From Pelagibius marinus (GTDB lineage Bacteria > Pseudomonadota > Alphaproteobacteria > Kiloniellales > Kiloniellaceae), in assembly GCF_014925385.1 (NCBI RefSeq), contig NZ_JACSDK010000015.1, positions 124,001-188,000 on the forward strand: DNA of 64,000 nt, written 5' to 3'. Made by a program: the position numbers and the translations under genes. Position 1 is the stretch's first letter, and each line of letters opens with the position of its first letter. Below, in pieces: positions 1 through 64,000 of this stretch. The notes under the pieces are model-generated. The model saw only the letters and a program-made list of their open reading frames with translations, did no database searches and was not told the DNA's origin.

Positions 1-90
1 GGCATCCCGCTGCACGAGGGCGCCCTGCGGTTTTATCGCGAAATCGGCCTCATTCGCCGCAGCGGCAGCGCGAGCCGCGCTCCGAGCTGA
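1..90 (+). CDS. TAXI-family TRAP transporter solute-binding protein, C-terminal end (partial)
   Basis: Only the last 29 codons before a TGA stop are in the window. The peptide contains PLHEGALRFYREIGLI, which matches the usual C-terminus of TAXI-type TRAP binding proteins. The complete TAXI protein encoded at 9877-10857 ends with the very similar PLHPGAVRYYKEKGWM. The family binds small carboxylates in the periplasm and passes them to a fused TRAP permease. The gene starts upstream of the window, so its permease partner cannot be seen. The frame is open from base 1. Assignment rests on this short motif and on the internal comparison. Confidence 0.72.
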   Translation, partial: GIPLHEGALRFYREIGLIRRSGSASRAPS

Positions 91-314
91 GGGCCGCAGC
101 GCCCCGGCAATTGGCGCAGAATTCACGCTTCTGCCGCGGCCCGCCAAACACCATTGAGTTACTGTGCTTTGGACTTGTTCAGGGCGAAGCCATGGGCTAG
201 CTTCGATGCACTTTGGTGCAACTGCGAAAGCACCTCTGGCTGCGCCAAAGGGGGAATCAACAATGCCCGTCAGCAGCGATGGCGGGTGCGAAGTGAACGG
301 GAGGACTTATTCGA
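91..314. other. Intergenic leader before the DctP-type gene
   Basis: There is no convincing gene in these 224 bases. The sequence separates the tail of one TRAP binding protein from the next TRAP operon, so it should hold the promoter of the 315-3520 operon. I cannot point to a clear -35/-10 pair. A GGAGG ribosome-binding site lies at 301-305, nine bases before the ATG at 315. Confidence 0.5.
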
Positions 315-1376
315 ATGCGCATCCGCAGAACGATGAAGCTCGCCGTCTCGGCGCTGGCGCTGGGGGCCGTCATGGCTCTCGGAACCGTCGGCGACGCCGC
401 GGCTCAGGACAAGCGTGTCCGCTGGAACATGGCGAGCGCCTACGGTAGCAAACTGACTCAGCTTGGCACCCTTGGCGTGCGGCTGTCCGATGAGTTGGAG
501 GCCGTCTCCGGCGGCTCGCTCCGCTTCAAGTTCTTTGAGCCCGGCGCCCTGGTGCCCGCCCTCGAAATGTTCGACGCCATCTCGGCCGGCTCCATCGACG
601 CCGGCTGGTCGACCCCCGGATACTGGACCGGCAAGAACGAGGCTTTCGCCCTCTTCGCCGCCGTTCCCTTTGGCCCCCGCGCCGGTGAGTACCTGGGCTG
701 GTACTACCACGGCGGCGGCAAGGAGCTCTTCGACGAGCTTTACGCCGAATACGGCATCAAGTCGGTGATGTGCGGCGTCATCGCGCCGGAGGCCTCCGGC
801 TGGTTCCGCAAGGAGATCAACAGCACCGACGACCTCAAGGGCCTGAAGATGCGTTTCTTCGGCCTGGGCGCCAAGGTCATGGAGAAGATGGGCGTTTCCA
901 CGCAGCTGCTGGCGGGCGGCGACATCTTCCCGGCGCTTGAGCGCGGCTCCATCGATGCCACCGAGTTCTCCATGCCTGCCATCGATCTGAACCTGGGCTT
1001 CTACCAGGTCGCCAAGCACTACTACTTCCCGGGCTGGCATCAGCAGTCGACCCTGTTCGACCTGATGATGAACAAGGAGAAGTACGACGCGCTTTCCGAC
1101 ACCCAGAAGGCGCAGATCGACGCCGTCTGCGGCGCCAACATCACCGCCGGTCTGGCCGAGGGTGAAGCCATCCAGGGTGCGGCCCTGGCCGAGCTGAAGG
1201 AAAAAGGCGTGACCATCCACCGCTGGCCGCCGGAAGTCCTGGACGAGCTGCGGGGCGCCTGGAACGAGGTCGCCGCCGAACTGGCTGCCTCCAACCCCAC
1301 CTTCAAGAAGGTCTGGGACTCGCTCACCGCTTATCGTGAGCAGTACAAGATCTGGGGCGACCTGGGTTATCTGTGA
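315..1376 (+). CDS. TRAP transporter substrate-binding protein, DctP/TakP type
   Basis: Periplasmic binding protein of a tripartite ATP-independent transporter, which captures an organic acid and delivers it to the QM membrane subunits encoded just downstream. It has 353 residues, normal for the family. The first ~30 residues form a Sec signal peptide ending in DAAAQ. The motifs FFEPGALVPALEMFDA, GWSTPGYW and LKMRFFGLG are typical of the subfamily that includes the alpha-keto-acid binder TakP; the Arg in LKMRF corresponds to the conserved carboxylate-binding arginine. The start at 315 is chosen because GGAGG lies at 301-305; an internal ATG at 333 lacks a ribosome-binding site. The substrate cannot be read from sequence; a keto acid or other monocarboxylate is the likely class. 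Confidence 0.93.
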   Translation: MRIRRTMKLAVSALALGAVMALGTVGDAAAQDKRVRWNMASAYGSKLTQLGTLGVRLSDELEAVSGGSLRFKFFEPGALVPALEMFDAISAGSIDAGWSTPGYWTGKNEAFALFAAVPFGPRAGEYLGWYYHGGGKELFDELYAEYGIKSVMCGVIAPEASGWFRKEINSTDDLKGLKMRFFGLGAKVMEKMGVSTQLLAGGDIFPALERGSIDATEFSMPAIDLNLGFYQVAKHYYFPGWHQQSTLFDLMMNKEKYDALSDTQKAQIDAVCGANITAGLAEGEAIQGAALAELKEKGVTIHRWPPEVLDELRGAWNEVAAELAASNPTFKKVWDSLTAYREQYKIWGDLGYL

Positions 1377-1438
1377 TCCGGACGCTTAAGCGTTCCGGAC
1401 CGGCTATAGGTCTTTGACCGACAGGTCCTGGATTGATT

Positions 1439-1480
1439 AGCGCCGGAGGCTCTTCCACGAGGCTCCGGCGCTTTTCTTTT
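1439..1480 (+). terminator. Hairpin with T-tract between dctP-type and dctQ-type genes
   Basis: Arms AGCGCCGGAG (1439-1448) and CTCCGGCGCT (1463-1472) pair perfectly around a 14-base loop and are followed by TTTTCTTTT. The form is that of an intrinsic terminator. Placed after the binding-protein gene and before the permease genes, it probably lets the binding protein be made in excess over the permease, as in many TRAP and ABC operons. Confidence 0.8.
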
Positions 1481-1529
1481 CAGCCCATTTCTGCAAAAAG
1501 CTGAAGTCCGCAAGATTGGGAACAGTGGC

Positions 1530-2150
1530 ATGGAACTCCTGATACGCGTCAGCGACGTGCTGGACCGCGTCATCATCAAAGTCGGCAGGCTCGCCGCCTG
1601 GGCGGGGCTTTTCCTCATCCTGGTGACGATTTTCGACGTGGTGACACGGCGCTTCCTGGTGCTCGGGTCGACGAAGCTGCAGGAGGCCGAATGGCACCTG
1701 CACGTGATCCTCTTCGCTTTCTGCCTGGGTTACGCCTACCTGAAGGACGCCCACGTGCGCATCGACCTGCTGCGCGAGAACCTCAGCGAGCGCACCCAAT
1801 GGTGGATCGAGGTCGCCGGCTGCCTCTTGTTCCTGCTGCCCTACTGCGGGCTGGTCATCTGGTTCGGCATCGACTTCACCGAACGCTCCTACGCCACCCA
1901 GGAGATTTCGGCCTCGGCCACCGGCCTGACCCACCGCTGGCTCATCAAGATTGTGATCCCGATCGGGTTCGGCTTCCTGGCCTTGAGCGGCATCACCGTG
2001 CTGCTGCGCAAGCTGATCGAACTCTTCGGCCCCGAAGAGCTGCGCCAGAAAGTGCATGAGATCGAAGAAGCGGAAATCGAACACCTAGTCGACGTCGTCC
2101 CGCCCGAGCTGCGCAGGTACGACGACCAGCGCGACGGGGGGCAGAACTAA
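1530..2150 (+). CDS. TRAP transporter small permease subunit (DctQ type)
   Basis: Small membrane subunit of the TRAP system whose binding protein is at 315-1376. The 206 residues carry four hydrophobic helices; the first lies around residues 20-40 and the second around 60-75 after the family-typical LQEAEWHLHVILFAFCLGYA, which contains the conserved E-W-H. A polar C-terminal tail extends about 35 residues past the last helix. The stop overlaps the start of the large permease gene as TAATG, so the two are translationally coupled. A terminator hairpin separates it from the binding-protein gene, and both permease genes would depend on read-through or on a weak local promoter. Confidence 0.92.
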   Translation: MELLIRVSDVLDRVIIKVGRLAAWAGLFLILVTIFDVVTRRFLVLGSTKLQEAEWHLHVILFAFCLGYAYLKDAHVRIDLLRENLSERTQWWIEVAGCLLFLLPYCGLVIWFGIDFTERSYATQEISASATGLTHRWLIKIVIPIGFGFLALSGITVLLRKLIELFGPEELRQKVHEIEEAEIEHLVDVVPPELRRYDDQRDGGQN

Positions 2151-3520
2151 TGGACTTCTATATCGAAGATTTTCTTCCGCTCTTCATGTTCGCGGCGCTG
2201 GGCATTCTGCTGTTCAGCGGCTACCCGGTGGCTTTCATCCTGGGCGGCATCGGCCTGGCCTTCGGCTTCATCGGCATGTTCTTCGACGTCTTCAGCTTCA
2301 TCCAGTTCTTCAACATCGTGCCGCGCATCTGGGGCGGCATTGCCGAGAACCTGGTGCTGACCGCGATTCCCATGTTCATCTTCATGGGCACCATGCTGGA
2401 ACGCTCAGGCGTGGCCAGCGACCTGCTGCACTGCCTGCAGGTGCTGCTGCGCCGCGTGCCCGGCGGCCTGGCGCTCTCGGTGACCCTGATGGGCACCATC
2501 ATGGCCGCGACCACCGGCATCATCGGCGCTTCGGTGGTGATGATGACCCTGCTGGCCCTGCCGGTGATGCTGAAGCGGGACTACAACGTTCCCCTGGCGA
2601 CGGGCACCATCGCCGCTTCCGGCACCCTGGGCATCCTGATCCCGCCCTCGATCATGCTGGTGATCATGGCTGACCTGCTGGCCCGTTCGGTCGGCAACCT
2701 CTTCGTCGCGGCGATCATTCCCGGTTTCATGCTCGCCGTCTTTTACATGCTCTACATTCTGGTGCTCTGCGGCTTCAAGCCGAAGCTGGCGCCGCCCTTG
2801 CCCAAGGAAGAAGGACCCGATAGCGCCGGCGGCATTCTGCTGCTGGTGGTGCGCTCCTTCATCCCGCCGCTGTTCCTGGTGTTCCTGGTACTCGGCTCGA
2901 TCCTCTTCGGCTGGGCGACGCCCACCGAGGCCGCCGGCGTCGGCGGCGCCGGCGCCATCCTTCTGGCGGCGGTCAACAGGCGCCTGAACTTCTCCGTGCT
3001 GAAAGACGTGCTCGAGCGCTCGGCGCTGACCGGCGGCATGCTGTTCGGCATCTTCCTCGGCGCGACCTGCTTCTCCTACGTCTTCCGGGCGCTGGGCGGC
3101 GACGACATTGTCATCGACCTGGTGGAAAGCCTCGGCCTCGGCTCCTGGGGGCTGCTGCTGATGCTCATGGCCATCGTGTTCTTCCTTGGCTTCTTCTTCG
3201 ACTGGATCGAGATCACGCTGATCGTGCTGCCGGTGTTCTCGCCGATCATCGGGGCGCTCGATTTCGGAAACCACGTCGAGTCCTTGGAGATCACCTACTG
3301 GTTCGCCATTCTGCTGGCGGTGAACCTGCAGACCTCCTTCCTGACGCCGCCCTTCGGCTTCGCCTTGTTCTATATGAAGGGCGTGGCGCCGCCAGAGGTG
3401 AAGATTCAGCAGATCTACAAGGGGATCATTCCCTTCGTACTCCTGCAGCTCGCCGGGTTGGGCCTGATCATGGCCTTCCCCGACATCGCCCTCTGGCTGC
3501 CCAGGGTCCTGCTGAACTAG
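2150..3520 (+). CDS. TRAP transporter large permease subunit (DctM type)
   Basis: Large, transport-competent membrane subunit that uses the sodium gradient to move the substrate. Its 456 residues are almost entirely hydrophobic helices, with the DctM hallmarks GYPVAFILGGIGL near the N-terminus, IPMFIFMGTMLERSG, and ASGTLGILIPPSIMLV in the middle. The C-terminal half repeats the scaffold and contains LNLQTSFLTPPFGFALFY-type sequence that ends the substrate tunnel. The TAATG overlap couples it to the small permease. It completes a P-Q-M operon with its own terminator downstream. Confidence 0.95.
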   Translation: MDFYIEDFLPLFMFAALGILLFSGYPVAFILGGIGLAFGFIGMFFDVFSFIQFFNIVPRIWGGIAENLVLTAIPMFIFMGTMLERSGVASDLLHCLQVLLRRVPGGLALSVTLMGTIMAATTGIIGASVVMMTLLALPVMLKRDYNVPLATGTIAASGTLGILIPPSIMLVIMADLLARSVGNLFVAAIIPGFMLAVFYMLYILVLCGFKPKLAPPLPKEEGPDSAGGILLLVVRSFIPPLFLVFLVLGSILFGWATPTEAAGVGGAGAILLAAVNRRLNFSVLKDVLERSALTGGMLFGIFLGATCFSYVFRALGGDDIVIDLVESLGLGSWGLLLMLMAIVFFLGFFFDWIEITLIVLPVFSPIIGALDFGNHVESLEITYWFAILLAVNLQTSFLTPPFGFALFYMKGVAPPEVKIQQIYKGIIPFVLLQLAGLGLIMAFPDIALWLPRVLLN

Positions 3521-3540
3521 TAGGGACTTCCCTCGCAGGC

Positions 3541-3575
3541 AAAAAAACGGCGCCGGTCCCTCAAGACCGGCGCCG
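3541..3575 (-). terminator. Convergent intrinsic terminator
   Basis: Arms CGGCGCCGGTC (3548-3558) and GACCGGCGCCG (3565-3575) form an 11-bp stem with a six-base loop. A run of seven A on the left becomes a T-tract for the minus strand, so it best terminates the DUF2336 gene. The same stem can stop transcription arriving from the TRAP permease gene. Confidence 0.78.
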
Positions 3576-3612
3576 CTTCGCATTCCCCTGCGAAGTCGGT
3601 TGCCGCGCCGCC

Positions 3613-4737
3613 TCAGGCAGCGAGCTGGCGCAGCTTGTTCATCAGATAGTCGATGTCGTCCTGGGACATCTTGGAGGCCGGATCCTCGAACTGCGTCAGC
3701 AGCCGCTCGATGATGCGGGCCACGAAGCGCTCGCGGTCGTTGCGGCCGCCGTCGTAGTCCTCTTCCTCCAGAATCTGCACCGCGGCGCGCACCGCGCTGT
3801 AGAGACGCTCGGGCATCTTGGCCTTCTCGTAGATCGAGCTGAGGCCGAGGTCACCGCCGTCGTGGATCAGCTTCTGGGCGTTCTTCACCGGCACATTGGC
3901 GAGACGCGCCAGGGCGGTCTCGAAGAACGCCATGTCGCCGACGCAGAGCGCACGAATGATCAGCGAGGGGGTCAGGCGGCCGTTGACGTGGATCTGGTAG
4001 ACCAGCTCCTCCAGGTCGGCGCCGGAGGCGCCGCGGCTCAACAGGCTGACGGTGGCCCGCTCGCGGGTCTGCAGGATCAGGTTGGCGGCCGCGTCGGCCG
4101 GCAGGTCGTGCTTGCTGACCAGATAGTTCTCCAGCTTCTGGGCCATGGCCGAGACGAGCTGCTCGGAAATGGCCGGCGGCAGGACGGGCCGCCGCGAGAT
4201 CGACTCGGCGACCTCTTCGCTGGAGTTGTAGTCGGTCAGCACGCGCCCCAGGGCCTCTTCCGTCAGCTCGGCGCCTTCGTTGGCGACCAGACGGGCGACG
4301 GCGGTCTCGTTGCCGGTGTCGATGAGGGCATCGGCCACGGCCGTGGAAACGGTGGCGCGCTGGGCGATGGCGACCTGCTTGGCGGCGGCGTTTTCGCTGC
4401 GCACGATCTCGATCAAGTCGTCGTCGGTCAGCACTTCGGAATACTTCAGCACCGGCAGGGACACGCTGTCGACGTCCTTGGCCAGCGCAAGGGCCAGGTC
4501 GTGCGGCAGGTCCGGGGTGCTCTTCAGGTTGGCGGCCAGCGCTTCGCGCACCAGCACCTCGGCGTCATGAGCCAGCTTGCGGAAGATCTCCTCCGCCAGG
4601 CGGCGCTCGGCCTCGGTCATGCGCGGGTATTTGCGATCGTACTGCGCCGCGATCTTCGAAGTCGTCTCAGCTCGGACGTCCGGCGACGGGTCCGCCATCA
4701 GGCGGGCGACGTCTTCCTGGGAAAGGCTTCCTGTCAT
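3613..4737 (-). CDS. DUF2336 domain-containing protein
   Basis: Predicted cytoplasmic, all-helical protein of 374 residues. The N-terminal SQEDVARLMADPSPDVRAETTSKIA and the repeated helical units that follow (LVREALAANLKSTPDLPHDL, LIEIVRSENAAAKQVAIAQR) match the alphaproteobacterial DUF2336 family, which resembles HEAT-like repeat proteins and has no established biochemical role. The ATG at 4737 is preferred; a TTG five codons upstream (4752) keeps the frame open but has a poorer context. It is monocistronic, with its own promoter region in 4738-4955 and the A/T-flanked terminator at 3541-3575. A scaffold or regulatory role is only a guess. Confidence 0.82.
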   Translation of the reverse strand: MTGSLSQEDVARLMADPSPDVRAETTSKIAAQYDRKYPRMTEAERRLAEEIFRKLAHDAEVLVREALAANLKSTPDLPHDLALALAKDVDSVSLPVLKYSEVLTDDDLIEIVRSENAAAKQVAIAQRATVSTAVADALIDTGNETAVARLVANEGAELTEEALGRVLTDYNSSEEVAESISRRPVLPPAISEQLVSAMAQKLENYLVSKHDLPADAAANLILQTRERATVSLLSRGASGADLEELVYQIHVNGRLTPSLIIRALCVGDMAFFETALARLANVPVKNAQKLIHDGGDLGLSSIYEKAKMPERLYSAVRAAVQILEEEDYDGGRNDRERFVARIIERLLTQFEDPASKMSQDDIDYLMNKLRQLAA

Positions 4738-4955
4738 GTCTCTCTCGGTCAAGCCTCAACGAATGTGGCACGCAGCAGGGAGCGGAATCCGCCCTACTTG
4801 GAAGTGCCCCAACAGGATGATTATCGGGGACCTGCGTTAATTCATGCTTAAAATTCGTAGGCTTGGGGACTGCCGGAAAAGCCCCGGCCAGCAAGGCGGG
4901 ACAGGGTAAAAGCGAGGTTAAGCGCGCCGGGGAGCGCCGCCGGGGGCCGGGCCGG

Positions 4956-5714
4956 CTACTGCCGCTCCAACAGGGCGCGGGCGACACCCTGGATCTGCTC
5001 GTCCAGGGAAATATCCAGGAAAGACGTCACTTCCAGATCGCGGTCTTCATAGACGTCGACGTCCGGCAGACGTTGCTGCCAGGCCTCGACCTTGCGGTCG
5101 CGGGCCTGCAGCAGATCGGCGATCTGCGGCTTGTAGAGCCGGATCATGGCCGAGACCCAGCGATTCACTGGCCAGGACGGCTGGGCGTGGTCGATCTTGA
5201 AGACGTCCAGCAGGCGGATCACGTCCTCGGCCTTGTACCAGACCTCGCCGGTCACCCAGCGGTTCACGGTGAAGAGGCGGAACGGCAGGCCCGCCGGGGT
5301 CATGGCAATGGCGACCAGGTGGCTGAGGGCGTCGTTGGGGTCCTCCGGCGCCTCGTAGCCGGGCACCCTGGCCGGCTTGATGCCGGCCGGCATGCCCTTG
5401 GGGCGCACGAAGGTGTGGAAGTGACCATGCTCGCCCTCGAAGCGCTGATCGGAGGCATGGGCGTGGTAGTAGTACTGCCCGTGGGTCTCGTGGTCGTAGA
5501 CGTCGCCCGGCGGGTAGTGGTCCCACTCGTAGAAGGTGCCGTTGTTCTTCAGCAGCTCGCCGACGATGTTGTCGCCGGTCTTGGAGAGCACGCGGTGGAC
5601 CTCCATGACCTCGGCCCCCGCCTCGGCCATGTCCTCCAAGGCCTCGGTCGGCAGGCTTTCCAGCGCGTAGTCGCCGTCCAGCGCGGCATCCCGGATTGTC
5701 GCTTCGCTTCGCAT
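4956..5714 (-). CDS. Uncharacterised protein, possibly DUF6969 family
   Basis: A soluble 252-residue protein without signal peptide or membrane helix. It is rich in His, Tyr and acidic residues in its first half (YEWDHYPPGDVYDHETHGQ, HGHFHTFVRPKGMP), a pattern that could bind a metal. The second half contains FRLFTVNRWVTGEVWY and WPVNRWVSAMIRLY, two related NRWV elements. I believe this is the family catalogued as DUF6969, but that name is from memory and not verified. It stands alone between the DUF2336 gene and the secreted FGE-like gene. No function can be assigned. Confidence 0.75.
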   Translation of the reverse strand: MRSEATIRDAALDGDYALESLPTEALEDMAEAGAEVMEVHRVLSKTGDNIVGELLKNNGTFYEWDHYPPGDVYDHETHGQYYYHAHASDQRFEGEHGHFHTFVRPKGMPAGIKPARVPGYEAPEDPNDALSHLVAIAMTPAGLPFRLFTVNRWVTGEVWYKAEDVIRLLDVFKIDHAQPSWPVNRWVSAMIRLYKPQIADLLQARDRKVEAWQQRLPDVDVYEDRDLEVTSFLDISLDEQIQGVARALLERQ

Positions 5715-5786
5715 AACGTCGCTAACCTAAGGAGACTTGCCGGTTCTTGCCAGCAAACTCTCTTTCACGTCACCGTGATTTTTCGC

Positions 5787-6674
5787 CTAGTCCATCACTA
5801 GCCGGAAACCGATGAGGATATGTTTAAGGCCGGCCGGCCGGCCGTGGCCCGCCGCCGGGCGGCAGACCCCGCAGCCGCGGTCGTCCCAGGAGCCGCCCTT
5901 GACCAGGAAGCGGTCCCCCTTTGCCGATGAGCCGGCCGGCGTGGCCGTCCACTCGAACACCTGGCCCGCCGCGTCCAGCAGGCCGTAGGGGCTGGACCCG
6001 GCCGGGAAGCTGCCCACCGGCAGGGTGTCGAAGGCTCCCCGCTCCTCGCCAGAGCCGTCGTGGCTGTTGAGCTTGCGAGGGTCCCAGGCGTCGCCCCAGG
6101 GGAAGCGGCGCCCCTCGGTCCCGCGCGCGGCCTTTTCCCACTCCAGGGCCGTCGGCAGGCGCCAGCGCCGCCCGGTCTCGGCGGAGAGCCAGGCGGCGAA
6201 GGCCTTGGCATCGCCGTGGGAGACCAGGACCACCGGGTGCGCCTCCCGCCCCTGCGGCGGCTGCCCGCCGCGCCAGGCGTGGCGTCGGGTGCGCTCGTAG
6301 GGATGGATCAGACCATAGCCTTGCCACTCCTCAGCGCTGACGTCGGGCGGGCGATGACCGGTGGCGGCGACGAAGGCGGCGTAGAGGCGGTTGGTGACCG
6401 GGGCGCGCATGATCGAGAAGGCCGGCAGCTCGACCTCGCGCCGCGCGCCCTCCGCCTCGTACCAGCGCTGCTTTCGGGTAACGCTGTGGCCGTAGGCGGC
6501 TTCATCCAGGCGATAAGCGGCCTCGCGCTCGGTCCTGTCGGAGCCGGCGACAAAGGGGCCCGCCGGCACCTCGACGACCTCAGGGACCAGTTCGGGCGCC
6601 AGCTCGGCGGCCGGGGCCGGCAGCGGAGTAGCGGCGGCGAGCAGGCAGAGCAGGCCCAGGACACGGCGGTTCAT
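5787..6674 (-). CDS. Secreted formylglycine-generating-enzyme-like (SUMF1) domain protein
   Basis: Exported protein of 295 residues whose mature part is an FGE-sulfatase/SUMF1 fold. The fold includes true formylglycine-generating enzymes but also many non-catalytic relatives. The chosen ATG at 6674 gives the signal peptide MNRRVLGLLCLLAAATPLPAPAAE; the frame stays open ten codons further but without a signal-like start. Family motifs are VPAGPFVAGSDRTE, PVTNRLYAAFVAATGH, RWRLPTALEWEKAARG, RRFPWGD and FLVKGGSWDDRG near the end. The RLPTEAEWEYAARG-type box and the GGSW box are well conserved. No sulfatase gene is nearby, so the target is unknown. The catalytic Cys pair of true FGE is not evident; the Cys residues seen are in the GCGVC stretch near the C-terminus. 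Confidence 0.88.
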   Translation of the reverse strand: MNRRVLGLLCLLAAATPLPAPAAELAPELVPEVVEVPAGPFVAGSDRTEREAAYRLDEAAYGHSVTRKQRWYEAEGARREVELPAFSIMRAPVTNRLYAAFVAATGHRPPDVSAEEWQGYGLIHPYERTRRHAWRGGQPPQGREAHPVVLVSHGDAKAFAAWLSAETGRRWRLPTALEWEKAARGTEGRRFPWGDAWDPRKLNSHDGSGEERGAFDTLPVGSFPAGSSPYGLLDAAGQVFEWTATPAGSSAKGDRFLVKGGSWDDRGCGVCRPAAGHGRPAGLKHILIGFRLVMD

Positions 6675-6738
6675 GACCGCGAGCCTAAGCCACGCTTCGC
6701 TCAAGGGCGCATCACGTTTCGGTGCTCAGGCGCAGGCC

Positions 6739-7167
6739 TCAGTTACGTACCACGGTAACCGAGCAGTCGGCATGGCGCACCACCCGGGAGGCGTTGGGGC
6801 CGAGGAGATAGTCCTGCAGCTCGGGCCGGTGCGAAGCCATGACGATCATGTCGATGCTGTGCTCCTTGGCGAAGCCCAGGATCTCTTCGTAGATCGTGCC
6901 GTGCGCCACGATGTGCTGCACCGGAATGCCCTCGGGCACCCGCTCCTTGACGAAGGCGTGCAGGCTTTGGTTCGCGGCCTCCACGGCCTTCTCCTGGTAG
7001 TCGACCGGAAAGAAGGAAGACACGAAACTTTCCCCGAAGTCCGGCACGATGGTCATGACGTGCAGGCGGCTGCCGAAGGCCTTGGCCAGCTCGATGGCGG
7101 TGCTGACGGCCTTCTCCTGGGTCTCGGGATTGCCGAGATCGACCGGCAAGAGGATATCCTTGAACAT
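6739..7167 (-). CDS. Universal stress protein, UspA family
   Basis: Single-domain Usp of 142 residues. It starts MFKDILLPVDLGNPE and ends with the ATP-binding signature MIVMASHRPELQDYLLGPNASRVVRHADCSVTVVR, in which the G-x-N-A-S-R-V-V-R loop contacts the phosphates. It lies 15 bases downstream of the fused TAXI-TRAP permease and in the same direction. This pairing is common: in other bacteria a UspA protein encoded with a TRAP transporter binds nucleotide and is thought to regulate transport. It is the last gene of the TAXI operon. Confidence 0.93.
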   Translation of the reverse strand: MFKDILLPVDLGNPETQEKAVSTAIELAKAFGSRLHVMTIVPDFGESFVSSFFPVDYQEKAVEAANQSLHAFVKERVPEGIPVQHIVAHGTIYEEILGFAKEHSIDMIVMASHRPELQDYLLGPNASRVVRHADCSVTVVRN

Positions 7168-7182
7168 AGCTGTGCTTCCCCC

Positions 7183-9780
7183 CTACGCGGTCGCCCCGGC
7201 GAGCTGCCTGGCCCGCCGACCGCGCTGCATGAAAACGATAAGCCCCAGCACCAGCAGCGCCGGGATGTACATCAGTTCCTTGGGCAGCTGGTCGATCGGC
7301 TCCTTGACCACGACGATCTTCTGGCCGAAGTCGAGCCCGGCCGCCTTGGCGTCCGAGTCGTAGATCGCGTTGTCGACCTCGACCACGTCGCCGTCGATGT
7401 AGAGCTCCAGACCCGCCGCGACCAGGCGGTCTTCCCCGGTCTCGCCCTCGCCCAGCGGCAGGATGGCGACGAAGCTCCTGGGGTTGCCGACCGCGTCCTG
7501 GCCGTCGACCCGCAGGCGCAGCTCGTCGCCCGCCTGCAGGCGGTCGGCGATCTCGACGATCTGCGCCGGCGCCACGTCGCGGGTCGGCGGCGAGATCATG
7601 TCCATCCAGAAGCCGGGACGGAACAGCGTGAAGGCGATGAGCAGCAGCGCCACGGTTTCGTAGACCCTGTTCCGCGCCAGGAAGAATCCCTGTGTCGCCG
7701 CCGCGAATATCAACATCGCGACCGTGGCCACGATGAAGACGGCGATGCCGCCGATCCAGCCCACGTCGATCAGCAGCAGGTCGGTGTTGAAGATGAAGAG
7801 GAACGGCAGGGCCGCCGTGCGCAGGCTGTAGAAAAAGGCGACGAAGCCGGTCTTGATCGGGTCGCCGCCGGACACCGCCGCGGCCGCGAAGGAGGCAAGC
7901 CCCACCGGCGGCGTCACGTCGGCCATGATGCCGAAGTAGAAGACGAAGAGGTGCACGGCGATCAGCGGCACGATGAGGCCGGCGTCCTGTCCCAGCTGCA
8001 CGATGACCGGGGCCAGCAGCGAGGAGACGACGATGTAGTTCGCCGTCGTCGGCAGGCCCATGCCGAGAATGAGGCTCAGGACCGCGGTCCAGATCAGGAT
8101 CAGCATGATGTTGCCGAAGGAGAGGACCTCGACCAGTTCGGCCAGCACCAGGCCGACGCCGGTCTGCGACACCGCGCCGACGATGATGCCGGCGGTGGCC
8201 GTGGCGATGCCGATGCCGATCATGTTGCGGGCGCCGGTGATCAGGCCGTCGATCATCTCGTTCCAGCCGCGCCGCGTCTCCGCGGCAAGGTCGCCCGCGC
8301 CGCGGAAAAAGGCGAAGAGCGGACGCTGGGTGATCAGGATGAACAGCATGAAGGCCGTGGCCCAGAAGGCCGAGAGGCCCGGCGAGAGGCGCTCCACCAT
8401 CAGGCACCAGACCAGGACGACCACCGGCAGGATGAACTGCAGCCCCGACTTGACCGTCGGTCCGACCAGCGGCAGCGAGACGACAGGCGAGTTCGGGTCG
8501 TCGAGTTCGAGCTCCGGATAGCCGGCGCAGAACTTCACGAGACCGATATACACCACCGTCAAGGCGGCGGCGATCACCCAGCCGGACGAATCGCCGGCGA
8601 AGAGCTTGATCCAGCCGATGCCGTAGTAGACGGCGACCGCCAGCACGGCGATGCCGATGAAGCCGATGAGGAAGCCCATGATGGCGACCATCCAGGGCTT
8701 CGGTGCGGAGGCGCGCGGCAGCCCCAGCATGTCAGCCTTCATGGCCTCCAGGTGTACGATGTAGACCAGCGCGATGTAGGAGATCAGCGCCGGTACAAAG
8801 GCGTTCGTCACCACCTCGAAGTAGGAGATGCCGACGTACTCAACCATCAGGAAGGCGGCGGCGCCCATGACCGGCGGCATGATCTGGCCGTTCACCGAGG
8901 AGGCCACCTCGACGGCACCCGCCTTCTCCGGCGAGAAACCGACCCGCTTCATCATCGGAATGGTGAAGGTGCCGGTGGTCACCACGTTGGCGATGGAGGA
9001 ACCGGAGATGAGGCCGGTCATGGCCGAGGCGACCACCGCCGCCTTGGCCGGGCCGCCGCGGTAGTGACCGAGCAGCGAGAAGGCGACCTTGATGAAGTAG
9101 TTGCCGGCCCCGGCCTTGTCGAGCAGGGCGCCGAAGAGAACGAAGAGGAAGACAAAGCTGGTCGACACGCCCAGCGCGATGCCGAAAACGCCTTCGGACG
9201 AAAGCCATTGGTGATAGGCGACCGCGCCGAAGCTGGCGCCCTTCCAGGCCAGGATGCCCGGCATGTGCGGGCCGCCGAAGGTGTAGAGCAGGAAGACCAT
9301 GGCAACAATCATCAAGGGCGGCCCAAGCGCCCGCCTTGTGGCCTCCAGCAACAGCACGATGCCGACACAGAACACGACGATGTCCGTCATGTTGGGGTTG
9401 TTGGGGCGCGCCGACAGCTCTGTGTAGAGAATGAAATTGTAGGCCGCCGCCAAGGCCGCGACCACCGCCAGCACCCAATCCTGCACGGGAATGTGGTCGC
9501 GCGGAGAACGCTTCAGCGCCGGGAAAGCGAGAAATGCCAGGAAGACCGAAAAGGCGAGATGGATGGAACGCGCCTCAGTGTCGTTGAAGACACCGACACC
9601 GACAATGAATGGCAGCGGCGAGGCGATCCAGACCTGAAACAGCGACCAGAGAAGCGCTGCCCCTAGAATGACCTTGCCGGCCGAGCCGACAGGATTGCGG
9701 CCGCCAGTGTCGGTCGATGCGACAAGATCTTGAAGTTCCTCCTCCGACAACTGGGTGCCGGTGGCCTTTTCCTCACTCAT
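7183..9780 (-). CDS. TAXI-type TRAP transporter fused permease (4TM/12TM) with C-terminal DUF3394 region
   Basis: Fusion of the small and large TRAP permeases in one 865-residue chain, as is usual for TAXI systems. The first third has four helices equivalent to DctQ (KVILGAALLWSLFQVWIA onward). The long remainder has the DctM scaffold with SGSSIANVVTTGTFTIPMMK, GQIMPPVMGAAAFLMVEY and LGMGLPTTANYIVVSS. A soluble C-terminal segment of about 100 residues (PTRDVAPAQIVEIADRLQAG onward) followed by a last helix matches the DUF3394 extension. The ATG at 9780 has GGGGGA six bases upstream; the longer frame would need a TTG start that overlaps this ribosome-binding site. It lies downstream of its binding-protein gene and upstream of uspA. 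Confidence 0.95.
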   Translation of the reverse strand: MSEEKATGTQLSEEELQDLVASTDTGGRNPVGSAGKVILGAALLWSLFQVWIASPLPFIVGVGVFNDTEARSIHLAFSVFLAFLAFPALKRSPRDHIPVQDWVLAVVAALAAAYNFILYTELSARPNNPNMTDIVVFCVGIVLLLEATRRALGPPLMIVAMVFLLYTFGGPHMPGILAWKGASFGAVAYHQWLSSEGVFGIALGVSTSFVFLFVLFGALLDKAGAGNYFIKVAFSLLGHYRGGPAKAAVVASAMTGLISGSSIANVVTTGTFTIPMMKRVGFSPEKAGAVEVASSVNGQIMPPVMGAAAFLMVEYVGISYFEVVTNAFVPALISYIALVYIVHLEAMKADMLGLPRASAPKPWMVAIMGFLIGFIGIAVLAVAVYYGIGWIKLFAGDSSGWVIAAALTVVYIGLVKFCAGYPELELDDPNSPVVSLPLVGPTVKSGLQFILPVVVLVWCLMVERLSPGLSAFWATAFMLFILITQRPLFAFFRGAGDLAAETRRGWNEMIDGLITGARNMIGIGIATATAGIIVGAVSQTGVGLVLAELVEVLSFGNIMLILIWTAVLSLILGMGLPTTANYIVVSSLLAPVIVQLGQDAGLIVPLIAVHLFVFYFGIMADVTPPVGLASFAAAAVSGGDPIKTGFVAFFYSLRTAALPFLFIFNTDLLLIDVGWIGGIAVFIVATVAMLIFAAATQGFFLARNRVYETVALLLIAFTLFRPGFWMDMISPPTRDVAPAQIVEIADRLQAGDELRLRVDGQDAVGNPRSFVAILPLGEGETGEDRLVAAGLELYIDGDVVEVDNAIYDSDAKAAGLDFGQKIVVVKEPIDQLPKELMYIPALLVLGLIVFMQRGRRARQLAGATA

Positions 9781-9876
9781 GCTGTCCCCCAAAGTCGACC
9801 GACTTGAATCGCCGGCGCTTCAATCCCCGTAGAAAAAGAAATGGGCGGGACCGAGGCCCCGCCCAAGCACGGCTGA

Positions 9877-10857
9877 TTACATCCAGCCCTTTTCCTTGTA
9901 GTAGCGCACGGCACCGGGGTGCAGCGGCGCAGAGAGATTGTTGGTGATCATCTTGGACGGCTCCAGGTTGGAGAAAGCCGGGTGCAGCCGCTTGAAACGA
10001 TCGAAGTTGTCGAAGACCGCCTTGACGATCTGATAGACGGTTTCCTCGTCGGTGTTCGTCGAAGTGACGAAGGTCGCGCCGACGCCGAAGGTCTGGGTGT
10101 CGCTATCCGTGCCGGTGTACATGCCGCCGGGAATGGTCGCCGTGGCATAGTAGGCGTTCTCGTTCACCAGCTTGTCGATGGCGGGGCCGGTCACCGGCAC
10201 CAGCACCGACTCGCAGGAGGTCGTGGCTTCCTTGATCGAGCCGCTGGGATGGCCGACGGTGAAGATCATGGCGTCGATCTTGTTGTCGCAAAGCGCCTGC
10301 GCCTGCTCGGCGGACTTCAACTCGGAGGCCAGCTTGAAGTCGTCCATGGACCAGCCCATTTCCTCCATCACCACTTCCATGGTGCCACGCTGGCCGGAGC
10401 CGGGATTGCCGATATTGACGCGCTTGCCCTTCAGGTCGTCGAAGGTCTTGATGCCGGAGTCCTTGCGGGCCACCACTGTGAAGGGCTCGGGATGCACCGA
10501 GAAGACCGCGCGCAGTTCCTTGAAGGCGCCGTCCGGGAACTTGTCCGGCGTATCACCGTTGTAGGCGTGATACTGCCAGTCCGACTGGGCCACGCCCATG
10601 TCGAGATCGCCGGCGCGGATGCCGTTGATGTTGGCCACGGAGCCGCCGGTGGTGTGGGTACACTTGATGTTGTGGTCCTTGGTGCCGCGATTGACCAGCT
10701 TGCAGATGGAGCCGCCGACCACGTAGTAGACGCCGGTCTGCCCGCCGGTGCCGATGGTGACGAAGGTTTCGTCCGCTTGGGCCGTCCCCGCGGCGCCCGC
10801 CAGAAGGGCCGCCACCGACAGGCCGGCGACAGTAGCTTTCAAAGGCATGAATTTCAT
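9877..10857 (-). CDS. TAXI-family TRAP transporter solute-binding protein
   Basis: Periplasmic binding protein of 326 residues for the fused permease 97 bases downstream. The ATG at 10857 follows a GGGAG site and opens a clear signal peptide, MKFMPLKATVAGLSVAALLAG, cleaved near GTAQADE. The mature N-terminus TFVTIGTGGQTGVYYVVGGSICKLVN and the later VNIGNPGSGQRGTMEVVM are the TAXI family signatures, and the C-terminus PLHPGAVRYYKEKGWM is standard. TAXI systems are generally linked to glutamate, glutamine or other small carboxylates, but the actual ligand cannot be told here. Operon order is binding protein, permease, UspA. Confidence 0.95.
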   Translation of the reverse strand: MKFMPLKATVAGLSVAALLAGAAGTAQADETFVTIGTGGQTGVYYVVGGSICKLVNRGTKDHNIKCTHTTGGSVANINGIRAGDLDMGVAQSDWQYHAYNGDTPDKFPDGAFKELRAVFSVHPEPFTVVARKDSGIKTFDDLKGKRVNIGNPGSGQRGTMEVVMEEMGWSMDDFKLASELKSAEQAQALCDNKIDAMIFTVGHPSGSIKEATTSCESVLVPVTGPAIDKLVNENAYYATATIPGGMYTGTDSDTQTFGVGATFVTSTNTDEETVYQIVKAVFDNFDRFKRLHPAFSNLEPSKMITNNLSAPLHPGAVRYYKEKGWM

Positions 10858-11258
10858 GGGTTGTTCACTCCCAGTTTTATCACTGTAAATTGAAATGTTA
10901 CGGCAGCCGCCGTTATGACGGCCGGTCGCTCTCCTCCAGAAGACGACAGCTAGTCCGGCCCAGGAAATACCGCCGACGGCCTGGCGCAAAACAGCCGTCA
11001 CGGACGCCCAAACGTGGGGGTCCGTCATGCCATTCCGGCCTGGCGTGCAAAGCATAGCTAGTCAGAACGCGATTCCCTGTGCCTTTGGCTCGGTGTTTAG
11101 ACCACCGTTATTTTGGTTATTGAAGACTTACCCTTAGCGGATTGTCCACCCCGTTCTGGTCCGATAGCGCAATCAAAAGGGCTGGCTGCGCGGCGGCGGC
11201 GCTCTGTCGCAGCCGCGGCGCTAGAACTGTCGCCTGTTGTGATCTATGTTCCGCGCAG
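10858..11258. other. Divergent intergenic region, about 400 bases
   Basis: Promoter space for the TAXI operon (minus) and for the DUF2946 gene (plus). An AT-rich patch at 11094-11145 upstream of the plus-strand gene and another at 10870-10905 upstream of the minus-strand gene are likely promoter sites. I cannot fix hexamers with confidence. No small gene or structured RNA was recognised. Confidence 0.4.
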
Positions 11259-11693
11259 ATGCGTCGCCGTGGTCAAAACTTTAGATTTCCGCGCCTCGCC
11301 GCCAGTTTCCTGGCGGTGGTGGGACTGCTTGGCCACGGCTTGGCGATGCTGCTTGTCGGTCAGCTGGCGCAAAGCCCCTCAAGTTCTGTTGCGGCGCAAC
11401 AAGCCTACCCTGCCTTCGTCGAGATCTGCACTGCCGACGGCTTGCGCAGGTTGGCCCGCGCCGACCTGCCCGGCGAAGAAGACGAGACTCCGGCGGCCCC
11501 GCGCCACGGCAAGATCGACGCCTGCCCGGTCTGCACCGCCTTCGCCCAGAACGGCCCGGCGGACCTGCCGGTCGCCGTGGCGCCGACGTGCCGCAGCCTG
11601 CGCGCCGCCGCCCCGCGCCCGCCGCATCAGGTGGCCGCCGTGGCTCCGGAGCGGCTGCGGGCGCTGTCGCGCGGACCGCCCGCGACGGCCTGA
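11259..11693 (+). CDS. DUF2946 family protein (copper-associated)
   Basis: Predicted membrane-anchored protein of 144 residues with one N-terminal hydrophobic helix (FLAVVGLLGHGLAMLLVGQLA). The rest is periplasmic and contains two CxxC-like elements, an isolated Cys in FVEICTADG and IDACPVCTAFAQ, the pattern that defines DUF2946. Members of this family are repeatedly found next to copper genes, and here the next gene encodes a PCuAC chaperone 110 bases downstream. The start is uncertain: the frame is open to 11142, but the ATG at 11259 puts the signal-like helix near the N-terminus. A role in copper binding or delivery is inferred from the cysteines and the neighbour. Confidence 0.75.
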   Translation: MRRRGQNFRFPRLAASFLAVVGLLGHGLAMLLVGQLAQSPSSSVAAQQAYPAFVEICTADGLRRLARADLPGEEDETPAAPRHGKIDACPVCTAFAQNGPADLPVAVAPTCRSLRAAAPRPPHQVAAVAPERLRALSRGPPATA

Positions 11694-11803
11694 GCGGATC
11701 CCGCCGCTCCCCTCGCACCGTGACAACACCGCCGGCGACCGACGCCCCGCCTCACCCGACGGCCGGGCGCGGCGCCGCGACAGAACGATAAGGAAAACTT
11801 CGA

Positions 11804-12337
11804 ATGCAGCGTTTTCTCTCTGCCGCCTTCGGCGCGGCTCTTCTCCTCGCTGGCAGCCTCTTCGCCGCGCCCCCCGTGGCGGCGCAGGAGGTCAAGTTCG
11901 CCACTTTTACCATCGAGCATCCCTGGGCGCGGGCCTCCGCCGGCCCGGCGCGCAACAGCGCCGCCTTCATGACCATCCACAACAGCGGCGCGGCCGACCG
12001 CCTGGTCGCAGCCGCCGGCGACGTCGCCGCGCGGGTCGAGTTGCACACCCATCTGATGGAGGGTGATGTGATGAAGATGCGCCAGGTCGAGGCCGTCGAC
12101 GTCCCCGCCGGCGGCATGGCAGCCCTGCAGCCCGGTGGCTTCCACGTCATGCTGATCGGCCTCAAGGAACCCCTGAAGGAAGGCGACAGCTTCCCCCTCA
12201 CCCTGACCTTCGAGAAGGCCGGCGAGGTGACCCTGGAGGTCGCCGTCGAAGCGATCGGCAGCATGGGCCCGCAGGGCATGCAGGGCGGCATGGGCCAAGG
12301 GTCGATGAACCACGGCGAGATGCCGAAATCGAACTAG
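11804..12337 (+). CDS. PCuAC-family periplasmic copper chaperone
   Basis: Secreted 177-residue protein with a signal peptide ending PPVAAQE. The mature part is a PCuAC (DUF461) domain, which carries Cu(I) to cytochrome oxidase assembly. The Cu-binding H(M)x10Mx21HxM-type residues are visible as HTHLMEGDVMKMR and, 20-some residues on, GGFHVMLIGL. A Met/Gly/Gln-rich tail (GSMGPQGMQGGMGQGSMNHG) adds possible copper ligands. With the upstream DUF2946 gene it forms a small copper unit. In this genome the likely client is the cbb3 oxidase encoded at 38-46 kb, but that link is an inference. Confidence 0.93.
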   Translation: MQRFLSAAFGAALLLAGSLFAAPPVAAQEVKFATFTIEHPWARASAGPARNSAAFMTIHNSGAADRLVAAAGDVAARVELHTHLMEGDVMKMRQVEAVDVPAGGMAALQPGGFHVMLIGLKEPLKEGDSFPLTLTFEKAGEVTLEVAVEAIGSMGPQGMQGGMGQGSMNHGEMPKSN

Positions 12338-12347
12338 GGCGCCGACA

Positions 12348-12403
12348 GTCGACCTCGTGCTTCGAGACGCAAGCTATCGCTTGCTCCTCAGCATGAGGTC
12401 GAC
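12348..12403. repeat. REP-like intergenic palindrome 1
   Basis: Imperfect inverted repeat: GTCGACCTCGTGCTTCGAGA on the left (continuing ACGCAAGC) pairs with GCTTGCTCCTCAGCATGAGG on the right (continuing TCGAC). The CCTCATGCTGAGGAGC core is a repeat seen in many alphaproteobacterial intergenic regions. It lies directly downstream of the PCuAC gene and may act as its transcription stop. Confidence 0.7.
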
Positions 12404-12418
12404 CGGATATTTCAGGAG

Positions 12419-12461
12419 CCTCACCCTGAGGAGGGCCGCAGGCCCGTCTCGACGGGCGGGG
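12419..12461. repeat. REP-like intergenic palindrome 2
   Basis: A second copy of the same repeat type, beginning CCTCACCCTGAGGAGGGCCG and ending in CGTCTCGACGGGCGGGG, 15 bases after the first. It has the CCTCA-CCTGAGGAG head and the GTCTCGA tail of the family. Paired copies of this kind are typical of REP doublets between convergent genes, which is its position here. Confidence 0.65.
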
Positions 12462-12511
12462 CGATTGACGTGGGTGTCGCTACAACACTCCGCCCCCTCA
12501 GTCGGCGCCCA

Positions 12512-13363
12512 TCAGGCGGCGCCCATCAGTCGGCGCGCGGTGGCGGCATCGGCCAGAGGACGGCCGAAGGCCGCCGCCGCCGCCGCGCTGGCGGCCACCA
12601 GCTGCGCGTTGTCATGCGCCTGCTCGCCGCTCGGCAGGAAGAGATTATTCTCGAAACCGACCCTGGCATGGCCGCCCAGCGTCGCCGCCGCGGTCACGCA
12701 GGCGGTCTCCTTCGGCCCGAAGGCGCAGATCGCCCAGGGCAGCTTGGCCGCCTCCGGCCAGGCCTCGATCTCGCTCAGAAAGGGCAGCAGGTCATTCGGC
12801 ACCGAGCGCTGGCCCGCCGTGTAGCGCCCCAGCACGAACAGCAGGAAGGCCGGGCCCGGCGGAATGACGCCGTCGGCCTGCAGCTTGGCGAAGCGTTCGA
12901 CGTCCTCGGCCGCGTAGAGGATGTACTGCGGCAGGATGCCCGCGCCGACCAGCCAGGCGAGGAACTCGCGCGCCTCCTCCTCGCCGCCCACCGGCACGAG
13001 TTCGCGGATCGCCAGGCTGACCGCTTCCGGCTGCAGCTCGCGCACCATGGCCATCTGCTGCTCAGCGGTGAAGATGCCCACCGCCTCGCTGGTCACCTGG
13101 ATGACCATCCCGTCGCCCACCGCCTCGCGCACCGCCGCCGTGGCCTCGCGGTAGGCGCCGACGTCCAGGCTGTGCTTCTGCTCGGCGTCGCGCACGTGCA
13201 GATGGATCATCGAGGCACCGGCGGCCTGCGCCGCCGCCGCGGTGGCGGCGATCTCGGCGGGCGAGATCGGTACCGCCGGGTGGTCGGCCTGGGTCTTGCG
13301 CGCGCCGTTGGGCGCCACGGCCAGGATCAGCGGCGGCCAGTCGACGGAAAGGCTGTCGTTCAC
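12512..13363 (-). CDS. Beta-keto acid cleavage enzyme (BKACE, DUF849 / 3-keto-5-aminohexanoate cleavage family)
   Basis: Cytosolic zinc-dependent enzyme of 283 residues that condenses a beta-keto acid with acetyl-CoA, giving acetoacetate and a new acyl-CoA. The fold is a TIM barrel. Metal ligands are visible in the strand SMIHLHVRDAEQKHS (His-x-His) and in VGFENNLFLPSGEQAHDN (the Glu of the C-terminal barrel). PLILAVAPNGARKTQADHPA is the standard N-terminus. The start is GTG at 13363, overlapping the aminotransferase stop as GTGA. The substrate of this member is not evident; the paired aminotransferase suggests an amino-keto acid, with lysine-type catabolism as one option. Confidence 0.9.
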   Translation of the reverse strand: MNDSLSVDWPPLILAVAPNGARKTQADHPAVPISPAEIAATAAAAQAAGASMIHLHVRDAEQKHSLDVGAYREATAAVREAVGDGMVIQVTSEAVGIFTAEQQMAMVRELQPEAVSLAIRELVPVGGEEEAREFLAWLVGAGILPQYILYAAEDVERFAKLQADGVIPPGPAFLLFVLGRYTAGQRSVPNDLLPFLSEIEAWPEAAKLPWAICAFGPKETACVTAAATLGGHARVGFENNLFLPSGEQAHDNAQLVAASAAAAAAFGRPLADAATARRLMGAA

Positions 13364-14700
13364 GCCGCCGCCCCCACTTCGGCCAGCACGCTGTCGACCG
13401 CGCGGCCCAGCTTGTCGACGATCTCGTCGAGGTGCGGCTGCTGCACGATGAAGGAGGGCGCCAGCAGGATGTGATCGCCGCGCCGGCCGTCGACACTGCC
13501 GCCGTTGGGATAGCAGACCATGCCTTCGGCCATCGCCTGCTTCTTGATCAGCGCGTTGACCTTGAGGGCCGGATCGAAGGGCTCCTTGGTCGCGCGGTCG
13601 GCGACCAGCTCCAGCCCAATGAAAAGGCCACGCCCGCGGATGTCGCCGACATGGTGGTGGTTGCCGAAGCGCGCCTCCAGCGCCTCGCGCAGGGCCGCGC
13701 CCTGGCGCTTCACGTTGTCCAGCAGCTTCTCGGACTCGATGGTGTGCTGCACGGCCAGGGCCGCGGCGCAGGCCGTGGCGTGGCCGATGTAGGTGAAGCC
13801 GTGCTCGAAGGCGCCGGAGCCCTGGGCGATAGTGTCGTAAATCCGCCCCGAGCAGAGTGTCGCGCCGATCGGCTGGTAGCCGCCGCCCAGGCCCTTGGCG
13901 CAGGTCAGGATGTCGGGGGAGATGCCATCCTGCTCGCAGGCGTAGAGGCTGCCGGTGCGGCCCATGCCGCACATCACCTCGTCGAGGATCAGCAGCACGC
14001 CGTAATTGTCGCAGATCTCGCGGATGCGTTTGAAGTAGCCGGTGACCGAGGGTACCGCGCCCAGGGTGGCGCCGACCACGGGCTCGGCGATGAAGGCGGC
14101 GACCTTCTCCGGCCCGACCCGCAGGATCTCAGCTTCCAGGCTGTCGGCGACGCGGCGGCCGTAGGCCTCCTCGCTCTCGTCGTGCGCCTGCTCGCGGTAG
14201 GCGTAGCAGGGATCGATGTGGCTGGCCGGGCTGAGCAGCGGCTGATAGGGCGCGCGCCGCGCCGCGTTGCCGCCGACCGAGAGGGCGCCCAGCGTGTTGC
14301 CGTGGTAGCTCTGGCGGCGGGCGATGAAGTGGTAGCGGTCCGGCTCCCCGTTCTCCAAATGGAACTGGCGGGCGAGTTTCAACGCGGTCTCGTTGGCCTC
14401 CGAGCCGCCGGAGACGAAATAGACCCGGGCCAGGTCGCCGGGCGCGCGCTTGATCAGGTATTCGGCCAGGGCCTCCGAGGCCTCGGTGGTGAAGAAGGCG
14501 CTGTGAGCGTAGGCGATCTTGTCGACCTGATCCTTGATCGCCTGGATCACCGCCGGATGGCCGTGGCCCAGGCAGGACACCGCCGCGCCGCCCGAGGCGT
14601 CGATATAGCGCTTGCCCTCGCTGTCGAAGAGATAGGGGCCCTCGCCGCCGACGGCGACGGGATAGCTGGCCTTGCTGTGGCGCGGAAAGACGTAGCTCAC
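13360..14700 (-). CDS. Class III (omega) aminotransferase, PLP-dependent
   Basis: Aminotransferase of 446 residues. Domain features in order: YIDASGGAAVSCLGHGHP near the N-terminus, FVSGGSEANETALKLARQFH (phosphate-binding), SYHGNTLGALSVGG, LLILDEVMCGMGRTGSLYA (PLP-ring Asp) and DILTCAKGLGGGYQPIGA, whose Lys forms the Schiff base. The start is taken as GTG at 14700 because the protein then begins VSYVFPRHSK, as in relatives; the extra 37 residues upstream look non-coding. It is co-transcribed and translationally coupled with the BKACE gene downstream. Together they could transaminate and cleave a beta-keto or amino acid. Beta-alanine, GABA-like or lysine-derived amines are possible substrates. 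Confidence 0.93.
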   Translation of the reverse strand: MSYVFPRHSKASYPVAVGGEGPYLFDSEGKRYIDASGGAAVSCLGHGHPAVIQAIKDQVDKIAYAHSAFFTTEASEALAEYLIKRAPGDLARVYFVSGGSEANETALKLARQFHLENGEPDRYHFIARRQSYHGNTLGALSVGGNAARRAPYQPLLSPASHIDPCYAYREQAHDESEEAYGRRVADSLEAEILRVGPEKVAAFIAEPVVGATLGAVPSVTGYFKRIREICDNYGVLLILDEVMCGMGRTGSLYACEQDGISPDILTCAKGLGGGYQPIGATLCSGRIYDTIAQGSGAFEHGFTYIGHATACAAALAVQHTIESEKLLDNVKRQGAALREALEARFGNHHHVGDIRGRGLFIGLELVADRATKEPFDPALKVNALIKKQAMAEGMVCYPNGGSVDGRRGDHILLAPSFIVQQPHLDEIVDKLGRAVDSVLAEVGAAA

Positions 14701-14976
14701 GGTTGCTGCTCTCAATGCCTGAGGAAGAGGTGTCTGGCGACTGGACCGGCAGTTTAGGACGATATCGAACGAACTGTCACGGTGGCCGGCCGTGCAGATC
14801 GTGAAGGCCACCCCTGCACCGCGCGCGGATCACCTCACCGCTTCGTGTCTGGCGCCGCCGCCGGCAGCCACCCGTCTTCGCATTGTCCTCGCCCCGGCGG
14901 GCCAGTAGGATGCGCCGGGCCGCCGGTACCACGGCGGGCCGAGCAACGGGGAACTGGCAAGGGGGCTGGTAGTTCA

Positions 14977-15492
14977 ATGAACCTGAAAGAGCACATCCGC
15001 GGCATTCCGGATTTTCCGAGCCCCGGCATCCTGTTCTACGACATCTCGCCGCTGCTGGCGCACGCCCAGGCCTGGCAGGCCACCGTGGACCGCCTGGCCG
15101 AGATCGTCCACGAGCACGAGCCCGACGTGCTGGCCGGGATCGAATCCCGCGGCTTCCTGGTCGCCGCCCCGCTGGCCCTGAAGCTCAGCAAGGGCTTCGT
15201 CATGGTGCGCAAGAAGGGCAAGCTGCCCGGCGCCACCCTGCCCTACACCTATGACCTGGAATACGGCAGCGACACCATCGAGATCCAGGCCGATGCCGTG
15301 CAGCCGGGCCAGAAGGTCTTCCTGCTGGACGACCTGCTGGCCACCGGCGGCACCATGAACGCCGCCGCCCAGCTGCTGCGCTCCGCCGGGGCGGAGGTGA
15401 CCGGCGCCGCCTGCATCATCGAGCTGACCTTCCTCAAGGGCCGCGACAACCTCGACATCCCGATTTCCACGCTGCTGGCCTACGACAGCTAG
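14977..15492 (+). CDS. apt: Adenine phosphoribosyltransferase
   Basis: Purine-salvage enzyme of 171 residues that makes AMP from adenine and PRPP in the cytoplasm. The N-terminus [20 protein letters not shown] is the classic Apt start. [17 protein letters not shown] and VRKKGKLPG follow, and the PRPP-binding loop is [14 protein letters not shown] around residues 108-127. The ATG at 14977 has a GGGGG ribosome-binding site; the frame is open far upstream but the extension is not Apt-like. It is a single gene, with divergent spacing to the aminotransferase operon. Confidence 0.97.
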
Positions 15493-15716
15493 GGCGCGGC
15501 TGCCCTGGGCCCGGGTTCTTGGGACCGCCAGAACATCTCAACCGGGGCGTTCTCTTTAGGATGAGTTAACTCTACTAGTCTATCAGTGCTTGCTTGCGCG
15601 TCTTGGCGGGCGAGCACGCCTTCCGCCACCGCCGGCAACACCGGCAGGTTGTGGTGCTTCGCCCGTCAGGTGTCCGGCCCCCACCGGGGGGCGAGAGTTT
15701 TGGATTCGCCGGGGTA

Positions 15717-17918
15717 ATGGCAGAAGCGACCACCACCTTTTCCTTCGCCGCGGTCATGCTGGTTGCGGCCATGGCGCCGGCGATGCTGGCGGTCATGGCG
15801 CTGTCCACCGCCCGTCAGGTGGAGGAGCGCCCGGCCCTGATGTGGTGGGCGGCCAGCCTGGGCTGCGAGGCCCTGCGCCTCAGCGCCCTCAGCATCGCCA
15901 CGACCTTCGACCCCGCCTGCTTCCAGGCCGTACACGAAGGCGGCCAGGCCATCATCGCCCTGCTGCTGCTGGGCGGCACGCTGCGCTTCCTCGGCTACAA
16001 CGACCACCTGCGCGCCCTGCTGGCCGCCGTCGCGGCGATCGCCGCGGGCACGGCCAGCTGCCTCATCAACCCGACGGTGCCGCTGATCATCATCGTGGCG
16101 CTGAACCTCTGCGCCGCCGGCGGCGTCGGGGCCGCGGGCATTCTGTTCTGGCGCCACTACCGCCAGCAGCGCCGCTCGGTCTGCATCCTCTGCGCCGGTA
16201 CGCTGCTGATTTTCGGGACCTATCTGATCTCGCAGCTGGGCCGCGAGCTCTTCGACCCGAGCATGCGGGCCTTAGATCCCAACGGCGACTGGCGGGTGGT
16301 GCTGCACACCGGGCTGGTGCTGTCCTGCATGATCTGCATGATCTTCGCGGCGCTGAACGCCGCCCAGGAAGCCAAGGCCAGCGCGGAAAAAAAGGCGGAA
16401 GGCCAGGCCCGCCTGATGAACGCCATCGTCGAGAACATCCCGGTCGGCGTCTGCCTTTTCGACAAGGACCTGAAGCTGGTCGCCTCCAACAGCGAGTTCT
16501 CGAAGCTGCTCGGCATTCCACGCGACCTGCTGGAGAGCGGCGCCACCTTCCAGGACTTGGTGCGCTACAACGCCGCGCGCGGCGAGTACGGCCCCGGCCT
16601 GACCGAACAAGAGGTCGAGCGCCGCACAGATATCCTGATGACCAGCCTTCAGGCGCGCATGGAGCGCATCCGTCCCGACGGCACGGTGCTGGAAAACCGG
16701 AACCGCGAGCTGCCCAACGGCGGCTACGTCATGGTCTACACCGACATCACGGAGACCAAACGGATCGAGGCGGCCCTGCGGCAGAGCGAGCAACGCTACG
16801 CCCTGGCTCTGAGCGGCGCCAACGAGGGCATCTGGGAGTGGGGCGACAACGTCGACGGCGTCTACGTGTCGCGGCGTCTGCGCGAAATCGTCGGCATCAA
16901 GGGCAGCGATCCGGTGATTCCCGTCGACGCCTGGCTGGGCCGCATCCATCCTGAAGACCTGGAGGAGATGCAGGAGCGCATGCGCGAGCACCTGCGCGGC
17001 CACATCGAATACTACGACCATGAATACCGCATGCGTGGCGACGACGGGGTCTACCGCTGGGTGCACTCCCGCGGACTGGGCGTGCGCGACGAAAGCGGTC
17101 GCGTCTACCGCATGGCAGGCTCGCTGAGCGACGTCACGGAGCGTAAGCTGGCCGAGCACGAGCTGCTGCGCGCCAAGGAATCCGCCGAGATGGCCAACCG
17201 CACCAAGGGCGAGTTCCTGGCCACCATGAGCCACGAACTGCGCACGCCGCTGAACGCGATCATCGGCTTCTCGGAGCTGATCATCCAGGAGGTCTTCGGC
17301 GCCATCGGCCACGACAACTACCGCGACTACATCAAGAACATCCACGAGAGCGGCAACCACCTGCTCACCATCATCAACGACATTCTGGATGTCTCCAAGG
17401 CCGAGGCCGGCATGATCGACCTCTACGAGGAAGACGTGGACCTGCGCGAGGTCATCGCTTCGGGGCTGCGCCTCATCGGACCGCGGGCGCGCGAGAGCAA
17501 CATCGCGCTGACCACCGACTACGACGAGCCGCTGTCCTTGGTCACCGCCGACGCGCGGCGCCTGAAGCAGATCCTCATCAACCTCTTGTCCAACGCGGTG
17601 AAGTTCACCCACTCGGGCGGCCGCATCACCGTGCGCGCCTGGGCCACCCCCGGCCTGGGCGCCGGATTCCAGGTCGCCGACACCGGCATCGGCATCGCCG
17701 AGGACGACCTGGAGCGCATGCTCGAACCCTTCACCCAGGTCGAGTCCGGCCTCAGCCGCAAGCACGAGGGCACCGGCCTGGGCCTGCCGCTGAGCCGCGC
17801 CCTCATCGAGGTGCACGGCGGCGAATTGAAGCTGGAAAGCACGCTCGGCGAGGGCACCACCATCACCGTGGCCCTGCCGCAGGCGCGCGTTACCGAGAAG
17901 TCCGTCGACGCCGCCTGA
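15717..17918 (+). CDS. Membrane-anchored PAS-PAS sensor histidine kinase
   Basis: Sensor kinase of 733 residues. The N-terminal ~220 residues hold about seven hydrophobic helices (a 7TM-like sensor). They are followed by a first PAS domain near 232-345 (AIVENIPVGVCLFDKDLKLV) and a second near 355-480 (PAS_3 type, ending GSLSDVTERK). The HisKA phospho-acceptor is His506 in FLATMSHELRTPLNAIIG. The HATPase domain has its N-box at about 621 (NLLSNAVKF), DTGIGIAE near 655 and GTGLGL near 686. There is no receiver domain and no cognate regulator gene next to it, so it is an orphan kinase. The ATG at 15717 is chosen because it precedes the first helix directly; an upstream extension would be Arg/Pro-rich and not membrane-like. 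Confidence 0.93.
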   Translation: MAEATTTFSFAAVMLVAAMAPAMLAVMALSTARQVEERPALMWWAASLGCEALRLSALSIATTFDPACFQAVHEGGQAIIALLLLGGTLRFLGYNDHLRALLAAVAAIAAGTASCLINPTVPLIIIVALNLCAAGGVGAAGILFWRHYRQQRRSVCILCAGTLLIFGTYLISQLGRELFDPSMRALDPNGDWRVVLHTGLVLSCMICMIFAALNAAQEAKASAEKKAEGQARLMNAIVENIPVGVCLFDKDLKLVASNSEFSKLLGIPRDLLESGATFQDLVRYNAARGEYGPGLTEQEVERRTDILMTSLQARMERIRPDGTVLENRNRELPNGGYVMVYTDITETKRIEAALRQSEQRYALALSGANEGIWEWGDNVDGVYVSRRLREIVGIKGSDPVIPVDAWLGRIHPEDLEEMQERMREHLRGHIEYYDHEYRMRGDDGVYRWVHSRGLGVRDESGRVYRMAGSLSDVTERKLAEHELLRAKESAEMANRTKGEFLATMSHELRTPLNAIIGFSELIIQEVFGAIGHDNYRDYIKNIHESGNHLLTIINDILDVSKAEAGMIDLYEEDVDLREVIASGLRLIGPRARESNIALTTDYDEPLSLVTADARRLKQILINLLSNAVKFTHSGGRITVRAWATPGLGAGFQVADTGIGIAEDDLERMLEPFTQVESGLSRKHEGTGLGLPLSRALIEVHGGELKLESTLGEGTTITVALPQARVTEKSVDAA

Positions 17919-17933
17919 GGCGCCTCCCCCTCC

Positions 17934-19205
17934 CTACAGATCCTGGCGTTCTTCCGCCGCGCAGAAGGCTTCAGCGAAGGCCAGCAGATCCTCGTCGGCG
18001 CCGGACGGCGCGATCAGCGAGAGGGCCAGCGGGCAGCCCTCGACCCGCGCCAGCGGCATCGAGATCTGCGGCAGGCGGGCGAGACCGGCCACGGCGGTAA
18101 GGCTCAGCACGGCGCTGCGGTGGGCCTTCAGGTCTTCCGCGGTGCTCTCGCAGAGCGGCGCGATGCCCGGCGCCACCGGCAGGCAGAGCAGGGTGTCCTC
18201 CCCCAGCGTCTCCGTCAGCCGCGCGGCGAAGACCTCGCGCGCCTCGCGCGCCGGGGCGGCCACCGCCTCGGTGATCGACGCCGCCCAGTCGAAACGCTCC
18301 TGCGTTTCCGGCCCGAAGGCTGGCCGCACTTCCTCGATCCAGGCGCCGTGCGAGTCGATGGCTTCGCGCGCCTGGATGTGACGGAAACAGAGCATCCAGG
18401 TTTCCGGGTCGTTGTCGATCACCTCGACCTTTTCGGCGGGCGTCAGACGCTGCTCCAGGCGCTCGACCAGCGGCGCCAGGGCGGCGGCGGCCGCCGGGCT
18501 CGCCAGGGCGAAGGCGTCCTCGGCGACCAGCAGGCGGCGCCAGCGTCCCGCCTCACCTTCCCTCGTGCCGCCAAGCAGCACCCGGCCCACGCGGCGCAGC
18601 AGGCCGGCCTCGCGTGCGAACCAGCCGACGGTGTCGAAGCTGGGCGACAGCGGCATGACGCCTTCGAGCGAAACGCGCCCATGGGTCGGCCGCAGGCCGA
18701 AGATGCCGCAGTAGCTGGCGGGGACGCGCACCGAGCCGCCGGTGTCGCTGCCCAGCGCAAAGTCGACCAGGCCGCCGGCCACCGCGGCGGCGGAGCCGGA
18801 GGAGGAGCCGCCGGGGATGCGGCCGGGCGCGTTCACGTTGGTCGGCGTGCCGTAGTGGAAGTTCTGGCCGTTGAGGCTGTAAGCCAGCGCATCGGTGATG
18901 GTCTTGCCGGCCAGCTCCGCCCCGGCGTCCAGCAACGCCTGCACCGCCGCGGCATGGGCCGTCGCGGGTGCGTGCGTGCGCGCCCAGTCCGGGTTGCCGC
19001 AGCCGGTGACGTAGCCGGCGACGTCGAAGATATCCTTGGCGGCGAAGCGCAGTCCGCTCAGCGGGCCGCCTTCCCGGCCCGGGATCTGCGGCTGCGGCGC
19101 CGGCACGAAGGCGCCCAGCGCGTCCCACGCCGGCCGCCCGGCATCCAGGGCGGCAAAAGGATCGGCCGCACCCTCGTCACGGACTGCGTCGTGCTGATCG
19201 GTCAT
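17934..19205 (-). CDS. Amidase signature family hydrolase
   Basis: Hydrolase of 423 residues of the amidase-signature family, which cleaves C-N amide bonds through a Ser-cisSer-Lys triad. The Lys is in LRFAAKDIFDVAGYVT. The Gly/Ser-rich loop is GGSSSGSAAAVAGG with the cis-Ser, and the nucleophile is the Ser in GSDTGGSVRVPAS. Short relatives of this kind include plant AMI1-like indole-acetamide hydrolases, but the specificity cannot be read here. The start at ATG 19205 follows the TTG/ATG-poor stretch upstream. The gene runs convergently with the kinase and lies 57 bases past a small secreted-protein gene. Confidence 0.93.
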   Translation of the reverse strand: MTDQHDAVRDEGAADPFAALDAGRPAWDALGAFVPAPQPQIPGREGGPLSGLRFAAKDIFDVAGYVTGCGNPDWARTHAPATAHAAAVQALLDAGAELAGKTITDALAYSLNGQNFHYGTPTNVNAPGRIPGGSSSGSAAAVAGGLVDFALGSDTGGSVRVPASYCGIFGLRPTHGRVSLEGVMPLSPSFDTVGWFAREAGLLRRVGRVLLGGTREGEAGRWRRLLVAEDAFALASPAAAAALAPLVERLEQRLTPAEKVEVIDNDPETWMLCFRHIQAREAIDSHGAWIEEVRPAFGPETQERFDWAASITEAVAAPAREAREVFAARLTETLGEDTLLCLPVAPGIAPLCESTAEDLKAHRSAVLSLTAVAGLARLPQISMPLARVEGCPLALSLIAPSGADEDLLAFAEAFCAAEERQDL

Positions 19206-19262
19206 CGTTTTTCCCCACCGCCGGCGCGTCTCCGCACCGGCCATAAGCAGCCCCCACAGGGA

Positions 19263-19556
19263 CTAGGTCGCCGTCTCGTCGAACTCCGGCTCCTGGCTTT
19301 CGGGCTTCGAATGCTTGCGCCGGATGATGATGTCGCCGTTGTCGAGTACTTCGGGCAATTCGTACTGCGGAATGCTCTCCACCAGCAAGCGCAAGGCCCG
19401 CATCATCTGCTCCAGGCCCTCGCGCGCCAACTCTTCGGGAGAGTCCTGCGGCGACTCGCCCGACTGCAAATCGTCCGCCAGAACCGCCGGCGGCGCCAGC
19501 ATCAGCGTCGCGCCCAGCAGGACCGCCGGCATCCGCGCTTTCCGTAAGCTTCGCAT
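19263..19556 (-). CDS. Small secreted hypothetical protein
   Basis: Exported protein of 97 residues starting MRSLRKARMPAVLLGATLML, a signal peptide cleaved near PAVLADD. The mature part is acidic and helical (EELAREGLEQMMRALRLLVESIPQYE) and ends in a beta-like element (LPEVLDNGDIIIRRKH) and a polar tail. Proteins with this helix-NGDIIIRR layout are common in alphaproteobacteria and are uncharacterised. The frame is open 22 codons further upstream, but the chosen ATG gives the proper signal peptide. It is in the same direction as the amidase downstream, 57 bases away. Confidence 0.78.
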   Translation of the reverse strand: MRSLRKARMPAVLLGATLMLAPPAVLADDLQSGESPQDSPEELAREGLEQMMRALRLLVESIPQYELPEVLDNGDIIIRRKHSKPESQEPEFDETAT

Positions 19557-19776
19557 CTTGTCGCTCCTCACTGTCCCCGACGGGGCTATCCCGAAGATGG
19601 GGACGCACTGGCCCTGAACCAAGCTAACACACCATTATGACCGCGAAAGTGGCCGCATTGCGGCAAGCCTCGGCGCCCCGGCCGCCGCCTCTCGACAGCG
19701 GAGCGGCGGCATGCGAGGAATCCGCTTCCCTTTCGAGTCCCCCTCCTTCCTTCGATCCGCGAGGCACCCGCTATCC

Positions 19777-21189
19777 ATGAGTGACGACATCGCCCTGATG
19801 ACCGCGAGCCAGCTGGTGAAACTCTACCGCGCCGGAGAGCTGTCGCCGGTGGAAGCGGCGCGGGCGGCCCTGGCGCGCATCGAGCGCTACAACGGCAAGC
19901 TCAACGCCTTCAACCTGGTGGCGGCGGAAAGCGCCTTGGCCGCCGCCGCGGAATCGGAGGAGCGCTGGCGTCTGGGCGCGCCGCGCGGCCCATTGGACGG
20001 CGTGCCGACCTCCATCAAGGACGTGCTGCTGACCAAGGGCTGGCCGATGCTGCGCGGCTCCAAGGCGATCGACCCCGACCAGCCCTGGGAGGAGGACGCG
20101 CCCTCGGTGGCGCGCCTGCGCGAGCACGGCGTGGTGATGCTCGGCAAGACGACCACGCCGGAGTTCGGCTGGAAGGGCATCACCGACTCGCCGCTCACCG
20201 GCATCACCCGCAATCCCTGGAACCCCGCCACCACGCCCGGCGGCTCCAGCGGCGGCGCCTCGGCGGCGCTGGCCGCGGGCATGGGCGCCCTGGCGCTGGG
20301 CAGCGACGCCGGCGGCTCGGTGCGCATCCCCGCGGGCTTCACCGGGGTCTTCGCGATCAAGGCCACATTCGGGCGGGTGCCGGCCTGGCCGCTCAGCCCC
20401 TTCGGCACTCTGGCCAACATCGGCCCCATGACCCGCAGCGTCACCGACGCGGCCCTGCTGCTGAACGTGATGAGCGAGCCGGACCCGCGCGACCCCTACG
20501 GCCTGCCTTACCACGGCACCGACTACACCAACGGCCTGGAGGACGGGATCGAGGGCCTGAAGATCGCCTACAGCCCGACCCTGGGCGGCCAGAAGGTGGA
20601 TCCGGAGATCGCCGCCCTGGTCGCCAGGGCCGTGCAGGTCCTGGCCGACCTCGGCGCCGAGGTCACCGAGGCCGAGCCGGACTTCACGGGGGCCGACGAG
20701 GTCTTCCGCATCCACTGGTACGCCGGCGCCGCCAACCTGCTGCAACGCTTCGACGCCGCGGCCATCGCCGGCATGGACCCGGGCCTGCAGGAAGTCGCCG
20801 AGGAGGGCCGCGGCTACAGCCTGCTGCACTACATGGGGGCGGTAGCGCGGCGCGAGGCCCTGACGGCGGCGGCCAACCGCTTCCACCAGGACTACGATCT
20901 GCTGGTGACGCCCAGCCTGCCGATCCCCGCCTTCGAGGCCGGCGAGGAAGTGCCGCCGGGCAGCGGCATGACGCGCTGGCCGGAGTGGACGCCCTTCACC
21001 TATCCCTTCAACCTCACCACGCAGCCGGCCGCCAGTGTTCCCTGCGGCCTCACCGGCGCGGGCCTGCCCGCCGGCCTGCAGATCGTCGGGCCGCGCTTTG
21101 CCGACGCGCTGGTGCTGCGCGCGGCGCGCGCCTACGAGCAGGCCGCGCCCTGGTCCTTCCCGGACCTGGAACAGACGTTGAAGGATTGA
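19777..21189 (+). CDS. Amidase (amidase-signature family)
   Basis: Second amidase of the region, 470 residues, unrelated in neighbourhood orientation to the first. The catalytic Lys is in GPLDGVPTSIKDVLLTKGW. The Gly/Ser loop is TTPGGSSGGASAALAAGMG, and the nucleophile is in LGSDAGGSVRIPAGFTG. It ends with the expected GLPAGLQIVGPRFADALVLR. It is of the GatA-like/acylamidase length, but no gatB/gatC neighbours are present, so a catabolic amidase is more likely. The ATG at 19777 starts MSDDIALMTASQLVKLYRAG, a normal amidase opening. A strong hairpin lies just after its stop. Confidence 0.94.
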   Translation: MSDDIALMTASQLVKLYRAGELSPVEAARAALARIERYNGKLNAFNLVAAESALAAAAESEERWRLGAPRGPLDGVPTSIKDVLLTKGWPMLRGSKAIDPDQPWEEDAPSVARLREHGVVMLGKTTTPEFGWKGITDSPLTGITRNPWNPATTPGGSSGGASAALAAGMGALALGSDAGGSVRIPAGFTGVFAIKATFGRVPAWPLSPFGTLANIGPMTRSVTDAALLLNVMSEPDPRDPYGLPYHGTDYTNGLEDGIEGLKIAYSPTLGGQKVDPEIAALVARAVQVLADLGAEVTEAEPDFTGADEVFRIHWYAGAANLLQRFDAAAIAGMDPGLQEVAEEGRGYSLLHYMGAVARREALTAAANRFHQDYDLLVTPSLPIPAFEAGEEVPPGSGMTRWPEWTPFTYPFNLTTQPAASVPCGLTGAGLPAGLQIVGPRFADALVLRAARAYEQAAPWSFPDLEQTLKD

Positions 21190-21191
21190 GG

Positions 21192-21211
21192 CCGGGACCG
21201 GAGGGTCCCGG
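21192..21211. terminator. Bidirectional GC hairpin between convergent genes
   Basis: A perfect 8-bp stem, CCGGGACC and GGTCCCGG, with the four-base loop GGAG lies three bases after the amidase stop and four before the stop of the convergent protease gene. There is no T-tract, so termination strength is uncertain, but the position serves both genes. Confidence 0.6.
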
Positions 21212-21214
21212 GTA

Positions 21215-21772
21215 TCAGTAGGAGAGGATGAGGGTATCGCCGCGCACCTGGTAGCTCTCCAGGCGCTTCAGGAAGGACATGCCGAGCAGCGAGATGCCGG
21301 AGGACTGCTCGCCGACCGAGGCGGGCAGGTCGTAGAGCTCCAGCTGGCCGATGCGCAGGGAGCGCAGGGTTACCGGCGCGGCGCGCACTTCCCCGGCCGC
21401 AGTGCCGTAGCGCTCCGAAAAGGTTAGGCGCTGCGGCGGCCAACCAAGCCGCACCGCGTCCTCCGGGGTCAGATAGATGGAACTGGCCCCGGTGTCGACC
21501 ATGAAGCGCAGGGGCTCGCCGTTCACCGTGGCATCGACCATGAAGTGACCGTGCGCGCCGGCGCGCAGCACCAACTCCGAGTAGGCGCCCGCCGTGCCGC
21601 CGCCGCTGCCCGGAGTCACGTCCTCGACGGCGACGACCCGCGCGCCGCCGGGCTGTTCCTCCTCGACGACGAACATCACCACCAGGCCGGTGACGACCAC
21701 CGCCACCGCCAGCCGCAGGCTGTGGGTCAGCAGGCCGCTGGACGCGCCACCGTCTTCGTGCAAGCTGCTCAT
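21215..21772 (-). CDS. Retropepsin-like aspartic protease, membrane-anchored
   Basis: Protein of 185 residues with one N-terminal helix (LRLAVAVVVTGLVVMFVV) and a periplasmic clan-AA aspartic protease domain. The active-site motif is FMVDTGASSIYLTPEDA, followed by the substrate-flap region GTAAGEVRAAPVTLRSLRIG and the family C-terminus ISLLGMSFLKRLESYQV. This is the pattern of the TIGR02281 group of bacterial retropepsin-like proteases, which work as homodimers. The ATG at 21772 (MSSLHEDGG) is taken as start; the frame is open 15 codons further. The physiological substrate is unknown. Confidence 0.9.
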   Translation of the reverse strand: MSSLHEDGGASSGLLTHSLRLAVAVVVTGLVVMFVVEEEQPGGARVVAVEDVTPGSGGGTAGAYSELVLRAGAHGHFMVDATVNGEPLRFMVDTGASSIYLTPEDAVRLGWPPQRLTFSERYGTAAGEVRAAPVTLRSLRIGQLELYDLPASVGEQSSGISLLGMSFLKRLESYQVRGDTLILSY

Positions 21773-21956
21773 GATCCTGATCCCTGATCGCTCGCCGGGC
21801 TGCCCCGGCCTGGTCATGGTGGCGCCAAGCCCTTAACGCTTTTCTTAGCTTCTTGGTTAACGCGGGCCGGAAGGCCGGCAGGGGCTTGAACCGTTGCAAG
21901 AGCGGCGGAAAATCGCCAACCTCTGGCCTGACTTCGCGGGAAGAGCACGGAACTTC

Positions 21957-23537
21957 ATGGGCAAAGAGGGGCAAACCCAGCGGCGCGGCGCCGTGGCCTG
22001 CGGCCATCCGGCGACGGCGGCGGCGGCCGACGAGATCCTGGCCGAGGGCGGCAATGCCTTCGATGCGGTGCTGGCCGCCTTCTGCGCCGCCTGCGCCGCC
22101 GAGCCGGTGCTGGCCTCCCTGGGCGGCGGCGGCTTCCTGCTGGCCCAGCCGGCGGGCCGGGAGCCGCTGCTCTACGACTTCTTCGTGCAGACTCCCAAGC
22201 AGCGTCCGGACCCCGGCGCGCTGGACTTCTATCCGATCCTCGCCGACTTCGGCACGGCGACCCAGGAATTCCACATCGGCGTCGGCGCCGTGGCGGTGCC
22301 CGGGGCGGTGGGGGGCCTTTTCGCCATCCACGACGACCTGGCCAGCCTGCCGATGGCGCGCATCATCGAGCCGGCAACGCGCCTGGCGCGCGAGGGCGTC
22401 GAACTGCGCTCCATCGACGGCTACCTCTTCGACGTCGTCTCGCACATCCTGAAAGCCACGCCGGAAGCCCGCAGCCTGTTCCTTAACGACGACGGCCGGC
22501 TGCTCGCCCCTGGCGAGCGCCTCCGCCAGCCGCTGCTGGCCGACAGCCTGGAGGCCCTGGCCGCCGAGGGCGCGCGCCTGTTCTACGAAGGCGACTTCGC
22601 CCAGCGCCTGGTGCGGCTGTGCCGGGAGTCGGGCGGCCTGCTGGGCGAGGCCGATCTGGCTGAGTACCAGGTGCAGCGCCGCAAACCCTTCGTCTGCGAC
22701 TACCGCGGCCACCGGGTGATGACCAACCCGCCACCGTCTTGCGGCGGCATCCTCATCGCCTTCGCCCTGGCGCTGCTGGCCGAGACGGCGCCGGCGCAGG
22801 GCGGCCCCGGCACGGTCGAGGACCTGCGATTGCTGGCCCGGGTCATGGATCTCACCAACAAGGCCCGCATCGAGGCGCGCCTGGCCGAAGGCGCCGATCT
22901 CGCCGCCGAGCGGCTGTTCGATCCCGCCCTGCTGCAACGTTACCAGGAAGAGGTCAGCGGCCACGCCGGGTTCAGCCGTGGCACCACCCACATCAGCGTC
23001 GTCGACGGCGACGGCAATCTCGCCGCCATGAGCCTTTCCAACGGCGAGGGCTGCGGCACCCTGCTGCCCGGCTGTGGCATCATGATGAACAACATGCTGG
23101 GCGAGGAGGACTTGAACCACGGCGGCTTCCATCGCTGGCCGGAGGACAGCCGCCTCTCCTCCATGATGGCGCCCAGCCTGGCGACCAGCGCCGAGGGCGC
23201 GCTCTTCGCCATAGGCTCCGGCGGCTCCAACCGGATCCGCACCGCCGTGCTGCAGGTGCTGCGCAATCTGCTGGACCACCGCATGGAGATGGCCGCGGCG
23301 ACCGAGGCGCCACGCCTGCATGTGGAGGGGGAGATCGCCAACCTGGAAGGCGGTCTGTCGGAAGCGGCGGCGGCGGCCCTGGAGCAGCAGGGCTACCGGA
23401 CCATCGCCTGGCCCCGGCACAACCTCTTCTTCGGCGGCGTGCACGGCGTCGCGCTCAGCGCGCAAGGCGTGCTTTCCGCCGCCGGCGACCCGCGCCGGGG
23501 CGGCGCCGCCCTGGTCAGGTCAGCAAAGGACGCTTAA
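21957..23537 (+). CDS. ggt: Gamma-glutamyltransferase family protein
   Basis: Ntn-hydrolase of 526 residues that transfers or hydrolyses gamma-glutamyl groups. The chain self-cleaves before the catalytic Thr, seen in the motif GTTHISVVDGDGNLAAMSLS. The small-subunit signature GTLLPGCGIMMNNMLGEED and the substrate box RLSSMMAPS follow. The N-terminus (MGKEGQTQRRGAVACGHPATAAAADEILAEGGNAFD) has no signal peptide, unlike periplasmic GGTs, so a cytoplasmic enzyme is likely. The ATG at 21957 gives the natural start. Related uses include glutathione turnover and degradation of gamma-glutamyl compounds. Confidence 0.93.
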   Translation: MGKEGQTQRRGAVACGHPATAAAADEILAEGGNAFDAVLAAFCAACAAEPVLASLGGGGFLLAQPAGREPLLYDFFVQTPKQRPDPGALDFYPILADFGTATQEFHIGVGAVAVPGAVGGLFAIHDDLASLPMARIIEPATRLAREGVELRSIDGYLFDVVSHILKATPEARSLFLNDDGRLLAPGERLRQPLLADSLEALAAEGARLFYEGDFAQRLVRLCRESGGLLGEADLAEYQVQRRKPFVCDYRGHRVMTNPPPSCGGILIAFALALLAETAPAQGGPGTVEDLRLLARVMDLTNKARIEARLAEGADLAAERLFDPALLQRYQEEVSGHAGFSRGTTHISVVDGDGNLAAMSLSNGEGCGTLLPGCGIMMNNMLGEEDLNHGGFHRWPEDSRLSSMMAPSLATSAEGALFAIGSGGSNRIRTAVLQVLRNLLDHRMEMAAATEAPRLHVEGEIANLEGGLSEAAAAALEQQGYRTIAWPRHNLFFGGVHGVALSAQGVLSAAGDPRRGGAALVRSAKDA

Positions 23538-23589
23538 GCGCAGCAGCCAGCGTCCAGCCTTGTGGGCCGGACGCCGGAAAACGCTGCGC
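23538..23589. terminator. Two-step inverted repeat between ggt and gcrA
   Basis: Outer arms GCGCAGC (23538-23544) and GCTGCGC (23583-23589) enclose inner arms GCGTCC and GGACGC. The structure fills the gap between two convergent genes whose stops flank it. It is probably a shared terminator without a T-tract. Confidence 0.5.
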
Positions 23590-23594
23590 GACGA

Positions 23595-24056
23595 CTAAGC
23601 CGCTTCGGAGTCGCTGCGGTTGCGCACGATGTAGGCCCGCGCGCAGTGCTCGTCGCAGTAGGGCTTGCCGGGAACCGCCGGCTCCCCGCAGAAATGAAAA
23701 TCCTGGTCGCCGGGATCGCCGATCGGCCAGAGGCAGCTCGGCCCCTTGCCGTTGGACCGCGCTACCGGACGGGAAGGACGTGGCGCCGGGGCCGGTGCCG
23801 CCGTGCGCTCCTGCACCTGCTTGGGCGCTGCAGGCGCCTGGGTCGTCGGCTTCGGCATGGCCGCCACCGCGCTCCGGCGCACCTGAGGCGTCGCGCCGCG
23901 CTTGATGGGCGACGGACGGGCCTTCAACTTCATTCTGTGGGCTTTGCCGACAACGGAATTCTTGGAAACCCCCAGCAGGCGGCCGATTTCCGACGCGCTC
24001 CGCCCTGCTTCCCAGAGCCGCATGAGTTCTGCAACGCGTTCTTCTGTCCAAGTCAT
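23595..24056 (-). CDS. gcrA: GcrA cell-cycle regulator
   Basis: Alphaproteobacterial transcriptional coactivator that works with sigma-70 at promoters methylated by CcrM at GANTC and times the cell cycle. The protein has 153 residues. The N-terminal helix-turn-helix MTWTEERVAELMRLWEAGRS plus ASEIGRLLGVSKNSVVGKAHR is near-canonical. A Pro/Ala-rich linker follows, and a Cys-rich C-terminal module (SCLWPIGDP, FHFCGEPAVPGKPYCDEHC) contacts sigma. It is a single gene with an AT-rich promoter patch at about 24085-24110 and a possible DnaA box 111 bases upstream of the start. It identifies the host as an alphaproteobacterium. Confidence 0.97.
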   Translation of the reverse strand: MTWTEERVAELMRLWEAGRSASEIGRLLGVSKNSVVGKAHRMKLKARPSPIKRGATPQVRRSAVAAMPKPTTQAPAAPKQVQERTAAPAPAPRPSRPVARSNGKGPSCLWPIGDPGDQDFHFCGEPAVPGKPYCDEHCARAYIVRNRSDSEAA

Positions 24057-24166
24057 GCGATTGCCTCTATGCTAATGGCTATATCTTGCGGCATATACTA
24101 TATATCGTCGGTAAGACGACGATGCACACAATATAGCGGCGCAGCATGACTGTCTAGGCTGAAATC

Positions 24167-24175
24167 TGTGGAAAA
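24167..24175 (-). promoter_or_regulatory. Candidate DnaA box upstream of gcrA
   Basis: On the minus strand the nine bases read TTTTCCACA, which fits the relaxed DnaA-box consensus TTWTNCACA. It is about 111 bases upstream of the gcrA start. DnaA is known to activate gcrA in Caulobacter. A single 9-mer can occur by chance, so this is only a candidate. Confidence 0.35.
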
Positions 24176-24275
24176 CTGCGGTTTTCTGTGGGTTGCGGCG
24201 CTGTTGCCTTGTTCCCCAACTGCTTACTGCAACCGCTAACAAGGGCAGGCGCCGAGCCCCTGCCCGGTCCCGGAT

Positions 24276-24869
24276 TCAGTCGAATTCGAGCGCCTGCCAG
24301 CGCTCGCCGGCGCCTTTGTTGTTATAGCCTTCGAACTTCACCACCCAGCCCAGTCCGGGGGCGTACCAGGTGCGCTGCTCGGCCCGCCAGTCCTTGCCCA
24401 GCAGTTCGGAGCGGCGCAGCAGCACGTAAGTGTCGAAGGTGCCGGCCGGCACGGTGACTCGCTCGCCCCCCAGCACCTCGATGCGGTCGCGCCAAGCCTC
24501 TCCCGCCCAGCGCCGGGTGAAGTTCACCGCCTTACCCTTCTGCAGGGGGAAGAGCTGGCCCAGGACGCCGCCGTCGGGCGGGATGCCGGCGGCCACGCAA
24601 TCCATGCAGATGTGCGCGAAGCTGGCAAAGCTGCGGCCTTCCCAGATCCAGGAGACGATCAGGCCGTTGGTGCGCCCGACGACCCCCTCGACCCGCTTGC
24701 CGTTGTCCATGTTCTCCCAGACCATGCGGGTACCCTCCGGCAGGGCCTTGAAAGCCGCCGGCGGAAGCTCGAGACTTTGGGCCAGCGCGGCGCGCGGCCC
24801 GGCACCGGCGAAGGCCGCCAGGACCAGCATCAAAAGGCCGCAGAGGGCCGGGAAACGTACTGAGCGCAA
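24276..24869 (-). CDS. Secreted hypothetical protein
   Basis: Exported protein of 197 residues. A signal peptide (RFPALCGLLMLVLAAFAGAG) ends near RAALAQS. The mature chain is beta-rich: FKALPEGTRMVWENMDNGKR, GLIVSWIWEGRSFASFAHIC, RVTVPAGTFDTYVLLRRSEL and WYAPGLGWVVKFEGYNNKG. The VTVPAGTFDTYVL and TWYAPGLGWVVKFE segments resemble the DUF3108/LolA-like outer-membrane-associated beta proteins, but I do not recognise a specific family. Two Cys (HICMDC) may bind metal or form a disulfide. No operon partner is evident. Confidence 0.75.
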   Translation of the reverse strand: MRSVRFPALCGLLMLVLAAFAGAGPRAALAQSLELPPAAFKALPEGTRMVWENMDNGKRVEGVVGRTNGLIVSWIWEGRSFASFAHICMDCVAAGIPPDGGVLGQLFPLQKGKAVNFTRRWAGEAWRDRIEVLGGERVTVPAGTFDTYVLLRRSELLGKDWRAEQRTWYAPGLGWVVKFEGYNNKGAGERWQALEFD

Positions 24870-25003
24870 GAAAACTCCCCGAAGCAGGCACCGCCACCGG
24901 AACGGGCGGTCGCGGCGGCTGGAGACTAGCCCATCGCGGGCGGAGGATGAAAGCCTCGCAAAGGGCGTATCGATTCAAGGCCGACCTACGTAGATATTGG
25001 CAG

Positions 25004-26461
25004 ATGAGCCATAGACAGACGATCGAGGCCCTACCCTTGCTGCGCAGAGCGGTCCTGCTTTGCAGCCTGATCCTGGCCGCCGCCGGCGCCCCGTCGCGGC
25101 CGGCGGCCGCCCAGGACGCCCCCCTGAACACTGCGGGCGCCCGCCCCCTGCTGGCGCGCCGCGGCTTTGCCGCCCCCCCCGGCGGGGTCGGGACCCCGGC
25201 CGGCCTCGGCCGCGACGCGGCGGTGGTCGCCCTGCTGTCCGGGGCCGGCGAACGCGCGGTGACGCCGCCGCCGGCCTGGGTGGCGGACTGGACCCCGCCG
25301 CGCGTGAAACAGATGAGCGAGACCCAGCGCCTGGCCCTGCGCGCCACGCTGCGCGATGAGGCCGCCGAGCTGAAGACCTGGTGGCTGCGCGAGATGCTGG
25401 AAACGCCGACGCCGATCACCGAGGTGATGACGCTGTTCTGGCACAGTCACTTCACCTCCAGCCTGGAGAAGGTGAAGGCCCCCGCGCTGCTCTACCGCCA
25501 GAACGTGCTGCTGCGCCGCCACGCGCTCGGCAACTTCGCCGAGCTGCTGCGCGCCGTCGCCCGCGACCCGGCAATGCTGATCTACCTGGACAACGCGCGC
25601 AGCCGCCGACAGGCGCCCAACGAGAACTTCGCCCGCGAGCTGATGGAGCTCTTCACCCTGGGCGAGGGCCACTACACGGAAGCCGACCTGAAGGAGGCCG
25701 CGCGCGCCTTCACCGGCTGGAGCCTGGATCCCGACAGCGGAGAGTTCACCTTCCGCCCGCGCTGGCACGACGGCGGCGAGAAGCGGATCCTCGGCCGCCG
25801 GGGCGCCTTCGACGGCGACGACGTCGTCGGCCTGCTGCTGGCGCGCCCCGAAACGGCGGAGCTGATCGTCACCAAGCTGTGGCGCGCCTTCATTTCGGAA
25901 ACGCCGGACCCGGCCGAGGTGAGGCGCCTGGCGGCGGTCTTCCGCGACGCCGGCTACGAGATCAAGCCGCTGCTGGCCGCGCTTTTCACCAGCGAAGCCT
26001 TCTGGGCGGAGGAGAACCGCGGCCGCCTCGTGAAATCGCCGGTGGACTTCGTGGTCGGGAGCCTGCGCCTCTTCGACCTGCCAGTGCGCGAGGACCGCGA
26101 CCTGGCCTGGATGGTCCGCCGCCTGGGCCAGGATCTCTTCGATCCCCCCGACGTGAAGGGCTGGCCCGGCGGCACCCACTGGATCACCGGCGCCACCCTG
26201 CTGGACCGCCAGGCCCTCATCGCGCGGGTGACCGGCGCCGCAGAAAACGCCGCCATGACGAAGACCGGGGCGGGGCAGAACCGCCGCGCCGCCTTCTTCG
26301 ACCGCTGGGCGGCGCAGTTGCCGGAGGATTGGCAAGACGCCCGGGCGGTGACCCTGCTGGTGCTGGCGGTGCCCCCGGTGGACGTGCAAGTCCTGGACCG
26401 CCGCGCCAGCGGCGCGCTGGTCCGCAGCCTGCTGGCCGACCCGGCCTACCACGTAAAATGA
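25004..26461 (+). CDS. DUF1800 family protein
   Basis: Exported protein of 485 residues with a leader around residues 11-35 (LRRAVLLCSLILAAAGAP) and a DUF1800 domain. Family marks are LARRGFAAPPGGV, MTLFWHSHFTSSLEKVK, NENFARELMELFTLGEGHYT, EAARAFTGW and VTKLWRAFISE. DUF1800 proteins are nearly always encoded before a DUF1501 protein, as here, with an eight-base gap. The pair is of unknown function and is often linked to secreted or envelope-associated sulfatase-like roles. The ATG at 25004 is preferred because the longer frame to 24947 begins with a basic stretch and not with the leader. Confidence 0.9.
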   Translation: MSHRQTIEALPLLRRAVLLCSLILAAAGAPSRPAAAQDAPLNTAGARPLLARRGFAAPPGGVGTPAGLGRDAAVVALLSGAGERAVTPPPAWVADWTPPRVKQMSETQRLALRATLRDEAAELKTWWLREMLETPTPITEVMTLFWHSHFTSSLEKVKAPALLYRQNVLLRRHALGNFAELLRAVARDPAMLIYLDNARSRRQAPNENFARELMELFTLGEGHYTEADLKEAARAFTGWSLDPDSGEFTFRPRWHDGGEKRILGRRGAFDGDDVVGLLLARPETAELIVTKLWRAFISETPDPAEVRRLAAVFRDAGYEIKPLLAALFTSEAFWAEENRGRLVKSPVDFVVGSLRLFDLPVREDRDLAWMVRRLGQDLFDPPDVKGWPGGTHWITGATLLDRQALIARVTGAAENAAMTKTGAGQNRRAAFFDRWAAQLPEDWQDARAVTLLVLAVPPVDVQVLDRRASGALVRSLLADPAYHVK

Positions 26462-26468
26462 GGCGGCC

Positions 26469-27638
26469 ATGAGCTTCGAGATCACCCGCCGCCGCCTACT
26501 GACCGCCGCCGGCGCGGTTCCGCTTGCCGCCGGCCTGCCGGCAGGCCTGGCGCGCGCCGGTGAAGCGCCGCGGGTGCTGGTGCTGGTTGAGCTGAACGGC
26601 GGCAATGACGGCCTGAACAGCGTGGTGCCCTATGCCGACCCCGCCTACGCGGCGGCGCGGCCGACGCTGGCCGTGGCGCGCGACCGGGTGCTGCAGCTCG
26701 ACGCGCGCCTGGGCCTGCACCCGGCGCTGGCACCGCTGATGCCCCTGTGGCAGGCGCGCGAGATGACCCTGGCCCTGGGCGTCGGCTATGAACGGCCCAA
26801 CCGCTCCCACTTCCGCTCCATCGAGATCTGGAACAGCGCCTCCAGCGCCGGGGAGACCCTGCGGGAGGGCTGGCTGCACCGGGTGGTGACGGAGACCGGC
26901 GGCGGCACGGACTTCCTTCCCCGGGGCATCGTCCTCGGCGGGCCGGAGGGCCCGCTGTCCGGGCCGGCCATGACCACCGTGGTGCTGCGCGACCCGCGCC
27001 AGCTCAGCCGGGCCGCCGCGTTGCTGAAGGGTCGCGATGCGCCGCTGGCCAATCCCGCCCTCGCCCACATCCTGGCCGAGCGCGCCCGCATGCAGGGCGC
27101 CGCCCGGGACATCGCCCGCCGGCTGAAGGACGCCCCGCCGCTCACCACCGAATTTCCCAGGACCGCGCTGGGCCGCCAGCTGCAGCAGGCAGCATCGCTC
27201 ATCGCCGCCGGAGCCCCCGCTTCGGTGATCAAGGTCCAGCACAGCGGCTATGACACCCACGCCCGGCAGGCCGAAGCCCATGCGGCCTTGCTGGGCGAGC
27301 TGGCCGCGGGCCTCGCCGCCTTCCGCGCGGCCATGATCGAGGCCGGCGCCTGGCGGCGCACCCTGGTGATGACCTACGCGGAATTCGGACGCCGGGTGGC
27401 CGAGAACGCCAGCGGCGGCAGCGACCACGGGACCGCCGCACCGCATTTCCTGCTCGGCGGCCGCCTCCAAGGCGGCTTCCTGGGGGAGCAGCCGCCCCTC
27501 GGCAACCTGGAGGGCGGCGACCTGAAGCCCAGTCTGGATTTCCGCCGGCTCTATGCCGCCGTGGCCGGGGATTGGCTCGGCCTGCCGCCGGCCCCGGCCA
27601 GCCTGGGGCGCCACGCCCCCCTGCCGCTGATCGCCTGA
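26469..27638 (+). CDS. DUF1501 family protein, Tat-exported
   Basis: Exported protein of 389 residues with a twin-arginine-like leader (TRRRLLTAAGAVPLAAGLPA). The domain belongs to the alkaline-phosphatase/sulfatase-like DUF1501 family. Marks are LVELNGGNDGLNSVVPY, a metal-site-like Asn/Asp cluster, then KVQHSGYDTHARQAEAHAAL, MTYAEFGRRVAENASGGSDHG and TAAPHFLLGG. These are the conserved metal-binding regions of the superfamily. It is paired with the DUF1800 gene directly upstream. Catalytic activity of such proteins is not established. Confidence 0.92.
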   Translation: MSFEITRRRLLTAAGAVPLAAGLPAGLARAGEAPRVLVLVELNGGNDGLNSVVPYADPAYAAARPTLAVARDRVLQLDARLGLHPALAPLMPLWQAREMTLALGVGYERPNRSHFRSIEIWNSASSAGETLREGWLHRVVTETGGGTDFLPRGIVLGGPEGPLSGPAMTTVVLRDPRQLSRAAALLKGRDAPLANPALAHILAERARMQGAARDIARRLKDAPPLTTEFPRTALGRQLQQAASLIAAGAPASVIKVQHSGYDTHARQAEAHAALLGELAAGLAAFRAAMIEAGAWRRTLVMTYAEFGRRVAENASGGSDHGTAAPHFLLGGRLQGGFLGEQPPLGNLEGGDLKPSLDFRRLYAAVAGDWLGLPPAPASLGRHAPLPLIA

Positions 27639-27766
27639 CGGGGCGGAAATCCCGGGAAACCTTGCCGCCGGCCTTGGCCCTGGCTTTGGGGGCCCGCATC
27701 TGATAGGAAACCGCCGCTGCCGGCGCGCGGGCGCCGGCCCTTTCAGCCAGCCAGGAAACCAGGGAT

Positions 27767-28336
27767 ATGACCGAACCGCGCTTTGCTTCTTCGCCTCTCG
27801 GGATCGCCGTCGGCGTCGCCGCCATGGTGTTCATCGTCGGCCTGTCGAACTATGCGGTGCAGTTCCCCATCAACGACTGGCTGACCTGGGGGGCGCTCAC
27901 CTATCCCGTCGCCTTCCTGGTGACCGACCTGACCAACCGCAGCCTGGGACCCAAGGCCGCCCGCCAGGTGATCTACGCGGGCTTCGCCCTGGCCGTGGTG
28001 CTGTCGGTCTGGCTCGCCACGCCGCGCATCGCCATCGCCTCGGGCGGCGCCTTCCTGGTCGCCCAGCTGCTGGATGTCGCGGTGTTCAACCGCCTGCGCG
28101 CGGGCGTGTGGTGGCGCGCGCCGGTCGTTTCCTCCACGCTGGGCTCGATCGTCGACACGGCGCTGTTCTTCTCCATCGCCTTCGCCGGCACCGGCCTGCC
28201 CTGGGTTACCTGGGCGTTGGGTGATTTCGGCGCCAAGATGGCGATGGCCGGCTGCCTGCTGATCCCCTTCCGCCTGCTGATGCCTGCGCTGCGCCCGCAC
28301 TTCGCCCCCGGCGACCTGCCGAACGCGTCCAGCTAG
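27767..28336 (+). CDS. Queuosine precursor transporter (YhhQ/DUF165 family)
   Basis: Inner-membrane protein of 189 residues with five to six helices that imports preQ0/preQ1 or queuine for tRNA queuosine. Family marks are the N-terminal NYAVQFPINDWLTWGALTYP, the conserved FLVTDLTNRSLG motif, and SGGAFLVAQLLDVAVFNRLR followed by SSTLGSIVDTALFF. The gene has a GGGA site before the ATG. I looked for a preQ1 riboswitch in the 128-base leader and did not find its conserved parts. The downstream hairpin at 28347-28374 separates it from a convergent small gene. Confidence 0.93.
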   Translation: MTEPRFASSPLGIAVGVAAMVFIVGLSNYAVQFPINDWLTWGALTYPVAFLVTDLTNRSLGPKAARQVIYAGFALAVVLSVWLATPRIAIASGGAFLVAQLLDVAVFNRLRAGVWWRAPVVSSTLGSIVDTALFFSIAFAGTGLPWVTWALGDFGAKMAMAGCLLIPFRLLMPALRPHFAPGDLPNASS

Positions 28337-28346
28337 ACTTCGGACA

Positions 28347-28374
28347 ACCGGGCACCAGGCCGGCAAGGCCCGGT
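28347..28374. terminator. Short hairpin between convergent genes
   Basis: ACCGGGC (28347-28353) pairs with GCCCGGT (28368-28374) around a 14-base loop. It lies between the transporter stop and the stop of the convergent small secreted-protein gene. No T-tract. Confidence 0.45.
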
Positions 28375-28679
28375 CAGCACGCCCGGTTCTCCGGGTTTTC
28401 GCAGGGGTGAATCTCGAAGGGCTGGAAAGCGCTGTCGCGATAGGCGTCGAAGGTGCGCTTGTCGAGGCAGTGCACCTTGGCGAGGATCACGAGATCGCCG
28501 TTCACCTCCCGCTCGACCACCTGGCTGAAGAAGGCCACCTCGCAGTCGTAGTCACGCGCCATCTGGGCGGTCAGTTCGCTCTGCCAGCCCTCCTCCTGCG
28601 CCTGCACCGGCTGCGCGGCGAACGGCAGCGCCAGGCACAAGGCCAAGCCTGCGAGCAAGGAAATCAATCTTTCTGCCAT
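28374..28679 (-). CDS. Small secreted hypothetical protein
   Basis: Exported 101-residue protein with signal peptide ISLLAGLALCLALPFAAQPV cleaved near QAQEE. The mature ~73 residues include AQMARDYDCEVAFFSQVVER, EVNGDLVILAKVHCLDKRTFD and two further Cys near the C-terminus (PCENPENRAC), so four Cys could form two disulfides. I do not recognise the family. Codon use and GC content look like the neighbours. It lies convergent to the YhhQ gene and 127 bases from the CHASE2 gene. Confidence 0.72.
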   Translation of the reverse strand: MAERLISLLAGLALCLALPFAAQPVQAQEEGWQSELTAQMARDYDCEVAFFSQVVEREVNGDLVILAKVHCLDKRTFDAYRDSAFQPFEIHPCENPENRAC

Positions 28680-28806
28680 GGCCGCGGTTCCTCCTTCTCA
28701 AAGGCCGGCGATCCAAGGAAAGGTAGGACAGCATCCACCGCCGCCGCCTGCCGGGCATTGACCTGCCTCAAGCGCCCCCCGCGCAGGTTTTTGGGGAAGC
28801 GGCGCG

Positions 28807-30096
28807 TCAGGCGGCGCGCAGACGCGGGCGCAGGCGCTTGGCGCCGCGGTAGCTCAAAGCCCCGGCGATGGCGATGGCGATGGCCGCCAAGGGCTGGGCC
28901 AGCGGCATCAGCCAATTCTCCTGCGCCAGCATGACCACAGCCAGATAGGCCCAGCCGACGAGGAAGACGGGCAGCGCCGGGATCACCAGCACGCCGGGAA
29001 CCCGCAGCACGGCGAAGGCCGCGGCCATGGCGAGCAGGCCGCTGACCAGGGCGGCGGCGTAAAGCGGCAGCGTCTTGACCGCATCGCGCTGCAGGAGATT
29101 GCGCACCGCCAACGCGGTCACGACCACCTCCGGCGTGGTGGCGCCGTCGTCGACCCCGAGCAGGCTCTGCATCACCGGCAGGCGGCAGCGCGCGGCGGCA
29201 CGGTCGGCGTTGTGCACGTCGAGAAAGCGGGCCGCCGTCACCTTGCGGACGCGCGGCGCGTCGCTGCGCCCGAAGAGCACCACACGGTTGTCGAAGTGCT
29301 TGCGGAAGAAGGTCTCCTCGCCCTCCTCGGCACAGGCATAGAGATCGCCCAGGGAGAACATCGGGATGCCGCCGTCGCCACCCTGGAAGTTCAGCAGCAT
29401 GGCGTTGTCGTCCGAGCCCGGCACCGCATAGCGCCCCAGCATCAGGGCATCGCCGTTCAGCAGATGCGGCCGCTCGCCGACGACGCGGGCCGCCAGTTCC
29501 AGCGCCAGGGAGGGGTTGAGGCTGACGGTGCCGGTGCTGTCGCGGCTGCTCTCATACAGGGCCGCGCGGCGCAGCACGCCGTCGCCGTCGGCACGCAGCG
29601 CGATGCGGCGCAGATTACGGTCGCCGCCCACGGCCTCGACATAGTCGGGCAGCGGGCCGAGCCGCTCGGGGGCGGGGGCGCGGCGGCCGAGCACGATGCG
29701 CCCCTCCTTGCCGGCGCGCGCCAGCACGGCCAGGTAGTCGGCGTCATAGCCTTCCTGCAGGCCCTCGCCGGAGGTGGCGAAGCTCTCGTGCTGGGCGACG
29801 ACCAGGGCGCCGCCCGTGAGGACACGGTCCATCACGGCGGCGATCTGCGGCGTCCAGAGTTCCTGGGGCAGGCGATCGAAGGGCGGGCGCAGCGCCGTCT
29901 CGCGGTCCAGCGCCACCACCACCACGGGCGAGCCGCCCGGCGGGCTGGGATGGGCGCTCTGGCCGTAGATCTCCTGGCGCGCGCGCAGCAGCAGGTCGTA
30001 GGCGCCGCCCTCCAGGCCGCGCAGCGGCGGCTGGACGGCCAGATAAGCCGCCAGGCAAGCAATCACCAGTGCCGCAAGCCCGTCAATCCAACGCAT
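28807..30096 (-). CDS. CHASE2 domain-containing membrane protein without output domain
   Basis: Protein of 429 residues with one N-terminal helix (DGLAALVIACLAAYLAVQPP), a large extracytoplasmic CHASE2 sensor domain and three helices at the C-terminus. CHASE2 marks are YDLLLRARQ near residue 33, SPVVVVALDRETAL, and VLFGRSDAPRVRKV before the helices. After the third helix only RGAKRLRPRLRAA remains. CHASE2 normally precedes an adenylate cyclase, histidine kinase or GGDEF domain; here the chain stops at the membrane, so it must act through another protein or is a remnant. It is monocistronic; the stop codon is clean, with no frameshift visible after it. Confidence 0.85.
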   Translation of the reverse strand: MRWIDGLAALVIACLAAYLAVQPPLRGLEGGAYDLLLRARQEIYGQSAHPSPPGGSPVVVVALDRETALRPPFDRLPQELWTPQIAAVMDRVLTGGALVVAQHESFATSGEGLQEGYDADYLAVLARAGKEGRIVLGRRAPAPERLGPLPDYVEAVGGDRNLRRIALRADGDGVLRRAALYESSRDSTGTVSLNPSLALELAARVVGERPHLLNGDALMLGRYAVPGSDDNAMLLNFQGGDGGIPMFSLGDLYACAEEGEETFFRKHFDNRVVLFGRSDAPRVRKVTAARFLDVHNADRAAARCRLPVMQSLLGVDDGATTPEVVVTALAVRNLLQRDAVKTLPLYAAALVSGLLAMAAAFAVLRVPGVLVIPALPVFLVGWAYLAVVMLAQENWLMPLAQPLAAIAIAIAGALSYRGAKRLRPRLRAA

Positions 30097-30497
30097 TGCC
30101 TGTAGGCCCCCCCTTGGGACCGCCCCCGCCGCCAGTCGCGAAACATAATTCTGAATTAAAACAGGCCACTGGGAGAAAACAAATCTGGGGTGAATCTCTA
30201 AATGCCCCAGAGAAGCTTACCGGAGTGTTAAGCCGCGGGTCCCGGGCGCAGGAAACCGCGACACAGCAAGGACTTGGTGGCCCCGGGAGGCGCCCGGGGG
30301 ACGAATCGGCGCAACCGGGAATAAAGCCGCCAGGTGCGGGTCTATCGAGGAAAAGCTTTCGCCTTTCCGGGACCATGTCTTTGCGGGCGTGCCCTTCCCT
30401 CACAGCCCGTAATGGCGGCCGGTGCGGCTCTCTCCCCTAGCGCCGGCCGCCTCCCCGCCCCGGAACAGCCCGTTTTTCGTAACCGGAGAATTGACCA
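30097..30497. other. Divergent intergenic region of about 400 bases
   Basis: Lies between the CHASE2 gene (minus) and a lipoprotein gene (plus) and must carry both promoters. It holds a relatively AT-rich stretch at 30140-30200 with the palindrome AATTC-T-GAATT at 30147-30157. Apart from that I see no conserved structure and no convincing coding frame. Confidence 0.45.
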
Positions 30498-30764
30498 ATG
30501 ACCAAATCGCTTCTTCTTTCCTCCTTCGCCGCCGCCACCGTGGCCTTCACGCTCGCCGCCTGCGACGAGCAGCAGGCCACCGACAGCAGCACTTCCGTAC
30601 CGATGCAGCAGCAGGGCGCCATGCCCAGCGGGGAAAGCGCCGCCACGCCGGCGATGCCGGAGGCCGGCGAGCCCCAGGCCATGGAGCCCCAGGCCATGGA
30701 GCCCATGCCGACGGAGCCCGAGACGGTGACACCGGAGGGCGAAGAGCCGGCTACCAGCCAGTAA
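30498..30764 (+). CDS. Small acidic lipoprotein
   Basis: Protein of 88 residues with a type-II signal peptide: MTKSLLLSSFAAATVAFTLAAC, where LAAC is the lipobox and Cys22 would be lipidated. The mature 67 residues are low-complexity and rich in Pro, Glu, Met, Gln and Ala, with a duplicated block QAMEPQAMEPMPTEPE. No known domain. GGAG lies about ten bases before the ATG. It ends about 280 bases before the ECF sigma gene. Function unknown; possibly a cell-envelope stress reporter under the neighbouring sigma factor, which is speculation. Confidence 0.72.
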   Translation: MTKSLLLSSFAAATVAFTLAACDEQQATDSSTSVPMQQQGAMPSGESAATPAMPEAGEPQAMEPQAMEPMPTEPETVTPEGEEPATSQ

Positions 30765-31043
30765 CCGCCAAAGCGCCCGAGGGGGCGTGGCGAAGCTGCA
30801 AAGCGCGGGAAACACCGGCCTGATGCAGGCCCAGTTGGGCCGGTGCTGCGCCCATCGGAACCGCCGTCAAAAGCAACAAAGAGATTTGCCATGATTGCGG
30901 CAGCGACCGACATAATTCGCCACAAATCGGCCCCCTTAAGGTTCCACGACAGTCTCCGGCGGCCTGCCTACCTTCCGATCCTGCGGGACGGCGCGATGCC
31001 GGCCGCAGGAACCAAGAAGGTTGCAACAACGGAGGCGAAAAGC

Positions 31044-31637
31044 GTGGCAAAAGCGGACGAGACGGTTCTGGAACATATTCCCGCCCTGCGCCGCTATGCG
31101 CGCTCCCTGACCGGCGACGCCGTGGAAGCGGACGATCTGGTGCAGGAGAGCTTGAGCCGGGCCCTGGCCCGGCGGCAAAAACAGGGCGCGAAGGCGAACG
31201 AGATCCGCAATCTGCGGGCCTATCTCTTCACCATCCTGCACAACGCCCACGTCGACCGCCTGGGCGAGCGGCGCCGCTGGACCTACAGCATTCCCGCCGA
31301 GGTGTTGGAGAACCGCCTCGCGCAGCCGGCGCCGCAGTACGGGCAGCTGGAGCTGAACGACCTGGCGGCGGCCTTGCAGCGTCTGCCCGAGGAGCAGCGC
31401 CAGGCGGTCCTGCTGGTCGGCTATGAGGGCATGGCCTACAAGGACGCCGCACAGGTGCTGGAAGTGCCCATCGGCACGGTGATGTCGCGTCTGTCGCGCG
31501 GCCGCGAGGCGCTGCGCCGCATGATGGCGGGCGCGCCGCTGGCGAATCTGCGGCCGGTCGCCGGCCGGGGCACGAGGCAGGGCGCGGAAACGAAGGCGGC
31601 GGCCGCCCGGCAAGGAAACCTACGGAAGGCGAGATGA
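31044..31637 (+). CDS. ECF-type RNA polymerase sigma factor
   Basis: Extracytoplasmic-function sigma factor of 197 residues. Region 2 is PALRRYARSLTGDAVEADDL and VQESLSRALARR; region 4 is LPEEQRQAVLLVGYEGMAYK with DAAQVLEVPIGTVMSRLSRG. A basic tail of about 40 residues follows. The start is GTG at 31044 with GGAGG at 31031-31035; ATGs at 30996 and 30891 are in frame but without ribosome-binding sites, and the residues they add are not sigma-like. The stop overlaps the anti-sigma gene as ATGA. I found no GGAAC-type autoregulatory promoter I could defend. Confidence 0.93.
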   Translation: MAKADETVLEHIPALRRYARSLTGDAVEADDLVQESLSRALARRQKQGAKANEIRNLRAYLFTILHNAHVDRLGERRRWTYSIPAEVLENRLAQPAPQYGQLELNDLAAALQRLPEEQRQAVLLVGYEGMAYKDAAQVLEVPIGTVMSRLSRGREALRRMMAGAPLANLRPVAGRGTRQGAETKAAAARQGNLRKAR

Positions 31638-32665
31638 CGCCCACATGGCACGATAACGACAACGGCATCCCCGAGGAGGAGCTGCAGGCCTACGTCGACG
31701 GCGAGCTCGACGGCCGCCGGCGCGCGGCCATCGAGGCCTATCTGGCCACCAACAGCGCGGAGGCCGCGCGCGTCGCCGCCTATCGCGCGCAGAACATCGG
31801 GCTGCACGCCCTCTTCGACCCGGCGCGGCACAGCGACGACAGCGCCGCGCCGCCGCGGATCACAGAACTTGCCCAGCAGCTCGATGCGGAGCTGCGCGGA
31901 AACGCGAAGCATCCCCGGCGCAGCGGCTTCTTGCGTGGCCATCGCGCCATCGCCGCTTCGCTCGCGCTGCTGCTCACCGCCGGCACCGCGGGCGGACTGG
32001 CCCTCTTGCAGAGCGGCTGGAACCACGATCCCCTGGTCGCCTTCACCCGCCAGGCCGTGAGCGACACGCCCCTGCAGCTCGCCAGTTCCGCGCCGCAGTC
32101 CGGCGCCGAGATCCAGACCAGCGCCGCCGAGGACGGGACGCGCCAGGTCGTCACCTGGCTGGCCGCCCAGCCGGGCAAGGCGCCGACCCGCCTGCCGGAC
32201 CTCGAAGCCCTCGGCTTCGAACTGGTGGCCGAGCGCGTCATCACCACCAGCAGCGGCCAGCCGGCCGCGCAGCTGCTCTATCAGAACGACGAGGGCCAGC
32301 GCGTCACGCTCTACATGCGCGCCGGCGGCAAGGCGGGCAAGACCAGCTTCACCTTCACCCGTGAGGGTGAGGCCGCGCAGTTCTTCTGGCAGGACAGCCA
32401 CATGGCCTACAGCCTGGTCGGCAAGATGGCGCAGGACCAGCTGCTGCGCATCGCCGAGGCGGTGAGCCGCAGCCTGCAGCAAAGCACCGAGGAGCCCGCC
32501 GCGCCGGGGACCGCGCCAATGGCGCCTCTGGAGCCGGCGGTGCAGTCCGACAGCGACAAGCCCGTCGCGCCCCTGCCCATCCCCCCATCGAACGACGGCA
32601 CCCTGGCGCCGGAATCGCCCCTGCCCCTGCCCGAGCGCAGTGCGGAGACGCCCAAGGAAACCTGA
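31634..32665 (+). CDS. Anti-sigma factor, membrane-bound
   Basis: Protein of 343 residues coupled to the ECF gene by a four-base overlap. The cytoplasmic N-terminus EELQAYVDGELDGRRRAAIEAYL matches the anti-sigma helix bundle. One membrane helix follows at about 103-124 (AIAASLALLLTAGTAGG), then a periplasmic domain with KAPTRLPDLEALGFELVAER and a Pro/Ala-rich C-terminus. The H-x3-C-x2-C zinc motif of ZAS-type anti-sigmas is absent, so this is a non-zinc variant. It would hold the sigma factor at the membrane until an envelope signal releases it. An inverted repeat lies just downstream. Confidence 0.88.
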   Translation: MTPTWHDNDNGIPEEELQAYVDGELDGRRRAAIEAYLATNSAEAARVAAYRAQNIGLHALFDPARHSDDSAAPPRITELAQQLDAELRGNAKHPRRSGFLRGHRAIAASLALLLTAGTAGGLALLQSGWNHDPLVAFTRQAVSDTPLQLASSAPQSGAEIQTSAAEDGTRQVVTWLAAQPGKAPTRLPDLEALGFELVAERVITTSSGQPAAQLLYQNDEGQRVTLYMRAGGKAGKTSFTFTREGEAAQFFWQDSHMAYSLVGKMAQDQLLRIAEAVSRSLQQSTEEPAAPGTAPMAPLEPAVQSDSDKPVAPLPIPPSNDGTLAPESPLPLPERSAETPKET

Positions 32666-32672
32666 GGCGACT

Positions 32673-32696
32673 TTGAGTCGGCGCAGCCCGACTCAA
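32673..32696 (+). terminator. Inverted repeat after the sigma/anti-sigma operon
   Basis: TTGAGTCGG (32673-32681) and CCGACTCAA (32688-32696) form a perfect 9-bp stem with a six-base loop, seven bases after the anti-sigma stop. It lacks a T-tract. It is probably a transcription stop or a 3'-end stabiliser. Confidence 0.55.
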
Positions 32697-32762
32697 TCTA
32701 AGAATTGGTTCTTCACCCCACCGTAAATCCGAGCGTGCCAATTGGACTGCCGTCCAGTCCTT

Positions 32763-32858
32763 CTAGCGCGTTTTGACAGCGGCGAAGACCTCGCGCGGAC
32801 TTGCCGCAAGGTCGCGCTCAATCACGAAGGTCGCGTGCATCGCTGAACAGTCACTCAT
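32763..32858 (-). pseudogene. Truncated SRPBCC/AHSA1 domain gene (N-terminal stump)
   Basis: A 31-codon frame begins at ATG 32858, ten bases after the SnoaL-like stop, and encodes MSDCSAMHATFVIERDLAAS plus PREVFAAVKTR before a TAG. The segment ATFVIERDLAASPREVFAAV is the first strand and helix of SRPBCC (AHSA1-like) proteins, which are usually about 150 residues. The rest of the domain is missing. The break falls after PREVFAAV and is followed by non-homologous sequence. In intact loci SnoaL/NTF2-like, SRPBCC and a small winged-helix regulator often occur together, and that is the arrangement here. It reads as a deletion remnant. Confidence 0.65.
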
Positions 32859-32868
32859 CGTCTTCTCG

Positions 32869-33267
32869 TCAGGCCTGCGGAGATTCGCCGTTGGGGGCGA
32901 CACCGAAGATCGAGAAGAGATAGTCCGGCGTGTTGCCGAAGTAGACATCGACCTCGACGATGCGCCCGCCCTCGGCGCGCATGTACTCACAACCGCGGTA
33001 CTGGGCGCCGGAATACAGCGTGCTGAGGTAGCGCACCACAACCGCTTCGCCGTCGACAAAAAGATCCTGAAAGTCGACGCTTTTGATTTTCTCGTGGCCG
33101 GGCCAGCAGCGCTCCAGGTAACGCGCCTTCCCGATCGGCGGCTCGTCGAGCGGGCTGCGGAACCGGAAGTCTTCAGCCAGAAGCTCTTCGATCACTGCGC
33201 GATCTCCCGATTCGTAGGCTGAGAAATAGCGGCGGACGAGTGCGGCAATGCCGTTTGCCTGCTCCAT
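32869..33267 (-). CDS. SnoaL-like / NTF2-fold protein
   Basis: Cytosolic protein of 132 residues with the cone-shaped NTF2 fold. Pattern: GIAALVRRYFSAYESGDRAVIEELLAEDFRFRSPLD, then YLERCWPGHEKIKSVDFQDL and GRIVEVDVYFG, the usual SnoaL-like order. Members include isomerases, hydratases and ligand-binding proteins, so the reaction is unknown. GAGGAGGC-like ribosome-binding sequence precedes the ATG. It is divergent from the HxlR regulator gene across a 91-base gap holding palindromic sites, so it is probably the target of that regulator. The gene downstream is the SRPBCC stump. Confidence 0.88.
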   Translation of the reverse strand: MEQANGIAALVRRYFSAYESGDRAVIEELLAEDFRFRSPLDEPPIGKARYLERCWPGHEKIKSVDFQDLFVDGEAVVVRYLSTLYSGAQYRGCEYMRAEGGRIVEVDVYFGNTPDYLFSIFGVAPNGESPQA

Positions 33268-33293
33268 TTTGCCTCCTCAAACTGCTTTCATTT

Positions 33294-33307
33294 TGCAACT
33301 GGTTGCA
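33294..33307. promoter_or_regulatory. Candidate operator palindrome, overlapping the -35 of the HxlR gene
   Basis: TGCAAC-TG-GTTGCA is a perfect 6+6 palindrome. It overlaps the TTGCAG hexamer that would serve as -35 for the plus-strand regulator gene, and it lies 27 bases upstream of the SnoaL-like start. A similar half-matching site is at 33331-33344. It is placed so as to repress both genes. Confidence 0.6.
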
Positions 33308-33331
33308 GGTTAGGCAGACTGCTTCGATAAT
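33303..33331 (+). promoter_or_regulatory. Sigma-70-like promoter of the HxlR-type gene
   Basis: TTGCAG (33303-33308) and GATAAT (33326-33331) are separated by exactly 17 bases, close to TTGACA/TATAAT. The start codon is 28 bases after the -10. The two TGCAAC palindromes flank this promoter. Confidence 0.55.
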
Positions 33332-33344
33332 GCAACCGGTTTTA
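33331..33344. promoter_or_regulatory. Second, imperfect operator-like palindrome
   Basis: TGCAAC-CG-GTTTTA matches the 33294-33307 site in its left arm and in the first three bases of the right arm. It begins at the last base of the -10 box. The centres of the two sites are 37 bases apart, about three and a half helical turns. Confidence 0.45.
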
Positions 33345-33358
33345 CGTGGGGCTGGGGC

Positions 33359-33889
33359 ATGGCCGAAGCGCACAGATCGGGTTGCCCGATCAACCTGACA
33401 CTGGAAGTCCTGGGCGACCGCTGGTCGCTGCTGATCCTGCGCGACATGATGTTCGGCGACCGGCGGCATTTCCGCGAGCTGCTGCGCTCGGAGGAAGGCA
33501 TCTCCTCCAACATCCTGGCCGACCGTCTGAAGCGTCTGCAGGCGGAAGGCCTGATCACCAAGGCCGACGACCCGAGCCACAAGCAGAAGGCCATCTACTC
33601 CCTGACCGCCAAGGCCATAGAGTTGCTGCCGGTCTTCGCCCAGATCGGCGCCTGGGGCACGCGGCACCTGCCGGTGACGCCGGAGCTGAGCATCCGCGCG
33701 CAGCTGCTGGCCGAGGGCGGCCCGCCGATGTGGGAGGATTTCATGGCCGAATTGCGCGAAGCGCACCTGGGCGAAGCCCCGGCGCGACGGCGCCGCGGCC
33801 CGACCGTCCGCGAGCGCCTGCAGCGGGCCTACGAGGAGGTCTGCGCGAAGCAGGTAAAAAGCCGCAAGCGGGCCTCAACGGCCCCTTAG
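33359..33889 (+). CDS. HxlR-family winged-helix transcriptional regulator
   Basis: DNA-binding regulator of 176 residues. The HxlR domain occupies residues 9-100: GCPINLTLEVLGDRWSLLIL, RHFRELLRSEEGISSNILAD and RLKRLQAEGLITK, followed by YSLTAKAIELLPVFAQIGAW. Cys9, the residue that senses electrophiles or oxidants in several HxlR members, is present. A basic C-terminal extension of about 60 residues follows. Divergent from the SnoaL-like gene, with two TGCAAC palindromes between them, it most likely controls itself and that gene. Confidence 0.93.
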   Translation: MAEAHRSGCPINLTLEVLGDRWSLLILRDMMFGDRRHFRELLRSEEGISSNILADRLKRLQAEGLITKADDPSHKQKAIYSLTAKAIELLPVFAQIGAWGTRHLPVTPELSIRAQLLAEGGPPMWEDFMAELREAHLGEAPARRRRGPTVRERLQRAYEEVCAKQVKSRKRASTAP

Positions 33890-33900
33890 ATCCGTCGATC

Positions 33901-34125
33901 TCACGCCCGCCACAGCGGCTTGCGGGACTCCGCCAGCGCCGTCGCGGAGTCCATCCCGACGTCGGCGAGCATATGCGGGCCGATCCGCAGGAGCCGCCGC
34001 AGTTCCGCGCGCCGCTGCCGCCGGCGCCGCAGCTCTGCCAACCCAGCGTCAATTTTCCTGAGCAACGTGGTGACGGGCCGGCGGCCCTGGCTGGGCACCA
34101 CGTGAAGGGGCAGCGCTCGGCTCAT
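33901..34125 (-). CDS. DUF1127 domain-containing small protein
   Basis: Small basic protein of 74 residues. The DUF1127 motif is in the C-terminal half: RQRRAELRRLLRIGPHMLADVGM. Proteins of this family act in RNA turnover and in phosphate or carbon stress in alphaproteobacteria; this one is longer at the N-terminus than the 45-residue forms. The ATG at 34125 has GGAG five bases upstream; a GTG three codons earlier (34134) is possible. It is divergent from the LysR gene downstream on the plus strand. Confidence 0.85.
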   Translation of the reverse strand: MSRALPLHVVPSQGRRPVTTLLRKIDAGLAELRRRRQRRAELRRLLRIGPHMLADVGMDSATALAESRKPLWRA

Positions 34126-34247
34126 GATCTCCACCTCACTTCAGTTTAAGGGATAGCAACGCCCCCTATATGACGCCAATCAGCGGCAGGCTTCAAATCA
34201 AGCTATTTGAATGCTAGGATCAGGAAAACTGATCCTCAAGGAAGGCC

Positions 34248-35159
34248 ATGCGGCTGCCCCCACTGAACGCCCTGCGCGCCTTCGAGGCGGCCGCCCGGCA
34301 CGGCGGCTTCGCCGGGGCGGCCGACGAGCTCTGCGTGACCCGCGGCGCCGTCAGCCGCCATGTGAAGCTGCTGGAGGAGCACCTGGGCGTCGCCCTGTTC
34401 CGCCGTCTGCCCAAGGGCATCGAGCTGACCGAGGCCGGCCGTCGCTTTCTGCCGGTGCTGACCGGCGCCTTCGAGACCATTCAGCACGGCGCCCAGCGCA
34501 TCGCCGCCGAGCGGACCGACCTGCACATCATCTGCCCGCCGACCACCTCGATCCGCTGGCTGATCCCCCGCCTGCCGAAGTTCCGCGCCCGCTGTCCGGA
34601 CATCCGCGTCCGGCTGACGACCGAGTTCTTCGAGATCAATGATTTCCGGAGCGAGGACTTCGACCTCGGCTTCGGCCTCTCAACCTATCGCAAGCAGCGG
34701 CCCGGCATGGAGGTGCTGACCTTCCTGCCCATGTCCATCGTGCCGGCCTGCGCGCCGCAGCTGCTGGAAGGCGGCACTCCCCTCAAGCAACCGAGCGACC
34801 TCGCCAACTTCACCCTGCTGCACGAGACGGCGAGCCGCCACGACTGGAAAAGCTGGCTGAACACCTTCGGTGTCGCGGGCGTCGATCCGGAAAGCGGCGA
34901 TGTCTTTCCCAACCTGGACATGGCGGTGACGGCCGCCGTCATGGGCGCCGGCGTGGTCATGGGCGACCTGCTGCTCACCCACCAGGAATTCCAGACCGGC
35001 CAGCTGGTGATGCCCTTCCCGGAGCTGCGCTGCGGCACCGACTGGGGTGATCTCTGCCTGATGGGACCCACGGAGAGATGGCACGAACCGAAGGTCGAGG
35101 CCTTCAAGGCCTGGGTCCTGGAGGTCGCCGAGGAAGACCGCCGGGCGATGTCCCTCTAG
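34248..35159 (+). CDS. LysR-family transcriptional regulator (GcvA-like)
   Basis: Regulator of 303 residues. The N-terminal winged helix reads LNALRAFEAAARHGGFAGAA and DELCVTRGAVSRHVKLLEEH, then LGVALFRRLPKGIELTEAG, close to the GcvA/AmpR branch. The C-terminal ~210 residues form the periplasmic-binding-like effector domain. The gene is divergent from the DUF1127 gene, 122 bases away, so that gene is one possible target. Its 3' end converges on the GST gene at a GC hairpin. Ligand unknown. Confidence 0.94.
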   Translation: MRLPPLNALRAFEAAARHGGFAGAADELCVTRGAVSRHVKLLEEHLGVALFRRLPKGIELTEAGRRFLPVLTGAFETIQHGAQRIAAERTDLHIICPPTTSIRWLIPRLPKFRARCPDIRVRLTTEFFEINDFRSEDFDLGFGLSTYRKQRPGMEVLTFLPMSIVPACAPQLLEGGTPLKQPSDLANFTLLHETASRHDWKSWLNTFGVAGVDPESGDVFPNLDMAVTAAVMGAGVVMGDLLLTHQEFQTGQLVMPFPELRCGTDWGDLCLMGPTERWHEPKVEAFKAWVLEVAEEDRRAMSL

Positions 35160-35165
35160 CGCGCC

Positions 35166-35185
35166 CGGCGGCGGTCACGCCGCCG
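35166..35185. terminator. GC hairpin at the LysR/GST convergence
   Basis: CGGCGGCG (35166-35173) and CGCCGCCG (35178-35185) pair around a four-base loop GTCA. The hairpin overlaps the last codons and stop of the GST gene and lies six bases after the LysR stop. There is no T-tract. Confidence 0.4.
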
Positions 35186-35873
35186 CGGGACGCGGCGCCT
35201 TGGCGCCGAGGCCGCCGTAGAGCTGTGCCAAGCGGTCGAACCAGGCGGCGACGGGGTCGTCTTCGGGCAGCAGGTTCTGCGGCGAGGAGCAACGCGCCCA
35301 CTGCAGGGCGCCGAAGACGATGTAGTCGGCGTAGGACGGCGTCTCGCCGCCCAGAAAGGCGAAGTCCTTCACGCTGAGGCGCAGCGGCGTCAGCGCGGCG
35401 TGGAGCGCCTTCAGATGCGCGTCGCGATCGGCCACGTAGTCTTCCAAGCCGGCGCCCAGGGCCTTCTCGCGGCTGCCGCGGAAGTAGTCGACGTCCTTGG
35501 GATCGATGATCTTCACGATGTCGGCGATGATGAGCCGCACCAGCGCCGGGTGCACCACCGCCTCGGTCCAGCGCTTGATGAAGAAGGCCGCGCCCTTGGC
35601 GTCGGCGCTGCCGAACAGCGCCGGGCGGTCGCGGTAGACCTCTTCCAGGTAGCAGGCGATGTCCCAGGAATCCGAAATCACCTTGTCCCCGTCCAGCAGC
35701 ACCGGCACCCGGCCCTGCCCGGAGGAGGCGATGGCGTCCTTTTCGGTGAAGCGCCAGGGAATGGTCTCCACCTCCAGGCCCTTGTGGGCCAGGGCCATCT
35801 TGGTGCGCCAGCAGTAGGGGCTGAACCGCAGCAGCGGGTCGGCGCCCGCCAGGTCGTACATCTTCAAACTCAT
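35175..35873 (-). CDS. Glutathione S-transferase family protein
   Basis: Cytosolic protein of 232 residues. The thioredoxin-like N-terminal domain includes LLRFSPYCWRTKMALAHKGL, GRVPVLLDGDKVISDSWDIA (the cis-Pro and glutathione-contacting D/S region) and an all-helical C-terminal domain with GGETPSYADYIVFGALQWAR. The Ser-Pro-Tyr-Cys at the active-site position suggests a Cys- or Ser-type GST. The ATG at 35873 has AGGGAG upstream and begins four bases after the oligopeptidase stop, so the two are one operon. Substrate unknown. Confidence 0.92.
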   Translation of the reverse strand: MSLKMYDLAGADPLLRFSPYCWRTKMALAHKGLEVETIPWRFTEKDAIASSGQGRVPVLLDGDKVISDSWDIACYLEEVYRDRPALFGSADAKGAAFFIKRWTEAVVHPALVRLIIADIVKIIDPKDVDYFRGSREKALGAGLEDYVADRDAHLKALHAALTPLRLSVKDFAFLGGETPSYADYIVFGALQWARCSSPQNLLPEDDPVAAWFDRLAQLYGGLGAKAPRPAAA

Positions 35874-35877
35874 CTCC

Positions 35878-38034
35878 CTAATTCTCCGCCTTGCCGCAGA
35901 CCAGCAGAGCAAAGGCGTAGGACAGCGCCACTTCGTGCAGCTTGTCGAAGCGGCCCGAGGACCCGCCGTGGCCGCCGGTCATGATGGTGTTGAGCAGCAG
36001 CAGGTTGCCGTCGGTCTTGGTGGCGCGCAGCCGGGCCACCCACTTGGCCGGCTCCCAGTAGGTGACGCGCGGGTCGGTGAGGCCCGCGGTCGCGAGGATC
36101 GCCGGATAGTCCTTGGCCTCGACGTTGTCGTAGGGCGAATAGGCGGCGATGGTCTTGTAGGCTTCGAGGCTTTCCAGGGGATTGCCCCACTCCGGCCATT
36201 CCGGCGGGGTCAGCGGCAGGTCCTTGTCGCACATGGTGGTCAGGACATCGACGAAGGGCACCTCGGCGACGATGCCGCGGAAGAGGTCCGGGCGCATGTT
36301 GGCGACGGCCCCCATCAGCATGCCGCCGGCCGAACCGCCGTGGCCGACGATCTGGCCCGCCCTGGTGAAGCCGGCGTCGATCAGCCCCTCGGCGGCGGAG
36401 ATGAAGTCGTGGAAGGTGTTGACCTTCTTCTCCCGCTTGCCGTGCAGATACCAGCCGTAGCCCTTGTCGGTGCCGCCGCGGATGTGGGCGATGGCATAGA
36501 TGAAGCCGCGGTCGATGAGGCTGAAGCGGTTGGTCGAGAAGCCTGCCGGAGTGCTCATGCCGTAGGAGCCATAGCCGTAGAGCAGCAGCGGCGCCGAGCC
36601 GTCCAGGGGCGTGGTCCTGCGGTAGACCAGCGAGACCGGCACCTCCTCGCCGTCGTGGCCGCGCGCCAGGACGCGCCGCGCCTCGTAGTCGGCCGGGTTG
36701 TGCCCGCTGGGCACCTCCTGCTCCTTCAGCAGCTCGCGGCTCCGTCCGGCCATGTCGTAGTCATAGACCTGCTGCGGCGTGGTCAGCGAGGAATAGGCAA
36801 AGCGCAGGGTCGCGGTGTCGTAGAGGTAGCCCGGCACCAGGGCCAGGGAATAGGCCTCCTCGTCGAAGGCGATGGCGTGCTCCTCGCCTGACGGCAGCGC
36901 GGTAACGATGATGCGCGGCAGACTGTTCTCGCGCTCCAGGCGGACCATGTAGTCCTTGAAGACCAGCAGGCTGAGGATCAGGCGCCCTTCCTTGTGAGGC
37001 ACCAGGTCGCGCCAGTTCTCCCGCCCCGGCGCATCGAGGGGCGCCTCGGCGATCTTGAAGTCGATGGCGCCGCCGGCGTTGGTGAGAACCAGGAAGCGTT
37101 CACCGTGGTCGGTGACCTCGTATTCGATGTCGCGCTCCCGGAGAGCGATGAGCTCGGGCGCGCTCTCCGGCTTTGCCGCGTCGATCACCCGCACCTCCGA
37201 GGTGGTATGGTCGTGCGCCGAGAGGACGATGAAGCGGTCGCTCTCGGTCTTGTCCAGGCCGACGAAGAAGCCCGGATCCGGCTCCTCGTAGACCAGGGTG
37301 TCGGCGGACGGATCGTCGCCCAGGCGGTGGCGGAAGACCTTCGACGGCCGGTGCTCGGCATCCAGGGTGACGTAGAAAAGGGTCCGACCGTCGTTGGCCC
37401 AGACCAGGCTGCCCTGCGCCTCTTCGATGGCGTCGGGCAGCAGCTCGCCCGAGGCCAGGTCCTTCACGGTGATGCGGTAGCGTTCCGAGCCGTTGCGGTC
37501 GACGGCGTAGGCCAGCAGGCGGTGGTCGGGGCTGTGCTCGCAGCCCGCCACGCGGAAATAAGACTCGCCCTCGGCCTCGCGGTTGCCGTCCAGCAGCACC
37601 TCTTCGCCTTCCCGCTTCCCGTCCTGCCGCCCCACCGGCGCGGCGCCGGCCGGGCAGCGGCAGAACACCGGATGCTGGCCGCCGACCTCGAAGCGCTGGT
37701 AGTAGGCATAGGGCCCGTCCGGGCTGGGCACGGAGCTGTCGTCTTCCTTGATGCGCCCCTTCATTTCCTCGAAGAGCCGCTTCTGCAGCGCCTCGGTGGG
37801 CGCCATGGCCGCCTTGGTGTAGGCGTTCTCCGCCTCCAGGTAGGCGCGAATCTCCGGGTCCAGGACGGCCGGGTCGCGCATCACCTCGCGCCAGTTGTCG
37901 TCGCGCAGCCAGGCGTAGGGATCTTCGCGCACGATGCCGTGCAGCTCGATTCGCTTGGGCTTGCGGGGGGCGACGGGGGCTTCGGCGGAAACGGTCGGGG
38001 CAGCTCTATCGGACGGCACGGGATGGGCTCTCAT
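35878..38034 (-). CDS. ptrB: Oligopeptidase B-type prolyl oligopeptidase (S9 family)
   Basis: Serine peptidase of 718 residues that cuts short peptides after basic residues. The N-terminal beta-propeller starts after RIELHGIVREDPYAWLRDDN. The C-terminal alpha/beta-hydrolase has SYGMSTPAGFSTNRFSLIDR and the nucleophile motif GHGGSAGGML near residue 567. The acid lies in TAGLTDPRVTYWEPAKWVAR and the active-site His in GGHGGSSGRF near 690. It has no signal peptide. It is the first gene of an operon with the GST. Substrate preference for Arg/Lys is inferred from the family. Confidence 0.94.
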   Translation of the reverse strand: MRAHPVPSDRAAPTVSAEAPVAPRKPKRIELHGIVREDPYAWLRDDNWREVMRDPAVLDPEIRAYLEAENAYTKAAMAPTEALQKRLFEEMKGRIKEDDSSVPSPDGPYAYYQRFEVGGQHPVFCRCPAGAAPVGRQDGKREGEEVLLDGNREAEGESYFRVAGCEHSPDHRLLAYAVDRNGSERYRITVKDLASGELLPDAIEEAQGSLVWANDGRTLFYVTLDAEHRPSKVFRHRLGDDPSADTLVYEEPDPGFFVGLDKTESDRFIVLSAHDHTTSEVRVIDAAKPESAPELIALRERDIEYEVTDHGERFLVLTNAGGAIDFKIAEAPLDAPGRENWRDLVPHKEGRLILSLLVFKDYMVRLERENSLPRIIVTALPSGEEHAIAFDEEAYSLALVPGYLYDTATLRFAYSSLTTPQQVYDYDMAGRSRELLKEQEVPSGHNPADYEARRVLARGHDGEEVPVSLVYRRTTPLDGSAPLLLYGYGSYGMSTPAGFSTNRFSLIDRGFIYAIAHIRGGTDKGYGWYLHGKREKKVNTFHDFISAAEGLIDAGFTRAGQIVGHGGSAGGMLMGAVANMRPDLFRGIVAEVPFVDVLTTMCDKDLPLTPPEWPEWGNPLESLEAYKTIAAYSPYDNVEAKDYPAILATAGLTDPRVTYWEPAKWVARLRATKTDGNLLLLNTIMTGGHGGSSGRFDKLHEVALSYAFALLVCGKAEN

Positions 38035-38213
38035 TTTCTATTAGTACGCGCTCAACCACGGCGCCGATCTTGGTATGCCAAGACGTCGCGCGGCTTTCTG
38101 TCGCAGCGGTCTTTTCCGATGTAGCATTCTATGGTCGCGCCGGGCAAAGCGTGGTTTTCCGAGGGACCGGGGCTGCCGGGGCGAAAAGCACCGAAAACGC
38201 GGATCCTGGGCGT

Positions 38214-38227
38214 TTGACCTGGATCAA
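38214..38227. promoter_or_regulatory. FNR/FnrL-type site upstream of ccoN
   Basis: TTGAC-CTGG-ATCAA differs by one base from the FNR consensus TTGAT-N4-ATCAA. It is 200 bases before the ccoN start codon. cbb3 operons are classically activated by FNR-family proteins at low oxygen, so this site is the likely oxygen control point. The distance from the TATAGT hexamer is larger than for a standard -41.5 activator site. Confidence 0.7.
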
Positions 38228-38382
38228 TGGCAACCGCCCGGCGGGCTGCCATGAGAAGGGCCACTGGGGATACCTGCAGAATGGGCAAGGTCGCGTGGCT
38301 CGCCGCCGACCCGGTTCACCGGACCGCGCTGATCCGACCACGCCAATCTGCTTGTTTGTTATAGTGTTATCCGTATCGGGAA

Positions 38383-38421
38383 CCTGAACCGGTAATCTGA
38401 ACCGGGAACCTTAACTGGGGC
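38383..38421 (+). repeat. Three tandem 13-base units before ccoN
   Basis: CCTGAACCGGTAA, TCTGAACCGGGAA and CCTTAACTGGGGC are consecutive 13-base units; the first two differ at two positions and the third is more diverged. A partial unit precedes them (CGGGAA). The array ends five bases before the ATG, and the GGGG of the last unit is the probable ribosome-binding site. Confidence 0.6.
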
Positions 38422-38426
38422 ATCTG

Positions 38427-40091
38427 ATGAGCAATTCAACCGAGGCATCCGGCACATCGGCCACGACCCTCCTTATGGGGCTGGTCTTGGCGATCGCCGG
38501 CATCATGGGGCTGTTCCTCGTCGCCAATGCGCAGGACGGCGCCATGGCGTTCCACGGCTACCTCTTCGTCGCGTTCTGCGCGCTCGGCATCTTCTGGATG
38601 ATCAAGCGGCACTACGACGAGGCGGCGGGGCTGGTCGAAGTCGAGGGCGAGGTCCGTTACAACAACGCCGTAGTGAGAGCGGGTGTCATCGCCTCGCTGT
38701 TCTGGGGCGTGGTCGGTTTTCTCGCCGGCCTGACCATCGCCCTGCAACTCGCCTTTCCGGAGCTGAACTTCCATCTGCCCTGGACCAACTTCGGCCGCTT
38801 GCGGCCGGTCCACACCTCGGCGGTGATCTTCGCCTTCGGCGGCAACGTGCTGATCGCCACCTCCTTCCACGTGGTGCAGCGGACCTGCCGCGCCCGCCTG
38901 GCCGGCGAATGGGCGCCCTGGTTCATCTTCTGGGGCTATCAGCTGTTCATCGTGCTGGCGGCCAGCGGCTACGTTCTGGGCGTCACCCAGTCCAAGGAAT
39001 ACGCCGAGCCTGAGTGGTACATCGACCTCTGGCTGACCATCGTCTGGGTGGTTTACCTGCTGGTCTTCCTGGGCACCCTGATGAAGCGCCGCGAGCCGCA
39101 CATCTACGTGGCCAACTGGTTCTACCTGGCCTTCATCGTGACCATCGCGATGCTGCACATCGTCAACAACCTGGCGATCCCGGTTTCACTGAGCGGCTCC
39201 AAGAGCTACCAGTTGTTCTCCGGCGTCCAGGACGCGCTGACCCAGTGGTGGTACGGCCATAACGCGGTGGGCTTCTTCCTCACCGCCGGCTTCCTCGGCA
39301 TCATGTACTACTTCGTACCGAAGCAGGCGAACCGCCCGGTCTATTCCTACCGCCTGTCGATCGTGCACTTCTGGTCGCTGATCTTCCTCTACATCTGGGC
39401 CGGCCCGCACCACCTGCACTACACGGCGCTGCCGGACTGGGCCCAGACCCTGGGGATGACTTTCTCGATCATGCTGTGGATGCCCTCCTGGGGCGGCATG
39501 ATCAACGGCCTGATGACGCTCTCGGGCGCCTGGGACAAGCTGCGCACCGACCCGATCCTGCGCATGCTGGCCGTCTCCGTCGCCTTCTACGGCATGAGCA
39601 CCTTCGAAGGGCCGGTCATGTCGATCAAGGCGGTGAACTCGCTCAGCCACTACACCGACTGGACCGTCGGCCACGTGCATTCCGGCGCGCTGGGCTGGGT
39701 CGGCTTCGTCAGCTTCGGCGCCATCTACTACCTGGTGCCCAAGCTGTGGAACCGCGAGCGGCTCTACTCCCTGGCCCTGGTCAGCCTGCACTTCTGGACC
39801 GCGACCATCGGCATCGTGCTTTACATCACCGCGATGTGGGTCTCGGGCATCCTGCAGGGCCTGATGTGGCGGGCCTACGACAGCCTCGGCTTCCTGGAAT
39901 ACTCCTTCGTGGAGACCGTGGAGGCGATGCATCCCTTCTATGTGATCCGCGCCCTGGGGGGACTGCTCTACCTGCTGGGAGCGGTGATCATGGTCTACAA
40001 CTGCTGGCGGACGATCCGCGGCGACCTGCGTGAGGAGCGTCGCATCGGCGCCCCGGCGGCCGGCCCGGCTACCGTCACCGCGGCCGAGTAA
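38427..40091 (+). CDS. ccoN: cbb3-type cytochrome c oxidase subunit I
   Basis: Catalytic subunit of the high-affinity oxidase, 554 residues, about 12-14 helices. Heme and CuB ligands are seen in [55 protein letters not shown] and [14 protein letters not shown], where paired His residues coordinate the hemes and copper. It reduces oxygen to water and pumps protons at low oxygen. It is the first gene of ccoNOQP and lies behind the FNR-type site at 38214. The ribosome-binding site is the GGGG of the tandem-repeat array. Confidence 0.98.
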
Positions 40092-40104
40092 GGGGGAGCG
40101 CATC

Positions 40105-40833
40105 ATGGCTTTCAAACACGACGTTATCGAGAAGAACTCGATCCTCCTCCTGGTTCTGACGCTGGTCGTGGTCTCGATCGGCGGCCTGGTGGAGATCGCC
40201 CCGCTGTTTTACCTGGAGAGCACCATCGAGAAGGTGAAGGGCATGCGTCCCTACACCCCGCTGGAGCTGGCCGGGCGGAACATCTACATCCGCGAAGGCT
40301 GCTACAACTGCCACAGCCAGATGGTGCGTCCGCTGCGCGACGAAGAGGAGCGCTACGGCCACTACTCCCTGGCGGCGGAGAGCATGTACGACCACCCCTT
40401 CCAGTGGGGCTCCAAGCGCACCGGGCCGGACCTGGCTCGTGTCGGCGGGCGCTACTCGGACAGTTGGCACGTCGCGCACATGGCCGACCCGCGCAGCGTG
40501 GTGCCCGAGTCGATCATGCCGGGTTATCCCTTCCTGGCGGAAACGCCGCTGGTGATGCATGACGTCGCCGGACACCTCAGCACCAACCGCACCGTCGGCG
40601 TTCCCTACAACGACGAGATGATCGAGATGGCCGAGCAGGATCTGGCCGCCCAGGCCAATCCGGACTCCGAGGGCGCCGACGGCGTGCTGGAGCGCTATCC
40701 CGGGGCCCTGGTCTCCAACTTCGACGGCAACGCCGAAGAGCTGACCGAGCTGGACGCGGTCATCGCCTACCTGCAGGTGTTGGGCACCCTGGTGGACTTC
40801 GAGGCCTACCAGCCCGAAGCCAACTATCGTTAG
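40105..40833 (+). CDS. ccoO: cbb3-type cytochrome c oxidase subunit II (mono-heme)
   Basis: Membrane-anchored cytochrome c of 242 residues that passes electrons to CcoN. One N-terminal helix ([20 protein letters not shown]) is followed by the heme motif CYNCH with Cys66, Cys69 and His70 ([20 protein letters not shown]). A distal Met ligand is likely in SIMPGYPFL. The ATG at 40105 has GGGGGAG nearby; the longer frame to 40030 overlaps the end of ccoN and is not used. The gap to ccoN is 13 bases. Confidence 0.97.
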
Positions 40834-40845
40834 GAGGGCCGGAAA

Positions 40846-40995
40846 ATGCATTACGAGCAAGTCGCGCACTTCGCGTCCACCTACGGCCTGATCTATTTCA
40901 TCATCCTGTTCGCCGGCGTGCTGGCCTATGCCTTCTGGCCGAAGAACAAGGAGAAATTCGAGGAAGCGGCCCGCCGGCCGCTGGAGGAGGACTGA
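40846..40995 (+). CDS. ccoQ: cbb3-type cytochrome c oxidase subunit IV (CcoQ-like)
   Basis: Short membrane protein of 49 residues: MHYEQVAHFASTYGLIYFII then LFAGVLAYAFWPKNKEKFEE and AARRPLEED. One helix (residues 12-30) is followed by the WPKNKEKFEEAARRPLEED tail, which is the usual CcoQ end (the family has AYAF-P-N...FDEAA...P). It lies between ccoO and ccoP, twelve bases after the ccoO stop with GGAGGG upstream of the ATG. It stabilises the assembled oxidase. Because it is short it is easily missed. Confidence 0.92.
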   Translation: MHYEQVAHFASTYGLIYFIILFAGVLAYAFWPKNKEKFEEAARRPLEED

Positions 40996-40997
40996 TC

Positions 40998-41867
40998 GTG
41001 GCACACGACAAGGAAATCGATCAGGTTTCGGGCACCGAAACCACCGGCCACGAATGGGATGGCATCAAAGAGCTGAACACCCCGCTGCCGCGCTGGTGGT
41101 TGTGGACCTTCTACGCCACCTGCCTCTGGGCGCTGGCCTACTGGGTCGTCATGCCGGCCTGGCCGCTGGTCAGCAGCTACACCAAGGGCGTCATCGGCTA
41201 CTCCTCGCGTGAACAGCTCGCCAACACCATGGCCGAGGCGAGGGCCGCGCAGGCGGTCTATCTGGACCGCATCGAGCAGGCCTCCCTGGAGGAAATCGTC
41301 AATGACCGTGAGCTGCTGGACTTCGCCCAGGCGGGCGGGGGCTCGGCCTTCGCGGTCAACTGCTCCCAGTGCCACGGGCTCGGCGCCGCCGGTTCCACCG
41401 GCTTCCCGAACCTGAACGACGACAACTGGATCTGGGGCGGCACCCTGGAGGCGATTCACCAGACGATCCTCTACGGCATCCGCTCCGACCACGACGAGAC
41501 CCGCTTCAACGAGATGCCGGCCTTCGGTCGGGACGAGATCCTGGATCGGGAACAGGTCGGCGACGTGGCCGAATACGTGCTGTCGCTTTCGGGTTCGGAG
41601 ACCGACCCCGCCGCGGCCCAGCGCGGTTCGGAGATCTTCGCCGAGCAGTGCGCCGCCTGCCACGGCGAGGACGGCACGGGAAACCAGGACCTGGGCGCCC
41701 CCAACCTGACCGACGCCATCTGGCTCTACGGCGGCGACAAGGCCGACGTGGTGCAGACCATCGCCAACAGCCGTTCGGGCATGATGCCCGCCTGGACCGG
41801 CCGCCTCGACGAAACGACGATCAAGCAGTTGGCCGTTTACGTCCACTCACTGGGTGGCGGCGAGTAA
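40998..41867 (+). CDS. ccoP: cbb3-type cytochrome c oxidase subunit III (di-heme)
   Basis: Membrane-anchored di-heme cytochrome of 289 residues. An N-terminal segment HEWDGIKELNTPLPRWWLW, typical of CcoP, leads into one helix. Heme 1 is CSQCH (Cys122, Cys125, His126) and heme 2 is CAACH (Cys218, Cys221, His222). Probable distal Met ligands are in NEMPAF and MMPAW. The start is GTG at 40998, two bases after the ccoQ stop, with GGAGGA upstream. It is the electron-entry subunit and is required for assembly. Confidence 0.97.
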   Translation: MAHDKEIDQVSGTETTGHEWDGIKELNTPLPRWWLWTFYATCLWALAYWVVMPAWPLVSSYTKGVIGYSSREQLANTMAEARAAQAVYLDRIEQASLEEIVNDRELLDFAQAGGGSAFAVNCSQCHGLGAAGSTGFPNLNDDNWIWGGTLEAIHQTILYGIRSDHDETRFNEMPAFGRDEILDREQVGDVAEYVLSLSGSETDPAAAQRGSEIFAEQCAACHGEDGTGNQDLGAPNLTDAIWLYGGDKADVVQTIANSRSGMMPAWTGRLDETTIKQLAVYVHSLGGGE

Positions 41868-41892
41868 GTCTCTAGAAAGGGTAGGGACAGCA

Positions 41893-43389
41893 ATGGTTGA
41901 TCAAGCGGTTGTGCAGGATGCCACCGCGAAACCGGCAGATAAAAGAGAAGGCGTAGAACGCTCAGACGCTGAACCGGTCAACAAGAAAGAGCGGCGCTCC
42001 CTCTACCAGAAGCGGATAAAGATCTATCCGCGGCTGGCCAGGGGGGGCTTCCGCCGCCTCAAATGGGGCGTCATGGCGGTGACGCTCGCCATCTACTACC
42101 TCACGCCCTGGATCCGCTGGGACCGCGGGCCGAACGCGCCCGACCAGGCGGTGCTGATCGACTTCCCGGGCCGGCGGTTCTATTTCTTCTTCATCGAAAT
42201 CTGGCCGCAGGAGGTCTACTACCTCACCGGCCTGCTGATCCTGGCGGCCATCGGCCTGTTCCTGGTCACCTCCCTGGCCGGGCGGGTATGGTGCGGCTAC
42301 ACCTGCCCGCAGACGGTCTGGACCGACCTTTTCATCGCCGTGGAGCGCTTCTTCCAAGGTGACCGCGCCTCGCGCATCCGTATGGACAAGATGCCCTGGA
42401 CCGGCAACAAGGTCTGGCGCAAGGCGGCGACCCACGTCACCTGGGTGGTGATCGCCGCCGGCACCGGCGGCGCCTGGGTCTTCTACTTCGCCGACGCACC
42501 GACCCTGGCGCAGCAGCTGGTCACCTTCGACGCCCCGGCCGTGGCCTACGTCACCATCGCCACCCTGACCTTCACCACCTACCTGCTGGGCGGCCTGGCC
42601 CGCGAGCAGGTCTGCACCTACATGTGCCCCTGGCCACGCATCCAGGGCGGCCTGCTGGACGAAGAGTCCCTGGTCATCACCTACCACGAGGACCGCGGCG
42701 AACCGCGCGGCGCGCGCAAGAAGGGCACCCATCCGACGGAGCTGGGCGACTGCATCGACTGCAACCAGTGCGTCGCGGTCTGCCCCATGGGCATCGACAT
42801 CCGCGACGGCCAGCAACTGGAGTGCATCACCTGCGCGCTCTGCATCGACGCCTGCAACGGCGTGATGGACAAGGTCGGCCTGCCGCGCAACCTCATCTCC
42901 TACGACACCCTGGCCAACGTGGAGCGGGTGCGCGCCGGCGAGAAGCCGCGCCTGCGCCTCATCCGGCCGCGCACGCTGATCTACACCGGCATCATCGCAC
43001 TGGTCACCCTGATCATGCTGTTCACCCTGGTGACCCGAAGCGACTTGGACGTGAACATCCTGCGCGACCGCAATCCGCTCTTCGTCACCCTGTCGGACGG
43101 CTCGATCCGCAACGGCTACACCGTGAAGATCATCAACAAGCAGCATGCCGAGCGCCACTTCACCCTGGCGGTGGAAGGCCTGCCCGGCGCCAGCATCGAC
43201 ATCGTCGGCAACGACGTCACGGCAGCGGATCTGCAGGTCGATCCCGACGACCTGGAAAGCTACCGGGTCTTCGTTTCGGCGCCGCGCGACAGCCTGGAGG
43301 ACGATTCCCTCGACCTGCGCTTCCTCATCACCGACAAGGCCGACGGCACCCGGGTGACCTACGACTCCGTTTTCAGGGGACCTAAATGA
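41893..43389 (+). CDS. ccoG: Cytochrome c oxidase accessory protein CcoG (FixG-like ferredoxin)
   Basis: Membrane protein of 498 residues with two 4Fe-4S clusters that reduces Cu(II) for oxidase assembly. After the first helices come the conserved CGYTCPQTVWTDLF and CTYMCPWPRIQGG, then the ferredoxin motifs CIDCNQCVAVCP and CITCALCIDACN. The C-terminus is an Ig-like periplasmic domain of about 120 residues. The ATG at 41893 is selected because the frame upstream is short and AT-rich only near 41870. The stop overlaps fixH as ATGA. Its N-terminus carries an unusual hydrophilic lead, MVDQAVVQDATAKPADKREG. Confidence 0.96.
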   Translation: MVDQAVVQDATAKPADKREGVERSDAEPVNKKERRSLYQKRIKIYPRLARGGFRRLKWGVMAVTLAIYYLTPWIRWDRGPNAPDQAVLIDFPGRRFYFFFIEIWPQEVYYLTGLLILAAIGLFLVTSLAGRVWCGYTCPQTVWTDLFIAVERFFQGDRASRIRMDKMPWTGNKVWRKAATHVTWVVIAAGTGGAWVFYFADAPTLAQQLVTFDAPAVAYVTIATLTFTTYLLGGLAREQVCTYMCPWPRIQGGLLDEESLVITYHEDRGEPRGARKKGTHPTELGDCIDCNQCVAVCPMGIDIRDGQQLECITCALCIDACNGVMDKVGLPRNLISYDTLANVERVRAGEKPRLRLIRPRTLIYTGIIALVTLIMLFTLVTRSDLDVNILRDRNPLFVTLSDGSIRNGYTVKIINKQHAERHFTLAVEGLPGASIDIVGNDVTAADLQVDPDDLESYRVFVSAPRDSLEDDSLDLRFLITDKADGTRVTYDSVFRGPK

Positions 43390-43883
43390 TGGCGCAGAAC
43401 GGCGGCTTCGTGCTCAGCGGCAAGCATGTCCTCATCGGCGTGCTGGCGATGTTCGGCGTGATCGTCGCGGTGAATCTGGTCTTCGTCTATCTGGCGATCG
43501 ACACCTTCACCGGGGTGACGCGGGAGAATCCCTACCAGGAGGGCCTCGCCTACAACAAGGTGCTGGAAGCGCGCGAGACCCTGCGCGACCTGGGCTGGCG
43601 GGGCGACGTCAGCTTCACCAAGGTCAGCAGCGGCGAGGACAGCATCACCGTCACCCTGACCGACGGCGAAGGCGGGCCGCTCAGCGGCCTGGACCTGGAA
43701 GGCAGCCTGCGCCGTCCGACCCACGAGGGCATGGACCAGGAGTTGAACTGGCGCGAGGAAAGCCCCGGCGCCTACAGTGCCGTGGTGACGCTGCCCCGGC
43801 GCGGCAACTGGGACCTGGAGATCACCGCCGACGACGGCAGCAACCCGCCCTTCGAGATGAAGACAAGGCTATGGCTCAAGTAA
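43386..43883 (+). CDS. fixH: FixH family protein
   Basis: Assembly protein of 165 residues for the cbb3 oxidase with one helix near the N-terminus (VLIGVLAMFGVIVAVNLVFV) and a periplasmic domain. Family marks are YLAIDTFTGVTRENPYQEGL, AYNKVLEARETLRDLGWRGD and the C-terminal RRGNWDLEITADDGSNPPFE. The start overlaps the ccoG stop (ATGA), with ATGATG giving two possible Met codons. It overlaps ccoI by 13 bases. The precise biochemical role is not settled; it is needed with CcoI for copper delivery. Confidence 0.93.
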   Translation: MMAQNGGFVLSGKHVLIGVLAMFGVIVAVNLVFVYLAIDTFTGVTRENPYQEGLAYNKVLEARETLRDLGWRGDVSFTKVSSGEDSITVTLTDGEGGPLSGLDLEGSLRRPTHEGMDQELNWREESPGAYSAVVTLPRRGNWDLEITADDGSNPPFEMKTRLWLK

Positions 43884-46270
43884 GCCCGCAGGCAGACCCA
43901 AGAAGCGACGGGGGCCTCAACGCCCCGGCCCGGCCCAGGCCGGATGACGTCGGGGCCGCCGCCATGCTGGGCTGCTGCCCCGGCGGCGGCATCGCCGCGG
44001 CCGCCGAGGAAGCGGCGCCGAGCCTGCGCCTGGAGGACTTCGCCGACCACATCGTCCAGCAACCAGACGGCAGCGCGGAACTGACGCTCATCGTGCAGAA
44101 CCTGCATTGCCCGAGCTGCATTCGCTCGATCGAGAGCGCCGTCGAGGGCAGGCCGGGCCTGGAGAAGGCACGGGTCAATCTCAGCACCCGGCGCCTGAAG
44201 CTGCAGTGGAACCCGGCCGAGACCGACGCCGAACCGCTGCTGGCCGCCGTGGCCGCCAAGGGCTACCGCCTGATCCCGCTGGACGCCGAACAGATGGAAA
44301 GCGCCGAAGCCGGCGAGACCCGCGAGCTGCTGCGCGCCCTGGCGGTGGCCGGTTTCGCCGCCGGCAACGTCATGCTGCTCTCGGTCTCGGTGTGGAGCGG
44401 CCTGGCCGAGGACATGGGCCCGGCGACGCGCGGGCTGATGCACTGGGTCTCGGCCTTGATTGCCCTGCCCGCCGTGGCCTACGCCGGGCGGCCCTTCTTC
44501 CGCTCCGCCCTGGCGGCGCTGCGCGGCGGCACCATGAACATGGACGTGCCGATCTCCCTGGCCGTCATCCTGGCCGCCGGCATGAGCCTCTCGGAGACCC
44601 TGCGCGGCGGCGACCAGGTGTTTTTCGACGCCTCGGTCACGCTGCTGTTCTTCCTGCTGATCGGCCGCTTCCTGGACCTGCGGCTGCGCGGGCGCGCCCG
44701 CTCGGCGGCGGAGAACCTGACCGCCCTGCGCGCCACCGCCGCCACGGTGGTCGATGCCGAGGGACGGCTCAGCAGCCTGCCCCTCAACCGCCTGCAGCCC
44801 GGCATGACCGTCGCCGTGGCCCCTGGCGAGCGCATTCCCGTCGACGGACTGGTGAGCCTCGGCCGCTCCGAGGTCGACACCTCGCTCCTGACCGGCGAGA
44901 GCCTGCCGCGCCCCGCGGTGCCCGGCAGCGAGGTCTTCGCCGGCACCGTCAACGGCGACGGCGCCTTGCGTGTCACCGTCACCAAGACCGCCGACGCGAG
45001 CCTGCTGGCCGAGATCGTGCGCCTCATGGAGACCGCCGAGCAGAGCCGCGACCGCTACGTGCGCCTGGCCGACCGGGTGGCGCGCGTCTACGCGCCGGCG
45101 GTGCACATCCTGGCCGGCGTGACGCTGGCCGGCTGGCTGGTCTTGACCGACATCGCCTGGCAGGGCGCGCTGCTGCACGCCATCGCCGTGCTGATCATCA
45201 CCTGCCCCTGCGCCCTGGGCCTGGCGGTCCCCGCCGTGCAGGTCGCCGCGGTGGGGCGTCTCTTGAAGCGCGGCGTGCTGGTGAAGTCCGCCGACGCCCT
45301 GGAGCGCCTGGCCGCCGTCGACACCCTGGTCTTCGACAAGACCGGCACGCTGACCAGCGGCCGCCCGGAACTGCAGAACCGCCAGGATATCCCGGCCGAA
45401 GAGCTGGGCCTGGCCGCCGCCATCGCCGCCGAGAGCCGTCACCCCCTGGCCCGCGCCCTCTGCCGGGCCGCCGGCGAGACCGAGCCGCGCCAGGTCAGCG
45501 TGACCGAGCATCCGGGCGACGGCCTGGAGGCGGTGGTCGCGGGAGAGAGCCTGCGCCTGGGCCGCCGCGGCTGGTGCGGCGTCGCCGAAGACGCGGACGA
45601 CAGCGGCATCGAAAGCGCCGCCATGGAGCTTTGGCTGGCAGGCCCCGGCCGGACGCCGCGGCGTTTCGCCTTCCGCGACGCCCCGCGCAGCGACGCCGCC
45701 CGGGTGATCGCCCACTTGCAGGACCGCGGCTTCCGGGTGGAGCTGCTGTCCGGCGACCGCAGCGCGGTGGTCGCCGACCTGGCCGGGCAGCTCGGCATCA
45801 CCGCCTGGCAGGGCGACTGCCGCCCGGCCGACAAGATCGCCCGCCTGCGCGAACTGGCCGCCGAGGGCCGCAAGACCGCGATGATCGGCGACGGCCTCAA
45901 CGACGCCCCGGCGCTGGCCGCCGCCTTCGCCTCGCTGTCGCCGGCCGAGGCCGCCGACGTCAGCCAGATCGCCGCCGACATCATCTTCCAGGGCGAGCGC
46001 CTGGCGCCCATCGCCGAGGCCCTGGACACCGCGCGCCGCTCGCGCCGCCTGGTGCTGCAGAACTTCGGCCTCGCCTTCCTCTACAACGTCATCGCCGTGC
46101 CCATCGCCGTCGCCGGCCTGGTGACGCCGCTGATCGCCGCCGTGGCCATGTCGGCCTCCTCCATCGTGGTCACCGCCAATGCCATGCGCCTCAATCTGGG
46201 CAGCCTGAAGATCGCGGCGCCGCGCGCCGACAGCGGCGCCGCGGCCTGCGCCCCGGAGGCGGCGGAATGA
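43871..46270 (+). CDS. ccoI: Copper-translocating P-type ATPase CcoI (FixI)
   Basis: P1B-type ATPase of 799 residues that supplies copper to the cbb3 oxidase. A heavy-metal-associated domain holds the CPSC site (Cys80, Cys83); an additional N-terminal Cys pair is at residues 35-36. The transmembrane metal motif is TCPCALGLAVP. Catalytic marks are DKTGTLTSGRPEL (phospho-Asp), SRHPLARAL and GDGLNDAPAL. Eight helices are expected. The start overlaps fixH. The stop overlaps ccoS as ATGA. Confidence 0.97.
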   Translation: MAQVSPQADPRSDGGLNAPARPRPDDVGAAAMLGCCPGGGIAAAAEEAAPSLRLEDFADHIVQQPDGSAELTLIVQNLHCPSCIRSIESAVEGRPGLEKARVNLSTRRLKLQWNPAETDAEPLLAAVAAKGYRLIPLDAEQMESAEAGETRELLRALAVAGFAAGNVMLLSVSVWSGLAEDMGPATRGLMHWVSALIALPAVAYAGRPFFRSALAALRGGTMNMDVPISLAVILAAGMSLSETLRGGDQVFFDASVTLLFFLLIGRFLDLRLRGRARSAAENLTALRATAATVVDAEGRLSSLPLNRLQPGMTVAVAPGERIPVDGLVSLGRSEVDTSLLTGESLPRPAVPGSEVFAGTVNGDGALRVTVTKTADASLLAEIVRLMETAEQSRDRYVRLADRVARVYAPAVHILAGVTLAGWLVLTDIAWQGALLHAIAVLIITCPCALGLAVPAVQVAAVGRLLKRGVLVKSADALERLAAVDTLVFDKTGTLTSGRPELQNRQDIPAEELGLAAAIAAESRHPLARALCRAAGETEPRQVSVTEHPGDGLEAVVAGESLRLGRRGWCGVAEDADDSGIESAAMELWLAGPGRTPRRFAFRDAPRSDAARVIAHLQDRGFRVELLSGDRSAVVADLAGQLGITAWQGDCRPADKIARLRELAAEGRKTAMIGDGLNDAPALAAAFASLSPAEAADVSQIAADIIFQGERLAPIAEALDTARRSRRLVLQNFGLAFLYNVIAVPIAVAGLVTPLIAAVAMSASSIVVTANAMRLNLGSLKIAAPRADSGAAACAPEAAE

Positions 46271-46473
46271 GCGCCCTCATCTACCTCATCCCCGCGGCGC
46301 TGCTGCTGGGCCTCCTGGGCCTGGGGGCCTTCCTCTGGTCGCTGAAGAGCGGCCAGTTCGACGACCTGGACGGCGCCGCCCACCGCATCCTCCTGGACGA
46401 CGACGAGGATGCGCCGCTGCCGCCCGAGGGCGGCAGCCACAAGACTCCTGCTTCAGAGAATCAGTCCCGCTAG
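46267..46473 (+). CDS. ccoS: cbb3-type oxidase assembly protein CcoS
   Basis: Membrane protein of 68 residues with one helix (LIYLIPAALLLGLLGLGAFL) and a hydrophilic tail that contains the CcoS signature WSLKSGQFDDLDGAAHRILL followed by DDDEDAP. It is required to mature the active site of the oxidase. The start overlaps the ccoI stop (ATGA), and the stop overlaps the convergent DUF2189 stop by one triplet step. It ends an unbroken NOQP-GHIS operon. Confidence 0.94.
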   Translation: MSALIYLIPAALLLGLLGLGAFLWSLKSGQFDDLDGAAHRILLDDDEDAPLPPEGGSHKTPASENQSR

Positions 46474-47249
46474 CGGCCCACCGTGTCGCGGTAGGCGTGC
46501 CAGGTGGCATGGCCGACCAGCGGGAAGGTGATGATCAGCCCCAGGTAAAGCGTCACCAGGCCGCAGGCGGTCAGGAAGGCGATCAGCCAGGCCCAGAGCA
46601 GCATCGGCTTCAGATTGCGCCACACAGCGATGAGGCTGGTCATGATGGCGGTCATGAAGTCCACCTGGCGGTCCATCAGCATGGGCACCGAGACCACGCT
46701 GATGGCGAAGACCGCCGCGGCCAGGATCGCGCCGGCGCCGGTGCCGACCACCAGCAGCGACACACCCTGGGAGGTGAGCAGCAGGGTCGGGACCGCCTCC
46801 GCCAGAGGCGGGAATTCCGTGGTGCCCAGGAAGAGCGCCAGCAGCAGCGTCGCCGCGCGCATCCAGATGAGCAGCAGCGCCATGAGCACGATGCCGACAA
46901 AGGCGAGACGCATGGGCGAGCGGGTGGCGACGAAGAGCGCCGAGAAGAGGGAGACCGGTTCCCCGCTCTCGAGCCGCCGGCTGGTCTCGTAGAGGCCGAC
47001 GGCCAGCATGGGGCCGACCAGCATGAAGCCGGCCATCAGCGGGAAAAGCAGGTATTCCAGCCCGACGAAGAAGACCCCCGCGGTGACGGCGAAGCTGATC
47101 GCCGTGAAGATCGCGCCATAGGCCAGGCTGACGCCCGGCGCGCGCTTCATATCCTCCCAGCCCGCCGCCAGCCAGGCCCAGGGCCGGTCAAGCGGCAGCC
47201 GGTTCACCGGCGGAAACATCTGATGAAACTCTTTACCTGTCGCTACCAT
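46470..47249 (-). CDS. DUF2189 domain-containing membrane protein
   Basis: Inner-membrane protein of 259 residues with about six helices. It begins MVATGKEFHQMFPPVNRLPL and has the DUF2189 opening DRPWAWLAAGWEDMKRAPG, followed by GLEYLLFPLMAGFMLVGPML, the most conserved stretch of the family. The ATG at 47249 has GGAGG nine bases upstream; the frame stays open 30 codons further without a better site. DUF2189 proteins are often found near oxidase or cytochrome genes, as here, but have no known activity. The stop converges on ccoS with overlapping TAG codons. Confidence 0.87.
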   Translation of the reverse strand: MVATGKEFHQMFPPVNRLPLDRPWAWLAAGWEDMKRAPGVSLAYGAIFTAISFAVTAGVFFVGLEYLLFPLMAGFMLVGPMLAVGLYETSRRLESGEPVSLFSALFVATRSPMRLAFVGIVLMALLLIWMRAATLLLALFLGTTEFPPLAEAVPTLLLTSQGVSLLVVGTGAGAILAAAVFAISVVSVPMLMDRQVDFMTAIMTSLIAVWRNLKPMLLWAWLIAFLTACGLVTLYLGLIITFPLVGHATWHAYRDTVGR

Positions 47250-47475
47250 GAGCTTCCTCCGGACACCTGTTCTTTGTTCAGCGCGCGGGTTTTCTCCCAC
47301 GTCGCTCTTCCCTTGCCCCGGCGGTCCATACCCCGGCAAGAGGCCGCGCCCGACACGCGGCAGATAAGCGCCCTACCAAGCCCTGGGATATGATAGCGCG
47401 CAAGGGGGGTGACCGGAAGCCCCCGAGTCCCAGGGATTCCGGGCGCTTCCGGGCCCGCCCGGCGGCCCGGACGGC

Positions 47476-47988
47476 CTAGATTCCCCGGCTGAGGCCCCCG
47501 CGCGAACCGCGCAGGGCGAAGGTTCCCTCGGATTCGTAGGGGGCGCTGCGCCGGACCAGGCTGTCGAAGTAGGCTATCCCCGAAATCCGGTAGTCCAGGT
47601 CGCCGCGCTCGGCCAGGAGCTGCATCTGGCGGACGAGCTCGATCAGGGTTGTCGAGGCGACCACCGAGAGCCGCGCCTCGCCGAGGCGCGGCACCGTGAT
47701 CTTCTCGCTGGAGAAGCCACGGGCGAAGCCCTCGCCGTTGACCTCCAGATCGAAGGTCAGGCCGTCCAGCGGCAGGTCGAAGTCGTTGGGATTGCCGATC
47801 CTGAGATCGATCTCGAAACGCTGCTCGAAGACGCTGCTCTCCAGCAGGCGCAGGTCGACCACGTGGACCTCCGGGGCCACCGGCTCGGCGCCGCTGCAGG
47901 CGGCGGGCGCCAGCAGCATCGCCGCCGCCGCCCAACCGCCGCAAGCGCGGCCTGCCGCCCGGACCACGCTGGTGAAGGCCGGGCTCAA
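47476..47988 (-). CDS. LEA type-2 family lipoprotein
   Basis: Predicted lipoprotein of 170 residues with a lipobox near PAACSG after a hydrophobic stretch. The remainder is an LEA14-like beta-sandwich: FEIDLRIGNPNDFDLPLDGL, TFDLEVNGEGFARGFSSEKI and VPRLGEARLSVVASTTLIEL. Members bind or mimic membrane or water-stress targets, and bacterial roles are unknown. The start overlaps the AsmA stop by four bases, so both are one operon. The overlap with AsmA hints at a periplasmic, outer-membrane-facing role. Confidence 0.82.
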   Translation of the reverse strand: MSPAFTSVVRAAGRACGGWAAAAMLLAPAACSGAEPVAPEVHVVDLRLLESSVFEQRFEIDLRIGNPNDFDLPLDGLTFDLEVNGEGFARGFSSEKITVPRLGEARLSVVASTTLIELVRQMQLLAERGDLDYRISGIAYFDSLVRRSAPYESEGTFALRGSRGGLSRGI

Positions 47989-50021
47989 TTCCCGAAGAGG
48001 CCCTTCTTCAGATCCAGCGGCGAGGTGGAGCCGCCGCTGTCGCCGCCACTCGAGCCACCGGGCACCAGGCCCTCGAGCAGGCCCTTGGCGCCCTCCTCGT
48101 CCTGCAGCTTCTCCATGACCGCGCTGGGGTCCTTGATCTGCTCCTCCAGGGCCCCCGCCAGATCGGGCTTGTAGGAGATGTCGCTCCAGGGCCCGGAGAC
48201 CTTGATCGGCACCGCCACGCCGGCCAGGTCGGACTGGCCACCCTGCCCTTCCAGGGAGCCGACAAGCTTCGGCTTCACGGTGTAGTCGACGGTGCGCGGC
48301 GGCAGCGGCACCGTGCCGGCGCCGGTCATGCGCACCAGCGGCGCCACCATGTTGAGGTCGTCGTTGGTGACGATGCCCTTGGCGATCTTGAAGGTGCCGG
48401 AGAGCTCCGCAAAATCGGTGGCCTGGGCCTCGTCGAAGGAACTCTCGATCGCGGCCACCGAGATGTTGCGCATCATGGCCGCCAGGTTGACCCCCTTGAT
48501 GGCGCCGTCGCGGAAGACCACCGCGCCGTTGCCGCTCAGGTTGGAGACCAGCTCGCGCTGAGTGCCGCCGCTCGACTTCACCGAGAGCTTGCTCTCGGTG
48601 GTGCCGAGGATGCGGTCGAACTTGGCGAGATCGTTGAGGAAGGGACCGGCCTGAAAGTTCGCCAGGTCGAAGTCGGCGGTCAGGGACGGCTTGCCGCTGC
48701 TGCCGTCGACGGTGATCTTGCCCTTGCCGGCGCCGTCGTAAAGCTGCATTTCCGCCAGATCCGCGGTCAGCTTGCTGTCCTTCAGCACCACCGTGAGGCT
48801 GCTCTTGCCGATCTTTACGTCCTTGAACAGGATGCCGCCGGCGTTGAAGGCCAGGTCGGCGTTCAGCAGGCCCAGGGCCGAGACGTCGATGGGCTCGTCG
48901 CTCCAGTCACCGCCGCCGGCCTCTCCGCCACCGCTGCCGCCGCCCGAGCCGCCACCCGAACCGCCGGCCGCCGCGCCTTCCTGTTCCGGCGGCAGATAGG
49001 GGTTGAGGTTCAGCTCCTCAACGCTCAGCTCGGCCTTGATGAAGGGCTTGGCGCCGGTCGCATCGACGGAGAAGAGCCCATTGCCGTTGATCTCGTCCAA
49101 CCTGATCTTGGCGTCGGTCAGGGCGACCTTGGCCCCCACCATCTCCAGATCACCCGCGATGTTGAAGGGGCCCAGGCCTTCACCGGGGAAGTCCAGCGGC
49201 TGGCCGGTCCAGGCCGCAAGCTCGCGGATCGAGGGCACGTCCAGCGCCAGGGCGCCCTGCAGCCCCAAGGCGCCGGCATTGCGCGCCGCGCCGTCGAAGG
49301 AAAAGGTCACCGGCTCCGAGTCCACCTTCATGGCCAGCTTGCTGGTCTCGCCGGACATCAGCGCCTGCGGGCTCTCCGCGTCGACTTCCAGCGATACCGT
49401 CTGGCTGTTCCAGGTGGCCGAGCCGTCGGCCGCGAAGGGCGAAGACAGGCTGGGCAGCGAAAGCTCCATGTTCACGTCGCTGACCTTGACCTCCTGGCCG
49501 CTCTGGTGGTCGATGTAGGTCAAGGTGCCGTCCACCAGGCGCACCTCGCCGAGGCGCAGTTCCTTCAGGGCGCCGGCCGCGTCGCCACTCGAGCCGCCGC
49601 CGGCGTCACCCGAAGGCGCCGGCGCAGCCGCCGCAGTGTCGAACTGCCAGTTGGGCCGGCCGTCCTTGTCGACCTCCAGGGTGATGACCGGCTTATCGAG
49701 AATGAAGCGATCGATCGCGACCTCGCCACTGATCAGCGGCAGGATCTGCAGGGCGACGTCGAGGCGGTCGATCGTCGCCATCTCAGGCGTGGAGGCACCG
49801 GGCGCGTTGGCGAAGCCGACGTTTTCCACCGAGATGGCGATGGTCGGCAGGAGCGACAGCGAGATGTCGCCGTCGATGCGCAGGTCGCGGCCGGTCGCCG
49901 ACTTTGCCTGCGCCTGGATCTCGCTCTTGTAGCGCTCCAGCGGAATGAGCATGGGGACGACGATGATCGCGACGATCAGCAGCAGCACGACCACGCCGAG
50001 ACCGATGAGCAGCTTCTTCAT
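47985..50021 (-). CDS. AsmA family protein
   Basis: Protein of 678 residues anchored by one N-terminal helix (IGLGVVVLLLIVAIIVVPML) with a long periplasmic AsmA domain, first part IPLERYKSEIQAQAKSATGR then DLRIDGDISLSLLPTIAISV. AsmA-like proteins bridge lipid transport between the membranes. In the middle, near residues 341-360, a Gly/Ser linker of about 19 residues (GGSGGGSGGGSGGGEAGGG) separates the two halves, and a similar Gly/Ser stretch lies near the C-terminus. The C-terminal half (LANFQAGPFLNDLAKFDRIL) is the usual AsmA C-domain. It is coupled to the LEA lipoprotein gene. Confidence 0.9.
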   Translation of the reverse strand: MKKLLIGLGVVVLLLIVAIIVVPMLIPLERYKSEIQAQAKSATGRDLRIDGDISLSLLPTIAISVENVGFANAPGASTPEMATIDRLDVALQILPLISGEVAIDRFILDKPVITLEVDKDGRPNWQFDTAAAAPAPSGDAGGGSSGDAAGALKELRLGEVRLVDGTLTYIDHQSGQEVKVSDVNMELSLPSLSSPFAADGSATWNSQTVSLEVDAESPQALMSGETSKLAMKVDSEPVTFSFDGAARNAGALGLQGALALDVPSIRELAAWTGQPLDFPGEGLGPFNIAGDLEMVGAKVALTDAKIRLDEINGNGLFSVDATGAKPFIKAELSVEELNLNPYLPPEQEGAAAGGSGGGSGGGSGGGEAGGGDWSDEPIDVSALGLLNADLAFNAGGILFKDVKIGKSSLTVVLKDSKLTADLAEMQLYDGAGKGKITVDGSSGKPSLTADFDLANFQAGPFLNDLAKFDRILGTTESKLSVKSSGGTQRELVSNLSGNGAVVFRDGAIKGVNLAAMMRNISVAAIESSFDEAQATDFAELSGTFKIAKGIVTNDDLNMVAPLVRMTGAGTVPLPPRTVDYTVKPKLVGSLEGQGGQSDLAGVAVPIKVSGPWSDISYKPDLAGALEEQIKDPSAVMEKLQDEEGAKGLLEGLVPGGSSGGDSGGSTSPLDLKKGLFGN

Positions 50022-50120
50022 ACCTGTAAGACCTCCTATCGGGGCGCGACTCTCGAAGCGGCCGCACCGTTGTCCCCCGGAAACGGAATACGCTTAATAA
50101 CTTGTTTTGCAAGCGATTCC

Positions 50121-50153
50121 GGGAAGGCGCCGCGATCCCGCGTGCGCCTTCCC
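50121..50153 (-). terminator. Hairpin downstream of mscS
   Basis: GGGAAGGCGC (50121-50130) and GCGCCTTCCC (50144-50153) pair perfectly over 10 bases with a 13-base loop. It lies 14 bases past the mscS stop on the minus strand, in front of the AsmA gene. There is no T-run after it, so read-through into the asmA-lea unit is possible. Confidence 0.55.
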
Positions 50154-50166
50154 CGCCTGCGCAAAT

Positions 50167-51012
50167 CTACTGTGCCGCCCCCTGGGCCGCCGGAGACGCG
50201 CTCATGTGAACCGTACGCTGCGGATAAGGAATGGAGATGTTTTCCGCATCCATGCGGTTCTTCAGGTTCTTGGTCAGATCGAACTTCAGCCCCCAGTAGT
50301 CGGCGGCGTTGCACCAGACACGCACGGTGAAGTTGACCGAGCTGTCGCCCAGGTCCGTTACCGCGGCCATGGGGGCAGGGTCGGCCTGCACGCGCGAGTC
50401 CTTCTTGCACTCGTCGACGATGGCGGCCAGCGCCTGGTCGATCTCGTCCTCGTAGGCAATGCCGATGACGATGTCGACGCGGCGCGTCGCATGGAACGAG
50501 TAGTTCTTGATGGCCGAGCCCCAGAGTTGGGAGTTCGGCGCGATGATCTGCACATTGTCGGGGGTCGCCAGCTCGGTGACGAAGAGAGTGACCCCCTTCA
50601 CCGTCCCGGCCAGTCCGCCGCCTTCGATGTAGTCGCCGATCTTGAAGGGCCGGAACAGCAGCAGCATGACGCCGGCGGCGACATTGCTGAGCGTGCCCTG
50701 CAGGGCCAGTCCGATGGCCAGGCCGGCGGCGCCGATGACGGCGATGAAGCTGGTCGTCTGAACCCCGAACTGGGCCAGCACCGCAACGATGGTGAAGACG
50801 ACCACCGCGTAGTAGGCGAGGCTGGAGAAGAAGTCCCTGAGGGTCTCGTCGACCTTCCGCACCCGCGAGAGTGCCGATTTGACTCTCCCCCGCACCCAGC
50901 CGGCAATCACGAAGCCGACGATCAGTATGACAATGGCGCCGACCACGCTCAGCCCGTAGCTGGTCACCAGCCCGACCACCATGCCCCAAACTTCTTCTGC
51001 GGATTGTTCCAT
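50167..51012 (-). CDS. Small-conductance mechanosensitive channel (MscS family)
   Basis: Membrane channel of 281 residues that releases solutes on osmotic downshock. Three N-terminal helices (residues 18-110) lead into the pore helix segment VIGAAGLAIGLALQGTLSNV, the MscS TM3 signature. After it come FRPFKIGDYIEGGGLAGTVK and IIAPNSQLWGSAIKNYS of the middle beta domain. It has the E. coli MscS-like size and no extra regulatory domain. A possible promoter lies at 51186-51215. Read-through into the asmA unit would make the three genes one transcript. Confidence 0.95.
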   Translation of the reverse strand: MEQSAEEVWGMVVGLVTSYGLSVVGAIVILIVGFVIAGWVRGRVKSALSRVRKVDETLRDFFSSLAYYAVVVFTIVAVLAQFGVQTTSFIAVIGAAGLAIGLALQGTLSNVAAGVMLLLFRPFKIGDYIEGGGLAGTVKGVTLFVTELATPDNVQIIAPNSQLWGSAIKNYSFHATRRVDIVIGIAYEDEIDQALAAIVDECKKDSRVQADPAPMAAVTDLGDSSVNFTVRVWCNAADYWGLKFDLTKNLKNRMDAENISIPYPQRTVHMSASPAAQGAAQ

Positions 51013-51329
51013 CTAACGTCCCCGTATTGGCATGGCCTCCGCCATGCTGAAGTCCCGATCCAGGCGCGCGAACCAGCACCCCGGGACCACACATCGGCCA
51101 TGCCACCGTACTCGCGGCAACCTGCCCGACCGCCGCCGCCCCGACCACAACTCCGGTCAATACACGCAGCAGTTATCCCGCCGTCATTCTAAACAAAGAA
51201 ATAGGTAAGTTTGAATAGCGCGCTTAGATGGAGCCAGGAATCTTGCCCTTTTGCCGCAGCCTCTTGCGACAGAACTAGAGCCTGGACGGCCGAGCCGATC
51301 CAAAAACAATTCTGTGACGAATTGCAACC
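51013..51329. other. Intergenic region upstream of mscS, about 317 bases
   Basis: Between the cobyrinate amidase stop and mscS start. It has a 7-bp hairpin with loop CTCC at 51030-51047 in the mscS leader and a possible promoter, TTCAAA-18-TAGAAT, at 51186-51215 (minus strand). No small gene was recognised; frames through it have no plausible product. Confidence 0.4.
51186..51215 (-). promoter_or_regulatory. Candidate sigma-70 promoter of mscS
   Basis: On the minus strand TTCAAA (51210-51215) and TAGAAT (51186-51191) are separated by 18 bases. The start codon is 174 bases downstream, so the leader would be long. The AT-rich context supports it; the match to consensus is moderate. Confidence 0.35.
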
Positions 51330-52685
51330 CTAGGAGGTGGCCTCGCCGTCGATCAGGTGCAGAAAGGACCCGAAAACGCTGCCCTGGCGCTGTCCGACCC
51401 GGGCGTCACCGCCGCCCTCCGCCGCCTGCGCCTCGAAAAGCGCCTTTTCCGGCGGTCCTTCCTCGCCCAGCACCCGGGCGTAGTGGAACTCGTGGGCGCG
51501 GAAAGCCGCGCCGCCGGCGCCCAGAGGTCCGTTCGCCAACAAACAAACCCGGCGGTAGCCGAGATGGCGTGCGGGTTCCCGGAAGGAGCTCTCCAGCGGC
51601 AGCAGCCCGGCCATGGCGTGACGCCGCCCTTCAGCGTCCTCCAGGCCCTGGCCGAGCACCATGTAGCCGCCGCACTCCCCGTAGACCGCGGCATCGCGCC
51701 CCGCCGCGGCGCGCAGGCCGGCCAGAAAGCGGCCGTTGCCCGCCAAGCGTGCGGCATGCAGTTCCGGGTAGCCGCCGGGCAGGTAGACGGCGTCGGCCGC
51801 AGGATCGGGGGCCTCGTCGGCCAGCGGCGAGAAGCAGGAAACCTCGGCCCCCGCCCGGCGCCAGGCATCGAGCAGCAGCGGATAGGCGAAGGCGAAGGCG
51901 AGGTCCTGCGCCACGGCGATGCGCTGGCCCAAGGGGGCGAGGGGGGGAACCAGGGAAGCGGAATCAGCGGCCTCGGCGCCGGGGATCCTCGCCGGGCGCG
52001 CCGCCCGGCAGAGCGCTGCCACGTCGACCTGCTCCGCGACCGCCGCCGCCGCGGCTTCCAGGAAATCCTCCAGATCGCCGTCCTCTCCCGCCTGTACCAG
52101 GCCCAGGTGGCGTGACGGCCGCGCCAGCGCCGCGTCGCGGGCAAACGCTCCGAAAACAATCTGCCCTGCCGCCTCGCAGGCGGTCCGCAGCAGGGCCTCA
52201 TGGCGCGGGCTGGCGACATTGTTGAGGATCACCCCGGCCAGGGGCACGGCGGCATGGAAGCCGGCGAAGCCCGCCGCCAGCGCGGCGACCGAGGCGCCCA
52301 TGCCCTTGCAGTCGATCACCAGCACCACCGGCCAGCCGGTCAGCGCCGCCAGCTGCGCGGTGGAACCGCCCGCCAGGCCCCGTGCGTCGGTGACCGGCGC
52401 GCCGTCGAAGAGGCCCATGACCCCTTCCCCCAGCACCAGTTCCGCCGCTTCGCCGGCCCGCGCGACCGCCGCGGCCAGGGTTTCCGGGCGCATGGCCCAG
52501 GGGTCGAGGTTGAAGCAGGGCCGCCCGCTGGCGGCCTGGTGGAAGGCGGGGTCGATGTAGTCCGGGCCGGTCTTCACCGAGGCGACGGCCCGGCCCTGGT
52601 TGCGCAGGCAGCGCAGCAGCGCCAGGGTCAGCGTCGTCTTGCCGCTGCCCGAAGCCGGGGCCGCGACCAGCAGACCGGGTGTCAT
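51330..52685 (-). CDS. Cobyrinate a,c-diamide synthase (CbiA/CobB)
   Basis: Amidotransferase of 451 residues in cobalamin synthesis; it adds amides to the a and c side chains of (hydrogeno)byrinate using ATP and glutamine. The N-terminal P-loop is VAAPASGSGKTTLTLALLRC and the family motif VKTGPDYIDPAFH follows. The C-terminal class-I glutaminase domain has LPGGYPELHA and the active-site Cys in YGECGGYMVLGQ. The ATG at 52685 overlaps the cobA stop as ATGA. Symbol cbiA or cobB depends on the pathway branch; I left it blank. It lies downstream of cobA. Confidence 0.94.
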   Translation of the reverse strand: MTPGLLVAAPASGSGKTTLTLALLRCLRNQGRAVASVKTGPDYIDPAFHQAASGRPCFNLDPWAMRPETLAAAVARAGEAAELVLGEGVMGLFDGAPVTDARGLAGGSTAQLAALTGWPVVLVIDCKGMGASVAALAAGFAGFHAAVPLAGVILNNVASPRHEALLRTACEAAGQIVFGAFARDAALARPSRHLGLVQAGEDGDLEDFLEAAAAAVAEQVDVAALCRAARPARIPGAEAADSASLVPPLAPLGQRIAVAQDLAFAFAYPLLLDAWRRAGAEVSCFSPLADEAPDPAADAVYLPGGYPELHAARLAGNGRFLAGLRAAAGRDAAVYGECGGYMVLGQGLEDAEGRRHAMAGLLPLESSFREPARHLGYRRVCLLANGPLGAGGAAFRAHEFHYARVLGEEGPPEKALFEAQAAEGGGDARVGQRQGSVFGSFLHLIDGEATS

Positions 52686-53521
52686 CCTGTCTCCTGGCGC
52701 CGGCTCAGGCCCAGGGGATTGGGGTCGAGCGCACGGCCCTTCGCCGCGCCCTGCCAGTCGAGGCCGGCGCGCAGCCGCACCACGTCGCCCACCACCACAA
52801 TGCAAGGCGGCTCGATGCCCGCCGCGGCGATGTCCTCGGCACAGGCGCCGAGGCTGGTCTCCAGGATCGCCTGCTCCGGCAGCGTCGCCTGACTGACCAC
52901 GGCCACCGGCTCCCCGGGCGCTCGGCCGTGCTCCATGAGCGCCCCGGCGATGGCGGCGATGTGCTTCAAGGCCATGTAGAGGACGATGACCGGGGAACCC
53001 TTGGCCAGCCCCGCCCAGTCGATGCCGTCAGGCACCGAGCCGCCGACGCCGTGGCCGGTGACGAAAGTGACGGCCGAATTGGTGTCGCGATGGGTCAGCG
53101 GAATACCGGCGTAGGCCAGGCCGCCCAGGCCCGCGGAGATGCCGGGAATGATGCGGAAGGGCACGCCCGCGGCGACCAGGGCCAGGGCCTCCTCCCCGCC
53201 GCGCCCGAAAACGAAGGGATCGCCGCCTTTCAGGCGCAGCACCCGTTTGCCGTCCTGGGCCAGGCGCACCAGCCGCTGAGAGATGTCGGCCTGCACCGGC
53301 GAAGGCTTGCCGCCGCGCTTGCCGGCGTAGATCTTCTCGCAGTCGGGACGCGCCATATCGAGGATGGCCGGCCCCACCAGGGCGTCGTAAACCAGGGCAT
53401 CGGCCTGTTTCAGGCCGTTGACGGCATGCAGGGTCAGCAGGCCCGGGTCGCCCGGACCGGCGCCGACCAGCCATACGCTTCCGGCTTCGAAGACCGGCAG
53501 GGAAAGATCGTCTGTTACCAT
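52682..53521 (-). CDS. cobA: Uroporphyrinogen-III C-methyltransferase
   Basis: SAM-dependent enzyme of 279 residues that makes precorrin-2, the branch point to cobalamin and siroheme. Marks: VWLVGAGPGDPGLLTLHAVN at the N-terminus, LVGPAILDMARPDCEKIYAG, and VLRLKGGDPFVFGRGGEEAL. It lacks a fused CysG oxidase domain, so the downstream step is by another gene. It starts MVTDDLSLPVFEAGSVWLVG, divergent from cbiD with only 70 bases between. The stop overlaps cbiA. Confidence 0.95.
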   Translation of the reverse strand: MVTDDLSLPVFEAGSVWLVGAGPGDPGLLTLHAVNGLKQADALVYDALVGPAILDMARPDCEKIYAGKRGGKPSPVQADISQRLVRLAQDGKRVLRLKGGDPFVFGRGGEEALALVAAGVPFRIIPGISAGLGGLAYAGIPLTHRDTNSAVTFVTGHGVGGSVPDGIDWAGLAKGSPVIVLYMALKHIAAIAGALMEHGRAPGEPVAVVSQATLPEQAILETSLGACAEDIAAAGIEPPCIVVVGDVVRLRAGLDWQGAAKGRALDPNPLGLSRRQETG

Positions 53522-53591
53522 GGAAACTACCCTAGACGCCGGGGCCCGGCTGTCCTAGTCAGTGAAAAGCCTCTACTTGTAAAATAGCGAC

Positions 53592-54701
53592 ATGACACGC
53601 AAACCGGAAGGCGCGTTACGGCGCGGGTGGACCACGGGAGCCTGCGCCACGGCGGCCACCAAGGCCGCCTACACCGCGCTGCTGACCGGACACTTTCCCG
53701 ATCCGGTGACCATCACCCTGCCCAAGGGCGAGCAGCCGGCCTTCGCCCTGGCCCGCGAGACCCTGGCGGAGGGGCAGGCCAGCGCCGCCATCGTCAAGGA
53801 CGCCGGCGACGACCCCGACGTGACTCACCTGGCCCTGGTGCAGGCCACCCTGCGGCCGGGCCCGCAAGGCAGCGGCGTCACCTTCACGGCCGGCCCCGGC
53901 GTCGGCACCGTCACCAAGCCGGGCCTGCCGCTGGCGGTGGGCGAGCCGGCCATCAACCCGGTGCCGCGCCGCATGATGCAGGCGGTGGTGGCCGAGGTTG
54001 CCATCGATCACGGCGGCAGCGGCGACGTCGAGATCGAGATATCCGTCGACGGCGGCGAGGACCTGGCCAAGAAGACCTGGAATCCGCGCCTGGGGATCCT
54101 GGGCGGCCTCTCGATCCTGGGCACCACCGGGGTGGTGGTGCCCTTCTCCTGCTCCGCCTGGATTCACTCCATTCACCGCGGCATCGATGTGGCGCGGGCG
54201 ACCGGCATTACCCATGCCGCCGGCTGCACGGGCTCCACCTCCGAAGCGGCGGTGCAGCAGCTCTACGGCCTGCCCGAGGCCGCCCTGCTGGACATGGGCG
54301 ACTTTGCCGGCGGCCTGCTGAAGTACCTGCGGCTGCATCCGCTGCCGCGCCTGACACTGGCAGGCGGATTCGGCAAGCTGTGCAAACTGGCCGCCGGCCA
54401 CCTGGATCTGCATTCGGGGCGCAGCCAGGTCGACTTCGACCTGCTGGCGGCCCTGCTGGGGGAATTGGGCGCGGCGCCGGAGCTGGCCGCCCAGGCCCGC
54501 GCCGCCAACACCGCCAAGCAGGTGCTCGACCTGGCCACGGCCGCCGGCTTGCCGCTGGCCGACGCCGTGGCCGCGCGGGCCCGCGAGACGGCGCTGGGCG
54601 TGCTGTCCAGGCGCAACGCCAACAGCGAGACGGCGGTGGAGGTGCTGGTCTTCGATCGGGCTGGAAATCTCGCCGGCAAGGCGGCAGGCTGGCCCCAATG
54701 A
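53592..54701 (+). CDS. cbiD: Cobalt-precorrin-5B (C1)-methyltransferase
   Basis: Methyltransferase of 369 residues of the CbiD family, which methylates C-1 of the corrin ring during contraction. Marks: RRGWTTGACATAATKAAYTA at the N-terminus, TFTAGPGVGTVTKPGLPLAV followed by GEPAINPVPRRMM, and GGLSILGTTGVVVPFSCSAW in the middle. The TTG ACA-type motif is the family hallmark. Divergent from cobA; the shared promoter space is short. The stop overlaps cobK as ATGA. CbiD fits the early-cobalt route, though CbiD also occurs in alphaproteobacteria with otherwise aerobic-type genes. Confidence 0.95.
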   Translation: MTRKPEGALRRGWTTGACATAATKAAYTALLTGHFPDPVTITLPKGEQPAFALARETLAEGQASAAIVKDAGDDPDVTHLALVQATLRPGPQGSGVTFTAGPGVGTVTKPGLPLAVGEPAINPVPRRMMQAVVAEVAIDHGGSGDVEIEISVDGGEDLAKKTWNPRLGILGGLSILGTTGVVVPFSCSAWIHSIHRGIDVARATGITHAAGCTGSTSEAAVQQLYGLPEAALLDMGDFAGGLLKYLRLHPLPRLTLAGGFGKLCKLAAGHLDLHSGRSQVDFDLLAALLGELGAAPELAAQARAANTAKQVLDLATAAGLPLADAVAARARETALGVLSRRNANSETAVEVLVFDRAGNLAGKAAGWPQ

Positions 54702-55462
54702 GTGAAGCGACAATCACCAAGCCACGGCGCATCCTGCTGCTCGGCGGCACCGGCGACTCCCGCGCCCTGGCTGAGCGGCTGGCCGGCCGCGACGACGTGG
54801 AGGTGATCTCCTCCCTCGCCGGGCGCACCGAGAGCCCGCTGCCCCTGCCCGGCGCCCTGCGCATCGGCGGCTTCGGCGGCGTCGAGGCCCTGGCCGATTT
54901 CCTGACGCGTGAGGGCATCGACCTGCTGGTCGACGCCACCCACCCCTATGCCGCGCGCATCACCGACAACGCCGCCGCCGCCTGCCAGCGCGCCGGCACG
55001 CCGCGCCTGCTGGTCGAGCGCCCGCCCTGGGAGAAGCGGCCCGGCGATAACTGGATCTCGGTGCCCGACACCGAGACCGCGGCCAAGGCTCTGCCGGGAC
55101 TGGCCAAGCGCGTCTTTCTCGCCGTCGGCCGCGGCGAGCTGGATGCCTTCGCGGGCTTGGCCGACATCTGGTTCCTGGTGCGCACGGTCGATCCGCCCGG
55201 CGACAAGCTGCCGCTGGAAAACTGCGAGGTGGTGCTGGGCCGCGGCCCCTTTGAGGCCAACGGCGAGCGCGCGCTCTTCCTGCTGCACGGCATCCAGGCC
55301 CTGGTGACCAAGAACTCCGGCGGCGAGGCGACCTACGCCAAGATCGCCGTGGCCCGCGAACTGGGCCTGCCGGTGGTGATGATCGAGCGCCCGGCGCATG
55401 CGGACGGCGAGACCGCCCACTCGGTCGAGGAAGCGCTCACCTGGATCGAGGCGCAGCTCTAA
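54698..55462 (+). CDS. cobK: Cobalt-precorrin-6A reductase (CobK/CbiJ)
   Basis: NADPH-dependent reductase of 254 residues. The N-terminus ITKPRRILLLGGTGDSRALA has the Rossmann Gly-rich loop, and VDATHPYAARITDNAAAACQ is the conserved family motif. RGPFEANGERALFLLHGIQA and KNSGGEATYAKIAVARELGL are standard C-terminal elements. The ATG at 54698 overlaps the cbiD stop. It follows the methyltransferase step that makes its substrate. A long frame in the same phase extends upstream through cbiD, but it is out of register with cbiD and is not real. Confidence 0.95.
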   Translation: MSEATITKPRRILLLGGTGDSRALAERLAGRDDVEVISSLAGRTESPLPLPGALRIGGFGGVEALADFLTREGIDLLVDATHPYAARITDNAAAACQRAGTPRLLVERPPWEKRPGDNWISVPDTETAAKALPGLAKRVFLAVGRGELDAFAGLADIWFLVRTVDPPGDKLPLENCEVVLGRGPFEANGERALFLLHGIQALVTKNSGGEATYAKIAVARELGLPVVMIERPAHADGETAHSVEEALTWIEAQL

Positions 55463-55514
55463 GCCCAGCACCGCGGCATCGCATCACCCAATCCAAACGT
55501 TGACCGCCCAATCC

Positions 55515-55539
55515 GCCTGCACGCGAGGGTCGCGCAGGC
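55515..55539 (+). terminator. Bulged hairpin after cobK
   Basis: GCCTGCACGCGA and TCGCGCAGGC pair with a two-base bulge around a GGG loop about 50 bases after the cobK stop. No T-tract. It may be the operon end. Confidence 0.4.
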
Positions 55540-55618
55540 AGGCTGTGGCGCCTCATCCCAACCGCTTCACGTGGATTCGCAGCCTCGCCTGCTCTAGACT
55601 CGGCCCCAGGGAGGGCTC

Positions 55619-57475
55619 ATGGAACGACGTTTGGCCGCGATTCTGGCCGCAGACGCCGCCGGCTACAGCCAGTTGATGGCCCGGGACGAGGAGGCCGCGC
55701 TGGCGGCGCTCTCCGAACGGCGGAGCATCATCGACGCGCTCATCGCCGCGCACGGCGGCGCGATCTTCGGATCGGCGGGCGACAGCGTCATCGCGGAGTT
55801 CCCCAGTTCCGTCGAAGCCGCCCGCTGCGCGGTGGAGATCCAGGAGCGTCTCAAGGCACTCAACGACGGCCTGCCGGAAGGCCAGCGGATGCTGTTCCGC
55901 ATCGGCGTCAGCTTCGGCGACATCATGGAGGAAGACGGTGACTTCTTCGGCGACGGCGTGAACCTGGCCGCGCGGCTGGAAAGCCTGGCGCCGCCCGGCG
56001 GCGTCTGCCTCTCGGCCCCGGTCGCCGAGCAGCTCTCCGGCCCGCTGGCCACGGCCTTCGCCAAGGCCGGACGACATCGCCTCAAGAACCTGCCCAAGCC
56101 CGTCGAGGTCTGGTGCTGGCCGGCGCAGCGCGCCGGCGCGCTGCGCCGCAAGGCGGCCACGGCGAAGCAGGGGCAGCTGCTCGCCGCCGCGCTGGTCGCC
56201 GCAGCGGCCCTTGCGGTCGTCGTGCTGTACCTGGAGGAGCCCGCGGACCGCGGCCTGCCCACCGGGCCGAAGATCGCGGTGCTGCCGTTCAGCAACATCG
56301 GCGCCGAAACGGAAGACGCCTACTTCAGCGCCGGACTGACCAACGACATCAACACCCTGCTGTCGAAGTTCTCCAACCTCTTCGTCATCGCCCCCCATTC
56401 GGTGAAGGGCTTCAGCGGGCAGATGGACTGCGCGCAGGTGCGCCGCGAAGTGGGCGCCGACTACATCCTCGGCGGCACCGTGCGCCGCTCCCAGGACCAG
56501 CTGCGCGTCACCACGTCCTTCACCGATGCCGAGACCTGCCGCCAGCTCGACGCCCCCGGGCCCTTCGACCGCGACCTCAGCGCGCAGAACGTTCTCGACG
56601 TGCAGTTGGAGATCGCCAAGAAGGTCGTCGCGGAGATCGGCTCGGCCGATGCGCCCCTTTTCAACGCCCGCATCCAGAACGAGGTCCGGCGCAAGGGGCC
56701 GGAAAGCCTGGAGGCCTACGAATGCGTGCTGCTGTCCTACTGGTTCTATGAGACCTTCGAGGCGGAGCGCCATCGCCGGGCGCGCGCCTGCCTGGAGCGC
56801 GCCGTCAAGATCGAGCCCGACTATTCGCTGGCCTGGTCGCGCCTGGCCTTCAGCTACATCGAATCGAAGAAGTACGCCATCGACACGCCGCCCGATTGGG
56901 CCGAGCTCAGCCGTTCCGCCGCCGAGCAGGCGCTCGAAATCGATCCCGACAATCCCGACGCCTACTACGCGCTCGCCATCCTCAGCCAGGTGACCCGCGA
57001 GGATCGCACCGTATTCCGCAACTTCGCCGAAAAGGCCATCGCGCTGAACCCGAACGACGCCTTCGTCCTGGCCGATCTCGGTCTCTGGATGGGCTACTCG
57101 GGGGCCTGGGAGAAGGGCAAGGAGTGGGTGACGCGCGCCAAGCTGATCAATCCCAAGCATCAGAGCTGGGTGGACTACATCTGGCATCTTCACGCCTACC
57201 TGCAGGGCGACTACGCGGAAGCGGTCGCCGTCGCCCTCAAGATGAACCTCCCGGACAACTACATGGTCCAAGCGAGCCTCACCGCCGCGTTTGCCATGAA
57301 CGGCGAAGAAGAGAAGGCCGGGGAAGCCCTGGCGCACCTCCTTGAGATCCGCCCCGACTACCCCGAGGACCCGCGCGCGCCCTTCCGCACCCGTGGCATG
57401 CCCGAAGAGCTTATCGAAGGTCTGATGGAGGGCCTGCGCAAGGCCGGCCTGGACGTTCCGCCGAAGACGTCCTAG
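55619..57475 (+). CDS. Class III adenylate cyclase with TolB-like and TPR domains
   Basis: Protein of 618 residues. The N-terminal ~170 residues are a class III nucleotide cyclase with both metal Asp positions (LAADAAGYSQLMARDE, SAGDSVIAEF) and SFGDIMEEDGDFFGDGVNLA. A helix follows near 185-203 (QLLAAALVAAAALAVVVLYL), so the cyclase faces the cytoplasm. The outer part has a TolB/FlgO-like domain (PKIAVLPFSNIGAETEDAYF) and then several TPRs (ALEIDPDNPDAYYALAILSQ and others). This order is common in rhizobia and rhodospirilla. It would convert an envelope signal into cAMP. GGGAGGG precedes the ATG. Confidence 0.92.
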   Translation: MERRLAAILAADAAGYSQLMARDEEAALAALSERRSIIDALIAAHGGAIFGSAGDSVIAEFPSSVEAARCAVEIQERLKALNDGLPEGQRMLFRIGVSFGDIMEEDGDFFGDGVNLAARLESLAPPGGVCLSAPVAEQLSGPLATAFAKAGRHRLKNLPKPVEVWCWPAQRAGALRRKAATAKQGQLLAAALVAAAALAVVVLYLEEPADRGLPTGPKIAVLPFSNIGAETEDAYFSAGLTNDINTLLSKFSNLFVIAPHSVKGFSGQMDCAQVRREVGADYILGGTVRRSQDQLRVTTSFTDAETCRQLDAPGPFDRDLSAQNVLDVQLEIAKKVVAEIGSADAPLFNARIQNEVRRKGPESLEAYECVLLSYWFYETFEAERHRRARACLERAVKIEPDYSLAWSRLAFSYIESKKYAIDTPPDWAELSRSAAEQALEIDPDNPDAYYALAILSQVTREDRTVFRNFAEKAIALNPNDAFVLADLGLWMGYSGAWEKGKEWVTRAKLINPKHQSWVDYIWHLHAYLQGDYAEAVAVALKMNLPDNYMVQASLTAAFAMNGEEEKAGEALAHLLEIRPDYPEDPRAPFRTRGMPEELIEGLMEGLRKAGLDVPPKTS

Positions 57476-57484
57476 GCCGCCGCC

Positions 57485-59467
57485 TCAGCGCTTTTCACCC
57501 CAGCTCTGCCGCCCGCGTTCGACGATCGAGGTCACCAGCTCAGCGGGCACCGCCTGCGGCGAGCGCGGCTCCAGGGTATCGAAATGAAAGAGGTAGAGTC
57601 GGGAGGCGAACTCCTCGACCGGCAGGGAGGATTCGCCGTAGCGCTCGCCGCGTCCGTGGGTCGAAACCCGCACGCCCTGCCCCCAGTCCTGGCCGCTGTC
57701 GTTGTTGGGGTTGAAGAAGAAGACACGCATCCCGCCGTCCTGGTCCAGGGCCACCCGCGTGATGGCGATGGCGTGCCAGCCGACGAAGCGGCCCTGGCTG
57801 TCGGTGACGGCGATGCCCGCAGGCTGCGGATGGATCAGCGGACGGTTGCCGTTGTAGAGCGGATGATAGACCGCCAGAAACTCGCGCACGAAGTCCGGGT
57901 AGTCCGACAGCTTGCCGCTGGCGACGTCGACGGCGATGCGGCAGCCGCGGCCAACCCACCAGCCGTGGAACTCCGGATTGATCCAGATATGCGGATCCTG
58001 CCCACGGTCGGCGCAGCGGCGTCCCATCTCCATGTAGATGCGGTCGAGGTGCGGCACCAGCACCAGTGAGACCGGATCGACATCCAGCGGCGGCAGCCGC
58101 GCGGTATCGGCGGCGATCGCCTTCGACGACAGGGCCTGGCCTTCGAAATGCATGACGACCTCTTCATCGCGCGCCGCCCAGACCAGCATCTGCATGAGGT
58201 AATCCGGGTCGTTGTAGGCCCACATGGAAAGGGCACGCGCCGTCTGGCAGGTCGGGTTATTGCCCTGGCCGATGCCGAAGGGCTGCCCCAGGACGCAAAG
58301 CAGCCCGGCGAGCAGGAAGACCCGCGGCGGATGCGCCGTGCCGTGGACCGAGGTCAGGACCGACTCGTTGCCGGTGGACAGCGGCAGGGCGATCTGTCCC
58401 CAGAGGGCGGGCGCGATCGGCGGGCTGTAGAGGATCCCGCGCTCCAGCAGCAGGGCCAGCCCGTAGACCGCCTGGCTGGTCTCCGGATGAACCGCTTCCC
58501 GGATGAGGCTACGCACCAGACCCTGGTAGCAGAGCAGGGCGTCCTTTCCGGTGCTGCTGAGCCCGAAGGCCTGGGGCAGCAGCTCCTCGTTGCGTTCCAC
58601 GATATGGCGCAGGAAGACGGGGTGGTAGGGCGACACCAGCCCGGTGTCGTACATGGCCCGGGCGAAACCCCCGGCCTCCTGGGCCAGGGCGTTGGCGTCC
58701 ATGCTGGCCAGACGCTCGGCATAGACGCCGAGGCCGGGATCCTCGCGGCAGCCCAGGGTGGGGCCGTAGAGTGCGCTGATCAGACGGTCAGCCCCACGCC
58801 CGGCGGCGCCCAGGTCCACCTCGGGATTGAACATGCAGGCGGCGATCTGGCCGATCATCGCCTTGACGCCATCGACCTGGATGGGCCGCTGGGCGAGAAT
58901 CCGCCAGATCTCCTCGATCAGCCGGTCCAGGATATTCTCGTAGCCGATGCGCTCGGCGAGATAGACATAGAGGTTGCGTACCACGGCCTCCGGCATCGAC
59001 TGGCGCACCCGCTGCGCCTCTGTCGCCGCCCCGAACAGAACGTTCAGGTTCAGCGCCAGGACCTGCGACAGGAAGTGCTGCGCCTGCTCCGCGGTCAGCT
59101 CGGTCGACAGCAGGTCGCCGCCGGCCACGGCCAGAAAGCGGATCTCGCTCAGGTACTCGAGCGCCGCCGTCTGCTTGTCGCCGTACCACAGGGTGTTGGC
59201 CGCCAGAATGGGCTGCAGGGTTTCGGGATGCGCCCAGTCGCTGCCGGCGAAGATCCCGGCCGCCTCCAGCCGGCCGATGCGCTGGTAGAGCGCCTCCACG
59301 CCGCCCGGCAAGGCCGCCAGGCGGCGGGCCACGTCCAGAACCGCCCCCTGGTAGCTGGCCTTGGCGAAAGGGCGGGCGGACTCCAGGCGGCCCAGCGCCT
59401 GGTCCAGAAGCTCTTCCAAATGCCGACCCGACGTCGCCTCGGGCAGCGGCTCCACTTCCACGGTCAT
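57485..59467 (-). CDS. Uncharacterised protein with papain-like cysteine catalytic pattern
   Basis: A 660-residue soluble protein with no signal peptide or helix. I do not recognise the family. The first 370 residues are helical. From about 398 it has GIGQGNNPTCQTARALSMWA, with Gln401 six residues before Cys407. Later come GWHAIAI with His565 and VFFFNPNNDSGQDWGQG with Asn586-589. This Gln-x5-Cys ... His ... Asn order matches papain-type peptidases, in which the His is in a GxHAV-like strand and Asn follows. GGGAG precedes the ATG. It lies 36 bases after an ATP-grasp ligase gene in the same direction. A peptidase, transglutaminase or amidotransferase role is inferred, not shown. Confidence 0.85.
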   Translation of the reverse strand: MTVEVEPLPEATSGRHLEELLDQALGRLESARPFAKASYQGAVLDVARRLAALPGGVEALYQRIGRLEAAGIFAGSDWAHPETLQPILAANTLWYGDKQTAALEYLSEIRFLAVAGGDLLSTELTAEQAQHFLSQVLALNLNVLFGAATEAQRVRQSMPEAVVRNLYVYLAERIGYENILDRLIEEIWRILAQRPIQVDGVKAMIGQIAACMFNPEVDLGAAGRGADRLISALYGPTLGCREDPGLGVYAERLASMDANALAQEAGGFARAMYDTGLVSPYHPVFLRHIVERNEELLPQAFGLSSTGKDALLCYQGLVRSLIREAVHPETSQAVYGLALLLERGILYSPPIAPALWGQIALPLSTGNESVLTSVHGTAHPPRVFLLAGLLCVLGQPFGIGQGNNPTCQTARALSMWAYNDPDYLMQMLVWAARDEEVVMHFEGQALSSKAIAADTARLPPLDVDPVSLVLVPHLDRIYMEMGRRCADRGQDPHIWINPEFHGWWVGRGCRIAVDVASGKLSDYPDFVREFLAVYHPLYNGNRPLIHPQPAGIAVTDSQGRFVGWHAIAITRVALDQDGGMRVFFFNPNNDSGQDWGQGVRVSTHGRGERYGESSLPVEEFASRLYLFHFDTLEPRSPQAVPAELVTSIVERGRQSWGEKR

Positions 59468-59503
59468 AGAATCTCCCGCGCGCCGTCGGACTTAGGCTCC
59501 GGA

Positions 59504-60769
59504 TCAGACATAGAAATCCACCTCCTCCTGGTGCTTCAGCAACTCGCGCATCCGGTGCGGATCATCGCCGAAGAAGTATACCAGACCCCAGTGCGTGCCG
59601 AAGGCCGTGCGCTTGGGCACCTTGGCCTCGACCGGCGACATGAGCTCGTGAAACTCGAAATAGGGGTCGTTCTCGGTTTCCTCCGGAATCTCCAGGTGGC
59701 TGATCACGCGGCGGCGCGGATAGACGCCGAAGCAGCCGGCGTGTCCCTTGGCGTCGACCACCTCGCGCGGGAAGAAGGCTTCTATTTCTTCCTCCGTGGT
59801 CTTGGGGTCGAACATCAGGACCAGCCCCTGATAGGCGTTGAAACCGTAGGCGCGCTCCATCAGCTCGAAGGCGTTGAAGCCCGGCGGACGGTAAGCGACC
59901 TCGCCGAAGTACATCTTGCCGTCGTTGGTGACGAAGTATTCGGGATGGATGAAGCCGAAGTCGATGTCGAAGGTCTCGATCAGCTTCTCGATTTCCTCGG
60001 TCACGCGGGAGCGCCACTTCTCCAGCTCCGGCGAAGCCGGGATGAACACCGAATACCCCAGGGTGACGTACTCGGAGATATTCAGGAAACGGACCTTGCG
60101 GTCGTGGATGAAAGCCTCGCAGGCGAACTCGAAGCCGTCGAGGTGGCTTTCCATGAGACAGGGGAACTCGTCGTCGGGGATGTTCTCCACGTCGTCGGGC
60201 GTTTGGATCATGCGGTGGCCCAGACAGCCGGCCTTGTCGAAGGCCTTCAGGTGGATCGGATCGTTGGGATCGCCGTCGAGCTTCAGCAGCGCCTGATTGA
60301 CGCGCTTGAGAAAGCGGATGACGTCCCCCTTGTCGCGGCCCTCCTCGAAGATGCCGACGCGGATGCCGCCCAGCTGCGCGCGGCGCTTCATCAGCGACTT
60401 GTCGCGGAACAGCATCGACTGGCCGAGCAGGCGCGGGTTCTCCAGCAGCACGGCGTTGATCGCTCCGGCCCATTCGACGACTTCCTCGAACAGCGGGATG
60501 GCGACGTCCACGCCCTCTTTCTTCAGGCGCATGGCGAGCTCGTGCGAACGTTCGTTGAGGCGCTCGAAATTCCAGGGGATGAAAGGGATATCGTGCTCGC
60601 GCGCGTAGTCCTCGGCCCAGTCCGGCGCGACGACGATGTAGCGCCGGTCGAAGCGGTCGATGGCGTCAATCGCCCGCAGGCTCCAGCCGAGAATCGCGAC
60701 GTAGCCCTTGTCCGGGTTGTAGTCTGTTTGAGTCCGCTCTTCTTCTTCAACGACCTCCAAAGTAGTCAT
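59504..60769 (-). CDS. ATP-grasp domain ligase of unknown substrate
   Basis: Cytosolic protein of 421 residues of the ATP-grasp superfamily, which joins a carboxylate to an amine through an acyl-phosphate. ATP-grasp marks: Lys124 in SMLFRDKSLMK, Lys175 and Lys179 near IHLKAFDKAGC, Glu207 in PCLMESHLDGFEF, and FIHPEYF plus GEVAYRPPGFNAFELM (Glu290, Arg294) for Mg-ATP. A pre-ATP-grasp Rossmann part (KGYVAILGWSLRAIDAIDRF) precedes it. It is the first gene of a two-gene operon with the papain-like protein. The ATG at 60769 has AGGAAG upstream; earlier in-frame codons are not used. Substrate unknown. Confidence 0.9.
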   Translation of the reverse strand: MTTLEVVEEEERTQTDYNPDKGYVAILGWSLRAIDAIDRFDRRYIVVAPDWAEDYAREHDIPFIPWNFERLNERSHELAMRLKKEGVDVAIPLFEEVVEWAGAINAVLLENPRLLGQSMLFRDKSLMKRRAQLGGIRVGIFEEGRDKGDVIRFLKRVNQALLKLDGDPNDPIHLKAFDKAGCLGHRMIQTPDDVENIPDDEFPCLMESHLDGFEFACEAFIHDRKVRFLNISEYVTLGYSVFIPASPELEKWRSRVTEEIEKLIETFDIDFGFIHPEYFVTNDGKMYFGEVAYRPPGFNAFELMERAYGFNAYQGLVLMFDPKTTEEEIEAFFPREVVDAKGHAGCFGVYPRRRVISHLEIPEETENDPYFEFHELMSPVEAKVPKRTAFGTHWGLVYFFGDDPHRMRELLKHQEEVDFYV

Positions 60770-61013
60770 GCTTGCTTCCTTCCTGTGATCGGATGGATGG
60801 CGCGCGTCAGCAGGCCTGTCGGGATGCCGGTAGGAACCGGCGTAGCAGGCAGCGCTCCCGTCGGACGCGATGGTCAGAAAGGTGTCTCTGACAGGGACAA
60901 GAAGACTGCTGAGCGGGCGCAGCAACGTTGTGCCCGGCTGGCAATGAGAGGTACGGGAGACTTAGGCGAACGCCAGTGTGATTGTCTGCCACTGCCTTTC
61001 AGCATCGGCGGGA

Positions 61014-61043
61014 CCATAACGCAGCAGCCCCCCAGCTGTCCAA
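61014..61043 (-). promoter_or_regulatory. Candidate promoter of the ATP-grasp operon
   Basis: Minus-strand TTGGAC (61038-61043) and TTATGG (61014-61019) with an 18-base spacer. The leader to the ATG would be about 240 bases and contains the hairpin at 60826-60841. The match is partial. Confidence 0.3.
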
Positions 61044-61118
61044 TCGCCGCCCTGAAGTAGATCGATTTGTGGAGCAATACAATTTAAGAGAGAGACCTAG
61101 CCGCCGACTCCTCACCCG

Positions 61119-61153
61119 GACCGCTTTATGTTGCGTTGCAGCATAAAGCGGTC
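61119..61153. repeat. 12-bp perfect inverted repeat upstream of sulP
   Basis: GACCGCTTTATG (61119-61130) and CATAAAGCGGTC (61142-61153) are perfect reverse complements around an 11-base loop that itself can pair TGC/GCA. It lies 122 bases before sulP. There is no T-tract, so an operator or an RNA structure is more likely than a terminator. Confidence 0.7.
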
Positions 61154-61274
61154 TATCTATGCCCCCCGCGACGTCCGGCGACAGGCCGCGGCGCGGCTCA
61201 CCCCTGAAACCTGAGCACTTCCTGCTGCGGCCCGGCCGGTCCGCGCGGTGCCGCCAACTGTTCCGGACCCCTGA

Positions 61275-62759
61275 ATGCCCTCGCTCAGCGCCTACCGCGG
61301 CCAATGGCTCGGCAATATCCGCGGCGACGTCCTCTCCGGGCTGGTCGTCGCCCTGGCCCTCATTCCCGAGGCCATTGCCTTTTCCATCATCGCCGGGGTC
61401 GACCCCAAGGTGGGGCTCTACGCCTCCTTCTCCATCGCCGTGCTGGCGGCCATCACAGGCGGGCGGCCGGGCATGATCTCCGCGGCCACGGCGGCCACCG
61501 CCGTGGTCATGGTCACCCTGGTGAAGGACCACGGCCTGGAATACCTGCTGGCCGCCACGGTGCTGACCGGCATCCTGCAGATCGCCGCCGGCTTCCTGAG
61601 GCTCGGCTACCTCATGCGCTTCGTCTCGCGCTCGGTGATGACCGGCTTCGTGAACGCGCTCGCCATCCTGATCTTCATGGCCCAGCTGCCGGAGCTGATC
61701 GGCGTGCCCTGGCTGACCTACGTGATGGTCGCCGCCGGGCTCGCCATCATCTATCTCTTTCCCTTCGTCACCAAGTCGATCCCCTCGCCGCTGATCTGCA
61801 TCCTGGCGCTGACCGCCGTCACCCTCGCCCTGGGCCTGGACCTGCGCACGGTCGGCGACATGGGCGAGCTGCCGTCCACCTTCCCGGTCTTCGCGCTGCC
61901 CCAGGTGCCCTTCACCTTCGAGACCCTGATGATCATCCTGCCCTATTCGGTCGCCGTGGCGGCGGTGGGTCTGCTGGAATCGCTGATGACGGCCACCATC
62001 GTCGACGACCTGACCGACACGCCCAGCAACAAGAACCAGGAGTGCATCGGCCAGGGCATCGCCAACGGCCTGACCGGCTTCATCGGCGGCATGGCGGGCT
62101 GCGCCATGATCGGCCAGTCGATGATCAACGTGAAGTCCGGTGGCCGCGGTCGCCTCTCCACCTTCTGCGCCGGCATCTTCCTGCTGTTCCTCATCGTCGT
62201 GCTGGGCGACTGGGTCAGCCGCATTCCCATGGCCGCCCTGGTCGCCATCATGATCATGGTCTCCATCGGCACCTTCAGCTGGTCGTCGATCAAGAACCTG
62301 AAGAGCCATCCGCGCAGCTCCTCGCTCGTCATGCTGGCGACGGTGGTCTGCGTCGTCCTGACCCACAACCTGGCCATCGGCGTGCTGGCCGGGGTGCTGC
62401 TCTCCGGCATCTTCTTCTCCTGGAAGATCGCCCAGATCTTCCGCGTCACCTCGACCCTTTCCGAAGACGGCCGGGCGCGGACCTATCGGGTCGAGGGCCA
62501 GGTCTTCTTCGCCTCGGCCGAGGACTTCACCGCCGCTTTCGACTTCAAGGAAGCCCTGGAGAAGGTCACCATCGACGTCAGCCGCGCGCACATCTGGGAT
62601 ATTTCCAGCGTCGCCGCGCTGGATATGATCGTCCTGAAGTTCCGCCGCGAAGGCGCCGAGGTCGAGATCGTCGGCCTCAACCGGGCCAGCGAGACCATCG
62701 TCGACCGCCTGGCGATCCACGACAAACCCGGGGCGCTGGAACGCCTCATGGGGCATTAG
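61275..62759 (+). CDS. SulP-family anion transporter with STAS domain
   Basis: Inner-membrane transporter of 494 residues with about 12-14 helices. SulP marks: [20 protein letters not shown] and [18 protein letters not shown] near the N-terminus, [20 protein letters not shown] with [12 protein letters not shown] in the middle. A STAS domain fills the last ~100 residues ([20 protein letters not shown]). Substrates in the family are sulfate, bicarbonate and others; this one is not assigned. UspA lies 15 bases downstream. The start at 61275 has no clear ribosome-binding site, so the N-terminus is uncertain. Confidence 0.93.
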
Positions 62760-62774
62760 GGGGAAGCAAGACCG

Positions 62775-63629
62775 ATGGCAAAACTCATCGCCCTGGTGGA
62801 CGGTTCCATCTACTCGGAAAGCGTCTGCGACCACGCGGCCTGGATTGCCGGGCGCGGCGGCGCGGAGATCGAGCTGCTGCATGTGCTGGGCCGGCGGGAA
62901 ACCTCAAGCGAGCCCGCCAACCTCAGCGGCAACATCACGCTCGGTGCCCGCACGGCCCTGCTGGAGGAACTGAGCGCACTGGACGAGCAGCGCGCCAAGC
63001 TGGCGCAAAAGCGAGGCCGCGCGATCCTGGAAGATGCCGCGGCGCGTTTGGCCGCCGGCGGCGCCGGCCGCGTGACTTCGAAGCTGCGGATCGGCGATTT
63101 CGTGGAAACCGTCGCAGAGCTGGAGCCCGGGGCCGAGATGATCGTCGTCGGCAAGCGCGGCGAAGCCGCCGACTTCGCCAAGCTGCACCTCGGCTCCAAC
63201 CTGGAACGAGTGGTGCGGGCCAGCCACAAGCCGGTCTTCGTCGCGTCGCGCGCCTTCAAGCCCATCAAGCGCTTCCTCATCGCCTACGACGGCGGCACCA
63301 GCGCCATGAAGGCGATCGACTACATCGCGCGCAGCGACCTCTTCGCCGGCCTGGAGTGCCGCCTGATCTCCGTGGGCGGCGACAGTCCGGAGAATCGCAA
63401 GCGCCTGGACGACGCCAAGGCCCTGCTGGAAGGCGGCGGCTACAGGGTCGAAACCGGCATCCTGGCCGGTCAGCCGGATCGCGCCATCGCCGAGGCCGTC
63501 GAGGCGGAGGGCATCGACCTCCTGGTCATGGGGGCCTACGGCCACTCGCGCATCCGCACCCTCATCATCGGCTCGACGACGACGGAGATGCTCCGTTCCT
63601 GCAAGGTGCCGGTGGTGCTGTTCCGCTGA
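62775..63629 (+). CDS. Tandem-domain universal stress protein
   Basis: Usp of 284 residues with two Usp units: residues 1-155 (LIALVDGSIYSESVCDHAAW ... MIVVGKRGEAADFAKLHLGS) and 158-284 (RFLIAYDGGTSAMKAIDYIA ... LLVMGAYGHSRIRTLIIGST). The second unit keeps the GAYGHSR-type nucleotide-binding loop; the first is diverged. It is 15 bases after sulP with GGGGGAAG before the ATG, so both are co-transcribed. It may regulate the transporter in the same way as the UspA in the TAXI locus. Confidence 0.94.
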   Translation: MAKLIALVDGSIYSESVCDHAAWIAGRGGAEIELLHVLGRRETSSEPANLSGNITLGARTALLEELSALDEQRAKLAQKRGRAILEDAAARLAAGGAGRVTSKLRIGDFVETVAELEPGAEMIVVGKRGEAADFAKLHLGSNLERVVRASHKPVFVASRAFKPIKRFLIAYDGGTSAMKAIDYIARSDLFAGLECRLISVGGDSPENRKRLDDAKALLEGGGYRVETGILAGQPDRAIAEAVEAEGIDLLVMGAYGHSRIRTLIIGSTTTEMLRSCKVPVVLFR

Positions 63630-63647
63630 GGCCGGCGGGGCGCCGCT

Positions 63648-64000
63648 TCACTCCACCGCTTCGATGTCGAAGTATTTGACGCCCTGCGGCGTCTGCACCT
63701 CGACGCCGTCTCCGGCGGCCTTGCCCATGAGGGCGCGGGCCACCGGCGAGCCGATGGAGATCTCGCCGCGCGCCATGTCTGCCTCGTCGTAGCCGACGAT
63801 GCGCACCGCGTGACTGCGATCTTCCTCGTCGATGTAGGTGACGCGCGAGCCGAAACGCACCTTGCCGTTCGCCGTCTGATCTTCCGGGCGCACCAGCGTC
63901 GCGTTCTTCAGGCGCCGCGCCAGCCAGCCGCAGCGCTTGTCGATCTGGCGCAGCCGCTGCTTGTTGTAGATGTAGTCGCCGTTCTCGCTGCGGTCGCCGT
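63648..64000 (-). CDS. greB: Transcription elongation factor GreB (partial, 5' end outside window)
   Basis: The C-terminal ~117 residues of a Gre factor. The frame enters at the right edge with GDRSENGDYIYNKQRLRQID, a GreB-type coiled-coil end, and continues into the FKBP-like C-domain (FGSRVTYIDEEDRSHAVRIV, GEISIGSPVARALMGKAAGD). GreB rescues backtracked RNA polymerase. The Asp/Glu tip residues lie near the window edge. It is convergent with the sulP-usp unit, 18 bases apart. Confidence 0.93.
   Translation of the reverse strand, partial: GDRSENGDYIYNKQRLRQIDKRCGWLARRLKNATLVRPEDQTANGKVRFGSRVTYIDEEDRSHAVRIVGYDEADMARGEISIGSPVARALMGKAAGDGVEVQTPQGVKYFDIEAVE

Follow-up and report, generated by a model that had tools for sequence, protein, structure and literature searches.

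An ATP-grasp ligase and a conserved candidate papain-like protein encoded by a co-inherited gene pair in Pelagibius marinus and Gammaproteobacteria

The gene pair and its ATP-grasp ligase

Within the window, that is the whole 64,000-nucleotide stretch of Pelagibius marinus DNA that we analysed, two open reading frames on the minus strand make up a gene pair. Specifically, the first gene (59504..60769) encodes an ATP-grasp ligase of 421 residues and the second (57485..59467) a protein of 660 residues, here called papain-like after its candidate active site, with 36 bases separating the stop codon of the ligase from the ATG of its partner; the coordinates and lengths reported in the initial annotation were confirmed. 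Shine-Dalgarno-like purine runs precede the starts of both genes. The sequence GGGAG (59473..59477, minus strand), inside the 36-base gap, is likely the ribosome-binding site of the papain-like gene, and AGGAAGGAAG (60775..60784, minus strand) is likely that of the ligase gene. A longer version of the ligase reading frame, starting at a TTG, is unlikely, since the alignments of full-length homologues start no later than residue 21 of the ATG version, apart from one that begins at residue 31.

The first gene product is an ATP-grasp enzyme, nearest to the L-amino-acid ligases. By sequence, it matches the Pfam family ATP-grasp_4 with an E-value of 0.0004 and 20.5 bits, below the cut-off of 27, and it weakly matches L-amino acid ligases and the structure 4dim. 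A Foldseek search of the PDB with the ligase model returned 79 matches at E<=0.001, with L-amino acid ligases, purine enzymes and biotin carboxylases at the top. The first matches, at E about 2e-7, were the L-amino acid ligases BL00235 (3vot) and RizA (4wd3), which are also among the best PDB sequence matches and to which the ligase is 14% identical in the fold alignments. The model itself is poor (pLDDT 60.6) and is therefore unfit for a reading of the substrate. Lys124, Lys175, Glu207, Glu277, Glu290 and Arg294, which we take to have the corresponding ATP-grasp roles, are invariant in 35 aligned sequences. Fold and catalytic residues together place the protein in the ATP-grasp superfamily, although the Pfam match is sub-threshold and the model poor, and the original ATP-grasp call proved right, with weak support from the Pfam family model. 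The closest L-amino acid ligases act on free amino acids. The enzyme differs from them in having a co-inherited partner protein and an invariant E-V-A-Y-R where E-x-N-x-R is the usual motif.

A large unnamed family with a candidate papain-like site

The initial annotation could not assign the 660-residue protein, and this still holds. No match was found among Pfam and NCBIfam models at E up to 1, and the PADLOC and PDB sequence matches are at chance level. Searches of PDB sequences gave one match with the protein (E 0.35) and one with the family profile (E 0.41), both unrelated to peptidases, and none with a profile of the C-terminal domain. When 40 family members and 29 domains were compared with Pfam, only scattered sub-threshold matches emerged, among them Propeptide_C1 in one of the 29 domains at E 0.2. 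Profile alignment by hhalign against Peptidase_C1 (4 sequences), C39_2 (24 sequences) and Transglut_core (20 sequences) yielded probabilities below 1%, and the transglutaminase core (PF01841) gave neither a Pfam nor a profile match with the protein.

In a collection holding one genome per species for 84,980 species, at least 578 of at least 594 matched stretches are relatives of the 660-residue protein, which is thus a member of a large unnamed family. The best 80 of these at least 578 relatives all belong to the Gammaproteobacteria, mainly to Halomonas and its kin, the others including Alcanivorax, Marinobacter, Methylophaga, Marinimicrobium and Ectothiorhodospiraceae; the genome of the window shares with these best 80 the phylum and differs in class. 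Closer to the window, the gene is present in none of seven other genomes of the genus, none of 15 of the family and two of 35 of the order, several of these genomes being incomplete. Given this patchy distribution, the papain-like gene may have been transferred. An origin from mobile elements was considered and rejected. There is no phage record, and none of 40 pattern matches in viral contigs was confirmed; the plasmid collection holds one record, on a 1.8-Mb Halomonas replicon. A role as a defence system was likewise discarded, the only PADLOC match (MTase_II, E 0.005) being at chance level.

Residue conservation was assessed on 112 aligned rows, 110 of them distinct, reaching down to 42% identity. 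Four residues of the candidate site, all encoded on the minus strand, are invariant in all 112 rows: Gln401 (58265..58267), the candidate oxyanion-hole residue; Cys407 (58247..58249), the candidate nucleophile; His565 (57773..57775), the candidate general base; and Asn586 (57710..57712), the candidate third residue. These residues, with His565 following Trp564, as well as Asn588 and Asn589, were found at the positions first claimed for them, and the two whose conservation among homologues had been put forward as decisive, Cys407 and His565, passed that check. Cys407 is the sole invariant cysteine. Also invariant are Gly402, Pro405, Gln408, Ala566, Pro587 and Asn588, the further histidines His493, His535 and His628, and many other polar residues.

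The AlphaFold model of the protein, built on a 40-sequence alignment (pLDDT 76.5, pTM 0.62), predicts a helical N-terminal half (residues about 1-395) followed by a mixed, putative papain-like C-terminal domain (residues about 396-660). In the model, Cys407 directly precedes a helix (408-419) and stands at its start, His565 lies in a strand (561-574) and Asn586 comes just after the next (580-585). In the accessible sections of a survey of the papain-like superfamily (PMC10318531), the cysteine always starts the core helix, the histidine belongs to the second strand and most families have a third polar residue; the same sections make no mention of the 660-residue family. The modelled arrangement, a cysteine at a core helix, then a histidine in a strand, then a third polar residue, agrees with this description, with low local confidence (pLDDT <50) at residues 398-406 and also at 555-559.

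The earlier proposal of a papain fold was only partly borne out. The conserved Gln, Cys, His and Asn stand in the papain order and in the expected secondary-structure places, and no fold or profile match is significant. Specifically, Foldseek with the whole model returned nothing at E<=0.001 from the PDB or the viral library, a check that the initial annotation had suggested. Helical-repeat proteins abound in the PDB list, none of them significant, and the viral list is headed by a peptidoglycan-binding-like protein (E 0.18), with entries named after papain or cathepsin at ranks 2, 13 and 46 (E 0.2, 0.87 and 2.0).

The loose order Q-x5-C...H...N proves nothing when taken alone, as it occurs in 988 of 5000 shuffles of the protein. 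The tighter signature QG-x4-C ... HA ... N, whose motifs and order are also those of Peptidase_C1 and its relatives, appears in 27 of 5000 shuffles and in three of 846 background proteins; among Peptidase_C1 controls it is present in six of eight matching proteins, one at each of six loci. Its presence in 106 of 106 family members is as expected, the signature having been written from the invariant residues of the family. We regard the invariance of the residues as stronger evidence that the motif exceeds chance than the rarity of the signature.

All together, we consider it likely that the 660-residue protein has a papain-like fold, the placing of cysteine, histidine and asparagine on helix and strands in the model being that of the superfamily. 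It would differ from the families compared in its lack of detectable profile similarity, and from papain-like peptidases in its helical N-terminal half of about 395 residues. The lack of any fold or profile match, the poorly modelled loop of the candidate active site and the many further invariant polar residues could also be explained if the protein were not papain-like and Cys407 and His565 were kept for a metal site, for structure or for another cysteine-enzyme fold. We judge this unlikely, as papain shows a matching order, spacing and secondary-structure context and few background proteins carry the tight signature, namely the three mentioned above.

Co-inheritance and neighbours of the two genes

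The two proteins share their genomes. Of 369 gammaproteobacterial genomes sampled, the same 12 are matched by both profiles (E 0.001 for one profile, E 1e-40 for the other), and of 398 sampled across the phylum the same 11 carry both proteins, the papain-like one searched with a single sequence and the ligase with a profile at E 1e-40; the two samples overlap, genome G106 being positive in both. Among the relatives of the window, the papain-like protein is found in its own genome, G024 and G025 (three of 58) and the ligase in the same three (three of 21), where it is either matched near E 1e-240 or absent at 0.01.

The ligase lies within 6 kb of the papain-like gene at 99 of 109 distinct loci. 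The papain-like gene follows the ligase at 86 of the 109, is divergent from it at seven, precedes it at three and is convergent with it at two, so that the genes occur in all four orientations; at the remaining 11 no ligase was found within 6 kb in the stretch examined. One of these 11 (L112) is covered by a longer stretch (L120) in which the ligase is present, hence the figure of 99. The gap between the genes is at most 401 bases in 88 of 89 pairs, and at L233 another open reading frame may separate them. The question raised at the outset, whether the genes stay adjacent in homologues, was therefore answered positively, the pair being mostly adjacent or nearly so. Regarding the unpaired copies, the one at L010 lies at a contig edge, the ligase is encoded elsewhere in the genome in all four cases L010, L058, L073 and L080, and at L115 it lies about 55 kb away; L116, L118, L123, L230 and L232 are extra papain-like copies in genomes that also hold a paired copy. 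With 10 of 109 copies having no ATP-grasp gene within 6 kb, the papain-like protein may also act alone or with another ligase.

The pairwise distances of the two proteins co-vary over 40 taxa (Mantel r 0.78, reached in 0 of 2000 permutations), the mean pairwise identity being 83% for the ligase and 64% for the papain-like protein. In quick trees, the window groups with G025 for the papain-like protein (support 89), G024 lying just outside, and with both G024 and G025 for the ligase (support 98); the same divergent loci are set apart in both trees, in which many branches are weak. By identity, the ligase of the window is closest to a Modicisalibacter ligase (84%).

No constant third gene was found: in 103 neighbour proteins scanned against Pfam, no family occurred in more than two. 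Clustering of the neighbours did reveal, as a new observation, a Hist_deacetyl gene within 2.5 kb of the papain-like gene at eight of the 109 loci, belonging to five groups. This count is a lower bound, as some loci have short flanks, and it excludes more distant HDAC-family genes (32-43%) found elsewhere in Halomonas and Methylonatrum loci. The eight comprise four Alcanivorax/Alloalcanivorax loci plus L018, L107, L120 and L121, the last four having same-strand three-gene arrangements; no HDAC-family gene lies near the pair in the Alcanivorax loci L024, L030 and L075 or in the window. For the one neighbour protein tested, the nearest PDB entries are HDAC6 and an HDAC-like amidohydrolase, which likens the occasional third gene product to HDAC-family amidohydrolases. 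Seven of the eight proteins share 62-97% identity; that of L120 is 45-50% identical to the other seven, compared with 32-43% for an unlinked family member. At L120 the HDAC-family gene is flanked by the papain-like gene and the ligase, with a 4-base overlap of its ATG and the papain-like stop codon. Separately, at L234 a further ligase has a related HDAC-family gene three genes away. No description of an HDAC-family enzyme with the ATP-grasp/papain-like pair was found among the best-ranked titles and abstract openings in searches of the open-access literature.

Other neighbours are single cases or do not recur across lineages. The TlyA-like and dnaX/recR-like neighbours, named by eye, are mainly found in Halomonadaceae and look like plain synteny. 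The surroundings of the third copy at L123, with Memo/radical-SAM, GCS2-like (E 4e-6) and AstE/AspA-like (E 2e-5, just below the cut-off) neighbours, were set aside, since the third copies in G126 and G194 (L230, L232) have no such neighbours. At L232, the extra papain-like copy starts 3 bases (TTG) or 24 bases (ATG) after a PotI-like permease of a putrescine-type transporter, whose PotF-, PotG- and PotI-like proteins match below equivalog cut-offs and whose potA subfamily model matches above its own. At L065, a papain-like copy adjoins an aminotransferase (subfamily model above cut-off) and a semialdehyde-type dehydrogenase (below cut-offs), and at L237, in G725, an L-piperidine-6-carboxylate dehydrogenase (above cut-off) stands beside a separate ligase. 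The transporter and amine-metabolism neighbours at L232, L065 and L237 are weak hints at amines as the substrate class.

A possible amide-bond pathway

The reading that we prefer, and that we regard as an even call, is that the two genes encode one amide-bond pathway, in which an amide is made, then cut or transferred, and sometimes deacylated. The ATP-grasp enzyme would activate a carboxylate with ATP as an acyl-phosphate and couple it to an amine, forming an amide. The 660-residue protein would act on that amide, or on a related one, by hydrolysis or transfer via an acyl-enzyme, using a papain-type site composed of Cys407, His565 and Asn586 with Gln401 as oxyanion hole, and presumably binds the substrate or a partner with its helical N-terminal half. 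In several lineages, the adjacent HDAC-family zinc deacylase would remove an acyl group in a second amide-removing step. The genes, their conservation, their joint occurrence and closeness and the HDAC-family neighbour of some lineages are observed; we infer the catalytic roles and papain fold, as well as a common substrate for both enzymes. Points against this reading are the missing fold and profile matches, the low model confidence around the candidate site, the other invariant histidines, the copies with no nearby ligase and the small number of loci with an HDAC-family neighbour. Least certain is the nature of that substrate, which may be an amine, polyamine or amino-acid conjugate rather than a protein; the higher identity of the ligase than of its partner would also fit a protein target.

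Several known systems pair comparable activities. The glutathionylspermidine synthetase/amidase combines an ATP-grasp ligase and a cysteine amidase that make and break an amide, and it differs from the present pair, which consists of two separate genes. The GSP_synth and CHAP models matched neither protein. The accessible text of one report (PMC11237479) places an ATP-grasp ligase related to glutathionylspermidine synthetase in polyamine operons, and that of another (PMC12239564) describes an ATP-grasp protein encoded with a protease in RimK/RimB and RloABC. The proteases of the latter systems are aspartic, unlike the candidate cysteine site described here, and the RimK-, RimB- and Rlo-type Pfam families matched neither of our proteins.

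Tubulin tyrosine ligase with vasohibin is a write-and-erase pair, and the genes could encode a similar one acting on a protein, in which an amino acid is attached at a terminus or side chain by the ATP-grasp enzyme and taken off by the papain-like peptidase, as with RimK and RimB on ribosomal protein S6. Such a system is compatible with the better conservation of the ligase, as expected of an enzyme reading a conserved macromolecule, with the helical N-terminal half of its partner and the non-significant armadillo/HEAT-like matches of the latter, and with the ATP-grasp plus protease loci of RimK/RimB and RloABC in Pseudomonas, as far as the available text of PMC12239564 goes. We find it doubtful, as no target is evident near the genes, free amino acids are the substrates of the closest ligases and some neighbours hint at small-molecule metabolism. 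Proteases accompany graspetide ATP-grasp ligases, and a cluster of the graspetide kind, with a precursor peptide that is modified by the ATP-grasp enzyme and loses its leader to the peptidase, would agree with the definition of graspetides by their ATP-grasp ligases (PMC8939145, in the part accessible). It is nevertheless very improbable: among 1645 small open reading frames in 266 flanking or intergenic stretches from 93 loci we found no conserved small-peptide precursor gene, clustering of these small ORFs never joined more than two family labels, the two-label pairs being probably one family each, and no conserved small reading frame stands beside the ligase across families.

Going beyond the amide-bond pathway preferred above, we put forward only tentatively a new amide-modification cycle acting on a polyamine or a conserved protein. 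Its writer would be the ATP-grasp enzyme and its eraser a new member of the papain superfamily that holds the substrate with its helical half, joined in some lineages by an HDAC-family deacylase; on a conserved protein, the cycle would resemble the action of tubulin ligase, vasohibin and HDAC6 on tubulin.

In conclusion, the pair is probably a small unstudied pathway; it was not found among the best-ranked titles and abstract openings in searches of the open-access literature, and amidoligase surveys may mention it. Hundreds of genomes encode the family, which has a conserved catalytic-type site and is inherited together with a ligase; no curated model for it was found among those of Pfam and NCBIfam. 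The pairing has been kept through rearrangement into four orientations, so that the functional link can be put to a direct test. Should it be borne out, the 660-residue family would form a further branch of the papain-like superfamily, and an amide metabolite or modification new to science would be added for marine and halophilic bacteria, several of them available in culture.

Neighbourhood of the pair in the window

On the 3' side of the papain-like gene, and convergent with it, lies a gene encoding a guanylate-cyclase domain with TPR repeats (55619-57475), separated from it by a gap of 9 bases. Further downstream of the pair, positions 51330-55462 carry cobalamin-pathway-like genes, which, as named by eye only, comprise cobyrinate synthase-, uroporphyrinogen methyltransferase-, CbiD- and CobK-like members; a link between these genes and the pair is not evident. 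On the far side of the ligase, and divergent from the pair, positions 61275-63629 encode a STAS-domain SulP sulfate permease and, after it, a universal stress protein.

Arrangements in other genomes

At locus L120 (426-4934), the papain-like gene, an HDAC-family gene and the ligase form a single three-gene run, in which the first two genes overlap by 4 bases.

Two different papain-like gene copies, at loci L123 and L233, are each found near a 636-aa protein of the same kind, whose C-terminal part is ketoacyl-ACP-synthase-III-like (L123:4265-6172; L233:5640-7547).

A copy without the ligase

The region L123:4265-12868 contains a third copy of the papain-like gene, without the ligase. This copy is flanked by Memo/radical-SAM genes on the one hand and by a GCS2-like and AstE/AspA-like gene pair on the other. 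Possibly, a different amide ligase here takes the place of the usual ATP-grasp partner.
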